Below are positions 1 through 64,000 of a DNA stretch of 64,000 bases, piece by piece (positions within the stretch are counted from its first letter, which is position 1; the number at the start of each line of letters is the position of its first letter). The stretch covers positions 1 through 64,000 of the forward strand of contig JAJXWD010000003.1 in the NCBI GenBank assembly GCA_021781835.1, given 5' to 3'. The position numbers and the translations under genes are program-made. The notes below the pieces were generated by a model. It saw nothing but the letters and a program-made list of their open reading frames with translations, was not told the origin of the DNA and did no database searches. This stretch comes from Pseudomonadota bacterium. Lineage in GTDB: Bacteria > Pseudomonadota > Alphaproteobacteria > Acetobacterales > Acetobacteraceae.

Positions 1-58
1 GGCTGAAGCTGGACGGGGGGTGTTACGGTTTTCACGCGACTGGTCTAGAGCGTGTGAC

Positions 59-1102
59 ATGGAAAGAAAAGAGAGCGGCCCGGTTCTGGGGCTCGAGAGT
101 TCGTGCGACGAGACGGCCGCGGCCCTGCTGGCGCCCGACGGTACCGTGCTGGCGCAACGTGTGCTCAGCCAGATTGCCGACCACGCGGCCTTTGGCGGCG
201 TGGTGCCCGAAATTGCCGCGCGCGCGCATCTGGCGGCGCTGGATGGGCTGGCGAAAGACTGTCTGCGCGAGGCCGGGCTGGGCTTTGCCGATCTCGCCGC
301 CGTGGCGGCGACGGCTGGGCCCGGGCTGATCGGCGGGCTGCTGGTGGGTACGGGCTATGCCAAGGGAATTGCCGCCGCCACCGGCGCCACCTATCTGGCG
401 GTCAATCATTTAGAGGCTCATGCCCTGACCGCGCGTTTGCCCGGGATCGCCCCGCGGGCGCCGGAGTTTCCCTATTTGTTGCTGCTGCTCTCGGGCGGGC
501 ACAGCCAATGCGTCGCGGTCGAGGGCGTGGGGCGTTACCGCCTGCTCGGCTCCACGCTCGATGACGCGGTGGGCGAGGCGTTTGACAAAACCGCCAAGCT
601 GCTGGGGCTGCCATATCCGGGCGGGCCGGCGCTGGAGGCTTTGGCGCAAGAGGGCAACCCGGCCGCGATCACGCTGCCGCGCCCGCTGCTCCACCGCGAG
701 GGGTGCGATTTCTCGTTCTCGGGGTTGAAGACCGCCGTGGCGCAGCTGGTGGCGGCGCAAGGCGCCGGGGCCTTGCCGCGCGCCTTGGCCGCCGACATCG
801 CCGCGAGTTTTCAGGCCGCGGTGGCCGATTGTCTCGAAGACCGGGTGCGCCATGCGCTGGCTTTGTGCCCGGGGGCAAGGGCTTTGGTCATTGCCGGGGG
901 GGTGGCGTCCAACCGGCTCATCCGCGCCCGGCTGGAGGCGGTGGCGGCGGCGATGGGCACGTGCCTCATCGCCCCGCCCGTGCCGCTTTGCACCGATAAC
1001 GCGGTGATGGTCGCCTGGGCGGCGATCGAGCGCCTGCGGGCGGGGTTTGCCAGTCCGCTCGCGGCCCCCTGTAAGCCCCGCTGGCCCCTGGATGCCGCAT
1101 GA
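59..1102 (+). CDS. tsaD: tRNA N6-adenosine threonylcarbamoyltransferase TsaD
   Basis: Protein [24 protein letters not shown]...; TsaD/Kae1 motifs ([21 protein letters not shown]); ATG at 59 chosen over the ORF start at 20. Confidence 0.95.
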
Positions 1103-1911
1103 ATTACCGCCACATTTTCCATGCCGGCAATTTCGCCGATGTGATGAAGCACGCGCTCTATATCGAGCTGGTGCGCGCCTTGCAGCGTAAGGATAAGCCG
1201 CTTCTGATCCTCGATACCCATGCCGGCATCGGCCGGTATGAGGTAACCTCGCCCGAGGCGGAAAAGACTGGCGAATGGCGCGCGGGCATAGGCCTGCTGC
1301 TGGATGACCCGCCGCCCGCCCTCGCGGCCTATGTGGCGCTGGTGAAGGAGCTGGGGCTCTACCCAGGCTCGCCCTGGCTGGTGGCCGGGCTGATGCGCCC
1401 CAAGGACCGGCTGGTGGCCTGCGAGCTGCATGAGGAGGATGCCCAGACCCTGCGCCGGACCATGCGCCACACACCCAACGCGGCGGTGCATTTCCGGGAT
1501 GGCTATGAGGCGGTGAATGCGTTTTTGCCGCCGCCCGAGAAACGCGGTCTGATCCTGATCGACCCGCCCTTTGAGCGGACGGATGAGTTCGCCACGCTCG
1601 CCCGCGCGCTGGAGGCGGGCTGGCGTAAATTTCCCTCGGGGGTGTTTTGCGTCTGGTATCCGATCAAGCACCGTGCCCCGGTGCGGGCGTTTTTCGAGAC
1701 GCTCAAGCAGGGGCCGATCCGTGACATGGTTGCGTTCGAGCTGCTCAAGCGCCCAGATACCGACCCGAACCGCCTGAATGGCTGCGGGCTGCTCATCATC
1801 AACCCGCCTTTTGGTTTCGAGCCGGCTGCTCAGCCGATTCTCGCCGCCTGTGTCCAAAGCCTGGGCGAGGCGGGCGCTTCCTTCGCCATTGAAAGACTGG
1901 CCGATGAATGA
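1099..1911 (+). CDS. rlmJ: 23S rRNA (adenine(2030)-N(6))-methyltransferase RlmJ
   Basis: [21 protein letters not shown]...; DPPFE methyltransferase motif; 4-nt overlap with tsaD. Confidence 0.92.
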
Positions 1912-2857
1912 CCAAATCAACGTGATCGGGGCCGGTGCCTGGGGAACGGCGCTGGCCGTGCTGTTGGCGCGGGCCGGCAAGCGCGTGGTGCTGTGGGCGC
2001 GCACCCCCGAGATGGTGGCCGAAATGGCGGCCACGCGCGCCGCGCCGCGCCTGCCGGGCATTATGCTGCCCGATAATTTGGCGGTGACGGCGGACATGCC
2101 CCAGGCGGGCACCAGCCTGGTGGTGGTGCCGACCCAGCATTTGCGCGCGCTGCTGCCGCGCCTGCCCCAGAGCGGGCCTTTGGTGCTGTGCTGCAAGGGG
2201 TTGGAGATCGGCTCGCTCATGCTGCCGCCCGAATTTGCCGGGGGGGAACGTCTGGCCGTGCTGACGGGGCCGAATTTCGCCCATGAGGTGGCCGCTGGCC
2301 TGCCCGCCGCCGCCGTGCTCGCCACGCCCGATGAGATGCTGCGTGCCGAGCTGATCGGCCGGTTGCGCACCGACAGCCTGCGCCTTTACGGCAGCCCAGA
2401 CATGCTGGGCGCGGCGCTGGGGGGGGCGGCAAAAAATGTCATCGCCATTGCCGCGGGCGTGGTGATGGGGGCGGGGTTGGGCGAGAATGCCCGCGCGGCG
2501 CTGATCACCCGCGGCTTGGCCGAAATTGCCCGGCTGGCACTGGCCATTGGCGGGCGGGCGGAGACGGTTTCTGGCCTCTCGGGGCTGGGGGATTTGCTGC
2601 TGACCTGCACGGGCCCGTCATCGCGCAATTATTCGCTGGGGTTTGCGCTTGGCCAGGGCAGCAGCCTGGCGGCGGTGCTGGGCCAGAGAACCAGCGTGAC
2701 CGAAGGGGTGACCACCGCGCCCGCCTTGTTGAGCCGGGCGCAAAGGGCTGGGGTGGAAATGCCGATTACCGAGGCGGTGACCCGGCTGCTGGCAGGCGAG
2801 CGCACGGTTGCCCAGACGATGGCCGGCCTGATGGGGCGGGCGCTGAAGGACGAGTGA
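1904..2857 (+). CDS. gpsA: NAD(P)H-dependent glycerol-3-phosphate dehydrogenase
   Basis: [25 protein letters not shown]...; GAKNV.AIA motif; start overlaps the rlmJ end. Confidence 0.95.
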   Translation: MNDQINVIGAGAWGTALAVLLARAGKRVVLWARTPEMVAEMAATRAAPRLPGIMLPDNLAVTADMPQAGTSLVVVPTQHLRALLPRLPQSGPLVLCCKGLEIGSLMLPPEFAGGERLAVLTGPNFAHEVAAGLPAAAVLATPDEMLRAELIGRLRTDSLRLYGSPDMLGAALGGAAKNVIAIAAGVVMGAGLGENARAALITRGLAEIARLALAIGGRAETVSGLSGLGDLLLTCTGPSSRNYSLGFALGQGSSLAAVLGQRTSVTEGVTTAPALLSRAQRAGVEMPITEAVTRLLAGERTVAQTMAGLMGRALKDE

Positions 2858-2860
2858 GTC

Positions 2861-3295
2861 TCAGCCCGCGCGCGGCGGGCGGCTGGTTTCGAAGCCGGCG
2901 CGCGCCAGGAGCAACAGCGTGACAAAAAAAGCCGCGCCGTTCACGCTGGTCGAGACCAGGTGCCAAAATGAGAAACCCGCGCTGTCATGGGCGGCGCGCA
3001 GCCGGTTCAGGAGCGGGATCAGCCAGAACAGACCCCAGGCGTTGGAGGCCGCCACCAGCGCCAGCAGCAGCGCGCGCCGGCGCTGGCCCCCCATGAGCGC
3101 GCCGATGAGCGCCAGCGCGCCCATGGCCAGGCCATAGCCGAAATACCAGGGAAATATCTGGCCGATGAACCCGCCCGCCACGGGGGGCGGCAGGCGGGTG
3201 AACACCAGCGGCGCCATGACGGCGCCAAAGAACAGCATCCCGCCCGCCAGCAGGCCAAGCCCGACAACGTTAAGGATGCCGCCCCAGTGTTTCAT
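2861..3295 (-). CDS. DUF4149/TMEM205-like four-TM membrane protein
   Basis: Small hydrophobic protein [32 protein letters not shown]... Confidence 0.7.
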   Translation of the reverse strand: MKHWGGILNVVGLGLLAGGMLFFGAVMAPLVFTRLPPPVAGGFIGQIFPWYFGYGLAMGALALIGALMGGQRRRALLLALVAASNAWGLFWLIPLLNRLRAAHDSAGFSFWHLVSTSVNGAAFFVTLLLLARAGFETSRPPRAG

Positions 3296-4602
3296 TAGTA
3301 GCGGTACAGATCGTGCTTGAAGGGGCCGGCGACCTCGAGGCCCAGATACTCGGCCTGTTTCGGGGTCAGCTGGGTCAGCTTGGCGCCAACCTTGGCCAGA
3401 TGCAGCGCGGCGACCTTCTCATCGAGATGGCGCGGCAGCACGTAGACCTTGTTTTCATATTTGCCCTTGGGCGCGGTCCAAAGCTCGAGCTGGGCCAGCA
3501 CCTGGTTGGTGAAGCTGGCGCTCATCACGAAGCTCGGGTGGCCGGTGGCGTTGCCGAGGTTAACCAGCCGGCCCTCGGAGAGCAGGATCAGGCGCTTGCC
3601 GTCGGGGAAGATGATTTCATCGACCTGCGGCTTGATGTTGTCCCACTGGTAATTGCGCAGGGCTTCGACCTGGATTTCGGAGTCGAAATGGCCGATATTG
3701 CAGACAATGGCGCGGTGCTTCATGGCGCGCATGTGCTCGATGGTGATGACATCGACATTGCCCGTGGCGGTGACGAAGATGTCGCCTTCCGGGGCGGCCT
3801 CTTCCATGGTGACCACCTCGTAGCCTTCCATGGCGGCCTGGAGCGCGCAGATCGGGTCGATCTCGCACACTTTCACGCGGCAGCCGGCATTGCGCAGCGA
3901 GGCGGCCGAGCCCTTGCCGACATCGCCAAACCCGTTCACCACCGCGACCTTGCCCGACATCATCACGTCCGTGCCGCGGCGGATGCCATCCACCAGGCTT
4001 TCACGGCAGCCATAGAGATTGTCGAATTTGGATTTGGTCACCGAGTCGTTGACGTTGAAGGCCGGCACTTTCAACGTGCCCTCGCGGGCCATTTCCCACA
4101 GACGATGCACGCCGGTGGTGGTTTCCTCAGAGACGCCGCGCACATGGTCGAGCATCTCGGGGTATTTGTCGTGCATGATCTGGGTGGCGTCGCCGCCATC
4201 ATCGAGGATCATGTTGGGGGTCCAGCCATCGGGGCCGCGCAGGGTTTGCTCGATGCACCACCAGAACTCCTCATCGCTCATGCCCTTCCAGGCAAACACG
4301 GGGATGCCGGCGGCGGCGATGGCGGCGGCGGCGTGGTCTTGGGTCGAGAAGATGTTGCAAGACGACCAGCGCACGCTGGCGCCCAGCGCGGTCAGGGTCT
4401 CGATCAGCACGGCGGTCTGGATGGTCATGTGCAGGCAGCCGACGATGCGCGCGCCGGCCAGCGGCTTGGTGGCGCCGTATTCGGCGCGCAGTGCCATCAG
4501 GCCGGGCATTTCGTCCTGGGCCATCTCGATCTCTTTGCGCCCCCAGGCGGCGAGGGAAATGTCCTTGACCTTGTAATCGTCGGCTTGGGCTTGCTCTGCC
4601 AT
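3295..4602 (-). CDS. ahcY: adenosylhomocysteinase
   Basis: [36 protein letters not shown]...; C-terminal [10 protein letters not shown]; start trimmed from ORF 3295..4815. Confidence 0.97.
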
Positions 4603-4702
4603 TGTCTCTATATCCTCTGTTGACGTGCCGGCCTCGCGGCCCGGGCATTGGTGGGGGCGGCGTGCCGCGAAAACCGGCATGCCGCAAGCCCCGGCCTGGA
4701 TT

Positions 4703-5995
4703 TCAGGCCTGGGGCGGTTTTTTGGCCTTGATGACCTGCCGCCCCCGCGCGATGGCCACGCTGTTGGTGGGAACATCCTGGGTGATGACCGATCCAGCCG
4801 CGACCAGCGCGCCATCGCCGACCGATACCGGCGCGACCAGCGCGGAATTGGAGCCGATGAAGGCGCGCGCGCCGATTATGGTCTGATGTTTATTACGGCC
4901 GTCATAATTACAGAAAATTGTGCCGGCGCCGATATTGGTGTGCGGCCCGACATGGCCGTCGCCAATATAGGCAAGGTGGTTGGCCTTCACGCCCGGCTCC
5001 AGCTTGGCGGCCTTCACCTCGACGAAATTGCCGATATGCGCGGCCTCGCCGATATCGGCGCCGGGGCGCAGGCGGGCGAACGGCCCGATGATGGCGCCCG
5101 CGCGCACCACGCAGCCTTCGAGGTGCGAGAAGGATTTGATCTCGGCATCCGCCTCGACCCGGACATGGGGGCCGAACACGACATGGGGGGCGATGGTGAC
5201 GTTTTCGCCAAGCTCGGTGTCGGCCGCCAGAAACACGGTTTCCGGGGCCTGCATGCTCACGCCGCTGGCCATGGCCGCCTCGCGCGCGCGGCGCTGGAAC
5301 AAAGCCTCGGCCTGGGCCAGCTCGGCGCGGGAATTGACGCCGATGCATTCATCGAACGCGATATCGAGCGCGGCGACTTGCGCGCCCAGGCGGTTGGCGA
5401 TTTCCACGATGTCGGTCAGGTAATATTCACCTTTGGCGTTGTCGTTGCCGACCAGCGACAGCCAGGCGCCGATGTCGCGCCCCGCCGCGATGAGACCGCC
5501 GGCATTGCAAAAGCCGATTTGCAGCTCCTCGGCCGTGGCGTCGTTGAACTCGACGATTTTGCGGACATAGCCGTGCGCGCTCACCAGCCGGCCATATTTG
5601 CCGGCATCCGGAGGGGTGGTGCCCATCAGCACGAGCTGGGCATCGCCCGTTTGCAGGCGGGCCAGCAGGGCCGCCATGGTCTTGGCCGAGACCAGCGGGT
5701 TGTCGGCGTAGAAAATCGCGGTGGGGCCATCGCCGAAAAACGGCGCGGCCTGCTGGGCGGCGTGCGCCGTGCCCAGCCGCTCATGCTGGATGACCACGTG
5801 ATGCGGGCGGCTGAGCGCGGCCAGCTGGTCCATCTCCGGGCCGATGACCACCACGATCCGGTCGAACACCTGCTCGGCGGCCAGGATGAGGTGGCGCAGC
5901 ATTTCGCGCCCGGCGATTTTGTGGGCCGCCTTGGGCAGCCGCGATTTCATGCGGGTGCCGAGGCCGGCGGCGATGATGACGGCGGTGGAATTCAT
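4703..5995 (-). CDS. glmU: bifunctional UDP-GlcNAc pyrophosphorylase/glucosamine-1-phosphate acetyltransferase
   Basis: [33 protein letters not shown]..., left-handed beta-helix C-terminus. Confidence 0.95.
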
Positions 5996-6005
5996 GGGTG
6001 GGGTC

Positions 6006-6893
6006 TCACGCCTGCTTGATGTCGATCAGGCTCTTGCGGATCTTGCGGCTGCGGTTGATGCGATCTTCGATGTAATCGACATCGCCCCAGCGCACGGCGC
6101 GCGCCATGGCCTGGGCATCTTCCGAGAAGCGCGCGAACATTTCGAGCAGCGCGTCCTTGTTGTTGATGAAGATGTCACGCCACATCACCGGATCGGAGGC
6201 GGCGATGCGCGTGAAATCGCGGAAGCCCGAGGCGGCGAATTGCAGCACTTCCTCGCGGATCTCGTCGGCCAGATCGTCGGCGGTGCCGCAGATGGTGAAG
6301 GCGATGAGGTGGGGCAGGTGGCTGACGATCGCGGTGACGCGGTCATGGTGCGCGGCGCTCATGCGCGCCGTGCGGGCGCCAAGCCGGGCCCAGAGCGCCT
6401 CGATCTTGCCGGTGGCCGCCTCGGTCGCGGATTCGGTGGGGGTGAGCAGGCACCAGCGCCCCTGGAACAGATGGGCAAGACCGGAGGTTGGGCCGGAAAA
6501 TTCGGTGCCGGCCAGTGGGTGCGCGGGCACGAAGCGCGTGTTTGGGCGCAGATGCGGGCTGACATCGGCGATCACCGATTGCTTGGTCGAGCCGACATCG
6601 GAGAGCACGGTCTCAGGGGCCAGATGCGGGGCGATTTCGGCGGCCAGCGCCGCGAAGGTGCCGACCGGCGTGCATAAAATCACGCCGTCGGCGCCGGTCA
6701 CGGCCTCGCGGGCGGTGCTGTGATATTCATCGGCCAGGCCCAGCTCGCGGGCTTTGTCCAGATGCTCGGGCTTGGCATCGTATATGCGCAGGCACCCGAC
6801 CGCGCCCGGCGCCGCCTGCAGGCCGCGCGCGATGGAGCTGCCGATATGGCCGATGCCGATGAGGGCGAGGGTGTGAAAAATGGGCTCAGCCAT
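6006..6893 (-). CDS. tyrC: prephenate/arogenate dehydrogenase
   Basis: [26 protein letters not shown]...; adjacent to hisC and a chorismate mutase. Confidence 0.88.
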
Positions 6894-7971
6894 GGATGAA
6901 CTCCGCCAGCGCCGTGGCGACGCGGTTGCACTCCTCATCGGTGCCGATGGTGATGCGCAGGCAGGTCGGCAGCTTGTAGGAGGCGACCCGCCGGACGATG
7001 ATGCCCTGGGCGCGCAAGAAGGCGTCGGCCTGTATGGCGCGGGGCTCGGCCTCGAAATCGACGAGGATGAAATTGGCCTCGGAGGGATGGACGGTGAGGC
7101 CCGTCTGGGTCAGGCGCGCGGCCAAGTGCTGGCGGGCTTTTTGGTTGTGTGCCTGGCTCATTTCCAGCCAGCCGGGCTCGGCCAGGGCGGCGATGCCGGC
7201 GGCGGCGGCGGCCACGTTGACCGGGAAAGGCGGGCGCACGCGGTTGAGAATATCGGCGATGGCGGCGGGCGCGTAGGCCCAGCCCAGCCGCGCCCCGCCC
7301 ATGCCGAAAATCTTCGAGAAGGTGCGGGTCATCACGGTGTTGTCCCCGGCATCGACCAGCGAGCCACCGGCTTCGTAATCGGCGCGGGTGACATATTCGG
7401 CATAGGCCGCGTCGATCACCAGCAGCACATGCCCGGGCAGGGCCGCGCGCAGGCGGCGCATTTCGGCGTCCGTGACCATGGTGCCGGTGGGGTTGTTGGG
7501 GTTGGCGATGAACACCATGGTGGTTTGCGGCGTGACCGCGGCCAGGATGCCGTCAATGTCGGTGGTCAGGGCGGTTTCGGGAACCTTGACCACCGTGCAG
7601 CCGCACAGCTTGCCGGCGATTTCGTAGATCGAGAAGCCGTGCTCGCTCATGATCAGCTCGGTGCCGGGGCCGCCGTAAGACTGGATCAGCAGGGTCAGCA
7701 ACTCATCCGAGCCGTTGCCGCATACGATCCGCGCGGGGTCGAGGCCAAATTTGGCGCCGATGGCCTGGCGGAGCCTGGCCGAGCTGGGGTCGGGGTAGCG
7801 GTGCATGCCCAAGGCGGCCTCGGCGGCGGCTTGGCGCGCGCCGGGTGGCGGGCCGAACGCCCCTTCGTTGGATGACAGCTTCAAGGGCTGGTCGATGCCC
7901 GGCAGCTTCGATTCGCCGCCCACATAGGGGGCGATGGAGAAAATCTCCGGGCGGGGCTGGGGGGCGCTCAT
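6886..7971 (-). CDS. hisC: histidinol-phosphate aminotransferase
   Basis: [26 protein letters not shown]...; class I/II aminotransferase motifs. Confidence 0.9.
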
Positions 7972-8816
7972 CAGGCGTCTCCAACGGGGAGGGCAAAGCA
8001 CCCCAGGACGGTCAGGGTCACATCGAGCGGCTGGCCATCCTGCCCGGTGGCGGGGGCGGTGGTGGCGAAGCCTGGGATTTCGGCGATCGCGCACAGCCCG
8101 CCCGGGTGGGCGGGCGGCGCAACCCAGATCTGGGTCGGCTGGTAGCCCGCGCGCGTCATGGCCATCTGCACCTCCACGGGGGTGAGGGGCTGGGGGGATG
8201 AAATGCCGATCAGGCTGTGGTCATGGGTGCTGGCATCGGGAGGGACAGTGGCCACCAGATAGGCCAAGCCGGCCGGCAGCCCCTCGGCGCGCGGCGCCCA
8301 GAAGGGGATTTTGCCGATGACATAAAGGCGCTGGGCGCCCTCCAGGAGGTGGGCGGGCCACCAGGGCTCATGGCGCTCGGCGAGGTCGGGCAGCACGGCC
8401 ACTTGCGCGCGGCCGTTTTGAAGATCGTCGAGCGTGTCTTGCAGCCGGGCATGGTGACGCACGGGGGTCAGCGGGCCGAAATGCTCGCGTGCCAGGGCCA
8501 GCCGGGTCTCACCGCCCGGCCCGCCCAGCACCGAGAGTTTCTGGCCGCCTTCGATGATCAGGGCGGCGGCGAACACTTCACGCCAGATCCGCACCACGGC
8601 CTGCCGGGGAAAATCGCCGGTGAGCTGCCCGAGCAGCCGCCGCACGATGTCGGCCTCGCGGCCGGGGCGGATCTTGACCCCCACCTTGCCGCCTTCGGAC
8701 GCGACCAGACCGACAATGCCGGCCCGTTGAGCGAAAAGCTCCAGGATCTGGTCATCTATGTTGTCTAACTTGGCCCGCAGCTCAGCCAGGCGGTGTGAGG
8801 AGAAAGGTGGTTTCAT
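7971..8816 (-). CDS. chorismate mutase with C-terminal prephenate-dehydratase-like extension
   Basis: N-terminal AroQ-type helix [19 protein letters not shown]...; C-terminal ~190 aa lacks the TRF motif. Confidence 0.8.
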
Positions 8817-8976
8817 CGCGCGCCCCTGTTAGCCCAATTATGCCGCCGCCGCAAAGCCGGGGCGGGCCGGCACGGCCGGGGGCGGCGAGATTCAGCCGGC
8901 TTTAACGGTGTCTCAATACATCTGGGCGACGATGGGGGGAGTTTAAGCGAAATCAGCCCGACGGAGCATATGCTAG

Positions 8977-9348
8977 ATGCCGACGATCCTTGTTCTTGAT
9001 GACTCTGCTACCATGGTCATGAGTCTGGCGCATATTCTGAAGGGCGCGGGATACGAGGTGGAAACCGGCATGAACGGCCGCGAGGGCATCGACAAGCTCA
9101 ATAGCGGCATCAAACCCAACGTGATCCTGACCGATTTGAACATGCCCGAACTCGATGGCATCGGCTTCATCAAGGAGGCGCGCAAAATCGCCGCGGCGAA
9201 ATTCACGCCGATCATTGTCCTGACCACCGAATCGGGCGGGCGCAAACGCGATGAGGCGCGGGCCGCCGGGGCTTCGGGCTGGTTGACCAAGCCGGCCGAG
9301 CCGAACCAGCTGCTGGCCGTCGTCAAGCAGCTTTGCCCGCCGAGATGA
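8977..9348 (+). CDS. CheY-like single-domain response regulator
   Basis: MPTILVLDDSATMVMSLAHILKG...ILTDLNMPELDG...TTES...KP. Confidence 0.92.
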   Translation: MPTILVLDDSATMVMSLAHILKGAGYEVETGMNGREGIDKLNSGIKPNVILTDLNMPELDGIGFIKEARKIAAAKFTPIIVLTTESGGRKRDEARAAGASGWLTKPAEPNQLLAVVKQLCPPR

Positions 9349-9354
9349 GCGCCC

Positions 9355-9855
9355 ATGCCAGACCATGCGGGCGGCGCGGCGCGGCGGGCTGAAGCGGTTT
9401 TGCTTTGCCATCTGGAAAATTCGACCGCCAGCTTCGACGGCGTGGCGGCGTTCGATATTTTGTGGCGGACTTCCAGCCTGATCTCGAAACTGGCGGCCGG
9501 TTTGCCGGAGGCCGCCACGCCCCCCGCCGTGGCGCCGGGGCAGGAGGAGGCGCAGCGGCTCAGCCAGATGACCCAGCTCGAGGCCCTGCGCCACGATGTC
9601 GATCAGATTTGCATGCTGCACGCGCAGCGCCATGATTATTTTTTGCAGATCAAAAGCGGGCTGGAAAAGATGCTGCGCCTCTTGATCATGGCCGACGGCG
9701 ATGACGCGGCCTCCATGACCGTTGACGATCTGCTGGGCCTGTATGTGAGCGAAGACCAGCGCCAGGCTCATGCCCGGGCGCTGGACAGGCCGTCACTTTC
9801 CTCACCCTGGCCGGGGGGTCAGGGTGAGGCGGGGGCGGGTTCGGCGTTGAGATAG
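9355..9855 (+). CDS. hypothetical protein following the CheY-like regulator
   Basis: 166-aa ORF starting 6 nt after the response regulator; predicted helical. Confidence 0.55.
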   Translation: MPDHAGGAARRAEAVLLCHLENSTASFDGVAAFDILWRTSSLISKLAAGLPEAATPPAVAPGQEEAQRLSQMTQLEALRHDVDQICMLHAQRHDYFLQIKSGLEKMLRLLIMADGDDAASMTVDDLLGLYVSEDQRQAHARALDRPSLSSPWPGGQGEAGAGSALR

Positions 9856-10238
9856 CCGCCGACCGACCCTGCCGTCTGGAAGGTGAAGGAACAGGGAATG
9901 ACGCTGCCATAAGCCACCGGATAGCTGAGCGTTTGCAGGCTCAGATGCAGGGAGGCCGGGCTTAGCGTGACCGTTTGCCCGGCGGGAATGGCCAGGCTGG
10001 TCACCGCCTCGCCCTGGGCGTTCAGCAGCGTGGTGGATTTGGCCAGCGGGCAATCCCAGCCGGTCATGACATCGGGGCTGGCGCCCTTATTGTGAATTTC
10101 GATGAACCCCTCGGTTGCCTTCAGGGACTGGCCGGTTTCCCACACCGCGCCGTGATCGAGCGAGATGATCACATCGGCGCTGGCGGGAGTGGCGAGGGCG
10201 AAACCGCCGAGCAGGAGGGCGGGCAGATAAAATTTCAT
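9819..10238 (-). CDS. secreted copper chaperone PCu(A)C-like protein, divergent metal site
   Basis: Signal peptide MKFYLPALLLGGFALATPASA; fold signature ...IPAGQTVTLSPASLHLSLQTLSYPVAYGSVIPCSFTFQTAG. Confidence 0.65.
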   Translation of the reverse strand: MKFYLPALLLGGFALATPASADVIISLDHGAVWETGQSLKATEGFIEIHNKGASPDVMTGWDCPLAKSTTLLNAQGEAVTSLAIPAGQTVTLSPASLHLSLQTLSYPVAYGSVIPCSFTFQTAGSVGGYLNAEPAPASP

Positions 10239-10891
10239 GACAATGCCTCGAATTTTTCCAAAAGCCAGGAGGCGGGTTCCCGCGCCGAGGCATCATACCA
10301 TTGGGTGATGAGCGGATGGGCGCGCAGGGCCGCGCAATAGGCCGCGGCCTCTGGCCCCAAGGGGGGCTGATAGGTGAGAAACCGGGCGGCGATGGGGGCG
10401 AACATGGCATCGGCGTTGGTAAGCTGGCCGCCGAACAGGTAAGGGCCGGCGGCGCCGAATTTTTGCCGTGTGTCGGCCCACAGGGCCTCGATGCGGGCGA
10501 TGTCGGCCAGGCTCTCGGGGGTTTGCCCCAGCCCGGCATAGTCGCGCCCCAAATTCATGGGCATGGCGAGGCGCAGGGCGCGGAACCCGGCATGCATCTC
10601 GGCCGAGATGGACCGGGCGTGGGCGCGCGCGATTCGCGCGGCCGGCCACAGGCCAGGGGTCAGCTCGGCGCAATATTCGGCGATGGCGAGGCTTTCCCAG
10701 ATGCGCGCGCCCTCGTGCTCGAGATAAGGCACCGTGCCGCCGGGCGAGATTGCCTTGATGGCGGCGGTGTTGCCGCCCGCCAGCGGGATGTAGATTTCCT
10801 CGGCCTCCAGCCCGGCCAATTTGACCATCAGCCAGCCGCGCATGGACCAGGAGGAGTAGCGCCGTGTTCCCAGATAAAGCCGTGCCGTCAT
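10235..10891 (-). CDS. glutathione S-transferase family protein
   Basis: LYLGTRRYSSWSMRGWLMVKLAGL...GTVPYLEHEGARIWESLAIAEYC. Confidence 0.88.
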   Translation of the reverse strand: MTARLYLGTRRYSSWSMRGWLMVKLAGLEAEEIYIPLAGGNTAAIKAISPGGTVPYLEHEGARIWESLAIAEYCAELTPGLWPAARIARAHARSISAEMHAGFRALRLAMPMNLGRDYAGLGQTPESLADIARIEALWADTRQKFGAAGPYLFGGQLTNADAMFAPIAARFLTYQPPLGPEAAAYCAALRAHPLITQWYDASAREPASWLLEKFEALS

Positions 10892-10988
10892 GTGCCTCTC
10901 GAAGCGTCAAAGCGGTTTCAGCTATGTCATATCTTGGGGGCAAGACAAAGAGTTGGTGGGCGAGGGGCGGCATGCTACCCATGCCGCC

Positions 10989-11828
10989 ATGAGACCGCAG
11001 ACGCAGTTTTGGGCCGGCTTGCCGCTGGACCGCCCCCTGGTAATGGGGATTTTGAACGTCACCCCCGACTCCTTTTCCGATGGTGGCCGGCATTTTGACA
11101 GCCAGGAGGCGATTGCCGCCGGGCGGCGCATGCGCGCGGCCGGCGCCGATATTCTCGATATTGGCGGGGAAAGCACCCGGCCGGGTTCCGCGGTTGTGAC
11201 TGTGGCCGAGGAGATTGTCCGGGTCGTGCCGGTTATTGCCGCCCTGGCCGCGGAAGGCGCGGTGATTTCGGTCGATACCCGCAACGCCGCCACCATGGCC
11301 GCCGCGCTCGATGCCGGGGCGCGGATCATCAATGATATTTCCGGCCTGGCCTTCGATCCCGGCGCGCGCGCGCTGGCGGCGGCGCGCAACTGCCCGGTGG
11401 TGCTGATGCATATGCGCGGCACCCCCCAGACCATGGATGCGTTTTGCGCCTATGACGATGTGGTGGCCGATGTCGTCCGTGAACTGGCGCTGCGGCGTGA
11501 CGAGGCGCTGGCGGCGGGCATCGCGCCGGAACATATCTGCCTCGATCCCGGATATGGCTTTGCCAAGAACACGGCACAGAATATCGAGCTGATGCGGGGG
11601 ATTCCGGCGCTGCTGGCGCTGGGGCAGCCGCTGTTGGTGGGGGTGTCGCGCAAGCGCTTCATCGGCCAGATGGTGGGCGGGTTGCCTCCCGCCGGGCGCG
11701 ATGCGGGGTCGCACGCGGCTGGGCTTTATGCGGTGGCCCAAGGGGCGCATATAGTGCGGGTTCATGATGTGGCCGGCGCCAGCCAGGGGCTGCGCGTGTG
11801 GCATGAGGTGAGCAAGAGTAGAGCATGA
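10989..11828 (+). CDS. folP: dihydropteroate synthase
   Basis: [17 protein letters not shown]..., [20 protein letters not shown]. Confidence 0.95.
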
Positions 11829-13195
11829 GTAACACGCCTGACAGACGGTTTTTCGGCACGGACGGTATCCGTGGCAAGGCCAACACCTACCCCATGACCG
11901 TGGAAACCGCCCTGAAACTCGGGCAGGCCGCGGGCATTTTGTTCACACGCGGCAATCACCGCCACCGGGTCATCATTGGCAAAGATACGCGTCTCTCGGG
12001 CTATATGCTCGAGCCCGCGCTCACGGCGGGGTTCACCTCGGCGGGCATGAATGTCACGCTGGCGGGGCCGCTGCCCACACCGGCCATCGCCATGCTCACC
12101 CGCTCGCTGCGGCTGGATCTGGGCGTGGTCATCTCGGCCTCGCACAACCCGTTCGAGGATAACGGCATCAAGCTGTTCGGGCCCGACGGCACCAAGCTCT
12201 CCGATGAAACGGAGCTTGAGATTGAGGCGCTGATGGCGCAGGACCTGACCGCGCGTTTGGCTGGCCCCGAGCATCTGGGCCGGGCCTCGCGGCTGGTGGA
12301 TGCGGCGGGGCGCTATATCGAGGCGGCGAAATCCTCGCTGCCGCGGGGGCTGCGGCTGGACGGGCTGAAAATCGTGCTCGATTGCGCCCATGGCGCCGCC
12401 TACAAGGTCGCGCCCGCGGCCCTCTATGAGCTGGGCGCCGAGGTGATTGCCCTGGGTGTCCAGCCCGATGGCTTCAACATCAACCGCGATGCCGGCTCCA
12501 CCGCGCCGCGCCAGCTGTGCGAGGCCGTGCTCGAGCATGGCGCCGATATCGGCATCGCGCTCGATGGCGACGCCGACCGGGTGATTCTGGCCGATGAGAC
12601 CGGCGAGATCATCGATGGCGACCAGATTTTGGGCCTGATCGCCCGCGACATGCACGCCCAGGAGCGGCTGACCGGCCCGGGGATCGTCGCCACGGTGATG
12701 AGCAATCTCGGGCTTGAGCGGTTTTGCGCGGGGCTTGGGCTGGCGCTCCACCGCACCAAGGTGGGGGACCGCTATGTGGCCGAGACCATGCGCGATCTCG
12801 GGCTCAATCTCGGGGGCGAGCAATCTGGCCATGTGATTTTGTCCGATTTCGCCACCACCGGCGATGGCCTGGTGGCCGCCTTGCAGGTGCTGGCGGTGCT
12901 GGTGCGCAGCGGCCAGCCGGCTTCCAAGGCGTGCCGGGTGTTCGCGCCGCTGCCCCAGCTCATGCGCAATGTCCGCTATAATGGCGTTTCGCCGCTGGGC
13001 GCGCCGCATATCAAGGATGCCATCGCCGAGGCCTCGGCGCGGCTGGGCCAGCGGGGCAGGGTGCTCATCCGCCCCTCGGGCACCGAGCCGCTCATCAGGG
13101 TCATGGCAGAGGGCGAGGATGCCGGGCTCATTCAGCAGATTGTGAGCGAGCTGTGCGCCGAGATCGCCCAGGCCACGGCGGACGCCGCCGGATAG
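11825..13195 (+). CDS. glmM: phosphoglucosamine mutase
   Basis: [19 protein letters not shown]...; catalytic [14 protein letters not shown]. Confidence 0.97.
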
Positions 13196-13217
13196 CCGGC
13201 GGCGCGGGGAGAAAACC

Positions 13218-14003
13218 ATGAAACGCGTATTGACGATTGCCGGCTCCGACTCAGGCGGCGGGGCGGGCATTGAGGCCGATATCAAGACCATCTCGGCGCT
13301 GGGCGCCTATGCCTGCACCACGATCACCGCGGTTACCGCGCAAAACACGCTGGGGGTGGCGGGGGTGCATGTGCTGCCGCCCGCTTTTGTCCGGCTGTCG
13401 ATCGAGACGGTCCTGGCCGATATCGGGGCCGATATTGTCAAGCTCGGCATGCTCGCCAATGCCGGCATCATTGACGCGGTGGCCGATGTGCTGCCCGCCG
13501 CCATCCCCCTGGTGCTCGACCCGGTGATGGTCGCGACCTCGGGCGCGGTGCTGCTGCCCGACGATGCCATCGCCGCGCTGCAAACCCGGCTTTTGCCGCG
13601 CGCCGCGCTGGTGACCCCCAACCTGCCCGAGCTTGCCAAGCTGGCCGGGCAGGGGGTTGAGACGGTGCCCGAGCGCCTGACGGCCGCGCGCGCGCTGCTG
13701 GCCCAGGGCGCGGCCGCCGTGCTGGTGAAAGGCGGGCACGACCGCAGCCCGTTTCTGGTCGATTATCTGGTGACGCCGGGCGGGGTCGAGGAAATCGGGT
13801 TTGACCGCATCGACACGAGCAGCACCCACGGCACGGGCTGCACCATGGCCTCGGCCATTGCCACCGGCATCGCCCAGGGGCTTGGCCTGTCGGCGGCGAC
13901 CAGGCGGGCGCGGCATTATTTGCAGCAGGCCATCGCCCAGGCGCCGGGATTTGGGCGCGGGCACGGGCCGCTTAACCATTTGGTACGAAATTTCGAGCCA
14001 TGA
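13218..14003 (+). CDS. thiD: bifunctional hydroxymethylpyrimidine kinase/phosphomethylpyrimidine kinase
   Basis: [24 protein letters not shown]..., [12 protein letters not shown]. Confidence 0.94.
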
Positions 14004-14124
14004 TGGGACATGCCGCGCCGGGCGCAGCCCTTGCCGCGCCGGCTTTTGCCTCCATATCAGTCCGGCTGTGAGGCGGGGTGTTTTGGTGGGGTGTTTTGTG
14101 CGTCCGAGCGACGGAGTTGATGAC

Positions 14125-14769
14125 GTGAATATCGAGATAAAAAAAGCCGATGTAAGCAGCCGGGTGCCGAGCGGGGAGGCACGTCCCTCCCGCGCCGAGG
14201 CCGAGGCCGCCATTCGCACCTTGCTGCTGTGGGCGGGGGAAGACCCAAGCCGGGAAGGGCTGCTTGACACGCCGGCCCGCGTGGCCAAGGCATATGAGGA
14301 GTTTTTCAGCGGCTACCGGGAAGACCCCGAGGCGCTGCTCGCCCGCACCTTTGAGGAGGTGGAGGGCTATGACGAAATGGTCGTGCTGCGCGACATCCGC
14401 ATCGAGAGCCATTGCGAGCACCACATGGTGCCGATCATCGGCAGGGCCCATGTCGCCTATCTGCCCCAAACCCGGGTGGTCGGCATTTCCAAGCTCGCCC
14501 GCGTGGTCGATGCCTATGCCAAGCGCTTCCAGATCCAGGAAAAACTGACCGCGCAAATCGCCAATACCATCAACACGGTGTTGCAGCCGCGCGGGGTGGC
14601 GGTGGTCATCGAGGCCGGGCATCAGTGCATGTCCACCCGCGGGGTGCACAAGCCAGGCGCCAGCATGGTCACCAGCCGCATGCTCGGCGCGTTCCGCGAT
14701 GATCCCTCCACGCGCCGGGAGTTCCTGGCCATGATCTCGCCGCGCAGCTGCGCGGGCCTGGAAGCCTGA
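14125..14769 (+). CDS. folE: GTP cyclohydrolase I
   Basis: [34 protein letters not shown]; probable GTG start [12 protein letters not shown]. Confidence 0.93.
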
Positions 14770-14884
14770 GCCGCCGGGCCTGTGGCCCGCTCACCCGCCG
14801 CGTTTTAACGCCCCCCTCTTGCGAAGGGCGGGCGGTAGCGGTTTAAGCCCTGTGCCTCTTGGGCTTCAGGGAAGGGATTTGAGC

Positions 14885-15913
14885 ATGTCACAGGTTGCCA
14901 CCAGCCAGGAAAACCGCCGTCTGGTTGCCATCTGGCTTTATCTGCTGGCCTTCATGATCTGGATCATGGTCGGTCTTGGCGGCTACACGCGCGACACCGG
15001 CTCTGGCCTCTCGATCATGGTCTGGGATCCGATCATCGGCATTTTGCCGCCCTTGAGCGCGGCCCAGTGGGCCAAGATGTTCGCGCTCTACCAGTCCATC
15101 TCGCAGTACCAGCTGCTGCACCAGGGCATGGATCTGGCCGGGTTCAAGCAGCTATTCTGGCCCGAATATTTTCACCGCCTGTGGGGGCGGCTGATGGGGG
15201 CGGTGCTCTTGCTGCCGCTCATTTTTTTCGCGTTGACCGGGCGGCTGGAGAAGCGGCTGATTCCCTGGCTGGGGCTGTTGTTCGTGCTGGGCGGGCTGCA
15301 AGGAGCCATTGGCTGGTTCATGGTCTCGTCGGGCTTTTTCCCCGATTCGGTGGCTGTCGAGCCGTGGCGCCTGTCGCTGCATTTCTTTGGCGCCATGTTC
15401 CTGCTCGGCGCCGTGCTCTGGACGGCCATGAGCGTGGAAACCCCGGTCCCCGCGCCCCAGCCCGGCCTGCTCGGCTTCAAACGCCTGACCCAGCTTGGCT
15501 TTGGGCTGCTGCTGCTCGCCATGTTCGGGGGCACGTTTGTTTCCGGCATTCACGGTATCGATGCGTTTGATGCCGCCCGTAACATCGGCACCGGCCTGCC
15601 GCCCGCCGGCTGGCCCATGAGCGGCATTTTTACCGATACCGCGACCATCATCTTCGACCATCAGCTGCTCGCGCTCATCGCGGCACTGGTCATTCTGGCG
15701 CTTGGCGTGCAGGCTTTCCGCCGAAATTGCCCGCGCCCCGTGCAGGATGGCGCCGCTCTGGCCGCCGGGCTGGTCATTTTGCAGTTCATTCTGGGCGTCA
15801 CCGCCCTGGTGTCCAAGATGATCGATATCGGCGTCGTCCACCAGATGAACGCCGTGCTGCTGCTGGGCGCGCTGCTGGGGCTGCTCCACCGTCTGCGCGG
15901 AGCCGTGAAATGA
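14885..15913 (+). CDS. ctaA: heme A synthase, COX15/CtaA family (all four His ligand positions present)
   Basis: Eight-TM protein; FWPEYFHRLWGRLMG, LHFFGAMF, FDHQLLALIA, VVHQMNAVLL. Confidence 0.88.
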   Translation: MSQVATSQENRRLVAIWLYLLAFMIWIMVGLGGYTRDTGSGLSIMVWDPIIGILPPLSAAQWAKMFALYQSISQYQLLHQGMDLAGFKQLFWPEYFHRLWGRLMGAVLLLPLIFFALTGRLEKRLIPWLGLLFVLGGLQGAIGWFMVSSGFFPDSVAVEPWRLSLHFFGAMFLLGAVLWTAMSVETPVPAPQPGLLGFKRLTQLGFGLLLLAMFGGTFVSGIHGIDAFDAARNIGTGLPPAGWPMSGIFTDTATIIFDHQLLALIAALVILALGVQAFRRNCPRPVQDGAALAAGLVILQFILGVTALVSKMIDIGVVHQMNAVLLLGALLGLLHRLRGAVK

Positions 15914-16947
15914 AAGCCGACCGCGCCCTGGGCAATTGGTGCCTGCTGCTCGCCTTCATGGTGTTTGGCATGGCCATTGGCGGCGGCCATGCGCGCACCA
16001 TTGGCGCCGGGTTTACCATCGAGGTTTGGCGGCCGATCACCGGCTTCATTCCCCCCACCTCGGCGGCCGACTGGGGGTTTCTTTTCGGGCTGTACCAGAA
16101 AACCGCCATTTTCCAGGCCCACCCGATTTCGCTCGCCCAGTACAAGGCCCTGTTTTGGCCGATGTTCATCGACCGTTGCTGGGGCCGCCTGATGGCGTTG
16201 GTCTTTCTGCTGCCCTTCGCCTATTTCTTCGCCACCGGCCGGCTGCGCGGTAAGCGCGCGCTGTGGATGCTGTTCATCTTCGGTCTGGGCGTGTTCCAGG
16301 CCAGCTGGGGCTGGTACATGGTGCAGACCGGCATGCAGCCGGGCGTGCTCTCGCCCCCGCCCGCCTGGGCCGGGCCGCATCTGGGCTCGGCGATGGTGAT
16401 TTTCTTCCTGGAAATCTGGACCGGCCTGACCTTCCGCCAGCCCGCGCCCGCGCCCCTCGATGGCGCGCGGGGGCTCAAGACCGCCCTGACCGTGAGCGTG
16501 GCATTGATCTGGTGCACGATTGTGTTTGGTGCCCTGGTGGCGACCAGCAACGCCATCACCGTCTATAACAGCTTCCCGACCATGGATGGAAATTGGCTGC
16601 CGCCCGGCATGTTCAGCCTGCACCCCTGGATCCTCAATTTTGTCGAGAACAAGGGCACCATTCAGTTTTTCCACCGGCTTCTGGCCACCATCACCGCGCT
16701 CACGGTGCTGGGAACGGGCTTTGCCGGGCTGCGCCTGCGCCCGCCGCCGGGGCTGCGCGATGTGCTGCTGCTGCTCATCGGCTTTGTCAGCCTGCAATAT
16801 CTGCTGGGCATGGTCACCATCGTGCTGGGCAATGTGAATATCGGCTATATCCACGAGCTGAACGCCATACTGTTGTTTGCAACGGCGGTCACCGCGCGCC
16901 ATATGCTGCGGGGCGCGAGCGGCGCGGCACAGCCGGCCGCCGCCTGA
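15910..16947 (+). CDS. COX15/CtaA-family paralog lacking the N-terminal Glu/His site
   Basis: Same fold and order as the upstream gene, but FWPMFIDRCWGRLMA replaces FWPEYFHRLWGRLMG. Confidence 0.85.
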   Translation: MKADRALGNWCLLLAFMVFGMAIGGGHARTIGAGFTIEVWRPITGFIPPTSAADWGFLFGLYQKTAIFQAHPISLAQYKALFWPMFIDRCWGRLMALVFLLPFAYFFATGRLRGKRALWMLFIFGLGVFQASWGWYMVQTGMQPGVLSPPPAWAGPHLGSAMVIFFLEIWTGLTFRQPAPAPLDGARGLKTALTVSVALIWCTIVFGALVATSNAITVYNSFPTMDGNWLPPGMFSLHPWILNFVENKGTIQFFHRLLATITALTVLGTGFAGLRLRPPPGLRDVLLLLIGFVSLQYLLGMVTIVLGNVNIGYIHELNAILLFATAVTARHMLRGASGAAQPAAA

Positions 16948-16961
16948 AGGATCGGAACAGT

Positions 16962-18398
16962 ATGTCAGCTTCTTTGCAAACGGCGCGGGCTCTTTTTCAT
17001 GACGGCCAGGGGCTCGACCCGGAACAGGCGCGGCGGATCGTCGCGGCGGGTCTGGCAGGCATGGATGATGGCGAGCTCTATCTCGAATATCGCGAGGCCG
17101 AGTCGGTCTCGCTCGATGATGGCCGCATCCGCGCCGCCGGCTTCGATACACGCCGTGGCTTCGGCCTGCGCGGCGTGCAGGGCGAGGCGGTCTATTTCGC
17201 CCATTCCGATGATATGACCATCGGCGCGCTCAGCCGCGCGGCCGCCACCATCGAAGCCGCCAGGAGCGTGGGGCCATCGTTCTCATGCGCGGCCCCCCCG
17301 GCGGCGGGCACACCGCTTTATGAGGGGCTGAATCCGCTGCGCGAAACCGATTTCGCCGCCCGCGCCGCGGTTTTACGCGAAATTGACGAGTTCACCCGCG
17401 CGGCGGATTCGCGGGTTGTGCAGGTCATGGCCAGCCTGGCCGGCGAGTGGCAGGTGATCGAGATCATCCGCCCCGAGGGGCCGGTGGTGGCCGATGTCCG
17501 CCCGCTGGTGCGCTTTAATGTCTCGGTGGTGCTGGAGCAGAACGGCCGGCGCGAGTCGGGCAGCCATGGCATGGGTGGACGCACCGGGTATGGGCCTTAT
17601 CTCGCGCCGCAGGCCTGGCAGGCGGCGGTGCGTGAGGCGATCCGGCAGGCCGAGGTCAATTTGGCCTCCGTGCCCGCGCCGGCGGGCGAGATGCCGGTGG
17701 TGCTTGGCCCTGGCTGGCCCGGCATTTTGCTGCACGAGGCGATCGGTCATGGGCTGGAGGGGGATTTTAATCGCAAGAATACCTCCGCCTTTGCCGGGCT
17801 CATGGGCAGCCGCATCGCCGCGCCTGGGGTCACGGTGGTCGATGACGGCACCATCCCCGGGCGGCGCGGCTCGCTGACCATCGACGATGAAGGCACGCCC
17901 AGCTCGCGCACCACGCTGATTGAGGACGGCGTGCTGGTCGGGTTTTTGCAAGACCGGCAGAATGCCCGGCTGATGAACATGCGCGCCACTGGCAATGGCC
18001 GGCGCCAATCCTACGCCCATGCCCCCATGCCGCGCATGACCAACACCATCATGCTGGGCGGGCAGGCTTCACGCGAGGACATGATCAAGTCCATCCAGCG
18101 CGGGCTTTATGCCGTGAATTTCGGCGGCGGACAGGTTGATATCACCTCGGGCAAATTCGTGTTCAGCGCCGCCGAGGCGTATTTGATCGAAAACGGCCAA
18201 ATCACCGCGCCAGTGAAGGGCGCGACATTGATCGGCAATGGGCCGGATGCGCTCACCAAGGTCGAGATGATTGGCGCGGACATGGCGCTTGATCCCGGCA
18301 TCGGTACCTGTGGCAAGAACGGCCAGGGTGTGCCCGTTGGCGTTGGTCAGCCGACCATCAAGCTCTCCGGCCTGACGGTGGGCGGCACCGCGGCGTGA
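16962..18398 (+). CDS. tldD: metalloprotease TldD
   Basis: LLHEAIGHGLEGDFNRKNTSAFAG motif; full-length TldD features. Confidence 0.95.
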   Translation: MSASLQTARALFHDGQGLDPEQARRIVAAGLAGMDDGELYLEYREAESVSLDDGRIRAAGFDTRRGFGLRGVQGEAVYFAHSDDMTIGALSRAAATIEAARSVGPSFSCAAPPAAGTPLYEGLNPLRETDFAARAAVLREIDEFTRAADSRVVQVMASLAGEWQVIEIIRPEGPVVADVRPLVRFNVSVVLEQNGRRESGSHGMGGRTGYGPYLAPQAWQAAVREAIRQAEVNLASVPAPAGEMPVVLGPGWPGILLHEAIGHGLEGDFNRKNTSAFAGLMGSRIAAPGVTVVDDGTIPGRRGSLTIDDEGTPSSRTTLIEDGVLVGFLQDRQNARLMNMRATGNGRRQSYAHAPMPRMTNTIMLGGQASREDMIKSIQRGLYAVNFGGGQVDITSGKFVFSAAEAYLIENGQITAPVKGATLIGNGPDALTKVEMIGADMALDPGIGTCGKNGQGVPVGVGQPTIKLSGLTVGGTAA

Positions 18399-18408
18399 CG
18401 GGAACCTT

Positions 18409-18439
18409 CCTGGGGAGCTTTTTTGGAAAGCTCCCCAGG
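18409..18439 (+). terminator. rho-independent terminator-like hairpin after tldD
   Basis: CCTGGGGAGCTTTTTTGGAAAGCTCCCCAGG, 13-bp stem between convergent genes. Confidence 0.75.
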
Positions 18440-18470
18440 TTCGCAAAAAAACCGCGATAAATTTTTGCGG

Positions 18471-19163
18471 TTACTCGGACTTCAGGTGTCCGAGCAGCTT
18501 CTCGATGGCGGCGGGCTTGTCGATCTGCTCAAGCGCGGCATATTCGGCGGCCAGGCGGTCGAGAGCCGATTCATAAATCTGGCGCTCGGAAAAGCTCTGG
18601 TCGGGTTGCCCGGCATTGCGGTGCAGATCGCGCACCACCTCGGCAATGGCCGATGGGTCGCCCGAGTTGATCTTCGCCTCATATTCCTGCGCCCGGCGCG
18701 ACCACATGGTGCGCTTGATGCGCGCGCGGCCCTTGAGCACGTTCAGTACGTCGTCGAATTGCTTGCGTGAGGTCAGCTTGCGCAGCCCGGCCGTGCGGGC
18801 CTTGGCGGTCGGCACGCGCAGGGTCATGCGGTTTTCATCGAAGGTGATGTGGATCAGCTCCAGCGTATGGCCGGCAATCTCCTCGACCGCGATGCGCTCG
18901 ACCTTGCCCACGCCGTGGGTCGGATAGACCACATAATCACCCTGCTGGAAATTCTCGGCCTTGGCGGGCGCGCGCGGCGGCGAGAGCGGGCGCAGCGGCC
19001 CGGCCGGAATGCCGCCATGCATCACCGGCGCCGGTTCGGCGGTTTCCTTGGCGCGGGCGGTTGGCGCTTCGGTGTTTGGCTCGGGCTTCTGCCGGATCCC
19101 GGCCTCCTCGGCCGTCGTTTTCATCGTCTTCTTCGTCGTGGCAGACTTCTGTTTCTCGCTCAT
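18471..19163 (-). CDS. CarD/CdnL-family transcriptional regulator
   Basis: FQQGDYVVYPTHGVGKVERI...RMTLRVPTAKARTAGLRKL. Confidence 0.92.
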   Translation of the reverse strand: MSEKQKSATTKKTMKTTAEEAGIRQKPEPNTEAPTARAKETAEPAPVMHGGIPAGPLRPLSPPRAPAKAENFQQGDYVVYPTHGVGKVERIAVEEIAGHTLELIHITFDENRMTLRVPTAKARTAGLRKLTSRKQFDDVLNVLKGRARIKRTMWSRRAQEYEAKINSGDPSAIAEVVRDLHRNAGQPDQSFSERQIYESALDRLAAEYAALEQIDKPAAIEKLLGHLKSE

Positions 19164-19266
19164 CACCGCTCCAACCACCAAAAACCGGGGCGCGGCTTTC
19201 CCGCCCCCCGGCATGAATGAAACGTCCATATCATATTTTCGCGCCCCCGTCACGCCGGGGGGGCGC

Positions 19267-19599
19267 TCAGGGCTGGCCGGGCTCGTGGGAGAGCAGGGCT
19301 TCCTTGCCGGGCTTGTTCTTCCACTCGTCCGAATCGGCGGGTGGGGTGCCCTTGCGGGTAATGTTGGGCCAGACCTTGGCCAGATCGCGGTTGCGCTCGG
19401 CCCAGGCGGTGGCGCGGTCGTCGCTGTCTGGGAAGATGGCCTCGGCCGGGCACTCAGGCTCGCACACGCCGCAATCGATGCACTCGTCCGGGTTGATGAC
19501 GAGGAAATTCTCACCGACATAGAAGCAATCCACCGGGCAGACTTCCACGCAGTCCATGTATTTGCATTTGATGCAGTTTTCGGTGACCACGTAGGTCAT
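19267..19599 (-). CDS. fdxA: ferredoxin family protein FdxA (7Fe type)
   Basis: [51 protein letters not shown]. Confidence 0.95.
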
Positions 19600-19687
19600 C
19601 AGGCACTCCTAGAGAAGCAAAGACGGGTTCGTGCCCCCGTATGCGCGCGGGCGCGGATTAACGCAAGTAAGCCCGCCGCGGGGCCGG

Positions 19688-19951
19688 TTACGAGAGGTCC
19701 TGGTAGCAGGCTTGCGCCTGGGGGGCGGGGCCGCGCCGGGCGGGCCGGCCCAGAATCTCGATGACCTTGACCCCATGCGGCAGAGCCAGGGTGAGCACAT
19801 CGCCCGGGCGCACCTTGGCGTGGGGTTTTTCGGTCACCTGGCGGTTGATCCGCACGGCGCCGTCTGCCACCAGCAGGGCGGCGGCTTCGCGGGTTTTGCA
19901 AAACCGCGCGAAGACCAGGAACTTGTCGAGACGCAGCCCGTCTTCAGCCAT
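19688..19951 (-). CDS. RNA-binding S4 domain protein (Hsp15-like)
   Basis: LRLDKFLVFARFCKTREAAALLVADGAVRINRQ. Confidence 0.88.
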   Translation of the reverse strand: MAEDGLRLDKFLVFARFCKTREAAALLVADGAVRINRQVTEKPHAKVRPGDVLTLALPHGVKVIEILGRPARRGPAPQAQACYQDLS

Positions 19952-22495
19952 TTACCGCCGTTTGGCCTGGCGCAGCGCCGCCAGTGCCGCGAAGGGGTTG
20001 TCGGCATCCACCGGCTCGGGCGCGGGCGGGGCGGCGGGCTTGGCCGCCGGCTGGTGGGTGTGCGGCGCGTGGTCTTGCTTGCGCCTGGCCAGCAGGGCCG
20101 GGTTGGGCGGGCCATATTGTTTGGGGCCGAGCGCGCCGGCCGCGATGATGCGAAAGCCCAGCACATGCAGCACGGGCGCCAGCTGGTCGGGCTTTAGCCC
20201 CATGCGGCTGCCAATGTTGGGGGGCAGCAGGATCGGGTGTTTGCGCAGCAGATAATGCAGCTCGCGGGTCAGTTTCTCGGCGATGTCGAGCCGCACCATG
20301 ACCGGCCCGGCGGGCAGCCAGCCCATATCGAGCGCGAAATCATGCCCCCAATTATCGGGCATGGGCGCGCTCACCAGCCCCGGGGCTGGCAAAGGCGGCG
20401 GGTTGCGGTCGTGCCACACGCCCCAGAACAGCGCGCGCAGCTTGGCCGCGCCGGGCTTGAGGGCGGCGGGCAGATAAATGGCGAAGCGCCCCAGATCGAT
20501 GCCGAATTTCTTGGCTTCCTGGCGCAGATCCACCGGCACGGCCTCGGGCCCGAGTACGCCGCCCGATTCGCTCAGGCGGTGCACGATGCCGCGCAGCGGC
20601 GCCGGCGGGTTTTCCATGGCCTTGAGCAGCGCGCCCAGATGCTTCTCGGTTTCCGTGGCCAGATACTGGGCCAGCCTGGCGCGCAGGCGCTCGCGGGCGA
20701 GGCCGTCGAGAAATTCGGAGTGGAGCACCTCGATGCCGGGCTTGAGGAAGGTCTCGCTTCGCTTGAGCCGGGCGATTTTGGCGCCCTCCCAGACGATCTG
20801 GCGCTCATCGGTGAGGGTGAAGGCCTCGTCCGCGGCGGTCTCGGCGCGCAGGATGCGCTGGGGCATCTCCACGGCCAAGGCGCGGCGCGCGGCGCGCAGC
20901 ACCAGTTTTTTCTCGGCCCCTTGTGTCGAGGGGTCGGGGTGGAACTGGAATCCCTCCACCCGTCCGACCTCGTGGCCTTCGACCAGCACGGTGCCGTTAT
21001 TGGTCACCACAGCCTGCAGTTCCGCCGCCTCGGCGTCTTCCAAACGTCTCGTCAAATGTGCCGCCCTCTTATCCACAAACCGAGCCATAAGCCTAACATG
21101 CAGCGTGTCTGAAAGCCGGTCCTCGACCGCGCGGGCGCGCATGGCCCAGCTGCCGGCGTCCTTCATCCAATCCGCACGGGCCGTTATATACGCCCAAACA
21201 CGGACATTCGTCAGCCTCTGCATCAGCGTGTCAATGTCGCCATCCATCCGGTCGAGATTTTCGATCTCCTGGCGGATCCAATCCTCGGGCAGTGTCTCGC
21301 CCGCGCGCAAATGGCGAAACACCCGGGCGCATAATTTTACATGCGCGTCGGTGGCCAGTTTGCGGAAATCGGGGATCTGGCAGGTTTCCCACAGCAGCCG
21401 CACCGCGCCGCGCCCCTGGGCAAGCTTGCGTATGTCGGCGTCGTGGCCGAGCGCGGTCAGGGTCAGCAGGTCGGCGGCGTCCTGGCCGCGCACCAGCCCC
21501 GGCAGCCTGGGCGGCGCGCTCAGGCTGGCCAGCAGATCCTCGAGCGAGGTGAAGTCCAGCGCCGCGTTGCGCCAGCATAGTTGCTCAAGCGGCTCGAACT
21601 CATGCGCTTCCACGGCCTCCACCAGCGCCTCGCCCAATGGTGGGCAGTCGGCGGTGGTGCCGAACGTGCCATCGCGCATGCCGCGCCCCGCGCGCCCCGC
21701 GATCTGGGCGATTTCGGTGGCATGCAGGGCGCGGGGCTGGCGGCCGTCGAATTTCTGGATGCCCGCGAAGCGCACATGGTCGACATCCATGTTCAGCCCC
21801 ATGCCAATGGCATCGGTGGCGATCAGGAAATCGACCTCCTTTTCCTGGTAGAGCGCCACCTGGGCGTTGCGCGTGCGTGGCGAGAGCCGGCCCATGACCA
21901 CCGCGCACCCGCCCCGCCGGCGGCGCACGGCTTCGGCGATGGCGTACACATCGGCCGCCGAGAAGGCGACGATGGCCGAGCGCGGTGGCAGGCGCGAGAG
22001 CTTGACGCCGCCCGCGAAGGAGAGCTGCGAGAGGCGCGGGCGGGTCTCGATCTCGATGCCCGGCACCAGCCGCTTGATCAGCGGCTTGATCGTCTCGGCG
22101 CCGAGAAACATGGTCTCGACCATGCCGCGCGCGTTGAGCAGCCGGTCGGTGAAGATATGCCCCCGGTCCGGGTCGGCGCAAAGCTGGATTTCATCGACCG
22201 CGAGAAACTCCACCCGCCGGTCGAGCGGCATGGCCTCGACCGTGCAGGAGAACCATTTCGCCCCCGGCGGGACGATCTTTTCCTCGCCGGTGATGAGCGC
22301 GACCGCGCGTATGCCCTTGCGCGCCACCATGCGGTCGTAATTCTCGCGCGCCAGCAGGCGCAGCGGAAAGCCGATGATGCCGGAGCCGTGCGCCAGCAGC
22401 CGCTCCAGCGCCAGATGTGTCTTGCCCGTGTTGGTGGGGCCCAGAACGGCCTTTACCCGGGGCTCAAAGCCGGACATGCGCGTCTTTCCGCTCAC
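19952..22495 (-). CDS. SUV3-like ATP-dependent RNA helicase
   Basis: VLGPTNTGKTHLALERLL, DEIQ, IATDAIGMGLN, IAGRAGRG. Confidence 0.93.
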   Translation of the reverse strand: MSGKTRMSGFEPRVKAVLGPTNTGKTHLALERLLAHGSGIIGFPLRLLARENYDRMVARKGIRAVALITGEEKIVPPGAKWFSCTVEAMPLDRRVEFLAVDEIQLCADPDRGHIFTDRLLNARGMVETMFLGAETIKPLIKRLVPGIEIETRPRLSQLSFAGGVKLSRLPPRSAIVAFSAADVYAIAEAVRRRRGGCAVVMGRLSPRTRNAQVALYQEKEVDFLIATDAIGMGLNMDVDHVRFAGIQKFDGRQPRALHATEIAQIAGRAGRGMRDGTFGTTADCPPLGEALVEAVEAHEFEPLEQLCWRNAALDFTSLEDLLASLSAPPRLPGLVRGQDAADLLTLTALGHDADIRKLAQGRGAVRLLWETCQIPDFRKLATDAHVKLCARVFRHLRAGETLPEDWIRQEIENLDRMDGDIDTLMQRLTNVRVWAYITARADWMKDAGSWAMRARAVEDRLSDTLHVRLMARFVDKRAAHLTRRLEDAEAAELQAVVTNNGTVLVEGHEVGRVEGFQFHPDPSTQGAEKKLVLRAARRALAVEMPQRILRAETAADEAFTLTDERQIVWEGAKIARLKRSETFLKPGIEVLHSEFLDGLARERLRARLAQYLATETEKHLGALLKAMENPPAPLRGIVHRLSESGGVLGPEAVPVDLRQEAKKFGIDLGRFAIYLPAALKPGAAKLRALFWGVWHDRNPPPLPAPGLVSAPMPDNWGHDFALDMGWLPAGPVMVRLDIAEKLTRELHYLLRKHPILLPPNIGSRMGLKPDQLAPVLHVLGFRIIAAGALGPKQYGPPNPALLARRKQDHAPHTHQPAAKPAAPPAPEPVDADNPFAALAALRQAKRR

Positions 22496-22502
22496 CGCCG
22501 GC

Positions 22503-23327
22503 TCAGCCGGCCAGGGCCTTGAGCGCGGCCTGGTGAAGCGCCGGATTGGCGGCGGCCAGCGCCGAGCCGTCGGCGGTGTCCAGGCGGAGTGGCGCGCCGG
22601 CCCAGTCGGTCACCACGCCGCCCGCGCCTTCCACCACCGGGCCGAGCGCCGCCCAGTCCCAGGGCTTGAGGCTGCATTCCGCGACCAGATCGATCTGCCC
22701 CAGCGCCAGCAGCCCGTAGGCATAGGCATCTCCCCCCCAATAAACGCGCTTGGCGCTCGCCTGCAGCTTGGCGAAGCGGGCGGCGTCGGCGGGGGTGAAC
22801 ATTTCTGGGGCGGTCGAGGAGAGTTCGGCCTCGGGCAGCGTGACATGGGCGCGCGTGCCGACCTTGCCGCCAAACGGGCCGGTGAAGCGCGTGGGTACGC
22901 CGCGCCCGCCAACCCAGCGTTCGCGCGTTACCGGCTGGTCGATGAAGCCCAGCACCGGCACGCCGTCCTCGAGCAGTCCGAGCAGCGAGCAGAAGCTGGT
23001 GCGCCCGGTGATGAAGGCGCGCGTGCCGTCGATCGGGTCGATCACCCACACATAGTGGGCGCCGGGATTATGGGGCGGGAATTCCTCGCCAATGATGCCG
23101 TGATCGGGGAAGGCGGCCAGCAGGTGCGCCCGCAGCGTTTCCTCGGCCTTGCGGTCGGCAACCGTCACCGGACTTTCATCCGATTTGTCGTCGGCTTCGA
23201 GCCCCACCCGGAAATAAGGGCGGATGGCGGCGCCGGCGGCATCGAGCGCGGCTTCGCCCGCGGTGATCCAGCCGTCAGGGGAGTTTGGCAGGGGCGTCGG
23301 AGTTTTTGTTGAGATAGGCAATGACAT
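22503..23327 (-). CDS. hisN: inositol monophosphatase family protein (histidinol-phosphatase-like)
   Basis: GIIGEEF..., WVIDPIDGTRAFITG, WDWAALGPVVEGAGG. Confidence 0.85.
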   Translation of the reverse strand: MSLPISTKTPTPLPNSPDGWITAGEAALDAAGAAIRPYFRVGLEADDKSDESPVTVADRKAEETLRAHLLAAFPDHGIIGEEFPPHNPGAHYVWVIDPIDGTRAFITGRTSFCSLLGLLEDGVPVLGFIDQPVTRERWVGGRGVPTRFTGPFGGKVGTRAHVTLPEAELSSTAPEMFTPADAARFAKLQASAKRVYWGGDAYAYGLLALGQIDLVAECSLKPWDWAALGPVVEGAGGVVTDWAGAPLRLDTADGSALAAANPALHQAALKALAG

Positions 23328-23826
23328 CGGCTCGCGTCTGGTCGTTCTTGATACCGGCGAACGACATCGCCGTACCCGGCGCAAAGCTGTTAGGCGCTTT
23401 CAGCCAGTCACTCAAGCTGTCCACCGTCCAGGGCTGTCCGGCCTTGGCGCTCACCGCGCTCGAATAGCCAAAGCCCGGCGCCGAGAAGGCCTTGCGTTGC
23501 ACCACGCCGTAAAGATTTGGCCCCACCCCGTTGGCCGCGCCCTTGGCCAGCGTGTGGCAGGCCGAGCATTGCTGCGCCACCACCGCCTGGCCCTTGGCGA
23601 TGTCGGCATTGGCGAGGTCGGCGCCAAAATCCGCCTGCGCGGGGGCCGCCGCCGCCACCGGCGCCGCGGGGGCCAGGCTGGTCATGGCGATGGCGGGGGT
23701 TTTGGGTGTGTCATCGGGTATGAAGATATGGGCAATCCGGTTGGCGCCCCAAAAGATCAGGCCCGCCGTCAGCAGGCCCGCCGCGATTTTGTTGCCCAGA
23801 AGGCTATCCTTCCCCGATCCGCTCAT
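23275..23826 (-). CDS. membrane-anchored c-type cytochrome (CycM/cytochrome c552-like)
   Basis: N-terminal TM anchor; CSACH heme-binding site; GPNLYGVVQRKA. Confidence 0.9.
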   Translation of the reverse strand: MSGSGKDSLLGNKIAAGLLTAGLIFWGANRIAHIFIPDDTPKTPAIAMTSLAPAAPVAAAAPAQADFGADLANADIAKGQAVVAQQCSACHTLAKGAANGVGPNLYGVVQRKAFSAPGFGYSSAVSAKAGQPWTVDSLSDWLKAPNSFAPGTAMSFAGIKNDQTRADVIAYLNKNSDAPAKLP

Positions 23827-23924
23827 CGAGTGCCGTTCTCCCCCGTTCTTTTTCGCTGCTGCGATTGCCATTGACGCTACAGCGTTTTAGTCAGGCCAGA
23901 CAAGCCATTATTGCGAGTTCCGCC

Positions 23925-24653
23925 GTGCGCCCACTCATTCTCATCCCCGCCCGCCTGGGCTCGACGCGCCTGCCGGGCAAGGTGCTGGCCGATATCGCGG
24001 GCACGCCGATGATCGTGCATGTGCTGCGCCGGGCCGAGGCGGCGGGGCTGGGGCCGGTGGCGGTTGCCTGCGGCGAGGCCGAAATCGCCGAGGCGGTGCG
24101 CGCCGCGGGCGGACGGGCGATCCTGACCGACCCGGACCTGCCCTCGGGCTCCGACCGTATTTTCGCGGCCCTGCGGGAGCTAGACCCGGCCGGAGCGTTT
24201 GAGGCCGTCATCAATCTGCAGGGCGATCTGCCGGCCATCGCGCCCGGATGCCTGGCCGATGTACTGCGCCCCCTGGCGGCCGGATATGACATCGGCACGC
24301 TGGTCGCCCCGGTCACCTCGGCCGAGGAGGCCGCCGCGCCCTCGGTGGTGAAATGCGTGTGTGCCTTTCCCGAGGGCGCCGAAATCGCCCCCGCCTTGTA
24401 TTTTTCCCGCAACGCCGTGCCCGCCGGCGAGGGGCCGCTATGGCACCATATCGGCATTTACGCCTATAGGCGCGCGGCGCTGGCCAAGTTCGTGTCGCTG
24501 CCGCCATCGCCGCTGGAACTGCGCGAGAAGCTCGAGCAGTTGCGCGCGCTCGAGGCGGGGCTGCGCATCGGCGTGGCGCGGATTTCAGAGGCGCCGTTTG
24601 GCGTCGATACGCCGGCGGACCTCGAGCGGGCCCGGCAGATTCTGGGGGGCTGA
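23925..24653 (+). CDS. kdsB: 3-deoxy-manno-octulosonate cytidylyltransferase
   Basis: GTG start; RPLILIPARLGSTRLPGKVLADIAGTPMI...NLQGDLP. Confidence 0.94.
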   Translation: MRPLILIPARLGSTRLPGKVLADIAGTPMIVHVLRRAEAAGLGPVAVACGEAEIAEAVRAAGGRAILTDPDLPSGSDRIFAALRELDPAGAFEAVINLQGDLPAIAPGCLADVLRPLAAGYDIGTLVAPVTSAEEAAAPSVVKCVCAFPEGAEIAPALYFSRNAVPAGEGPLWHHIGIYAYRRAALAKFVSLPPSPLELREKLEQLRALEAGLRIGVARISEAPFGVDTPADLERARQILGG

Positions 24654-24655
24654 CC

Positions 24656-25498
24656 ATGACATTGATTGCTTTTCAGGGCCAGGCCGGGGCCTATTCCGAC
24701 CTCGCCTGCCGCAACGCCTTCCCGGGCGCCGGGACGCTGCCTTGCGAGACCTTCGCCGCGGCCATGGAGGCCGTGCATGACGGCCGCGCCGATCTGGCCA
24801 TGCTGCCGCCCGAAAACTCCATCGCCGGCCGTGTCTCCGACATGCACGCCCTGCTGCCCGAGAGCGGGCTGTCCATCATCGGCGAGAAGTTTCAGCGTAT
24901 CGAGCATTGCCTGCTGGCGCCCAAGGGGGCGGCGCTGGCCTCCATCCGGCGCATCCACTCCCACCCCGTGGCGCTGGGGCAGGTGCGCAAGCTGCTGGCC
25001 GAGCTCGGCGCCTCGCCGGTGGTGGAATATGACACGGCGGGCGCCGCCGAAATCGTCGCCAAGCTCGATAATGTCGAGGATGCCGCCATCGCCTCATCGC
25101 TGGCCGGGGGGCTGCACGGGCTGGAAATCCTGCGCCGCAATGTCGAGGACCACCCCCACAACACCACGCGCTTCTACGTCATGGCCCGCGCGCCGCTGGC
25201 GCTCCCGCCCGAGACACCCGGCCTCATGACCACCTTTGTCTTCAACGTGCGTAACGTGCCCGCCGCGCTTTACAAGGCGCTGGGGGGCTTTGCCACCAAT
25301 GGCGTGAACATGACCAAGCTCGAGAGCTACATGGTCAATGGCAGCTTCACCGCCACCCAGTTTCTGGCCGAGGTGGAAGGCCACCCCGACCAGCCATCCC
25401 TGCGCCACGCCTTCGAGGAGCTGGCCTTCTTCTCGACCGAGATTAAAATCCTCGGTACCTACCCGGCCGACCCGTTCCGCCAGACCTTGCAGGGCTGA
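24656..25498 (+). CDS. pheA: prephenate dehydratase
   Basis: IAFQGQAGAYSDLACR..., LPPENSIAGRV, HNTTRFYVM, C-terminal ACT domain. Confidence 0.95.
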   Translation: MTLIAFQGQAGAYSDLACRNAFPGAGTLPCETFAAAMEAVHDGRADLAMLPPENSIAGRVSDMHALLPESGLSIIGEKFQRIEHCLLAPKGAALASIRRIHSHPVALGQVRKLLAELGASPVVEYDTAGAAEIVAKLDNVEDAAIASSLAGGLHGLEILRRNVEDHPHNTTRFYVMARAPLALPPETPGLMTTFVFNVRNVPAALYKALGGFATNGVNMTKLESYMVNGSFTATQFLAEVEGHPDQPSLRHAFEELAFFSTEIKILGTYPADPFRQTLQG

Positions 25499-25515
25499 AC
25501 CGCGGCGCCAACCAA

Positions 25516-25545
25516 AACAGGCCGAACCCGAAGGTCCGGCCTGTT
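25516..25545 (+). terminator. hairpin after pheA
   Basis: AACAGGCCG...CGGCCTGTT inverted repeat just after the stop codon. Confidence 0.5.
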
Positions 25546-25583
25546 GGCGAATGAACTCAGCCGGCGGTAGAGTGATATGGGGG

Positions 25584-25624
25584 GCTTGCGTCTGGCGACG
25601 CAATCCAAACCAATATCGATCTAA
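25584..25624 (-). repeat. Family-A dispersed repeat, half copy
   Basis: Reverse complement TTAGATCGATATTGGTTTGGATTGCGTCGCCAGACGCAAGC matches the left arm of the copies at 34.4, 43.7 and 62.6 kb. Confidence 0.85.
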
Positions 25625-26199
25625 TTATGCGGATCGAAGCCCAAAAAGCCCGCCGGCTGGTTGGCCTGGCCGGCATTGGAAGCGGGTGCCGCCGCGGCCT
25701 TGAGCGCCGGCCTGGCATGCGGGGCCAGCGCCCTGGTGTGCGCGGGAGCGGGTTGTGCGGTGGTCTTGGACAAGGTCCAGGGTTTGCCGACCGGCCCCGT
25801 TGTCCCGCCTTGCGCCGCCAGCTCGTTGCGGGTTTCGAGGATCAGGAAGGAAATATTGGTGCGGTTGAGCGCGATGGCGAGATCGAGCGGGGTTTCGCCA
25901 AACTGGTTCTGGGCCGTCAAATCGGCGCCACGGCTCAGGGCATCCTGGGCCGCCGCATAGTCGCCGCTGTTCACGGCGGCAAACAGCGCCTGGGTCGGGT
26001 CGCCCAAATTAGCCGTGTGCGTGGTTTGCACGGTGGGCGTGGGGGTTGTTATTCCGGGCAGGGCGGGGGGCGCCTTGTCCATCTGCTGGGGCTGGGGCTG
26101 CGGGGCGCCGCCGCCGTTCATGGGCAGCATTTGGGCAAACGCGGCACCCCCGCAAAAAGCCAGGGCCAAACCGAGAACAGGCAAGCGAAGATGTTTCAT
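25621..26199 (-). CDS. secreted ankyrin-repeat-like protein
   Basis: Signal peptide; ALFAAVNSGDYAAAQDALSRGADLTAQNQFGETPLDLAIAL. Confidence 0.75.
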   Translation of the reverse strand: MKHLRLPVLGLALAFCGGAAFAQMLPMNGGGAPQPQPQQMDKAPPALPGITTPTPTVQTTHTANLGDPTQALFAAVNSGDYAAAQDALSRGADLTAQNQFGETPLDLAIALNRTNISFLILETRNELAAQGGTTGPVGKPWTLSKTTAQPAPAHTRALAPHARPALKAAAAPASNAGQANQPAGFLGFDPHN

Positions 26200-26264
26200 G
26201 AGGCCTGTCTCTAGCCCAACCCCGCTGGCCCGTCCATGCGGGGGCGCGTGTTCATCTGGCGCGG

Positions 26265-26849
26265 TTACTTGGTCTTGGCGTGCAGCGTCGCCAGCTCGTG
26301 CTGCAGGCGCTCCACCTCGGCCCGCAGCGCGGTGATTTCGTCCTGGCTATCCTGCGGGGCGTCGGGCCCGGCCTTGGCGCCCGCCTCGCGGTAAAAGGGG
26401 GAGAACAGGGTCAGCGCCCGCTCCATCATCGCCATGTTCTTGCGCCCGACCTCTTCCATGCCCGGCGGCATGAAGGAGCCCAGCGTCTTGCTCACGGTTT
26501 CGCGCACGCTTTCCTGCTGGCGGGCGAAATTGGCCATCGCCTCCTCGAAATAGCGCGGCACCAGGCTGGGTACGTTGCTGCCGTAAATGCCGATCAGCTG
26601 GCGCAGAAAATTGGTCGGCAGCAGGGCGTTGCCCTTGCCCTCTTCCTCGACGATGATCTGCGTCAGCACCCCGCGCGTGATGTCTTCGCCGGTCTTGGCG
26701 TCATAAACGACAAAATCCCGGTCCTTGCGGACCATTTCGGCCAGATTGTCGAGCGTGATGTAGCTGGAGCTTTCGGTGTTATACAGGCGCCGGTTGGCAT
26801 ATTTTTTAACAACTACGGGTTGCTGCGCGGTTTCCGGTGCTTCGTTCAT
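26265..26849 (-). CDS. phaR: polyhydroxyalkanoate synthesis repressor PhaR
   Basis: VVVKKYANRRLYNTESSSYITLDNLAEMVRKDRDFVVYDAKTGEDITRGVLTQIIVEEE. Confidence 0.96.
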   Translation of the reverse strand: MNEAPETAQQPVVVKKYANRRLYNTESSSYITLDNLAEMVRKDRDFVVYDAKTGEDITRGVLTQIIVEEEGKGNALLPTNFLRQLIGIYGSNVPSLVPRYFEEAMANFARQQESVRETVSKTLGSFMPPGMEEVGRKNMAMMERALTLFSPFYREAGAKAGPDAPQDSQDEITALRAEVERLQHELATLHAKTK

Positions 26850-26912
26850 GACTGTTTTTCCATCCCACGATTGCCGCCCTTGGGCGTAATATCACCATAA
26901 AAACACGAATTT

Positions 26913-26925
26913 TGTGCGTTGCACA
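26913..26925. promoter_or_regulatory. candidate PhaR operator
   Basis: TGTGC-GTT-GCACA inverted repeat (core TGCN3GCA) in the phaR/phaC divergent region. Confidence 0.45.
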
Positions 26926-27010
26926 GAGCTTGCATCAGGTGGGCCGTATGGCGCAATTTTTATTATGACGGTAGGAGAGTAACGGCGGGCAGGCAGGAAC
27001 CGAATGCGCG

Positions 27011-27322
27011 ATGGACGACAATCTGGCCATGGATTTCGTGGCCTTGTGGCAGAGCGAGCTGACTGCCATGGGGGCGGACCGGGAGCTGCGCGAAACCTGG
27101 GCGGCAACCGTGTCACTTTGGGCGCAGGCGGCCAAGGTGGCGGCTGCCCATTTGCCGCATGACCCCGCGCCCCGAAGCGCCGGCGCCGCTCAGCCGGCGG
27201 GGGCCCCGGCCTCTGCTGCTGCATCTGGGGCTGGCCTGGCTGAAATGGCACGGCTTGAGCGGCGCGTTGCGGAGCTGGAACAACGACTGGCTGACGTGCT
27301 GGACCGGGAGCGGCGAGCCTGA
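27011..27322 (+). CDS. small PhaE/PhaR-subunit-like protein upstream of and overlapping phaC-like
   Basis: MDDNLAMDFVALWQSELTAMGADRELRETWAATVSLWAQAA... with C-terminal coiled coil LERRVAELEQRLADVLDRE. Confidence 0.6.
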   Translation: MDDNLAMDFVALWQSELTAMGADRELRETWAATVSLWAQAAKVAAAHLPHDPAPRSAGAAQPAGAPASAAASGAGLAEMARLERRVAELEQRLADVLDRERRA

Positions 27323-28349
27323 TCTGGGCCGGCTGCACGCCACGCTCGATGAGGTGCTGGCCGCCGACCAGGCATTGATCAAGGGGATCGCCGCCTACCG
27401 GCGCGATCCTTATGTCCGGGATCTGCAGGATCCGCCGGCCATCTGGGAGGAAGGCGAGAGCCGGCTGCTCGATTATGGCGGCAGCGGCCCCACGGTGCTG
27501 TTCGTGCCCAGCCTGATCAACCGCGCCTATATCCTTGATCTGATGGCCGATGCCTCGATGCTGCGGTTTCTGGCGGGGCAGGGGCTGCACCCCTATTTGC
27601 TCGACTGGGGCTGGCCCGGCCCGGCCGAGCGGCATTTTTCCTTGACCGACTATATAGCGGGGCGGCTTGAGCGCGCGCTGGCCGCTTTGCCGGGGCCGGT
27701 GGTGCTGGCGGGGTATTGCATGGGCGGTGTCATGGCGCTGGGGGCGGCGGCGCGGGCGGAGCTGTTGCAGCCGGGCAAGGTCTCGGCGCTCGCGCTGCTT
27801 GCCACGCCGTGGGATTTTCACAGCCCCGACCCGGGCGTTGCCCAGCGCGTCGCCGAGGCGCTGCCCGCTCTCGAACTGGCGATGCAGTTTTCCCAAACCC
27901 TGCCGATCGACGCGCTGAACACATTATTCGCCATGATCGACCCGTTCGGCGTCGCCAAGAAATTCCGCGATTTCGCCGGGCAGGATAAAGCCACCCCGCG
28001 CGCGCGGCGGTTTGTCGCCATGGAGGATTGGCTGGCCGATGGCGTGCCGCTCGCCGCGCCCGTGGCGCGCGAGACGCTCTCGGGCTGGTATGGCGCCAAT
28101 CTCACCGCGCGCAACCAGTGGCGGGTGGCCGGGCTGCCGGTGGAGCCCGCCCGCCTGCGCATGCCCAGCTTTTGCGCCATCCCCGCGCGCGACCAGCTGG
28201 TGCCCGCGGCCTCGGCCAGGGCGCTGGCCGCGCAGCTTGGCCGGTGCGCCATCATCGAGCCGGCGGCCGGGCATATCGGCATGGTGGCGGGAACGAACGC
28301 GGAAACTTTATTATGGCGGCCTTTCGCTGACTGGGTCCACCGCCTATGA
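27159..28349 (+). CDS. PhaC-like alpha/beta hydrolase (PHA synthase family)
   Basis: GYCMGG lipase-box-like motif, SLINRAYILDLM, YLLDWGWPGPAER, C-terminal GHIGMV. Confidence 0.85.
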   Translation: MTPRPEAPAPLSRRGPRPLLLHLGLAWLKWHGLSGALRSWNNDWLTCWTGSGEPDLGRLHATLDEVLAADQALIKGIAAYRRDPYVRDLQDPPAIWEEGESRLLDYGGSGPTVLFVPSLINRAYILDLMADASMLRFLAGQGLHPYLLDWGWPGPAERHFSLTDYIAGRLERALAALPGPVVLAGYCMGGVMALGAAARAELLQPGKVSALALLATPWDFHSPDPGVAQRVAEALPALELAMQFSQTLPIDALNTLFAMIDPFGVAKKFRDFAGQDKATPRARRFVAMEDWLADGVPLAAPVARETLSGWYGANLTARNQWRVAGLPVEPARLRMPSFCAIPARDQLVPAASARALAAQLGRCAIIEPAAGHIGMVAGTNAETLLWRPFADWVHRL

Positions 28350-28352
28350 TGA

Positions 28353-28376
28353 TGCTGTGCAACAAGCACAACAGCA
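28353..28376. promoter_or_regulatory. palindrome upstream of thiolase; candidate PhaR site
   Basis: TGCTGTGC-AACAA-GCACAACAGCA ending 12 nt before the thiolase start. Confidence 0.4.
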
Positions 28377-28388
28377 AAGAGGGAAACC

Positions 28389-29561
28389 ATGGAAGACATC
28401 GTCATCGTTGCGGCAGCCCGTACCCCCGTTGGCAGCTTTAATGGCGCTTTCGGCTCTACCCCCGCCCATATTCTGGGGGCCACCGCGCTGAAGGCCGCCA
28501 TTGAGCGGGCCGGTTTGAGCGCGGAGGATATTGATGAGGTCATCCTCGGCCAGGTGCTGACCGCCGGCCAGGGGCAAAACCCCGCCCGCCAAGCCGCTCG
28601 CATCGCCGGCATCCCCGATGGCAAGACGGCGTTTGGCATCAACCAGGTGTGCGGCTCTGGCCTGCGCGCCGTGGCGCTCGCCGCCCAGCAGATCATTTCG
28701 GGCGAATCCGAGGTGGTGATCGCCGGCGGCCAGGAGAGCATGAGCCTTTCGCCCCACACCGCCTATCTGCGCGCGGGTGTGAAGATGGGCAACACCGATT
28801 TCGTCGACACCATGATCAAGGACGGGCTGTGGGATGCCTTCAACGGCTATCACATGGGCATCACCGCCGAGAACGTCGCCAAGCATTGGCAGATCAGCCG
28901 TGACGACCAGGACGCGCTGGCCCTGGCCTCGCAGCAAAAGGCCACCGCCGCCCAGGCCGCCGGCCGGTTCAAGGAGGAGATCGTCCCCGTCACCATCGCC
29001 AGCCGCAAGGGCGATGTGGTGGTCGATGCCGATGAGTACATCAAGCCCACCACCACCGCCGATGTGCTGGCCAAGCTGCGCCCGGCCTTCACCAAAGAGG
29101 GCACGGTCACGGCGGGCAACGCCTCGGGCATTAACGATGGTGGCGCCGCCCTGGTGGTGATGAGCGCCAAAAACGCCGCCGCCCGCGGCCTCACCCCGCT
29201 GGCACGCATCGCCAGCTTCGCCACCGCCGGCGTCGATCCCGCCCTCATGGGTTCGGGGCCGATTCCCTCGTCGCGCAAGGCGCTCGCCCGCGCCGGCTGG
29301 TCGGTTGACGATCTCGATCTGGTCGAGGCCAACGAGGCCTTCGCCGCCCAGGCCTGCGCGGTCAACAAGGATCTCGGGCTCGACCCCGCCAAGGTGAACG
29401 TCAATGGCGGCGCCATCGCCATCGGTCACCCGATCGGCGCCTCGGGCGCGCGCATCCTGATCACCCTGCTGCATGAGATGAAGCGCCGCGACGCCAAGAA
29501 AGGCCTCGCCACGCTGTGCATCGGCGGCGGCATGGGTGTCGCCATGTGTCTCGAGCGTTAA
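28389..29561 (+). CDS. phaA: acetyl-CoA C-acetyltransferase
   Basis: [17 protein letters not shown]..., [22 protein letters not shown]. Confidence 0.95.
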
Positions 29562-29574
29562 GCTGCGCTGCCCC

Positions 29575-29604
29575 GCCCGGAAGCCCAGCGGCTTCCGGGC
29601 TTTT
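29575..29604 (+). terminator. rho-independent terminator after thiolase
   Basis: GCCCGGAAGCC-CAGC-GGCTTCCGGGC-TTTT. Confidence 0.85.
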
Positions 29605-29654
29605 AAAAATATGCCGGGGGTTGCCGGCATGAATCTTGGGAGGTTTGGGAGAAA

Positions 29655-30368
29655 ATGGCGGTGAAGAAGCTTTATCCTGACGCGGTATCGGCGTTGTCTG
29701 GCTTGTTGTTCGATGGGATGACGATCATGTCGGGCGGGTTTGGCCTGTGCGGCATCCCGGATGTGCTGATCGAGGCGGTGAAGCGGGCGGGCGTGAAGAA
29801 TCTGACCGTGATTTCCAACAATGCCGGGATCGATGGCGCCGGGCTCGGCATCCTGCTTGAAACCCGCCAGATCTCCAAGATGATTTCATCCTATGTCGGC
29901 GAGAACGCGACCTTTGCCAGGCAATATCTCTCGGGCGAGTTGGAGATCGAGTTCAACCCGCAAGGCACGCTGGCCGAGCGCATCCGCGCCGGCGGGGCGG
30001 GGATTCCGGCGTTTTTCACGGCCACCGGCTACGGCACGCAGATTGCCGAGGGCAAGGAAACGCGCGTGTTCAACGGCCGTCATTACATCATGGAAACCGG
30101 CCTGTTCGCCGATCTGGCCTTGGTGCATGCCTACAAGGCCGACACCGAGGGCAATCTGGTGTTTCGCAAGACCGCGCGCAATTTCAACCCGATGATGGCG
30201 ACCGCCGCCAAAACCACCGTGGCGCAGGTGGAGCATCTGGTCGAGCCCGGCGAGATCGACCCCGACCATATCCACACGCCGGGCATCTTCGTCCAGCGTA
30301 TTGTTAAACTCGAAGCTCCGGTCAAGCGGATTGAGCAGCGCACGGTGCGCAAGCGGGAGGCTGTGTGA
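29655..30368 (+). CDS. scoA: 3-oxoacid (succinyl-CoA) CoA-transferase subunit A
   Basis: [39 protein letters not shown]. Confidence 0.93.
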
Positions 30369-31006
30369 TGCCCTGGACACGCGATGAAATGGCCGCCAAG
30401 GCGGCGGCGGAGCTGCAAGACGGCTTCTATGTCAATCTCGGCATCGGCATTCCCACGCTGGTTGCCAACCATATTCCGGCGGGCATGACCATTTTGCTGC
30501 AATCGGAAAACGGCATGCTGGGCATGGGGCCGTTTCCGTTCGAGGGCGAAGAGGATGCCGATCTCATCAATGCCGGCAAGCAAACGGTCACGTCTCTGCC
30601 GACCACGAGCTTTTTCTCCTCGGCCGACAGTTTTGCCATGATCCGTGGCGGACACATCAATATTTCCATCTTGGGGGCGTTGCAGGTTTCGGAGGAGGGC
30701 GATCTCGCCAACTGGATGGTGCCGGGCAAGATGGTCAAGGGCATGGGCGGCGCCATGGATCTGGTCGCCGGCGTGCCGCGTGTGGTGGTGCTGATGGAGC
30801 ACACCGCCAAGGGCGAGCCGAAGATTTTGAAACAATGCACCCTGCCGCTCACCGGCAAGGGCGTGGTGAGCAAGATCATCACCGATCTCGCGGTGTTCGA
30901 GGTCAATAAGGGCGCCAAGCCAGGCCTCACCCTGCTCGAACTGGCCCCCGACGTCACGCTCGATGAGCTGCGCGCCCTGACCGGGGCCGATTTCACCGTG
31001 GCCTGA
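30368..31006 (+). CDS. scoB: 3-oxoacid (succinyl-CoA) CoA-transferase subunit B
   Basis: [37 protein letters not shown]; overlaps the scoA stop. Confidence 0.93.
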
Positions 31007-31007
31007 T

Positions 31008-31127
31008 CTGAAGAGACTGTTTTAAAACTCTCTTCAGAGAGTGATGACGTTGGATTGCCCCGCCTTGCGGGTAAATCCAACGTCTGACTCTGCCTCGAAT
31101 TCATAATTTCAGAGGCGAATTCAGGCA
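31008..31127 (+). repeat. cluster of nested/stacked inverted repeats
   Basis: CTGAAGAGA/TCTCTTCAG (31008-31037) overlapping ACTCTCTTCAGAGAGT (31027-31042); GACGTTGGATT/AATCCAACGTC (31046-31084); TGCCTCGAATTC/GAATTCAGGCA (31091-31127). Confidence 0.8.
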
Positions 31128-31129
31128 TA

Positions 31130-31159
31130 ATACCAGTCAGCCTCAAGGCTGACTGGTAT
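31130..31159. repeat. Family-C palindromic repeat copy 1
   Basis: ATACCAGTCAGCC-TCAA-GGCTGACTGGTAT. Confidence 0.9.
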
Positions 31160-31160
31160 A

Positions 31161-31198
31161 AACGCGCCCCGCCATCTGGCTGGGCGCGTTTTTGTTTT
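31161..31198 (+). terminator. rho-independent terminator
   Basis: AACGCGCCC...GGGCGCGTT followed by TTTGTTTT. Confidence 0.85.
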
Positions 31199-31302
31199 GG
31201 GGGCGGCTCCCGGTCTCTTACGGGCGGCGGAATTATGGAGTAGTCGTACCGAGCCGCGCGGGCGGGATGCGCCGTGGCGACACAGGGCGAACAGGGCTGG
31301 GC

Positions 31303-34300
31303 ATGCCCTTTGGTAAAACGGGGGCGCGCATGGCGGTCAGAGGGTTTGTCGATGATCTGCAGGGCAGCTACATCCTCGGCTGGGCGGTGGCGCTTGCCGA
31401 TGGCGCGAGTTGCGTCATCACCGTCAAGGATGACCAGGGCCAACTGCTCGGCAAGGGGCTGGCCTCATGCGAGCGGCAGGATCTGGCCTCTCTTGGGCTC
31501 GGGCGCATAAATTTCGGCTTCCGAATCGCGGTGCCCAACGTGCATCGGCACGCCGCCGTGCATGTGTTTGCCAATGACGAGGAGCTGCAAGGCTCGCCTT
31601 TGCGGCTGGGTGCTGGCATTTTTGATGGCGCCGGCGGGATCGAGGCCGACTATGTCACCGGCTGGGTGACCGAGCGCGTGGCGGGGTTCGAGGCGCCGCT
31701 GATCACGGTCAAAACCCATTTCGGAGACATTGTCGCGCAGGGGCAGGGCCGGTTCGAGGCGGAAGACGGTGATCCGCTTTTCGTTCCCGCGCGGTTTTCC
31801 CTGCGGCTCGATAATCAATGCCTCGGCGCGGGCGAACTGCAACTGTCGGTTTACGCCAACGACACATTGCTCAGCCGGGTCAATTGTCTCCTCACCCTCC
31901 AGGGCAATCTCGACCAGCTGACCGGCACGCGCTGCGCCGGCTGGCTGTTGTGCGAGCAGGCCCCGCAACGCCGGCTTTCGTTCAATGTCTATCGGGGCGA
32001 GACGCTCATTGGTGAAGTCGTCTGCGACAGCCCGCGCGCCGATGTCACCGCCCTCCACCCGGCGGCGGCCACGCCCGGCTTCGATGCCAGTCTGGAGGCG
32101 CCACTTCCGGCCGAAACCAGCCTGCTGAGTTTTCGCCTGCCCGGCGCCACCCATGATCTGTTCGAAGGTCCCTATCTGGCCGCCGAGCGCCCCGCCGCCA
32201 TCGAGGCGCTTCACCACGCCGCGCGGCTTGCTCACACGGCCGGGCTCGGCCAGGGCGAGCGGGCGGTTTTGGCCCAGGCGCTGGCGGCTTATCTGGTCAC
32301 GCTCCGCGCCGAGCCGCTGCTGGTTCTGCCCCGGCAAATCCAGCCCTTGGCGCCGCGCCGCGCGGGGCTGCGTTTGGCCATCGTCATTCCGGTTTATCGC
32401 GGGGTCGAGATCACCCGTGCCTGCATCGATTCCGTCCTGCGGCACCGCAACCCCGAAACCGACCTGGTGGTTCTGCTCAACGATGCCTCGCCCGAGCCCG
32501 GCATGGCGGTGGTGCTGGCCTATTTTGGCATGCAGCCCAATGTTGTCGTGCTCACAAACGGCGAAAACCGGGGCTTTGTGCGCACGGTCAATCGCGGTCT
32601 CGGGGTGGTGGGTGGGCTGGATGTTTTGCTGCTCAATTCCGATACGGTGCTCCATGCCGGCGGCCTCGATGAATTGACCGCCATTCTCGGGCAAAACCCC
32701 GAGATCGGCACGGTCACCGCCATCTCGAACAATGCGACGATTTTTTCCTACCCCAACGCCGCGCTGCGCGCGGCCTCCCTGCCCGATATGTCATGGCCTG
32801 AGCTGGCCGCCATCGCCTTGAGGGAAAATCGCGGCCGGTTTGTCGATGTGCCCACCGGGCACGGCTTCTGCCTGCTGATCCGCGCCGAGGTCATCGCCCG
32901 GATCGGCCGCCTCGATGAGGAATTTGGCCGCGGCTATGGCGAGGAAAATGATTTTTGCGCCAGGGCGGCGGATTTGGGCTACCGCAACGTGGCGGCGGGG
33001 GCGGTGCTGGTCGAGCATAAGGAGCGTGTCTCCTTCGTCGATGAGCGCGAGGATCTGATGACCCGCAACATGCGCCGCCTGCACACGCTCTACCCCGAAT
33101 ACATGGCCCAGATCCAAGCCTTTGAAGGTCAGGACGGCACGCGCGCCTTGCGCTGGGCGCTGGATGCCGCCCGGCTGACCAAGGCCCGGCAAAAGGGGGC
33201 CTCGTTCGTGCTGGTGGTCACCAACATGCTCGAGGGCGGAACCGCCAAAACCATCCTCGATATCGAGCGCAATGTCGGTTACGGCGAGGCGACGGTGCTG
33301 CGCCTGAGCGTGACGCGCGATCATCTGCTGGAGCTTTCCTGCGAGGCGCCCTTGCTGGGCGCCACCTTTGCCGCCGGCGAGATGGAGGCGCTGTTCACCC
33401 TGCTGGCGGCGGCGGCGCCCGGCAAGGTGATGCTGCACCAGCTGCTGGGCTTTCCCGCCGCCTTCATCGAGGCCTTGCCGGCCTGGCTCGCGGGGCGCGA
33501 GAGTTTCTTCTGGGCGCATGATTTCTATGCTTTGTGCCCGCGCGTCACGATGATCGACGCCATTGGCCGGTTCTGCGATGTCGCGGATACGGCGACATGC
33601 GGGCGCTGCCTGGGCATGAAGGGCAGCCACGAATTCGCCGCCCCCAACATGCCAGCTCCCGCCGCTCACCGCGCGCTGTTCCGCTCCGTTCTGCGCGGCG
33701 TCACCCATGTGCTCACGCCTTCCGCCAGCGCCGCCGCCTATCTCGGCCGGGTGTTCGACGATGTCTCCTTCGAGCCGTTACCCCACCCCGAGGCCGTGCC
33801 CGCCAAACCCGCCGCGCTCAGCACGGCCAACGAGCCCGAAATCATCATGCTCGGCGCCATCGGCCCGCATAAAGGCTCGGGCAAGCTGCTCGAAATCGCC
33901 GAGCGGGCCTGGCTGACGCGGCCGGCGCTGAAATTCCGCGTCATCGGCTATACCGACATCGACAAGGCGCTGCAGGCGGTGGGCAATGTCACCATCACCG
34001 GCTCATTTCCCCCCGCCGAGTTGCCGCGCCTGCTGGGCGAGGCGCGCGGCCGGCTGGTGCTGTTTCTCTCCACCTGGCCGGAAACCTATTCCTATACCCT
34101 GTCCGAGACCCTGCTGGCCGGGCTGGTGCCGTTGGTGCCAGATATCGGCGCCCCGGCCGAGCGCGTGCGCCGCGCGGGCATTGGCGCGGTGTTTCCCTTC
34201 CCAGCGGATGCCGAGACGGTGCTGGCCCTCATCGACAGGCTTCTGGCCAATCCCCGCGCCCTGCGCGCCAAGGGGGCCAGCCCGCTGGCCGCCTTCCGCA

Positions 34301-34368
34301 GCGCGGACGACCTCGCGCGGTACCGCGATTTGCTGTGCGCCGCGCCGCGGCTCTCCCGCGAGGCCTGA
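31303..34368 (+). CDS. large multidomain glycosyltransferase: N-terminal repeated beta domains, GT2 domain, C-terminal GT4-like domain
   Basis: RLAIVIPVYRGVEITRACIDSVL..., LLLNSDTVL (GT2); EPEIIMLGAIGPHKGSGKLLEIAE..., PETYSYTLSETLLAGLVPLVPDIG (GT4); start 31303 or 31330. Confidence 0.85.
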   Translation: MPFGKTGARMAVRGFVDDLQGSYILGWAVALADGASCVITVKDDQGQLLGKGLASCERQDLASLGLGRINFGFRIAVPNVHRHAAVHVFANDEELQGSPLRLGAGIFDGAGGIEADYVTGWVTERVAGFEAPLITVKTHFGDIVAQGQGRFEAEDGDPLFVPARFSLRLDNQCLGAGELQLSVYANDTLLSRVNCLLTLQGNLDQLTGTRCAGWLLCEQAPQRRLSFNVYRGETLIGEVVCDSPRADVTALHPAAATPGFDASLEAPLPAETSLLSFRLPGATHDLFEGPYLAAERPAAIEALHHAARLAHTAGLGQGERAVLAQALAAYLVTLRAEPLLVLPRQIQPLAPRRAGLRLAIVIPVYRGVEITRACIDSVLRHRNPETDLVVLLNDASPEPGMAVVLAYFGMQPNVVVLTNGENRGFVRTVNRGLGVVGGLDVLLLNSDTVLHAGGLDELTAILGQNPEIGTVTAISNNATIFSYPNAALRAASLPDMSWPELAAIALRENRGRFVDVPTGHGFCLLIRAEVIARIGRLDEEFGRGYGEENDFCARAADLGYRNVAAGAVLVEHKERVSFVDEREDLMTRNMRRLHTLYPEYMAQIQAFEGQDGTRALRWALDAARLTKARQKGASFVLVVTNMLEGGTAKTILDIERNVGYGEATVLRLSVTRDHLLELSCEAPLLGATFAAGEMEALFTLLAAAAPGKVMLHQLLGFPAAFIEALPAWLAGRESFFWAHDFYALCPRVTMIDAIGRFCDVADTATCGRCLGMKGSHEFAAPNMPAPAAHRALFRSVLRGVTHVLTPSASAAAYLGRVFDDVSFEPLPHPEAVPAKPAALSTANEPEIIMLGAIGPHKGSGKLLEIAERAWLTRPALKFRVIGYTDIDKALQAVGNVTITGSFPPAELPRLLGEARGRLVLFLSTWPETYSYTLSETLLAGLVPLVPDIGAPAERVRRAGIGAVFPFPADAETVLALIDRLLANPRALRAKGASPLAAFRSADDLARYRDLLCAAPRLSREA

Positions 34369-34429
34369 GGCGTTTACCCGCGCCGCCGAACCGGGCAGAC
34401 TGCCGCGCCATCTGGGTCTTCAGCGGTTA

Positions 34430-34531
34430 GATCAATATTGGCTTGGATTGAGTCGGCAGACGCCAGCCAAACCAATGAAATTGATCGTTAAAATATAACT
34501 AGAGCGGGTGCGTCATAACGCATCCCGCTCT
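34430..34531 (+). repeat. Composite 102-bp palindromic element (family A 57 bp + 14-nt spacer + family B 31 bp), copy 1
   Basis: GATCAATATTGG...CCAATGAAATTGATC, then AGAGCGGGTGCGTCATAACGCATCCCGCTCT; matches the reverse complement of 62526-62627. Confidence 0.92.
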
Positions 34532-34557
34532 AGCTGAAGACCCAGGGCTTTGTTTTA

Positions 34558-34617
34558 ATACCAGTCAGCCCTGAGGCTGACTGGTATGCGCGTGAGGTTG
34601 GTGGGGCGGCCACGCGC
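34558..34617. repeat. Family-C palindrome copy 2 plus adjacent GCGCGTG...CACGCGC hairpin
   Basis: ATACCAGTCAGCCCTGAGGCTGACTGGTAT followed by GCGCGTGAGGTTGGTGGGGCGGCCACGCGC. Confidence 0.9.
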
Positions 34618-34698
34618 AAACTCAAAGAGTTATACTGCCCCGCCACCGTATTCGAAGCGTCAAACATTTGGCGGGATGGTATAAGGAGAGACTTGCCG

Positions 34699-35544
34699 AT
34701 GCGTCGTGTCATCTTGCTGGTGCTGGCCGTGCTGTTGGGTGGCGGGGGGTATCTGGCCGCCAAGGCTTGGCTGTTTCCCGCCCCTCAAGCGGTTGCCAAC
34801 CAGAATCTCCGCCCCCTCACCAGTGCCGAGCAGGCGGTGTTTCTGCCCCTGGTATGTGGTGGGGCCAGCGCGGGCAGCGACGGCTACGCCCATGATTGCG
34901 CCAGCCTGCCGGGCTACCCTTCCGATGATTATGGCGGCGCCGGGCTGGGGCTTGGCATCACGCTTACCAGCATCACCCAGGGCCAGCTCACGGGGGCGGG
35001 GCGCGATGAGGCCTATGTTTCCTATCTGGGCAGTTTCGAGCCGCATGTCACCAATTTCGGTGGCGGCATCCTCTTTACCCGTGGCGCGGCGGGCGGGTGG
35101 GCGCTGGCCAAATGGTTCCCCGGCGCCAGCCTCGATGGGTGTTTGAGCCTCTCCCCCCAAGGCCGCGCGCGCTTTTTATGCCTCAAATCCTATGAAGGTC
35201 AGGGTGTGGCCGATACCAGCCTGACGGTCATGCAAGTCGGTTCCGCTCCCAGGCCCGTGCTGGCGGCCACGGATTTACGCGCCAGCCTGAACGCGGAGGC
35301 CAATTGCGGGCAGGTCAACGCGCCGTCCCAGGCCGTGCTGCTGGCGCTGGCGGGGCTGCGCCGCACGGCCGTGGGGTTTGGCGTGCAGGCGACGTATGTG
35401 GCGGCGGGCACCGCCGCCACGGCCTGCGCGGCGCACGCATTCGCCACCGCCCCCACCCAAACCGCAACCCTGACCCTGACCCCCGATGGCGACGGTTTCA
35501 CCCTCTCGCCCGCCCTCACCTTCGCGCCGGTGGCGGCGCCATGA
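34699..35544 (+). CDS. secreted/membrane-anchored hypothetical protein
   Basis: Signal-anchor MRRVILLVLAVLLGGGGYLAA; AAGGAGAG RBS; several Cys; 4-nt overlap with the downstream gene. Confidence 0.7.
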   Translation: MRRVILLVLAVLLGGGGYLAAKAWLFPAPQAVANQNLRPLTSAEQAVFLPLVCGGASAGSDGYAHDCASLPGYPSDDYGGAGLGLGITLTSITQGQLTGAGRDEAYVSYLGSFEPHVTNFGGGILFTRGAAGGWALAKWFPGASLDGCLSLSPQGRARFLCLKSYEGQGVADTSLTVMQVGSAPRPVLAATDLRASLNAEANCGQVNAPSQAVLLALAGLRRTAVGFGVQATYVAAGTAATACAAHAFATAPTQTATLTLTPDGDGFTLSPALTFAPVAAP

Positions 35545-36185
35545 TGCCCAGCCCCCGCGAGCAACTCATCCAGGCCGCGCGCGCCATGGCCGCGCGGGGC
35601 TTGGCGGCGGGCACGTCGGGCAATGTCTCGCTGCGCACGCAGGGGGGCATCCTCATCACCCCTTCGGCCGTGCCGTATGAAGCCCTGACGCCTGAGATGA
35701 TCCCGCTCCTGCACGAGGACGGCTCGCACGAAGGCCCCTACCGCCCGTCCTCCGAGTGGCGCTTCCATCTCGATCTGCATCTCTCCCGCCCCGAGATCGG
35801 TGGCGTCGTGCATCACCACGCCCCCCACACCACGGCGCTGGCCATGGCGCGGCGCGAGATTCCGCCCTGCCATTACATGGTCGCGCGGTTTGGCGGGGGG
35901 AATGTGCGGTGCGCGGGCTATGCGTTGTTCGGCACGGCCGAGCTTTCGGCCGAAGTGGTCAAGGCGCTCGAAGGCCGCACCGCCTGCCTCATGGCAAGCC
36001 ATGGCGGCTTGGCGGTCGGGCGCGATGTGTGGGCCGCCCTGGCGGCGGCCACCGAGCTGGAAGTGCTGGCGCAGCATTATTTATTGTCGCTGGCGGCGGG
36101 CGGCCCGGTGCTGCTGAGCGAGGCGGAAATCACCGCCGCGCTCACCCAGTTCGCCACCGCCTACCGGCCCAACACCGGCGCCTGA
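35541..36185 (+). CDS. class II aldolase/adducin family protein
   Basis: MAARGLAAGTSGNVSLRTQGGILITPSAVPYE..., GGVVHHHAPHTTALAMA. Confidence 0.9.
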   Translation: MMPSPREQLIQAARAMAARGLAAGTSGNVSLRTQGGILITPSAVPYEALTPEMIPLLHEDGSHEGPYRPSSEWRFHLDLHLSRPEIGGVVHHHAPHTTALAMARREIPPCHYMVARFGGGNVRCAGYALFGTAELSAEVVKALEGRTACLMASHGGLAVGRDVWAALAAATELEVLAQHYLLSLAAGGPVLLSEAEITAALTQFATAYRPNTGA

Positions 36186-36253
36186 GCGCAATATGCCCGC
36201 AGAGTGCCGCGCCAAAACCCAAAATCAGAGCCTTGGGCTGAAGGCGCCAGGCT

Positions 36254-37579
36254 TCAGTGCCGGAACAGCACCGCCTGGCCCATCGGCTCGCCGGTCACCA
36301 CGCCCTCAAACATCACCACATTGCCGCGCACGATGGTCGCCACCGGCCAGGCGGTGACTTCCGTGCCCGCAAACGGCGTCCAGCCGCACTGGCTGGCGAT
36401 CCAGGAATTCTCGATCTTGCGCTTGGCCTTCATGTCCACGATCGAGAAATCGGCATCATAGCCCACGGCGATGCGCCCCTTGGCCATCGCGCCATAAATC
36501 CGCGCCGGCCCGGCCGACATCAGATCAACCAGCCGCATCAGCGGCAGGCGCCCGGCATTCACCTGGCTCAGCATCAGGGGCAGCAAGGTCTGCACGCCGG
36601 TCAGGCCGGAGTGGCAGGTCGGCCAGGGGCGCTCCTTGGCCTCGGCGGTGTGGGGGGCGTGGTCGGAGGCGATGGTGTCCGCCGTGCCGTCCAGCAGCGC
36701 GGCCCAGGCGGCATCCTGGTGGTGCTTGTCCCTGATCGGCGGGTTCATCACCGCATAGCCGCCCAGCCGCTCATAGGCCTCGGGCCCGGCCTGCAGCAAA
36801 TGGTTCACCAGCACCTCGGCGCTCAGCAGCCGCTTATGCTCGCGGATGAAGGCGAATTCCTCGGCGGTGGAGACGTGCAGAATATGCGCGCGCTTGCCGG
36901 TCTTTTCGGCCAGCGCGGTCACGCGCGCCGTGCCCAGCCGGGCGCATTCGGGGTCGCGCCACTCGCCATGGGCGGCGTAAGGGTCGCCGACCGAGAAGCG
37001 GGATTTGCGCTCTCGCAGCCGGTATTCATCCTCGGCGTGAAACGCAACGAGATGGCGCGAGCCGCGCAGCACGCGTTCGATATTCTCATCATCCTCGACC
37101 AGCAGGTCGCCGGTCGAGGAGCCCGCGAACACCTTCACGGCGCACACGCCGGGCATGTCTTCCATCTCGCCGACATGGTCGGCGTTTTCCTTGGTGGCGC
37201 CGACGTAAAAGCCCAGATCGCAATAAGTGTGGCTGGGGATATAGTCGTATTTGGCCTGTACCGTTTCCGGGTCGGTGGTGGCGGGCTTGGTGTTGGGCAT
37301 GTCAAACACCGTGGTCACGCCGCCCAGCACGGCGGCGAGCGAGCCAGAGCGCATATCCTCGACCCCGGGAATGCCGCCCTGGCCGCCATCGCGGAAATGC
37401 ACATGCGGGTCGATGATGCCGGGCAGCACATGCAGATTGGCGGCGTTGAAACGCTCGGCGGCATCGCCGAGGTTTTTGCCGATGGCGGCGATATGGCCGG
37501 CGATCACGCCGACATCGGCGCTCACCTCGCCCCAGGGCAGCACCACCGTGCCGTTCTCGATGATCAGGTCAAACTTCAT
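36254..37579 (-). CDS. pyrC: dihydroorotase
   Basis: GIIDPHVHFRDGGQGG..., HILHVSTAEE, ASDHAPHTAEAK. Confidence 0.92.
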   Translation of the reverse strand: MKFDLIIENGTVVLPWGEVSADVGVIAGHIAAIGKNLGDAAERFNAANLHVLPGIIDPHVHFRDGGQGGIPGVEDMRSGSLAAVLGGVTTVFDMPNTKPATTDPETVQAKYDYIPSHTYCDLGFYVGATKENADHVGEMEDMPGVCAVKVFAGSSTGDLLVEDDENIERVLRGSRHLVAFHAEDEYRLRERKSRFSVGDPYAAHGEWRDPECARLGTARVTALAEKTGKRAHILHVSTAEEFAFIREHKRLLSAEVLVNHLLQAGPEAYERLGGYAVMNPPIRDKHHQDAAWAALLDGTADTIASDHAPHTAEAKERPWPTCHSGLTGVQTLLPLMLSQVNAGRLPLMRLVDLMSAGPARIYGAMAKGRIAVGYDADFSIVDMKAKRKIENSWIASQCGWTPFAGTEVTAWPVATIVRGNVVMFEGVVTGEPMGQAVLFRH

Positions 37580-38475
37580 GGTTCCCCTCCCAGCAGCCGG
37601 CCCGCGGCCTCGGCCACATGCTCCAGCGTCAAATCCTCCATGGCCGCCTCGCCTTCCGGGCCCGGCGCCACGGCAATGCCGGTCTTCACCCCGGCCGGCG
37701 CATATTCGCTGGCCTTCGAGCGCCCGAACAGCCCAAGCGTGGGCGTGCCTGCGGCCGCGGCCAGATGCATCAGCCCGGAGTCATTGCCTATATATATGGT
37801 GCTCCGGCGCAGACATGCAGCCGCCTCGGCCAGGCTGAGCTTGCCGACCAGATTGATGGCGTCCGGCAGCGCCGCCAGCACGGGCGCGGCGCGGCGGGCC
37901 TCATCGGCGCCGGGCCCGCCAAACACCGCGGCCCGGGCGCCCGGCAGGCGCGCGGCCAGCACATGGTAGAGCGCCACAAACCGCTCCGGCGGCCAGATCT
38001 TGCCGTCCCAGTTGGCCGTGGGGCCGAGCGCGATCACCGGGCCCTCGCCCAGCAGCCGGGCGGCCTTGGCGTCATCCTCGGGCGCGGTCCAGGCCACGGG
38101 CAGGGGGGCGGGGTCGAACCCCATGGCTTGGCCCAGCTGCACATAACGCCGCCCGGGCCGCCGCCCGCCTTTCATGATCTTGCGGCGCTTGGCGGCCAGC
38201 AGCAGCGAAACGCCCGAGCCCCGCAGATCCACGACCAGATCCCAGACATGCCCGGCAACGCCCCGCCACAGCACGAGCCAGTGCAGGTCGAAGCGTCTCT
38301 TGTCGAACACGATCAGCTTTTCCAGCCGTGGAAAGCGCGCGAACACGCCCGCGCTCGGGGAGCCGCAGGCAATGGTGAAGCGCGCGGCCGGATATTGCCG
38401 GCGCAGCTGTTCCAGTATGCCGCAGGAGATGACGGCATCGCCGATGCGCGAGGAGCTGATGAAGAGAATTCTCAT
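37576..38475 (-). CDS. glycosyltransferase family 9 (heptosyltransferase-like)
   Basis: MRILFISSSRIGDAVISCGILEQLRRQYP..., GNDSGLMHLAAAAGTPTLGLFG. Confidence 0.92.
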   Translation of the reverse strand: MRILFISSSRIGDAVISCGILEQLRRQYPAARFTIACGSPSAGVFARFPRLEKLIVFDKRRFDLHWLVLWRGVAGHVWDLVVDLRGSGVSLLLAAKRRKIMKGGRRPGRRYVQLGQAMGFDPAPLPVAWTAPEDDAKAARLLGEGPVIALGPTANWDGKIWPPERFVALYHVLAARLPGARAAVFGGPGADEARRAAPVLAALPDAINLVGKLSLAEAAACLRRSTIYIGNDSGLMHLAAAAGTPTLGLFGRSKASEYAPAGVKTGIAVAPGPEGEAAMEDLTLEHVAEAAGRLLGGEP

Positions 38476-38555
38476 GCTGCCGCCCGCTTAGCCTGTTTAG
38501 GGCCGCGCGCAAACCGGGCTTGCCCGCAAGGGGGGATTTTCCCATCTTGTACGGT

Positions 38556-39368
38556 ATGACAAACATCGCCCTTTTGCCCGACCGCGCCGTGCTCTCCATC
38601 CAAGGCCCCGACCGTGTGGCGTTTCTCAACGGGCTGGTCAGCAATGATGCCGCCAAAGCCGCCCCCGGCCGGGCCGTGTGGGCGGCGCTGCTCACCCCGC
38701 AAGGGCGCTACCTCACCGATTTTTTCATCTTCGCGGCCGAGGACGCCCTGCTCCTCGACATCAAGCGGGCCGATGGCGCGCTGCTGTTGCAAAAGCTGCG
38801 CCGCTTCCGCCTGCGCATGGCGGTGGAGATTTCCGGCCTTGATGAGGACTGGCACGTTCAGGCCGCCTGGGACGGGCCGCCGCCCGCCGCGCCGCACGCC
38901 GCTCCAGACCCGCGCCTGCCCGAGGCGGGGTTTCGCCTGCTCGTTCGCACGCCGCTGCCGGCCACGGCCACGGCCGCGCATTATGCCGCCCACCGCATCG
39001 CGCTCGGCCTGCCCGATGGCGCCCCCGACCTGGAGCCCGAGAAAACCCTGCTGCTGGAGGCCGGGTTCGATGAACTGCACGGCGTCGATTGGGCCAAGGG
39101 CTGCTATATGGGCCAGGAATTGACCGCGCGCACCAAATATCGCGGGCTGGTCAAGCGCCGGCTGGTGCCCGTTGCCCTGTCGGCGCCGCTCGCGTCTGGT
39201 ACCTTGATTTACGCCGGAGACACGGAGGTTGGGCGCATGGGCTCGGGCGTGGAGGGCGCGGGCCTGGCCATGTTGCGGGTTGAGGCGCTGGGGGCTGAGC
39301 TGCGCGCGGGCACGGTCTCACTCGCGCCGCGCGTGCCGTCCTGGCTGGCTCTTGCCACCACGCCGTGA
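38556..39368 (+). CDS. folate-binding YgfZ/GcvT-like protein
   Basis: SIQGPDRVAFLNGLVSND..., DWAKGCYMGQELTARTKYRGLVKRRL. Confidence 0.92.
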   Translation: MTNIALLPDRAVLSIQGPDRVAFLNGLVSNDAAKAAPGRAVWAALLTPQGRYLTDFFIFAAEDALLLDIKRADGALLLQKLRRFRLRMAVEISGLDEDWHVQAAWDGPPPAAPHAAPDPRLPEAGFRLLVRTPLPATATAAHYAAHRIALGLPDGAPDLEPEKTLLLEAGFDELHGVDWAKGCYMGQELTARTKYRGLVKRRLVPVALSAPLASGTLIYAGDTEVGRMGSGVEGAGLAMLRVEALGAELRAGTVSLAPRVPSWLALATTP

Positions 39369-39551
39369 ATTGCCTGCCAAACGGCGTGTCAAACAGCCCT
39401 GGACACCTCCCCCGAGTGCGCCAAAATTTAACGGACTGTCTATTATTTAAATCGCTCTCCGATAATTCTGTTGACGTGCCCTGTATAATCAATCATGCGT
39501 AACAGGCCGTTTTTTGTCATGAAACGTAATGCCTAACAGGGGGAACAAATA

Positions 39552-40970
39552 ATGAGCACGGTTTCTAGCGGAGGTGTGCGCCTCAAGCGCGACAGCCTCG
39601 GTCTCTCGCAAATCATAGCGTCCACGCTGGCGAATATCGCGCCCGCGATGAGTTTTTTCTTCGGCTTCGGTCTCATCGCCTCGGGCGCGGGGGTCGGCGC
39701 GCCGATCACCATCCTGGTGGCGATGATCGTCATCCTCTTTCTTACCAACACGCTGGCGCAATTCTCCAAATACCGCCCGAGCACCGGTTCGTTCGTGACC
39801 TTCATCGGCATGTCGTTCGGGCCGACGGCGGGCGCGGCGGCGTCGTTGTTCGTGGTCACCGGCTATTGCATCGCCGCCGCGTCGGTGGTGGTGATCGCGG
39901 GCGGCTGGGCCGCGACCACGCTGCAAACCTTCCTGCACATCAACATTCCCTGGCAGGTGCTCAGCATTGTCGCCACGGCGGTGGTCGGGTTCCTGGTTGC
40001 GCGCGGCATTGGCCTGTCCACCACCTGGGCGGCGATTTTCTTTTATTTCGAGCTGGCGCTCCTGCTCGTTGGCGCGGTGATCATGCTGGTCGCCAACCAT
40101 GGCGCGATCTCGATGGCGCCGTTTGAGTTCTCCTCCGTCACCGGCGGCTGGAAGGGCATCGGGCTTGGTTTCCCGCTGGCCATCTATCTGTTCATCGGCT
40201 GGGAAAACTCGGCGATGCTCGCCGAAGAGACCACTGATCCGCGCCGCAACGTGCCCCGCGCCCTCATTACCGGCACGCTCTCGATCGGCATTCTCTACAT
40301 GTTCCTGGCCTTCGCCACCGAGACGGCGTTCCATAACAACGTGACCGCCATCGGCAATTCGGCCATTCCCTTCGTCGATGCCTTCAAGGCCTCGGCGGCC
40401 GGGCTGCTCATCGTTGCCTATCTGGCCGGCGTGACCTCGATCTTCTCCTCACTGATCGGCCTCACCAACGCCCAGGCGCGCATTTTGTTCAACTCCTCGC
40501 GTGAAGGGCTGCTGCCCGAGTTCTTCGGTAAGGTGCACCCTCAGCACCACACGCCGCACTCGGCCATGTGGGCGTTCATCGTCATCGCCCTGCTCATCGT
40601 TCTGGGCTTTGGCACGTTCGACAATATCGACCCCGTGACCCTGTTCGGTGAAACCGGCACCATGGGCACCATTCCGGTGGTGATCACCTATCTGCTCACC
40701 AACCTCGCCTTGCCGGTGTACATGCTGCGCTATCACCGCAACGAGTTCTCGCCCTTCAAGCACCTCATCGTCCCGCTGCTGGGCACGGCGTTCATGCTGT
40801 TCCCGCTCTGGGGCCTGGTGCAGCCCGGCCAGCCGGCGCCGTTCAACATCTACCCCTACGCGACCCTGGCCCTGTTCGCCTTCGCCCTCATCTATGGTGC
40901 GATCCTGGCCAAGCGTAACCCCGATCTGGTGCAGCGCATCGGCTCCTATGTCGCCGACGAAGAATACTGA
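39552..40970 (+). CDS. APC family amino acid permease
   Basis: Twelve-TM-like protein; SLGLSQIIASTLANIAPAMSFFFGFG... Confidence 0.9.
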   Translation: MSTVSSGGVRLKRDSLGLSQIIASTLANIAPAMSFFFGFGLIASGAGVGAPITILVAMIVILFLTNTLAQFSKYRPSTGSFVTFIGMSFGPTAGAAASLFVVTGYCIAAASVVVIAGGWAATTLQTFLHINIPWQVLSIVATAVVGFLVARGIGLSTTWAAIFFYFELALLLVGAVIMLVANHGAISMAPFEFSSVTGGWKGIGLGFPLAIYLFIGWENSAMLAEETTDPRRNVPRALITGTLSIGILYMFLAFATETAFHNNVTAIGNSAIPFVDAFKASAAGLLIVAYLAGVTSIFSSLIGLTNAQARILFNSSREGLLPEFFGKVHPQHHTPHSAMWAFIVIALLIVLGFGTFDNIDPVTLFGETGTMGTIPVVITYLLTNLALPVYMLRYHRNEFSPFKHLIVPLLGTAFMLFPLWGLVQPGQPAPFNIYPYATLALFAFALIYGAILAKRNPDLVQRIGSYVADEEY

Positions 40971-40990
40971 TCGGCTTCAGTGCTCGTGAG

Positions 40991-41021
40991 AAAGGCGGTG
41001 CCTCGCGGCACCGCCTTTTTT
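40991..41021 (+). terminator. rho-independent terminator after permease
   Basis: AAAGGCGGTGCC-TCGC-GGCACCGCCTTTTTT. Confidence 0.9.
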
Positions 41022-41067
41022 CATGTTCGCGGGGCGCTGAAAGTCAGGAAAGGCGATCGGGCATTTT

Positions 41068-42093
41068 TCATGTGGCGGCGCGCAGCTGCTCGGGTGAGGC
41101 GCCGAACCAGCGTTTGCAGGCGCGTGAGAAGGGGCTGAGCTCGGCATAGCCCAGCAGCTGGGCGATGGTGGAAATGCTGAGATGCGCCTGGGCGAGATAG
41201 GACCGGGCGAGGGTGCGGCGGACATCTTGCACGGCCTCGGCATAGGTGACGCCCTCGGCGCTCAAGCGGCGCTGGAGGGTCCAGCGGGCAATGCCGAGCG
41301 CCTCGGCCACCTGCTCGATGGGAGGCGCGCCATCGGGCAGGCGGGAGCGGATTTCGGCGCGCACGCGGTGGGGCAGCGGCACGCCGCCGCGCGGCAGGCG
41401 CTGGCCGTAGGCCTGGGCGGTGAGGCGGGCATAGAGCCCGGCATTGAAGCCCGGCATGCGGGCGCCGAGATCGCCGGGGCGGAAGATGAGCGCGTTGGTG
41501 CGCTGGCCGAAAAACACCGGGGCGTTGAAGGTGGCCTCGTGGGCGGTGGCATCCTCGGGCGCGGGATGCTCGAAATGCACTTCCTCGGGCGTGAAGCCGG
41601 GGCCGTAGGCCTGGCGCAGCAGGTTTTGAAACATCGCGAGGCTCAGCTCGGCATCCTGGCGGCGCTCGAGAATCCGCCAGTCGAGGATGCGGTATTCGAG
41701 CCGGAGCAGGCTGTTTTCGGTCCGCACCCGGAACTCGCTGGCCTGCTGGTGGAGGGGGAACAGGTCTGAGAACTGGCGGAGCGCCATGCCGATGCTGGGC
41801 GCGGCGAGCGCGATATCGCCCACCAGCCCGTGCGAGGAGGCGGGGAACTGGCGGCCGTAGCGGAGGCCGAAATCATCGTGCCCGGAGACGCGGGCGGCGC
41901 GCTCCATCATCTCGGCATAGGCCGATAGTTTGAGGCTGCCCTTGGCGTTTTCGTCCAGCCGGGCGGCATCCACCCCCGACGGGCCCATGACCGCGTCGGC
42001 ATCAGCCCCCAGCTCGCCGAGGAACGGCACCAGCCCCGCCGTCGCCACCAGCGCCAGCTCCGGGCTCGCCCCCTGCCTTGCAAATTGGCTCAT
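41068..42093 (-). CDS. AraC family transcriptional regulator (OruR/arabinose-binding-domain type)
   Basis: C-terminal HTH: EALGIARWTLQRRLSAEGVTYAEAVQDVRRTLARSYL...LGYAELSPFSRACKRWFG. Confidence 0.92.
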   Translation of the reverse strand: MSQFARQGASPELALVATAGLVPFLGELGADADAVMGPSGVDAARLDENAKGSLKLSAYAEMMERAARVSGHDDFGLRYGRQFPASSHGLVGDIALAAPSIGMALRQFSDLFPLHQQASEFRVRTENSLLRLEYRILDWRILERRQDAELSLAMFQNLLRQAYGPGFTPEEVHFEHPAPEDATAHEATFNAPVFFGQRTNALIFRPGDLGARMPGFNAGLYARLTAQAYGQRLPRGGVPLPHRVRAEIRSRLPDGAPPIEQVAEALGIARWTLQRRLSAEGVTYAEAVQDVRRTLARSYLAQAHLSISTIAQLLGYAELSPFSRACKRWFGASPEQLRAAT

Positions 42094-42260
42094 TCCACTC
42101 ACTCCGCTGTCGGCCGCGGTTGGCATTTTCCCTGATTGGGGGGAGCGTAGAACGGGCGTTGCGCGCGCGCAACCCTTGGCGGGCGTTGTATTCGGGGGTC
42201 AATAAATGCCCGGCTGGGTTGGGTGATAGTGGGGACAATGGAACCCGAGGAGGAGCCCGC

Positions 42261-43688
42261 ATGACCCAAAATCTGAAATTCTACATCGACGGCAAATGGG
42301 TGGACCCGGTGGTGGCCAACCCGATCGCCGTGATCGACCCCGCCACCGAGGCGGCGTTTACGGAAATCTCGGGCGGGTCGAAGGCGGATGTGGACAAGGC
42401 GGTGGCGGCGGCCAAGCGGGCGTTTCGGAGCTTTTCGAAAACCAGCCAGACCTACCGGCTGGAATTGCTGAAAACCTGCCTGGAAGTTTACAATAAACGC
42501 TATGACGACATCGCCGCGGCCTGCACGCGCGAAATGGGCGCGCCGCTCAGCTTCTCGAAAGAGGCCCAGGTGTGGGTGGGGCAAGGGCATTTTCAGGCGC
42601 TGATCGACAAGCTGGAGCGGTTTGAATTTTTCGAGACCCGCGGCAGCACCCGCGTCGCGCTCGAGCCCATTGGCGTGTGCGGGCTGATTACGCCCTGGAA
42701 CTGGCCGCTGAACCAGATTGTGTGCAAGGTGGCCCCCGCCCTGGCGGCGGGCTGCACCATGGTGCTGAAGCCTTCGGAGATCGCGCCCCTCAACGCGCTG
42801 ATTTTCGCCGAGGTGATGCATGAGGCGGGCGTGCCGGCGGGGGTGTTCAATCTGGTCAACGGCACGGGGCCGGATGTGGGGCAGAAGCTGGCCGAGCACC
42901 CGGATGTGGACATGATGAGCTTCACCGGCTCGACGCGGGCCGGCATCATCGTGGCGCGCGAGGCGGCCAATACGGTCAAGCGCGTGTGCCAAGAGCTGGG
43001 CGGCAAATCGGCCAATATCTTGCTGCCCGACGTGGATTTGGAGGATGCGGTGCGCAAGGGCATCGGGGCGTGCTTCATCAATACCGGGCAAAGCTGCGAT
43101 GCCGCCACCCGCATGCTGGTGCCGCGCCTGCTGCATGACCAGGCGGTGGCGATTGCCGCCGACGAGGCCGCCAAACAGACCACCGGCAACCCGTGGGACG
43201 CCGGCACCGTGCTCGGGCCGCTGGTGAGCGAGCTGCAATGGAACAAGGTCCAGAGGCTGATCAAGGCCGGGATCGATGAGGGCGCCACGCTCGCCTGCGG
43301 CGGGCTGGGGCGGCCAGAGGGGCTGAACAAGGGCTATTATGCCAAGCCGACCGTGTTTGGGAATGTGACGCCGGGCATGACCATCGAGAAGGAGGAGATT
43401 TTTGGGCCGGTGCTCTCGATCATCCCCTATGACACGCTCGACCAGGCGATCGAGATCGCCAATGACACGGTCTATGGGCTGGCGGCCTATGTACAGAGCC
43501 GGGATCTGGGCAAGGCCCGCGAGGTGGCCGCCGAGATGCGGGCGGGCAGCGTTTACATCAACTACCCCGACCTTGATTTCGCGGCGCCTTTTGGCGGCTA
43601 CAAGCAATCGGGCAATGGGCGCGAATATGCGGATTTCGCGCTGCATGATTTTCTGGAGATCAAGGGCATTGTCGGGTACGGCGGTTAG
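42261..43688 (+). CDS. aldehyde dehydrogenase family protein
   Basis: ITPWNWPLNQIVCKVAPALAAGCTMVLKPSE..., CQELGGKSANILLPDVDL, FINTGQSCDAATRMLVP. Confidence 0.95.
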   Translation: MTQNLKFYIDGKWVDPVVANPIAVIDPATEAAFTEISGGSKADVDKAVAAAKRAFRSFSKTSQTYRLELLKTCLEVYNKRYDDIAAACTREMGAPLSFSKEAQVWVGQGHFQALIDKLERFEFFETRGSTRVALEPIGVCGLITPWNWPLNQIVCKVAPALAAGCTMVLKPSEIAPLNALIFAEVMHEAGVPAGVFNLVNGTGPDVGQKLAEHPDVDMMSFTGSTRAGIIVAREAANTVKRVCQELGGKSANILLPDVDLEDAVRKGIGACFINTGQSCDAATRMLVPRLLHDQAVAIAADEAAKQTTGNPWDAGTVLGPLVSELQWNKVQRLIKAGIDEGATLACGGLGRPEGLNKGYYAKPTVFGNVTPGMTIEKEEIFGPVLSIIPYDTLDQAIEIANDTVYGLAAYVQSRDLGKAREVAAEMRAGSVYINYPDLDFAAPFGGYKQSGNGREYADFALHDFLEIKGIVGYGG

Positions 43689-43725
43689 ATCAATATTGGT
43701 TTAGAGTGAGTCGACAGATGCAAGT
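43685..43725 (+). repeat. Family-A dispersed repeat, half copy
   Basis: TTAGATCAATATTGGTTTAGAGTGAGTCGACAGATGCAAG; contains the ALDH stop codon. Confidence 0.85.
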
Positions 43726-43726
43726 C

Positions 43727-43779
43727 ATACCAGTCAGCCCTGAGGCTGACTGGTATGCGCGTGGGGGGCGGCCACGTGC
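43727..43779. repeat. Family-C palindrome copy 3 plus adjacent GCGCGTG...GCCACGTGC module
   Basis: ATACCAGTCAGCCCTGAGGCTGACTGGTAT then GCGCGTGGGGGGCGGCCACGTGC. Confidence 0.9.
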
Positions 43780-43894
43780 ACAATCAAAGGGTCGCCGCAC
43801 GCCAGAACACGCCCGGAAACATTATCAAATGTTTTTTGGCCGTTTCTTTGTTGTAAAAAAGGCCGGCGTTTTGGGGAGCGCCGGTGGCGGTTTT

Positions 43895-44515
43895 TCAGGC
43901 CCCCAGCAAGGCGTTCAGGCTTTGCTCGAGCTGTGAGCGCGGCAGGCGGCTGGCGCGGCCGGGGAAGATGATGTCGGCCTCGCGCTCGGGGTGGGTGAGC
44001 ATGTACATATCGACGCTGGGCAGGAAGATGCGCCGCCATTCATCGGCCCAGACGCCAAGCGCGCGGTCATGGGCGACCTCGAAGATGGTTTTGCGGTCGC
44101 TGTCGACGAAAATCTTCAGGCCGTAATAGGGCAGCAGCAGTGGCACCAGGGCGGAGATGCCCTCGATGATGACCGGGCGGGCGGTGGTGAGGCGCTTGGG
44201 CGTTTTGGAGACCGCGAAGCTCTGCCAATCGAACGGGTAATAGGTGCAGGCGCCGGTTTTGGCGAGGTCGATGACCGCCTGGAGGAATTGCTCATAGCGG
44301 ATATAGGGGAAGGGAAAGCCGGGCTGGCGCGAGACCCAGTCGGCTTCGGCGCTGATGAACTCATCGACGTGCAGGATCGGGAAGCCATAAATTTCGGCCA
44401 GGCGCAAAGCCAGGGTGGTCTTGCCCGCGCAGGGCAGACCGTCGATCGCGATGAGGGGTTTTTTGAGCGCATGGGCGAGACCGCCCGCTTTCCCCAACTC
44501 TCCCGCAGCTGCCAT
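43895..44515 (-). CDS. uridine kinase/phosphoribulokinase-like P-loop kinase
   Basis: LIAIDGLPCAGKTTLALRLAEIYGFPILHVDEFI... Walker A. Confidence 0.75.
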   Translation of the reverse strand: MAAAGELGKAGGLAHALKKPLIAIDGLPCAGKTTLALRLAEIYGFPILHVDEFISAEADWVSRQPGFPFPYIRYEQFLQAVIDLAKTGACTYYPFDWQSFAVSKTPKRLTTARPVIIEGISALVPLLLPYYGLKIFVDSDRKTIFEVAHDRALGVWADEWRRIFLPSVDMYMLTHPEREADIIFPGRASRLPRSQLEQSLNALLGA

Positions 44516-44584
44516 GTGACCCCGTCTCCACGTCACAAGATCTGGCCCAAGGCCCAAATTGTGCGTGTGCTTAGCGCATTTCGC

Positions 44585-46186
44585 TCAGGCCGGTAAAGTC
44601 ACGCGCACGCGCAGGCCCTTGGGGGTGGCGTCGAGCATGGCGATGTCGCCGCCATGGGCGCGGATGATGTTGCGCGCGATCGCCAGCCCCAGGCCCGAGC
44701 CGCCGGTTTCGCGGTTGCGGCTGGTCTCGAGGCGGCGGAACGGCTCGAACACCCGCTCGCGCTCGGTTTCGGGGATGCCGGGGCCATCATCCTCGATGTC
44801 GATGCGCACCAGCCCCTTGTGCGGGGGGCTGAGGGTGACATGCGCGGCATCGCCATATTTGACCGCATTGCCGATGAGGTTGGCGAAGGCGCGCTTGCAG
44901 GCGAGCGGGCGCAGCCGCACGGCCAGATGCTCGGGGCCCTGGTAGGTGATGGCTTCCTGGCGCGCGGGGGTGAGGTCGGCCTGGTCATCGAGGATGGCGC
45001 GCAGGAGGCTGGCCAGATCGACCGGCGCCGGGGTTTCGGTGCTGCCGATGTCGCGGCCAAAGGCCAAAGTGGCGGCGACCATGGCCTCCATTTCATCGAG
45101 GTCGGCGAGCATTTTTTCGCGCTGCTCGTCGTCTTCCATGAATTCGGCGCGCAGTTTCAGGCGCGTGATGGGGGTGCGCAGATCATGGCCGATGGCGGTG
45201 AGCAGGAAGGTGCGGTCCTCGACGAAACGCCGGATGCGCGCCGCCATGGTGTTGAAGGCCTTGGCGGCGGTGACGATTTCGGCCGGCCCCTGCTCGGGCA
45301 AGGGCGGGGCGGTGACCACGTCGCGCCCCAGCGCCTCGGCGGCGGCGGCCAGCGTTTGCACCGGGCGCAGCAGCGTGCGCACCGCCCAGATGATCATCAC
45401 CGCGCCCAGCAGGGTCATGACGATGAAGGCGGTGGCGAAGCCGCGCGAGCGCCAGGGCGTGGGCGGGGGCAGCACGGCGCTGATGGTCAGCCAGGTATCG
45501 GGATAAAAATGACCGCCGGGCGGCGGGCCGGGCGGGCCGCCAAAGGATGCCTCCGCCGGGCCGCCGGGCGGTGGCCCGAAGGGCGGGCCTGCGGGCCCGT
45601 CATCGGACGGGGGGGCGAAAGCGGAATCGGGCCCGTCATCGGGCGGGGGGCCGGCATCTTGGGTCAGGCCGAGCCATTCATCGGCCAGCGGGTGGGTGCG
45701 CAGAAACCGCGCCATGGGGCTGGCATCGTCGGGCGCCAACCCGTTGGGCAGGGCGGAGGCGGCGCGCAAGCCGAAGCTGATGACGCAATGGGGCGGAAAG
45801 CCCGCGACGCGCAGGGAGAGGCCATCTGGGTGCAGGAAGGGAGGAATGCCTTCGGAGAAGATCGCCGCGCGGATGGCCTCGGCATCGGCCGGGGCCATGC
45901 GGGATGTGCCGGCCAGGGGCGGCGTGGTGGTGAGGATGGCGGTCTCGCCGTCGGGCAGGGATTCGCGGGCCAGCACATCGGCCCGGTCGGCGGGCGCGGC
46001 CTGGGCGATGTGGCGGTAGAGAATGGTGGCGCGGGTGGCGAATTCCTGCATCTCCTCGGTGTGGAGGAGCTTGATCTGGTTGAAGGTGTGGATGAGCAGC
46101 CCGAGCAGCTGGATGGCGGCGAAACCGACCAGCAGGAGCAGGATCATGCGCCGCGCCAGCGAGTGGGGCTTGAAGAACAGCCGCAC
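44585..46186 (-). CDS. sensor histidine kinase with Pro/Gly-rich periplasmic insert
   Basis: TAIGHDLRTPITRLKLRAEFM H-box; GNAVKYGD; GLGLAIARNIIRAHGG; probable GTG start. Confidence 0.93.
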   Translation of the reverse strand: MRLFFKPHSLARRMILLLLVGFAAIQLLGLLIHTFNQIKLLHTEEMQEFATRATILYRHIAQAAPADRADVLARESLPDGETAILTTTPPLAGTSRMAPADAEAIRAAIFSEGIPPFLHPDGLSLRVAGFPPHCVISFGLRAASALPNGLAPDDASPMARFLRTHPLADEWLGLTQDAGPPPDDGPDSAFAPPSDDGPAGPPFGPPPGGPAEASFGGPPGPPPGGHFYPDTWLTISAVLPPPTPWRSRGFATAFIVMTLLGAVMIIWAVRTLLRPVQTLAAAAEALGRDVVTAPPLPEQGPAEIVTAAKAFNTMAARIRRFVEDRTFLLTAIGHDLRTPITRLKLRAEFMEDDEQREKMLADLDEMEAMVAATLAFGRDIGSTETPAPVDLASLLRAILDDQADLTPARQEAITYQGPEHLAVRLRPLACKRAFANLIGNAVKYGDAAHVTLSPPHKGLVRIDIEDDGPGIPETERERVFEPFRRLETSRNRETGGSGLGLAIARNIIRAHGGDIAMLDATPKGLRVRVTLPA

Positions 46187-46187
46187 C

Positions 46188-46904
46188 TCAGATCCGCTCG
46201 ACCGGCGTGGAGAGCACATAGCCACCGCCGCGCACGGTCTTGATGATCTGGGCGTTGCGCCCGTCATCCTCGAGCTTGCGGCGCAGGCGCGAGACGGCCA
46301 CGTCGATCGCGCGGTCGAACGGGCCGGCCTGGCGGCCGCGCAGCAGGTCGAGCAGCATGTCGCGGGTCAATACGCGGTTGGGGCGGTCGAGCAAGGCCAG
46401 CAGCAGGTCATATTCGCCGCCGGTGATGGCGACCTCGACGCCCTGGGGGTCGAGCAGGCGGCGGCGGGCGGTTTCCAGCACCCAGCCGGCGAACTGGTAG
46501 ATTTTGGTGTGGTCGGCCGGGCGCTGGTCGGCTTCGGTGGTGCGGCGGAGCACGGCGCGGATGCGGGCCAGCAGCTCACGCGGGTTGAAGGGCTTGGTGA
46601 CGTAATCATCGGCGCCAAGCTCGAGGCCGATGATGCGGTCGGTATCCTCGGCCATGGCGGTGAGCATGATGATGGGAATGTTCGATTCGGCGCGCAGCCA
46701 GCGGGCAATGTCGAGGCCGCCTTCGCCGGGCAGCATCAGGTCGAGCACCACGAGCTGGAAATGACCGTTGGCGACGGCGCGCCTTGCCTCCTTGCCATCG
46801 CGCGCGGTGGTGACGCGCAGGCGCTGGCGCTCGAGAAACTTGGCCAGCAGGTCGCGGATTTCGCGGTCATCATCGACGATGAGGATATGAGGCAGATGGT
46901 CCAT
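46188..46904 (-). CDS. OmpR-family response regulator
   Basis: ILIVDDDREIRDLLAKFLERQ...VLDLMLPGEGGL...RGGGYVLSTPVERI. Confidence 0.94.
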   Translation of the reverse strand: MDHLPHILIVDDDREIRDLLAKFLERQRLRVTTARDGKEARRAVANGHFQLVVLDLMLPGEGGLDIARWLRAESNIPIIMLTAMAEDTDRIIGLELGADDYVTKPFNPRELLARIRAVLRRTTEADQRPADHTKIYQFAGWVLETARRRLLDPQGVEVAITGGEYDLLLALLDRPNRVLTRDMLLDLLRGRQAGPFDRAIDVAVSRLRRKLEDDGRNAQIIKTVRGGGYVLSTPVERI

Positions 46905-47203
46905 GGCTGTTACAATAGCGCCGCCCCGCCCGCTTGGGCAGGGCTTGTTACAATCATTGACAATTTGGCCGATGCCGCAACCAACAGGCGGTTTCCAAGA
47001 AAACACTTGCGCCCCGGGGCCATGGGCTTTAAGGGGCGCCCCACGCAGCAACGTACGTGCCTCTGCCGGTCCTCCGGTTACGCAACGGCGTCAAGCGTTC
47101 TGGCAGCACAGCTGGGGAGACCCGGAAGTTGGCTGGTTCGTTCGACCGTTTTGTAACCCATGCCGCGCCACATCGCGGCCCATAGAGGATAAGGAGCAGG
47201 GCG

Positions 47204-48328
47204 ATGACCCCTCGTGTCGCGTCGTATCTTGAATCCAACCCCGCCACCCCCTGCCTGGTGCTCGATTTGGAGCGGGTGGGGGAGAATTATGACCGGCTGC
47301 ACGCCGCCCTGCCGGCGGCGAGGATTTTTTATGCCGTGAAGGCCAACCCGGCCGCGCCGATTTTGCGCCTGCTGGTGGAGCGCGGCTCGTGCTTCGATGC
47401 CGCCTCGCTGCCCGAGATCGAGGCCTGCCTGGAGGCGGGGGCGAGGGCCGCGGATATTTCCTATGGCAACACGGTGAAGAAGCCCGCGGCGATCGCGCGG
47501 GCGCATGCGCTGGGCGTGCCGCTATTTGCCTTTGATTCGGACGAGGAGTTGGAAAAGCTCGCCCGCCATGCGCCGGGAGCCAAGGTTTATTGCCGCGTGG
47601 CCGTGGCCAATGAGGGCGCGGACTGGCCGCTTTCCAACAAATTCGGCACCCCGCCGGCCCAGGCCCGCGCGCTGATGCTCAAGGCCCGCGCGCTGGGGCT
47701 GGTGGCTCATGGGCTGTCTTTTCATGTCGGCAGCCAGCAGACCTGCGCGAGCGCTTATGAAAACGCCATCTCCACGGTGGCGGCGCTGTTCACGGACCTG
47801 AAATCGGCGGGGCTGGAGCTGAAAATGCTCAATCTCGGCGGCGGGTTTCCGGTGCGCTATGAGCGCGACGTGCCCGAGGCCGGGGTGTATGGCACGCGCA
47901 TCATGGCCGCTATGGTGGAGAATTTCGGCAATGACCTGCCGGACATGCTGATCGAGCCGGGGCGCGCCATGGTGGGCGATGCGGGGGTTGTGGTCTCTGA
48001 GGCGGTGCTGGTGTGCAAGCGCATCCCCGAGGATGAGCGCCCATGGGTGTATCTCGATATCGGGCGGTTTGGCGGCTTGGCCGAGACCGAGGGCGAGGCG
48101 ATCCGCTACCGGGTGAGCGCCGAGGCGAGCGGCCCGCTGGAGCCCACCGTGCTCGCCGGCCCGACCTGCGATGGCGTGGATGTGATGTATGAGAAAACCC
48201 CCTGCCTGCTGCCGCGGGGCCTCAAATCTGGCGACCGGGTGCTGATCCACGATACGGGGGCCTATGTGACCAGCTATGCCAGCCAGAATTTCAACGGCTT
48301 CGCGCCGCTGGCCGAACATTACATATGA
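47204..48328 (+). CDS. ornithine decarboxylase-like type III PLP enzyme
   Basis: IFYAVKANPAAPILRLL..., FHVGSQQ, LNLGGGFPVRY, EPGRAMVGDAG, AGPTCDGVDV. Confidence 0.92.
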   Translation: MTPRVASYLESNPATPCLVLDLERVGENYDRLHAALPAARIFYAVKANPAAPILRLLVERGSCFDAASLPEIEACLEAGARAADISYGNTVKKPAAIARAHALGVPLFAFDSDEELEKLARHAPGAKVYCRVAVANEGADWPLSNKFGTPPAQARALMLKARALGLVAHGLSFHVGSQQTCASAYENAISTVAALFTDLKSAGLELKMLNLGGGFPVRYERDVPEAGVYGTRIMAAMVENFGNDLPDMLIEPGRAMVGDAGVVVSEAVLVCKRIPEDERPWVYLDIGRFGGLAETEGEAIRYRVSAEASGPLEPTVLAGPTCDGVDVMYEKTPCLLPRGLKSGDRVLIHDTGAYVTSYASQNFNGFAPLAEHYI

Positions 48329-48417
48329 TGTCATCCGGGCGCCGCTTGCAGCGGCGCCAAAACCCCTTAATTTCGGGCGTGGATTCGCACTCAAACCAGG
48401 ACAAGGGGAACACCACC

Positions 48418-49116
48418 ATGGATGAGATCACGCTCAAGGCCGCCGATGGCAGCGGCGAGTTTTCGGCTTTTGTGTGGAAGCCGGCCGAGGATTCGGCCGG
48501 CGCCGTGGTGCTGATTCAGGAGATTTTCGGCGTCAATGACGCGCTGATCGAGACCGCCGAGGCGCTGGCACAGCAGGGCTTCATCGCGGTCGCGCCCGAT
48601 CTGTTCTGGCGCCAGGAAAAGGGCGTGAAGCTGACCGATAAAAGCGAGGCCGAGTGGAAAAAAGCCTTTGAGCTGATGAACGGCTTCGACCAGGACAAGG
48701 GCGTGGAGGATTTGAAGGTGGCGCTCGATGCCGCGCGCGCCCTGCCGGGCTGCAATGGCCGGGCGGGCACCATCGGGTTTTGCCTGGGCGGGCGGCTGGC
48801 GGTGATGATGGCGACCCGCTCGGACGCGGATGTGAACGTGTCCTATTACGGGGTGGCGCTGCAAAATCTGGCGGGGGAATTCGACAATATCTCGGCGCCG
48901 CTGATGCTGCACCTGGCCGAGAATGACGAATATTTTCCCGCCGCCGGGCAGGAGAAGCTGCTCGATGCGCTGGAGGGAAATGAATGGGTGGATGTGTTCA
49001 TCTACCCCGATGCCCAGCACGCCTTCGCGCGGCCCAACGGCGTGCATTACGATGCCCGCGCGGCGGTGATCGCCAATGGCCGCACCACCGAGCTGCTGGC
49101 CGAAATTCTCGACTGA
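48418..49116 (+). CDS. dienelactone hydrolase family protein
   Basis: VVLIQEIFGVNDALIETAEALAQQGFIAVAPDLFWR..., GFCLGGRLAV. Confidence 0.93.
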   Translation: MDEITLKAADGSGEFSAFVWKPAEDSAGAVVLIQEIFGVNDALIETAEALAQQGFIAVAPDLFWRQEKGVKLTDKSEAEWKKAFELMNGFDQDKGVEDLKVALDAARALPGCNGRAGTIGFCLGGRLAVMMATRSDADVNVSYYGVALQNLAGEFDNISAPLMLHLAENDEYFPAAGQEKLLDALEGNEWVDVFIYPDAQHAFARPNGVHYDARAAVIANGRTTELLAEILD

Positions 49117-49123
49117 GCCGGCT

Positions 49124-50275
49124 GTGCGGCTGACCAGGCGGCAGGTTTTGGGCGGGGCGGCGGCGCTGGTTGCCGCGCCGGCCCACGCGGCCCTGCCCGA
49201 TTTCGCGGCGGCGGTGCAAAGCCAGATGAACGCGCTGGGCGACGGCCCGGTGCTGCTCAACTCCTATCTGGTGGAAACCGGGCCGGACGCCACGGCGTTT
49301 GACCTCACCCAGGCCAATGCGGCTTATGTGTATGACAACGCCCTGGCCGGGCTGCTGCTGCTGGCCGCCGGCAAGCGCGCCGCCGCCGGGCGGATCGGGC
49401 AGGCGCTGGCCTTCGCGCAGAGCCATGACCGGCAATTCAGCGATGGCCGGCTGCGCAATGCCTATGCCGCCGGGCCGGTGAGCGCGCCGGTGAAGCTGGC
49501 CGGGTTTTGGGATGCCAAGGCCGGGCAATGGGATGAGGATCCGTATCAGCTGGGCACCGATTCCGGGCCGCTCGCCTGGGCGATGATTTTATGGGCGCGG
49601 CTGGGCATGACCGCCCCCGCCTTGGCCGCCGCGCGGTTTTTGGACGCGCGCCTGCGCACCGGGCTGGGCTATGAGGGCGGGCTGTACGGGTTTGATAACG
49701 CCCAGACGCTGCTGGCCTGGCAGAGCACCGAGCAGAATACCGATCTGACCGTCGCCTTCCGCGCGCTGGGGCGGACCGAGGACAGCGCCCATGCGGCGGC
49801 GTTTGTGGCCGCCATGAAGGGGGCGGCGGGGTTTGCCACCGGCACCGGGCCAGATGGCCGCATCAACCGCGCGGTGTCGGCCGATGCCGGGATTTGGCCC
49901 TATCTCGCCGGGCTGGGCGATGCGGCGAGCGCCCGGGCGGCGATTGCCGCGCTGCGCCATGATGATGGAATCGGGTTCGCGCAGGTGAGCGATGGCGTGT
50001 GGCTGGAAGGCACCGGTTTTGCCGCCCTGGCGCTGCGCGAGATGGGCGAGACGGCGCTGGCCGCGCGGTTTTTGGCCACGATCGGCGCCAATATCTCCCC
50101 CGAAGGCTATGTGTACGCGACCGAGGCGCCGATGCTCTCGACCGGCCTTGGCGTGGGGCCGGCGGTGAAGCCGGGCGCCGCGGTGCAGCCATTTAATTAT
50201 TATCGCCGCCCCTCGCTCAGCGCGACCTGCTGGGCCGGGCTGGCCGGGCTTGGCGCCAACCCGCTGGCCGGGTAG
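49124..50275 (+). CDS. Tat-signal hypothetical protein, putative alpha/alpha-toroid fold
   Basis: GTG start, RLTRRQVLGGAAALVAAPAHA signal; helical repeats with aromatic residues. Confidence 0.6.
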   Translation: MRLTRRQVLGGAAALVAAPAHAALPDFAAAVQSQMNALGDGPVLLNSYLVETGPDATAFDLTQANAAYVYDNALAGLLLLAAGKRAAAGRIGQALAFAQSHDRQFSDGRLRNAYAAGPVSAPVKLAGFWDAKAGQWDEDPYQLGTDSGPLAWAMILWARLGMTAPALAAARFLDARLRTGLGYEGGLYGFDNAQTLLAWQSTEQNTDLTVAFRALGRTEDSAHAAAFVAAMKGAAGFATGTGPDGRINRAVSADAGIWPYLAGLGDAASARAAIAALRHDDGIGFAQVSDGVWLEGTGFAALALREMGETALAARFLATIGANISPEGYVYATEAPMLSTGLGVGPAVKPGAAVQPFNYYRRPSLSATCWAGLAGLGANPLAG

Positions 50276-50285
50276 GCCCCCTTCC

Positions 50286-51557
50286 CTATTTGCCGATACA
50301 GAAGCTGGAAAACACGGCGTCCAGCACGTCCTCGACCCCGATGGCGCCAGCCAGGCGGGCCAGGGCGTGGGCGGCCATGCGCAGCTCCTCACCGCGCAAT
50401 TCGGGATCATCGAGGGGGAGCGCGGCGGTGAGGGCCTGGGCGGCATCGCGCGCGCAGGCCACCTGGCGCGGGCGGGCGAGCGCGGCGGCGCCCTTGGTAT
50501 CGGTGAGGGCGTGGGCGGCCGAGATGAGCGCCGCGCGCAGCTCGGCCAGGCCCTGGCCGGTTTTGGCCGACAAGGAGAGGTCGCCATCCGGGCTCCGGGC
50601 GAGGTCGGCTTTGGTGCGCAGGCGCAGATGCGGCGTGCCGGGCGGGGCTTCGGGGAAGGTTTCGCCGGGGGCGGCGGTGAGGAGCAGGAAATCCGCCCGC
50701 GCGGCGCGGGCATGGGCGCGGCGCACGCCTTCGGCCTCGATCTGGTCGGTGGTGTCGCGCAGGCCCGCCGTGTCGGTGAGGTGGACGGGCACGCCGCCCA
50801 GATCGACGCGCACGCCCAGCGCGTCGCGCGTGGTGCCGGGCAGGTCTGAGACGATGGCGATATCGTCGCCGGCGAGGGCGTTGAGCAGGGTGGATTTGCC
50901 GGCATTGGGGGCGCCCAGGATGACGAATTCCAGCCCTTCGCGCAGGCGCTCGGCGGCGGGGGCGGCACTGAGGGCGGCCCGCATGTCATCGCGCAGCTGG
51001 GCGATGCCGGTGAGCAGCGCGGCTTCGACTTCAGGGGGCAGATCCTCGTCGGGGAAGTCGATCAGCGCTTCCTGGCGGGCGATGAGCTGGCGGAGCCGCT
51101 CGCGCCAGCCGGCGATGGCGGCGCCAAGGCCGTGCATGGTCTCGAGCGCCAGGGCGCGCTGGGCCTCGGTCTCGGCGGCGATGAGGTCGGCCATGGCTTC
51201 GGCGCCGAGCAGATCGAGCTTGCCGTTATAGAGCGCGCGGCGGGAAAATTCGCCGGGCTCGGCCGGGCGGGCGCCAAGCGCGGTGAGCGCGGCCGCGACC
51301 GCCGCCCATACCGCCCGCCCGCCATGGAGGGAAAATTCGGCGCAATCCTCGCCGGTGAAGGAGTGGGGCGCGGGAAACAGGGTGATGAGGGCTTCATCGA
51401 GCGCGCGCCCGGCATGGGTGAGGCGGCGCAGAGCGGCCTGGCGGGGCTTGGGCAGCGCGCCCGCCAGCGCCGCGGTAATGGCCAGGGCGCGCGGCCCCGA
51501 GAGCCGGACCAGCGTGACCGCGCCGCCCCGGCCGGTGAGAGGGGCGAAGATGGTCAT
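50286..51557 (-). CDS. mnmE: tRNA uridine-5-carboxymethylaminomethyl(34) synthesis GTPase MnmE
   Basis: MTIFAPLTGRGGAVTLVRLSGPRAL..., GAPNAGKSTLLNALAGDDIAIVSDLPGTTRD, C-terminal FCIGK. Confidence 0.97.
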   Translation of the reverse strand: MTIFAPLTGRGGAVTLVRLSGPRALAITAALAGALPKPRQAALRRLTHAGRALDEALITLFPAPHSFTGEDCAEFSLHGGRAVWAAVAAALTALGARPAEPGEFSRRALYNGKLDLLGAEAMADLIAAETEAQRALALETMHGLGAAIAGWRERLRQLIARQEALIDFPDEDLPPEVEAALLTGIAQLRDDMRAALSAAPAAERLREGLEFVILGAPNAGKSTLLNALAGDDIAIVSDLPGTTRDALGVRVDLGGVPVHLTDTAGLRDTTDQIEAEGVRRAHARAARADFLLLTAAPGETFPEAPPGTPHLRLRTKADLARSPDGDLSLSAKTGQGLAELRAALISAAHALTDTKGAAALARPRQVACARDAAQALTAALPLDDPELRGEELRMAAHALARLAGAIGVEDVLDAVFSSFCIGK

Positions 51558-53029
51558 GAGAGGTAGCGGGCGGTGAGGTGAGCCTCGAAATGCGCGGGGT
51601 TCAGGGGCTCGCCGGTGGCGTTGGCCAAAATCTCGTTAAAGCCGAGCGAGGCGCCGAGGCTGTGGACATGGGCCGTGAGCCAGCCTGAAAGCGGGGCGAG
51701 ATCGCCTGTGGCGAAATGCTCATCGAGCCCGGGCAGCGCGCGGCGGGCGGACGCCATGAGCTGGGCGGCGGCCATGGCGCCCAGAGTGTAGGAGGGGAAA
51801 TAGCCGATGGCGCCGTCATACCAATGAATGTCTTGCAGGCAGCCTTGGGCGTGCGTGGGCGGGGTGATGCCGAGCAAGGCGTGGAAGCCCTCATTCCAGG
51901 CGGCGGGGAGATCGGCCACGGGCAAATCGCCGCCGAGCAGCGCCTGTTCGAGGCGAAAGCGCAGCAGCACATGGGCGGGGTAGGTCAGCTCGTCGGCCTC
52001 CACCCGGATGAAGGAGCGCGCGACCCGGCGCAGGCGGGAGGTGAGCGCGGCCGGGCTGACCGGTTTGGCGAAAGCCTGGCCAAAGAGCGGCGCGAGATAG
52101 CCCAAATAAGCGTCCGACCGCGCGGCCTGCATCTCGATGATGAGGGACTGGCTTTCATGCATGGCCATGCCCGCGGCCTCGCCCACCGGCTGGCGGCGGA
52201 AGCTGGCGGGCAGGTTTTGCTCATAGAGCGCGTGGCCGGTTTCGTGCAGCACGCCCATGAGGGCAGCGCAGGGGTCTTGCTCATCATAGCGGGTGGTGAT
52301 GCGGATGTCGGTGGGGGTGCCGCCGCAAAACGGGTGGGCGGAAATATCGAGCCGGGCGGCGGTGAAATCGAGCCCGGCCGCGTGGGCGAGCGCGCGGGCG
52401 AGCGCGGCCTGCTCGGCCTCGGGGTATGGGCCCGCCGGCAGGGGCGTGGCCGGGCGGGTGGCTTGCAGGACCTCGGCCCTGGGCAAGGCGGTTTTGAGAA
52501 ACGCCTCGTACCGCGCGAAAATGCCGGCGGCCTGCGCGGCGGTGATGCCACGCTGATATTGGCTCATCAGCGCGTCATAGGGGGTTTGGCCAAGGGCCGC
52601 GCCCAATATGGCGGCGGTTTCGCGGGTGAGCGCCACCACCTCGGCCAATGCGGCTTCAACGGCTTTGAAATCGCTGGTCTTGCGGGCGGCGCGCCAGAGG
52701 CTCTCGCAGGTGCGCCCGGCGCGCACGCTGGCCTCGACCAGGTCACGCGGGAGGGCGGTGGCGCGGATATGGGCCTCGCGCATCAGGGTGAGGTTGGCCT
52801 CCTCCCAGTCGCCCGCGGCTTGGGCGATGGCGAGATCCTCGCCCAGCTCGGGGCTTGAGAGACACTCATGGGCGAGGCCGGCGAGCGTGGCCAGCTGCTC
52901 GCCGCGCGCCTCGGCGCCGCCGGGGGGCATCATGGCCGAGGCATCCCAGGAGAGCATGGCGGCGGCTTCGTTGAGGCAGGCGATGCGGGAGAAGCTTTGC
53001 GCCAGGCGCTCATAGGCGGGCTTGGTCAT
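51554..53029 (-). CDS. carboxypeptidase M32
   Basis: GVLHETGHALYEQNLP (HExxH), HESQSL. Confidence 0.93.
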   Translation of the reverse strand: MTKPAYERLAQSFSRIACLNEAAAMLSWDASAMMPPGGAEARGEQLATLAGLAHECLSSPELGEDLAIAQAAGDWEEANLTLMREAHIRATALPRDLVEASVRAGRTCESLWRAARKTSDFKAVEAALAEVVALTRETAAILGAALGQTPYDALMSQYQRGITAAQAAGIFARYEAFLKTALPRAEVLQATRPATPLPAGPYPEAEQAALARALAHAAGLDFTAARLDISAHPFCGGTPTDIRITTRYDEQDPCAALMGVLHETGHALYEQNLPASFRRQPVGEAAGMAMHESQSLIIEMQAARSDAYLGYLAPLFGQAFAKPVSPAALTSRLRRVARSFIRVEADELTYPAHVLLRFRLEQALLGGDLPVADLPAAWNEGFHALLGITPPTHAQGCLQDIHWYDGAIGYFPSYTLGAMAAAQLMASARRALPGLDEHFATGDLAPLSGWLTAHVHSLGASLGFNEILANATGEPLNPAHFEAHLTARYLS

Positions 53030-53751
53030 GGGGCGAGCAACCTTTTGCGGGCGAAAAAGATGAACTGAAAGCCCAGCGTGGCCGCGAGGCCGAACCAGGT
53101 GAGCGCGTACTGGTAATGGTTGTTGGGGGGGGTGGGCAAGTCTTGCGCGGGGATGGGCAGCAAAGCGCCGGGCGGCGGCGCGGGGCCAAGAACGATGAGC
53201 AGGTAAGGCGCGGCCTGGAGCCCCAGCGCGCGGGAGATGGCGGCGGGGTCGAGCGTGTAGAACAGGCGGTGGGCCGGGTCATCGGGCGCGGAGAACCAGC
53301 CGGGGTGTTCGGGCGCGCGGATATAGCCGACCGGGTTGGGCGGCAGGGTGAGGGCTTGAGGCGATTGCTCGGGCACCCAGCCGAGATCGACCAGGACGAT
53401 GGCGCCGGTGGGGCGCTGGCAAGGCTGGATCAGCTCGGCGCCGGGGATGGGGCCGGTGGGGGAGTCCTTGATCTCGTCGCCATAGAGGGCGGCCTGGCCG
53501 GGCAGCCACTTACAGATGATCTGCACTTTTTCAAAGGGCGAGGGGGTGGCGGGCAGCGGGATCGGCGCGGCCGCCTGGGCGGCGCGGATTTCGGCGATGA
53601 TGGCCTCTTTCCATGTCAGCCGGTGCAACTGCCAGACGCCCAGCGCCACCATGGCCGCCATGGCGGCCAAAGTGGCCAGACCCGGCGCCAGGATGCGCCG
53701 CCATTTATAGGGGGAGTTCAGCCCGCGACCACCGCGCTGCGGCCGAGATAA
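53026..53751 (-). CDS. SURF1 family cytochrome oxidase biogenesis protein (start codon uncertain)
   Basis: LGVWQLHRLTWKEAIIAEI..., VDLGWVPE, YALTWFGLAATLGFQFIFFARKR. Confidence 0.85.
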   Translation of the reverse strand, partial: LSRPQRGGRGLNSPYKWRRILAPGLATLAAMAAMVALGVWQLHRLTWKEAIIAEIRAAQAAAPIPLPATPSPFEKVQIICKWLPGQAALYGDEIKDSPTGPIPGAELIQPCQRPTGAIVLVDLGWVPEQSPQALTLPPNPVGYIRAPEHPGWFSAPDDPAHRLFYTLDPAAISRALGLQAAPYLLIVLGPAPPPGALLPIPAQDLPTPPNNHYQYALTWFGLAATLGFQFIFFARKRLLAP

Positions 53752-54569
53752 TAGATGCAGACGAACAGGAACAGCCACACCACATCGACGAAATGCCAGT
53801 ACCAGGCGGCGGCCTCGAAGCCGAAATGGCGCGAGGGCGTGAACTGGCCGGCGCGGGCGCGGAAGAAGCACACGGTGAGGAAAATGGTGCCGATGATGAC
53901 ATGCAGCCCATGAAATCCGGTGGCGATGAAGAAGGACGAGGCGTAGATGCCGCCATGATAGAAGGGGAAGGGCGAATGGGTATATTCCCACGCCTGCCCG
54001 CACAAAAAGGACAGGCCGAGCAGGATGGTGATGCCAAGCCCGCGCACGAGGTTTTTCTGGTCACCCTCGAGCAGCGCGTGGTGCGCCCAGGTTATGGTGG
54101 TGCCCGAGAGCAGCAGCACCATGGTGTTGAACAGCGGGATGGCGAACGGGTCTATGCTGGTAACGCCCTGGGGGGGCCAGGTGGGCGCGAAGGCCGTGCC
54201 CATTTTCTCGGGAAAGAAGAAGTAATTGAAGTAATTCCAGAAGAAGGAGACGAAGAACATCACCTCGGAGGAGATGAACAGCGCCATGCCGTAGCGCAGC
54301 CCGACCTGGGTGACGATTTTGTGCAGGCCGGGCGTGCGGGATTCATGCACCACGTCTCGCCACCAGACAAACATGATGGTGGCAACCGAGAGCAGGCCGA
54401 TGGCGAGCAGGATGAAATTGTGAAAATGCGCGGCGAGGATGATGCCGGCGAAGGTGGTCATGGCCGAGGCGGCGCCAAAAAGCGGCCAGAGGCTGGGGTC
54501 AACCAGATGATATGGATGCGGAACGGAGCCTTTGACCTGGTCCTTGGCGGTGTGGAGATAGCCGCTCAT
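53718..54569 (-). CDS. ctaE: cytochrome c oxidase subunit III
   Basis: HPYHLVDPSLWPLFGAASAMTTFAG..., HGLHVIIGTIFL, WYWHFVDVVWLFLFVCIYYLG. Confidence 0.96.
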   Translation of the reverse strand: MSGYLHTAKDQVKGSVPHPYHLVDPSLWPLFGAASAMTTFAGIILAAHFHNFILLAIGLLSVATIMFVWWRDVVHESRTPGLHKIVTQVGLRYGMALFISSEVMFFVSFFWNYFNYFFFPEKMGTAFAPTWPPQGVTSIDPFAIPLFNTMVLLLSGTTITWAHHALLEGDQKNLVRGLGITILLGLSFLCGQAWEYTHSPFPFYHGGIYASSFFIATGFHGLHVIIGTIFLTVCFFRARAGQFTPSRHFGFEAAAWYWHFVDVVWLFLFVCIYYLGRSAVVAG

Positions 54570-54609
54570 TTAGCACATTCCCCCTCATAGGCTTATTGTT
54601 GCCTGGTTG

Positions 54610-54810
54610 TTACCACATCTGCCCCAGCTCGTGGAGCTTTATCATCACGAAGACATAGATGACGAACGCGAACAGGGCGAGCGCCGCCACGGTGTAGAGG
54701 TTGCGCCGCCGGCGGCGGCGGAGAAAGGCTTCGCGCTCATCATCGTCCCAGCCGCTTTGGCCAAGCTCGACATGGGGCATGCGGTCATCCTCGGGCCCCG
54801 CGCTGGCCAT
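54610..54810 (-). CDS. small single-TM protein in cox operon (CoxF-like)
   Basis: 66 aa; RRRRRRNLYTVAALALFAFVIYVFVMIK, between ctaB and ctaE. Confidence 0.65.
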   Translation of the reverse strand: MASAGPEDDRMPHVELGQSGWDDDEREAFLRRRRRRNLYTVAALALFAFVIYVFVMIKLHELGQMW

Positions 54811-54811
54811 G

Positions 54812-55762
54812 TCAGACCAGCCGGTCGACGGCGACGGCCGCGAAGATGATGAACAGATAGAGCAGGGAAAATTTGAAAGCGGCGCGGGCGGGCTTGTCGC
54901 CGGTCAGGCTGTGGCCGTGGGCGTCTTGCCGGTCGGCGTACACGCCCCAGCAGAAATAGAGAAAGGCCGCGCTCATGACCAGGGCGGAGAGGCCATAGAC
55001 CGGGCCCAGCAAATGCAGCGGCCAGGGCGAGACCGCCACCAGCAGCAAAATGACCGCATAGACCAGCACGTTGAGCCGGGTGTGTTTGGCGCCCTTGACC
55101 ACCGGCAGCATGGGAATGCCCGCCTTGGCGTAATCCTTGGCGGCATAGAGCGAGAGCGACCAGAAATGCGGCGGGGTCCAGAAGAACACGATGGCGAACA
55201 GCAGCACCGGCAACAGCCCGATATGGCCGGTGACCGCGGCCCAGCCGATGATGGCCGGAAATGCCCCCGCGCCGCCGCCAATGACGATGTTTTGCGGCGT
55301 GCGGCGCTTGAGCCACATGGTGTAGATGACGGCGTAATAGAAAATGGACACCGCCAAGCTGGCCGCCGCGCATAGATTGGTGGCCATGCCCAGCAGCACC
55401 ACCGAGACGATGGAGAGCACGATTCCGTAATCGAGCGCGGCCTCGGGGTTGATGCGTCCGGCCGGGATGGGGCGCGAGACCGTGCGCTTCATCAGCGCGT
55501 CGATGTCGCGGTCATACCACATATTGATGGCGCCCGCCGCGCCCGCGCCCAGCGCGATGCAGAAAATGGCGATCGCGGCCGCGAACACGCCAATGTGGCC
55601 GGGCGCGATGAACAGGCCGATGGCGCCGGTGAACACCACCAGGCTGATGACCCGGGGTTTGAGCAGCAGCAGCCAGTCGCGCGGGTCGGCGCGCGGGGGT
55701 TTCACGGCGTCGATCGCGGGGGCGGGCGGCTCTTGGGCGGCGGTGATCTGATCGGTCTGCAT
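54812..55762 (-). CDS. ctaB: protoheme IX farnesyltransferase
   Basis: LLLLKPRVISLVVFTGAIGLF..., NMWYDRDIDALMKRTVSRPIPAGR. Confidence 0.96.
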   Translation of the reverse strand: MQTDQITAAQEPPAPAIDAVKPPRADPRDWLLLLKPRVISLVVFTGAIGLFIAPGHIGVFAAAIAIFCIALGAGAAGAINMWYDRDIDALMKRTVSRPIPAGRINPEAALDYGIVLSIVSVVLLGMATNLCAAASLAVSIFYYAVIYTMWLKRRTPQNIVIGGGAGAFPAIIGWAAVTGHIGLLPVLLFAIVFFWTPPHFWSLSLYAAKDYAKAGIPMLPVVKGAKHTRLNVLVYAVILLLVAVSPWPLHLLGPVYGLSALVMSAAFLYFCWGVYADRQDAHGHSLTGDKPARAAFKFSLLYLFIIFAAVAVDRLV

Positions 55763-55775
55763 TGGGGGGGTAATG

Positions 55776-57380
55776 TTATCGAATGACCGGGACGTCAAGG
55801 AACGTATGCTGGGGCGCGGGGCTGGGCACCGCCCATTCGAGCGTGGTGGCGCCTTCGCCCCAGTAATTATCGGCCAGCGCCTCCTTGGAGGTGAAGATGC
55901 GGTAGAGCACGTAGAAGAACACCAGCGTGGAGGCCCCGGAAATGAGCGCGCCGATGGAGGAGACATAATTCCAGCCGGCGAAGGCGTCGGCATAATCGGG
56001 GTAGCGGCGGGGCATGCCGGCGAGGCCCAGGAAATGCATGGGGAAAAAGGTGAGGTTGACGCCGATGAAGAAGGTCCAGAAATGCACCTTGCCCCAGAAT
56101 TCGGGATAGGGGTGGCCGGTCATCTTGCCGATCCAGTAATAGAACCCGGCGAAGATGGCGAAGGCCGCGCCCATGGAAAGCACATAGTGAAAATGGGCGA
56201 TGAGGAAATAATCGTTGTGCAGTTCCTGGTCGAGCGGGGCGTTGGCCAGCACCACGCCGGTGGCGCCGCCGATGACGAACAGGAAGATGAACCCGACCGC
56301 CCACAGCATGGGGGTTTTGAACTCGATGGAGCCGCCCCACATGGTGGCGATCCAGGAAAACACCTTGATGCCGGTGGGCACGGCGATGACCAGGGTGGCG
56401 ACCTCGAAATAAATGCGGGAATCGGTGCTGATGGCCGAGACGAACATGTGGTGCGCCCACACCAGGAAGCCCACGAACCCGATGATGACCATGGCATAGG
56501 CCATGCCCAGATAGCCAAAGACCGGCTTTTTGGAGAAGGTGGAGACGACGTGGCTGATGATGCCGAAGGCCGGGAGGATCATGATATAAACTTCCGGATG
56601 GCCGAAGAACCAGAAGAGATGCTGGAACAGCACCGGGTCGCCCCCGCCCGCGGGCTCGAAGAAGGAGGTGCCGAAATTGCGGTCCATGATGAGCATGGTC
56701 ACCGCGCCCGCCAGCACCGGAATGGCCAGCACCAACAAAAACGCCGTGACCAGGATGGCCCAGCAGAAGAGCGGCATTTTATGCATGGTCATGCCCGGCG
56801 CGCGCATGTTGAGGATGGTGGCGATGAAATTGATGGCGCCCAGGAGCGACGAGATGCCGACCAGATGGATGGAGAAGAGCGTGAAATCGGTCGCCACGCC
56901 GGGGGAGTATTGGGCATTGTCGAGGGGGGGGTAGAGGGTCCAGCCGGCGCCGGTGCCGGTGCCGAGCAGCAGCCCCAGCATGACGAAAACAAAGCCCGCC
57001 ACCAGGAACCAGAAGCTCATGTTGTTGAGGCGCGGAAACGCCATGTCGGGAGCGCCGATCATCAGCGGCACGAACCAGTTGCCCATGCCGCCGATGAGGG
57101 CCGGCATGACGAACCAGAAGATCATGATCAGCCCGTGGGCGGTGATGATGGCGTTCCACTCGGTGCCCGAGGTGACGATATGGTTGTGCGGATACATGAG
57201 CTGGAGGCGCATGATCATGGACAGCACCCCGCCGACGCACGCCCCCACAAAGGCCGCGATGATGTAGAGCGTGCCGATGTCTTTGTGGTTGGTGCTCATC
57301 AGCCAGCGGGCGGCGAAGCTCTGCTGGTGGTGCTCATGGCCGCCATGAGCCTGGAAATCGTCATGCGTGGTGGTGGACAT
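55776..57380 (-). CDS. ctaD: cytochrome c oxidase subunit I
   Basis: [22 protein letters not shown]..., [21 protein letters not shown]. Confidence 0.98.
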
Positions 57381-57398
57381 GCTTGTCTCCTTCAGGGC

Positions 57399-58292
57399 TC
57401 AGTTCGCGGCATCGGCCAGTTTGAGGGGGAGCTGGGGCCGGATGACCGGGGAGGGCGGCACGGTATTGTCGGTGTAGGTGGCGAGCGCCTGCTTGGTCCA
57501 GGCCAGATAATCGGCGAGCGGTACGGCCTTGATCTCAATGGGCATGGCATCATGTCCGAGGCCGCAAATCTGGTTGCATTGGCCAAAATAGGTGCCGGGC
57601 TTGGTGATGATGGTCCAGCTGGTGAGGGTGGTGCCGGGGATGGCGTATTTCTGCACGCCCAATGAGGGCAGGTAGAAACCGTGCAGCACATCGCCCGAGG
57701 TGATGACGAAGCGGATCTTCTCACCCACGGGCAAGACCATGGGGTGATCGACCGAGAGGCGGCGGATCTCGCCGGGCTGGATCTGGGCGTCGGGGATCAT
57801 GTAGCTGGAATAATCGAGCCCGGGCACGGCGTTGTAATTATATTCCCAGTACCATTGATGGCCGGTGACCGTGACGGTCATGTAGGGGTTCGAATCGTCG
57901 GCCTGATAGAGGATCATCTTCACCGAGGGCACGATGATGACCACCAGCAGCAGGCTGGGGATGGTGATCCAGAGGATTTCGATGAGGGTGTTGTGGGTAA
58001 CCGTGCCGGGCACCGGGTTGGCGCGGGCATTGAAGCGGATGAACACATAGACCATCAGCACGCCGACAAAGGCGACCACGCCGGTCATGATCCAGAGCAC
58101 ATAGCGCATCAGCCAATCGACCTGCGCCTCCATGGGCGAGCCGGGGACGGGCAGCCACATTTGCCAGGCGTGCGGCGCGTTGACATAGGCATCGGCCGCC
58201 GCGGTCGGGTCGGCGCTTTGCGCGGCCGCCGCGTGGGCAAACAGAAAGAGCAGCGACAAGCCAAAAAGAGCCGATAGGTTTCCCCGCTTCAT
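57399..58292 (-). CDS. ctaC: cytochrome c oxidase subunit II
   Basis: VTVTGHQWYWEYNY..., FGQCNQICGLGHDAMPIEIKAV CuA site. Confidence 0.97.
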   Translation of the reverse strand: MKRGNLSALFGLSLLFLFAHAAAAQSADPTAAADAYVNAPHAWQMWLPVPGSPMEAQVDWLMRYVLWIMTGVVAFVGVLMVYVFIRFNARANPVPGTVTHNTLIEILWITIPSLLLVVIIVPSVKMILYQADDSNPYMTVTVTGHQWYWEYNYNAVPGLDYSSYMIPDAQIQPGEIRRLSVDHPMVLPVGEKIRFVITSGDVLHGFYLPSLGVQKYAIPGTTLTSWTIITKPGTYFGQCNQICGLGHDAMPIEIKAVPLADYLAWTKQALATYTDNTVPPSPVIRPQLPLKLADAAN

Positions 58293-58398
58293 GCTTCTTG
58301 CGTCCCCAAGATCACCGGGCCGTATGGGCAGCCCTTGTATAGTTCAAGTGATAGAGACCGAGTGCCGGAATTTCAAGCGCCGCGTGGGGCGGGCGGCA

Positions 58399-59544
58399 TC
58401 AAACCGGGATGAGCGCGCCGCCGCGCCATTGCTGCAAGGCAACAAACGCGCCGGTGTTCTGGCCACGCAGATCGAAGCTGGCGCCGAAGCCGTTGGCGAG
58501 CGTGCCCGTGGGCAGAGACAGCGCGCGCAGGGCGGGCAGCAATTTGCCGGCATCGCCGCCTTGCCTGGCCAGCGTCTCGAGGGTGAGGCGCGTGCCGACA
58601 TAGGCGGTCAGGCTGTCGGCCGAGCGGGGCGGCACGCCGTAGCGGGTGAGGTAGGCATCATGCACGGCGCTGGCGGGGCCGGACGGGGCGTAAAACGGCG
58701 CGCCGACGTAAAATGTGCCATCGAACCCGGCGCCCAGGGCGGCGGCGGTATCGCGCAGCCCGTAGCCGGCGCCAAAACCGATGAGCGTGCCGGGCCGCCA
58801 GCCCTGCAACCCGGCCGCGATGTGCAGGCCGAGCACGCCGTCGGGCCCCGCGGCATGGACCAGCACTTCGACCTTGGCGCGCATCAGGCGCCCGGCCTCG
58901 TCGAACAGATCGGCCTGGTCCTCGGGGTAGCCGACGGCCAGCTGCACCGGCAGCTTGGCCGCCGCGAGGGCGGCTTGCAGGGCCTGGGCGAAGGCCAGGC
59001 CATCGGCGCCGGTATTGTAGAGCAGGCCGATGACCCGCCCGGCATAGTTGGCCGCCAGCGTGCGGGCCACCAGGGCGGCCGCCATGGCGCTGGCGGGGCC
59101 GGTGCGGAGCAGAAAGTGAAAGCCGCGATTGCAGATGCCGTCCGCCATGGCGGTCAGCTCGATGAAGGGCACCCCCGCGATTTCGGCCGCGGCGGAGGCG
59201 GGAAAGGACAGCGCCGCGCTGGCGCTGCCCAGCACCAGGGCCGCGTGGGCGTTGGTGATCAGCCCGTTGACGGCGGCGCCGGCCTGGGCGGCGGCGGGGG
59301 CGTCGGCCACGGCGAGGGACACGGCCTGGCCGCCCACGCCGCCCGCCTGATTGACCGCCGCCACCGCCAGCTCGATGCCGCGCTGCACCTCACTGCCTTG
59401 CAGCGCCGCCATGCCCGAGAGCGGCAGCACCACGCCGCAGGGGCCGGGCACGGGGGGCGCGGCGGGCGCGCCGTCGGCCAGGGCGCGCGCGGGGGCGGCC
59501 AGCAGGGCGGCGGAGCTGAGCAGGGTGCGGCGGGTCAAGCGCAT
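58399..59544 (-). CDS. LivK-type periplasmic binding protein/penicillin-binding protein activator-like
   Basis: Signal MRLTRRTLLSSAALLAAPARA; GVVLPLSGMAALQGSEVQRGIELAVAAVNQAGG. Confidence 0.8.
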   Translation of the reverse strand: MRLTRRTLLSSAALLAAPARALADGAPAAPPVPGPCGVVLPLSGMAALQGSEVQRGIELAVAAVNQAGGVGGQAVSLAVADAPAAAQAGAAVNGLITNAHAALVLGSASAALSFPASAAAEIAGVPFIELTAMADGICNRGFHFLLRTGPASAMAAALVARTLAANYAGRVIGLLYNTGADGLAFAQALQAALAAAKLPVQLAVGYPEDQADLFDEAGRLMRAKVEVLVHAAGPDGVLGLHIAAGLQGWRPGTLIGFGAGYGLRDTAAALGAGFDGTFYVGAPFYAPSGPASAVHDAYLTRYGVPPRSADSLTAYVGTRLTLETLARQGGDAGKLLPALRALSLPTGTLANGFGASFDLRGQNTGAFVALQQWRGGALIPV

Positions 59545-59616
59545 GTGCCTCACTCGCATTCCCGCCCTTCCAGGGCAAGGGTTGACGCGCGCGCCGGGTC
59601 GGCGCGCTATAGGCGC

Positions 59617-60618
59617 ATGATATTGCCCGACACCATGCGCTATGTGAGCGCCCCCACCGCCGGCGGCCCCGAGGTCATGCAAATCGCGACCGGCCCGCTC
59701 CCCGTGCTTCACGACGATGAGATTTTGATCAAGGTGCATTATGCCGGGGTGAACCGGCCCGATGTGCAGCAGCGCAAGGGGCTCTACCCGCCGCCGCCCG
59801 GCGCCAGCCCGGTGATGGGGCTGGAGGTGGCCGGCGAGGTGGCCGCGCTCGGCGCCAATGCCAGCGGGTTTTTCCCCGGCCATAAGGTGACGGCGCTGTG
59901 CAATGGCGGGGGCTATGCCGAATATGTGGCGGTGCCCGCCGCCCAGTGCCTGCACTGGCCCGATGGCTATGACGCGCGGCTGGCGGCCGCGATCCCGGAA
60001 AATTTCTTCACCGTGTGGGCCAATGTGTTTGAGCTGGGGCAGCTCAAGCCGGGGGAGAGCCTGCTGGCGCATGGCGGCACCTCGGGCATCGGGCTGACCG
60101 CCATCCAGCTCGCGCGCGCCTTTGGCTGCCGGGTGTTCGCCACCGCCGGCTCGGAGGAGAAATGCCGCTTTCTGGAGCAATATGGCGTTACCGCCATCAA
60201 TTACAAAACCCAGGATTTCACCGCCATTGTCGCCGAGCAGACGGAGGGGCGCGGGGTGAATGTGATCCTTGACATGGTGGGCGCGCCTTATGCCGCGCGC
60301 AACCTGAAAACCCTGGCCAAGGGCGGGCGGCTGGTGATGGTGGGGGTGATGGAAGGCGGCAAGGCGGATGGGTTCGATCTGAGGCTGGTGATGGTGAAAA
60401 ACCTGACCGTCACCGGCTCGACCATGCGCCCGCGCAGCACCGCCGAGAAGGGCGCGCTGGCCCAGGCGCTGAAGCACAAGGTTTGGCCGCTGCTCGGCGC
60501 GCGCAAGGTCGAGCCGGTGGTCGACAAGGTGTTTGAGCTCGAAGATGTGGGGGCGGCGCATGCGCTGATGGAGGCGAGCACCCATATCGGCAAGATTTTG
60601 CTGCATGTGGGCGGTTGA
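59617..60618 (+). CDS. NAD(P)H quinone oxidoreductase (zinc-type dehydrogenase superfamily)
   Basis: HYAGVNRPDVQQRKGLYPPPPGASPVMGLEVAGEV..., AHGGTSGIGLTAIQLA. Confidence 0.95.
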   Translation: MILPDTMRYVSAPTAGGPEVMQIATGPLPVLHDDEILIKVHYAGVNRPDVQQRKGLYPPPPGASPVMGLEVAGEVAALGANASGFFPGHKVTALCNGGGYAEYVAVPAAQCLHWPDGYDARLAAAIPENFFTVWANVFELGQLKPGESLLAHGGTSGIGLTAIQLARAFGCRVFATAGSEEKCRFLEQYGVTAINYKTQDFTAIVAEQTEGRGVNVILDMVGAPYAARNLKTLAKGGRLVMVGVMEGGKADGFDLRLVMVKNLTVTGSTMRPRSTAEKGALAQALKHKVWPLLGARKVEPVVDKVFELEDVGAAHALMEASTHIGKILLHVGG

Positions 60619-60670
60619 GTTTTTTGCCAAACCGCCTATGGCACGCGCACCGATGACCGGGAGCTTTGAG

Positions 60671-61003
60671 ATGACGCGAATTCTTGTGCTGGGGGCCATG
60701 GCCGCCTTGGGCCTGAGCGGGTGCGCCTCGGCGCCGCCAAGCCCGGCCGATCAGGCCGAGGCCGCCGCCTGCACCAGCCAGGCCGATGCGGCTTACCAGC
60801 AGCGCACCATGAACCTGCAGGCGCGCCCCCTCCAGAACGGGCTGCGCTACGGCGCCCCCACCCAGCTGTTCGAGGGCGAGCAGATGGGCGCCATGAACGC
60901 GCGCGACAACCAGATCGCCACTTGCGAGCAGACCGGCAATGATAACGGCCAGCCGGTGGTGAATGGCGTGCCCGTCGTGACCCCGCATATCGTCGGCAAC
61001 TGA
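60671..61003 (+). CDS. hypothetical lipoprotein
   Basis: Lipobox LGLSGCAS; 110 aa. Confidence 0.75.
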   Translation: MTRILVLGAMAALGLSGCASAPPSPADQAEAAACTSQADAAYQQRTMNLQARPLQNGLRYGAPTQLFEGEQMGAMNARDNQIATCEQTGNDNGQPVVNGVPVVTPHIVGN

Positions 61004-61032
61004 TCTTTTTTTTCACACCACGGAGCTTTTTC

Positions 61033-61383
61033 ATGAGCCGCATCATCCGCACCGAGGCTTCGGCCATTCTCTCCAAGGCCGTTGAGTATCACGGCTTTGT
61101 CTACACCATGGGCGTGGTCGCCACGAACCCGGACGCCGATATCACCGCCCAGACCAAGGACGTGCTGGCGCAGATTGATGCCCTGCTGGAATTGCATGGC
61201 ACCGACACGACCCGCCTGCTGCAGGCGCATATCTGGCTGAAAGATATTGCAGACCGCGCGGCCATGAATGAAGTATGGACCGCCTGGCTGCCCGAAGGCG
61301 CCGCCCCCGCCCGCGCCTGCGTGCAGGCCGTGCTGGCCGATCCGCGCTATCTGGTTGAGATCATGATCACCGCCTGCCGCTGA
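61033..61383 (+). CDS. RidA family protein
   Basis: AVEYHGFVYTMGVVATNPDADITAQTKDVLAQIDALL...; ACVQAVLADPRYLVEI. Confidence 0.92.
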   Translation: MSRIIRTEASAILSKAVEYHGFVYTMGVVATNPDADITAQTKDVLAQIDALLELHGTDTTRLLQAHIWLKDIADRAAMNEVWTAWLPEGAAPARACVQAVLADPRYLVEIMITACR

Positions 61384-61422
61384 GCGGTGGATGTAATTGA
61401 TTTGAAACAAAAAAACGATCTG

Positions 61423-61452
61423 GCGCGGCCCGGAGGCGACTCCGGGCCGCGC
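61423..61452 (-). terminator. strong hairpin with a T-run on the minus side
   Basis: GCGCGGCCCGGAG-GCGA-CTCCGGGCCGCGC; reverse strand reads ...CAGATCGTTTTTTTG after the stem. Confidence 0.5.
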
Positions 61453-61668
61453 TGATTCTGAACAAAGCCTTGCCGATGCGGCGGTTGGCGAGGGTGGGCA
61501 AAGCAATAGGAAACTTGTCTTAACCACTTTATTCGCGGCGCTTGAAATTCACAGAATAACCGCGGCTGTGGCATTTTTGTCGCAGTGGCGTATTGCGTCG
61601 GCTGCAATACACCCTTAGCGATGCGGCATGCCGCTGGTGGCTTTTTGGTAATGTGTGCAGGGCTAGAA

Positions 61669-62508
61669 ATGGACGCTGATACGCCGAAAAACTGGTGCAA
61701 GGCCCTGGGCTTGATGCTGCTGACCGGCGCGGCCGTGGCTTTGGGGCAACCGGCGCAGGCCCGTATCATCCGCCATGAGCGCATTGTCTCTCATGAGCGC
61801 ATCGTCTCCCATGAGCGTATTATCCATCAGGTCGTCCGCCACGCCCCGGCGCTGCACACCGCCAGCTACGCCAAGGACCGTGAGATCCACCACGAGACCT
61901 ATATTCACGATGTCAGCCACCGCGAGGTCAGCCACGATCTGCGTGAGCACCATGTGGAGGTGGCTCATGTGGAGCGGCGCGAGGCCGTGCACCATTATTA
62001 CCACCATTATGTGCGCATCGCGCATTATCGCCATTCCGGCCTGCAATGCGTGCCTTACGCGCGTGAGGTCTCGCACATCTCCCTGACGGGCGATGCCTAT
62101 CTGTGGTGGGCCGAGGCCGCCGGCCGCTACGCCCGCGGCAATGTGCCCGAGCAGGGCGCGGTGCTGAATTTCCGCCCCATCGGGCGCATGCCGCTTGGCC
62201 ATGTGGCGGTGGTGACCGGCGTGATCGACAGCCGCACCATTCTGGTGACCCAGGCCAACTGGGTGCCCGGCACGATTACCAATGACGTGACGGTGCAGGA
62301 CGTCTCGCCCAATAATGACTGGTCGGAGGTCGAGGTCGAGCTGGGTGATTCGACCACCTGGGGCGCGGCCTACCCGGTTTATGGCTTTATCTACGACCGC
62401 CCCGCCACCGGCACGGTGATTGCCGCCAACGGCCAGGGCGGCGAAGTGGCGGAAGCCCCGGTTGTGGCCCCCGTGGCCAGCCAGGCCCCCAACCGCAACC
62501 TGCAATAA
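61669..62508 (+). CDS. CHAP domain-containing protein with His-rich N-terminal repeats
   Basis: Signal peptide; HERIVSHERIVSHERIIH; GLQCVPYAREVSHISLTGDAYLWW...GHVAVVTGVI. Confidence 0.85.
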   Translation: MDADTPKNWCKALGLMLLTGAAVALGQPAQARIIRHERIVSHERIVSHERIIHQVVRHAPALHTASYAKDREIHHETYIHDVSHREVSHDLREHHVEVAHVERREAVHHYYHHYVRIAHYRHSGLQCVPYAREVSHISLTGDAYLWWAEAAGRYARGNVPEQGAVLNFRPIGRMPLGHVAVVTGVIDSRTILVTQANWVPGTITNDVTVQDVSPNNDWSEVEVELGDSTTWGAAYPVYGFIYDRPATGTVIAANGQGGEVAEAPVVAPVASQAPNRNLQ

Positions 62509-62525
62509 CCCCGCCACCGGCCCTT

Positions 62526-62627
62526 AGAGCGGGATGCGGTGTAACGCACCCGCTCTGAGCCTGTTTTAGCGATCAATTTCATTGGTTTAGCTTGCGTCTG
62601 TCGACGCACTCTAAACCAATATCGATC
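62526..62627 (-). repeat. Composite 102-bp palindromic element (family B + 14-nt spacer + family A), copy 2
   Basis: AGAGCGGGATGCGGTGTAACGCACCCGCTCT-14 nt-GATCAATTTCATTGGTTTAG...CTAAACCAATATCGATC; reverse complement of 34430-34531. Confidence 0.92.
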
Positions 62628-62686
62628 CAAGGGCGCGTAACGCCGCGCGGGCAGCCATCCTTTAACCGCACGCGTTTACGGCGCCA

Positions 62687-63880
62687 TCAGCGCGCCAGGG
62701 TGCGGGTGGCGCCGTCCAGCCCTTCGAGGGTGAGCGGAAACATGCGCCCCTCCATCTGCTCGGAGATCAGGCGCGTGGTCTGGGCATAGACCCAATGGCG
62801 CTCGGGCACAGGGTTCAGCCAGACGGATTTGGGAAAACCGGCCAGGAGCCGGCCAAGCCAGGTCTGGCCACTTTCCTCGTTCCAATAAGACACCGCGCCG
62901 CCAGGGGAGATCAGCTCGTAGGGGCTCATGGCGGCATCGCCCACAATCACCAGCTTCCAATTATGGTCATAGGTATGGAGCACGTCGTGGGTGGCGATGG
63001 CGTCTTGCGGGCGCATGCGGGCATCGGTGAACAGGCGCTCATAGGGGCAATTATGAAAATAGAGATGTTTGAGGTGCTTGAACTCCGAGCGGACGGCGGT
63101 GAAGAGCTGCGCGCAGAGGGTGATATGGTCGTCCATCGAGCCGCCGATATCGAGCAGCAGCAGCAGCTTCACGGCATTGTGGCGCTCGGGCACCAGATGC
63201 AGGTCGAGATAGCCGGCATTGCGCGCGGTGGCGCCGATGGTGCCGGGGAGGTCGAGCGTCTGGGCGGCGCCCTCGCGGGCGAAGCGGCGCAGGCGGCGCA
63301 GCGCGATTTGCAGGTTGCGCGTGCCTAGCTCGGCATCGCCCGCGAGGTTTTTAAACGCCCTCTGGTCCCAGAGTTTCACCGCCCGGCGGTGGCGGCTTTG
63401 CTCCTGGCCTATGCGCACGCCCTCGGGGTTATAGCCCTGCGCGCCAAATGGCGAGGTGCCGGCCGTGCCGATCCATTTCGAGCCACCCTGGTGGCGCCCC
63501 TGCTGCTCGGCCAGACGCTGACGGAGCGTTTCCATCAGTGCCTCGAAGCCGCCCAGGGCCTCTATCTCGGCCTTCTCCGCCTCGGTCAGCAGTTTCTCGG
63601 CCAGCGCGCGCAGCCATTCCGCGGGCAGCTCATGCACCTCGACCGCCTCGGGGCCAGAGGGCGCGGGGCCGAGGACGCCCTTGAAATGGGCGGCGAAAAC
63701 CTGGTCGAACTTATCGAGCAGGCGCTCATCCTTGACCAGGGTGGCGCGTGCCAGAAAATAGAAATGCTCGGCATCGAACCCCGCCAGACCCGCCTGCATG
63801 GCTTGTTGCAGGGTCAGGAACTCGCGCAGGCTCGCTTTTACCCCGGCTTGGCGCAGCGCGAGGAAAAACCCGAGAAACAC
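62687..63880 (-). CDS. vWA domain-containing protein (CoxE-like)
   Basis: LLLLLDIGGSMDDHITLCAQLFTAVRSEFKHLKHLYFHNC. Confidence 0.92.
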   Translation of the reverse strand: MFLGFFLALRQAGVKASLREFLTLQQAMQAGLAGFDAEHFYFLARATLVKDERLLDKFDQVFAAHFKGVLGPAPSGPEAVEVHELPAEWLRALAEKLLTEAEKAEIEALGGFEALMETLRQRLAEQQGRHQGGSKWIGTAGTSPFGAQGYNPEGVRIGQEQSRHRRAVKLWDQRAFKNLAGDAELGTRNLQIALRRLRRFAREGAAQTLDLPGTIGATARNAGYLDLHLVPERHNAVKLLLLLDIGGSMDDHITLCAQLFTAVRSEFKHLKHLYFHNCPYERLFTDARMRPQDAIATHDVLHTYDHNWKLVIVGDAAMSPYELISPGGAVSYWNEESGQTWLGRLLAGFPKSVWLNPVPERHWVYAQTTRLISEQMEGRMFPLTLEGLDGATRTLAR

Positions 63881-63883
63881 GGC

Positions 63884-64000
63884 TCAGCCGCGCCGGGCCA
63901 GAAAGGCGACGCGCTCGAAGAGATGCACATCCTGCTCGGTTTTGAGCAGCGCGCCATGGAGCGGGGGGATGAGCTTGGCGGCATTGGTCTCACGCAAAAT
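63884..64000 (-). CDS. C-terminal end of a MoxR-type AAA ATPase, truncated by window edge
   Basis: Partial ...ILRETNAAKLIPPLHGALLKTEQDVHLFERVAFLARRG*; position next to the vWA gene. Confidence 0.5.
   Translation of the reverse strand: MLRETNAAKLIPPLHGALLKTEQDVHLFERVAFLARRG

Follow-up and report, generated by a model that had tools for sequence, protein, structure and literature searches.

Two copies of a composite palindrome, lying in opposite orientation on one bacterial contig, raise the question of what kind of element they represent and by what means it has spread. The window analysed here is a stretch of 64,000 nucleotides from a member of the Acetobacteraceae (contig JAJXWD010000003.1), and the original prediction described its two copies as a nonautonomous REP/BIME- or MITE-like element. 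The MITE part of that reading has stood, whereas the REP/BIME part, which implies a RAYT transposase, has been given up. The element is probably a two-hairpin MITE of the CIR type, which inserts at YTAR sites with duplication of TA and is moved in trans by an IS630-type transposase. It looks like a new branch of a known, poorly understood alphaproteobacterial repeat class, and its family offers a likely answer to how such repeats move.

The element in the window

Re-inspection of the sequence placed the copies at 34430-34531 and 62526-62627, in opposite orientations and exactly as predicted, each consisting of a 57-bp imperfect palindrome, a 14-nt spacer and a 31-bp palindrome. Between the two copies, the 57-bp parts show 8 differences, whereas the 31-bp parts vary in the loop only, again in agreement with the earlier description. 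The natural unit takes in the flanking TA dinucleotides and measures 105 bp (Table 1). In copy 2, the left TA has mutated to TG, and GCGTC is found instead of GANTC. In the window, the 18-mer AAACCAATGAAATTGATC and the pattern of the 31-bp palindrome each occur 2 times, where 0.02 and 0.00 occurrences, respectively, would be expected, and the folding z-scores of the two copies are -6.6 and -9.1. A second palindromic repeat, ATACCAGTCAGCC..GGCTGACTGGTAT, is also present in the window at 31130-31159, 34558-34587 and 43727-43756; one of its copies lies just 3' of element copy 1 and another is fused to a truncated element copy.

Table 1. Features of the element and its insertion site in the window
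Feature	Position	Strand	Remarks
Copy 1 with flanking TAs, 105 bp	34428..34532	+	Covariance model E 2.3e-23
Hairpin 1, 57-bp imperfect palindrome	34430..34486	+	First ~30 nt like IS630-family ends
GAGTC (GANTC, CcrM recognition sequence)	34450..34454	+	Hairpin 1 near apex, offset 23-27 from left TA
GAA bulge, 3' arm of hairpin 1	34477..34479	+	Kept while adjacent stems covary
A-rich linker	34487..34500	+	
Hairpin 2, 31-bp palindrome	34501..34531	+	
Interrupted 13-bp hairpin, left arm	34412..34424	+	Followed by GGCTTTGTTTT in joined site; copy 1 in its GGTTA loop
Interrupted 13-bp hairpin, right arm	34533..34545	+	Empty site CTGGGTCTTCAGC-GGTTA-GCTGAAGACCCAG
Copy 2 with flanking dinucleotides	62525..62629	-	Between two convergent ORFs
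Truncated copy, hairpin 1 left half only	25568..25623 (near)	-	
Truncated copy, hairpin 1 left half	43685..43728 (near)	+	Runs into another palindromic repeat

Copy number and distribution

The copy count proposed at the outset gives about 100 copies in the genome. With up to 3 mismatches allowed, the same 18-mer has 103 matches across the whole genome, whereas the reversed control has 0. A single-query search returned at least 43 full or near-full-length copies with 86-100% identity among the best candidates scored; these statistics come from fetched loci, and the totals vary with the completeness filter. Three identical copies occupy different genomic sites, and tandem copies show a period of 103 bp, which corresponds to 101 bp plus one TA.

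The genus is Acidocella going by the named matches (Acidocella aquatica), and matches were found in 16 of the 36 other genomes searched among genus relatives. Within the genus, the number of copies per genome ranges from 0 to about 100, and the subfamilies are genome-specific. Further named matches belong to Acidiphilium, a MAG labelled Rhodovastum, Rhodospirillales MAGs and further Acetobacteraceae; a literature search for papers that name both MITEs and Acidiphilium found none. The covariance model R1, whose E-values are rough, detects two-hairpin relatives in further families of the Alphaproteobacteria. Among 288 genomes searched across the class, relatives were present in at least 11 further genomes, several of them multi-copy, and this count is a lower bound because stricter filters were applied there. 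Some of the class-wide relatives have longer second arms, and in many of them GAACC replaces GANTC. Two (L335 and L347) are about 137 bp long, are matched by the model on both strands and consist of two hairpin-1-like arms and a linker.

Fold and covariation

The anatomy of the element was derived from alignments of 85 own-genome copies and of 50 diverse copies (alignment A1). The consensus runs from TA through hairpin 1 (57 nt), an A-rich linker of about 14 nt and hairpin 2 (about 31 nt) to a closing TA; the element is 101-103 bp long and non-coding. The arms of hairpin 1 read GATCAAT+ATTGG... and ...CCAAT+GAA+ATTGATC, so that the 3-nt GAA bulges out of the 3' arm at 7 bp from the foot, and the consensus of hairpin 2 is AGAGC...GCTCT.

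The covariation check, run on the 50 copies of A1, revealed that both hairpins covary strongly. In this alignment 94.6% of cells pair, and both sides have changed in 17 of 32 pairs as compared with 7.0 in shuffles, none of the 500 shuffles being as high. When the structure was slid along A1 as a control, no more than 23-44% of cells paired. The count leaves out the inside of hairpin 2, because subfamilies differ in register there. The GAA bulge is conserved though the adjoining stems change, for example from ATTGG..CCAAT to ATGCG..CGCAT. Pairing is constrained in hairpin 1 and in the outer stem of hairpin 2. In three copies (L057, L077 and L083) hairpin 2 is seemingly flipped, with AGAGCGGGATGCG.. 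in place of AGAGCGGGTGCG.., which suggests palindrome inversion.

Insertion target and empty sites

The left flank is TA in 66 of 84 readable copies, and C or T precedes the TA in 80. The right flank is likewise TA, followed mostly by G or A, which defines a YTAR target. An exact CTAG palindrome was considered as the target and rejected, since the bases to the left and right of TA vary independently. Empty sites were sought by joining the flanks with one TA and searching relatives, and orthologous sites were located in one of these, genome G007. Precise empty sites with a single TA each were found there for L012 (TTAG, within CTTAG), L024 (CTAA) and L053 (TTAA); those for L012 and L024 are the upstream gene's stop codon, at the same codon. 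At the sites of L013 and L007, G007 is without the element, and the stop at this same codon reads TGA. The copies are thus separate YTAR insertions, each of which duplicated TA. Taken with the roughly 100 copies and the covariation, the TA duplication and the empty sites bear out the proposed nonautonomous MITE-like family with conserved stems and variable loops.

Two further loci were compared with G007. A copy that seemed to interrupt a gene (L027) marks instead a within-gene deletion of several hundred bp relative to G007 (L329), and the gene-interruption reading was rejected. At L083 and L362 (G007:C8:84335-84653), the element occupies the orthologous site in both genomes with different subfamilies, either as an old shared insertion that diverged later or as two insertions.

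The original prediction also advised a search for a RAYT-like transposase. A RAYT gene (NCBIfam NF047646, E 1e-56) is indeed present on the window's contig, but its flanks carry a different repeat. At this locus (G000:C10:90649-90978; L354:1441-1974), inverted copies of GTAG+GGTGCAATGCC..GGCATTGCACC lie on either flank, and no copy of the element adjoins it. The RAYT and its GTAG repeat form a separate REP system on the contig. A REP/BIME element moved by this RAYT, a Y1 tyrosine transposase acting on single-stranded hairpins, would agree with covarying hairpins and a conserved bulge. However, Y1 transposition without target duplication predicts neither two flanking TAs nor a symmetric YTAR preference, which makes this origin highly improbable.

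Gene context

Gene context was assessed with a simple GC3-based ORF caller, and the ORF calls are uncurated. Most copies lie at gene 3' ends, which make up 79 of 110 flanks; of 55 copies, 28 are flanked by convergent genes and 4 by divergent ones, and none of 57 lies inside an ORF called in this way. The stop codon is often formed by the terminal TAG of the element: in 24 of 55 classified copies (manual count) the adjoining ORF ends exactly on it. In the same loci, stop codons make up 16% of the YTAR sites that fall outside ORFs, so some enrichment of insertions at stop codons is likely, though a truncated in-frame ORF would look alike. Additionally, two copies, L001 and L028, copy 1 of the window being among these, lie in hairpin loops closed by perfect stems of 13 and 11 bp. 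Flanking stems of at least 8 bp were found at 3 of 38 copies, where re-pairing of the flanks gives an expectation of 0.3. An insertion that hits a stop codon or the loop of a terminator would persist because it does little harm, insertion into TAA or TAG leaving TAG. In the host transcript, the hairpins probably act as a 3'-end or terminator-like structure.

The same location and the strong covariation could also be expected of a host-selected RNA or DNA element, serving mainly in 3'-end processing or termination, or as a nucleoid or CcrM site, with past mobility as a secondary matter. Against this stand the range from 0 to about 100 copies within one genus, the genome-specific subfamilies, the orthologous loci without copies and the identical copies at different sites, and avoidance of coding sequence can explain the location. 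Such a primarily functional origin is therefore considered quite unlikely.

Resemblance to known repeats

By architecture, the element looks like one of the CIR repeats, reportedly the Caulobacter CcrM-associated intergenic repeats described by Chen and Shapiro in 2003, and it resembles a RIME-like rhizobial repeat. The rhizobial query, which we take to be RIME-like, was confirmed by search as a multicopy rhizobial repeat. This repeat of Rhizobium and Sinorhizobium shares with the element its size (106 bp between the TAs), an A-rich linker and a second hairpin; in both, the 3' arm of the first hairpin is bulged, the bulge of the rhizobial repeat measuring 4 nt and lying about 8 bp from the foot. 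The two have no detectable nucleotide similarity, and matches between them with covariance models fall at the exact boundaries but are weak (E 0.007-0.64). A RIME-like copy on Rhizobium johnstonii pRL11 (L357) starts on the last three bases of an acyl-CoA dehydrogenase gene, a stop-codon placement like that of the Acidocella element.

A 2007 review describes CIR as repeats of about 110 bp that end in TA and are built of two inverted-repeat arms plus a linker, one arm having GANTC at its apex or close by; they are set apart from other repeats, RUP included, by the two arms plus linker, and are listed with no TIR, TSD unknown and mobility unexplained (PMC2229807). The element agrees with them, by description and not by sequence, in the length of about 110 bp, the two arms with linker, the TA termini, GANTC near an apex, intergenic sites and alphaproteobacterial hosts. 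It differs in showing a short TIR, TA duplication and similarity to IS630 ends, and its GANTC is not universal. Bru-RS of Brucella are palindromic intergenic repeats of 103-105 bp (PMC2267715) associated with IS711, which targets YTAR and duplicates TA (PMC2266754); the element is like them in length, palindromes, intergenic location and the YTAR target, a likeness again of description and not of sequence. RUP of Streptococcus pneumoniae is a 107-bp MITE with a TA target, an IS630-like TIR and proposed trans-mobilisation (PMC2229807), all of which recall the element, whereas its host belongs to a different phylum. The earlier statement that the family had not been described is thus upheld for the sequence, which matched nothing in Rfam or in the 72,556 plasmids searched, and falls for the architecture, which fits the described CIR class and resembles the RIME-like repeat.

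A candidate IS630 partner

From sequence comparison, we infer that an IS630-type transposase mobilises the element, because IS630 ends in the genus are like the left hairpin and carry GANTC at the same offset. DDE_3 (IS630-family) elements with TAGAGC ends about 1.05 kb apart occur in genomes G007, G018, G017 and G031, and those of G022 and G016 have TAGAGT ends. The Acidocella IS630 resembles the element in its TAGAG-type ends, TA flanks and GAATC at offset 23-27 of one end; unlike the element, it is about 1.05 kb long and encodes a transposase, in G007 in two ORFs that overlap and carry HTH and DDE_3 domains. G007 carries both the element and this candidate partner. Its IS630 copies end TAGAGCGTGGTTGGTTTTGATTGAATCGG, the element ends TAGATCAATATTGGTTTGGATTGARTCGR, and hairpin 1 is similar in its outer arm to the IS ends. 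Beyond TAGAKC, two of these IS ends match the own-genome consensus left end at 16/24 and 14/24 positions (p ~9e-5 and ~5e-4, respectively, for each single comparison; the pool contains family members, and the IS was chosen after screening about 60 transposase loci). The likeness is moderate; apart from TAGAGC, the right end has little in common with the IS, and several of the end comparisons gave weak matches. A search of the genome to which the window belongs, a fragmented assembly of 75 contigs, turned up no close IS630 relative, the best having 30% identity and different ends; the IS630 on contig C46 was rejected as partner as its ends do not match the element. Furthermore, neither covariation nor a bulge is required of a simple DDE MITE, which counts against this reading.

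The YTAR/TA target alone does not identify IS630, because IS711 of Brucella also duplicates TA at YTAR. With the link of IS711 to Bru-RS (PMC2266754), an IS5/IS427-type (IS711-like) transposase might have moved the element instead. However, no screened DUF4096 (PF13340) locus of the genus has TAGAKC ends, whereas five DDE_3 (IS630) loci have them, and DUF4096 is without a match in the window's genome, so that an IS5/IS427-type mobiliser is unlikely.

Under the preferred IS630 reading, elements with TAGAGC ends would supply the DDE transposase in trans. The enzyme would recognise both ends of the MITE through TAGAKC and a short subterminal stretch (ATTGGTTT in the element), cut at TA and re-insert the MITE at another YTAR. 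For the CIR class, the family provides empty sites at orthologous loci, YTAR/TA as the target and, within the one genus, an IS630 as candidate partner, and with these the question of CIR mobility becomes testable.

GANTC and CcrM

GANTC is found at offset 23-27 in 38 of the 50 elements aligned in A1 and is absent in the other 12. Near the apex it is present in 50 of 63 own-genome copies and in 43 of 53 copies from other genomes. Its N covaries with the partner base (G-C in 24 rows, A-U in 21), and its A is mostly kept even where the partner does not pair. Among the seven IS630 copies with recognisable TAGAG-type ends, six have GAATC at offset 23-27 of the transposase-proximal (upstream) end (L247, L248, L249, L251, L252 and L254), although not all of these are independent, L251, L252 and L254 being close relatives and L248 and L249 likewise. 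The genome has a CcrM homologue, which scores E 5e-180 against NF050803, under that Caulobacter-specific cut-off, with its RAMA domain above cut-off.

Since the GANTC offset of the element equals that of the transposase-proximal IS630 end, CcrM methylation of the apex site may affect transposition or transposase expression, and the common offset hints at a connection with the cell cycle, which is open to assay. Dam is known to tie IS10 transposition to replication. A broader proposal would unite CIR, RIME-like repeats and Bru-RS in one class-wide superfamily of IS630-mobilised MITEs with transposition gated by CcrM; GANTC at offset 23-27 would then be hemimethylated only after passage of the fork, which would couple transposition to replication. 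This extension is speculative and seems rather doubtful at present. The ccrM homologue (L355:700-1785) itself has a copy of the element, L057, exactly at its stop codon.
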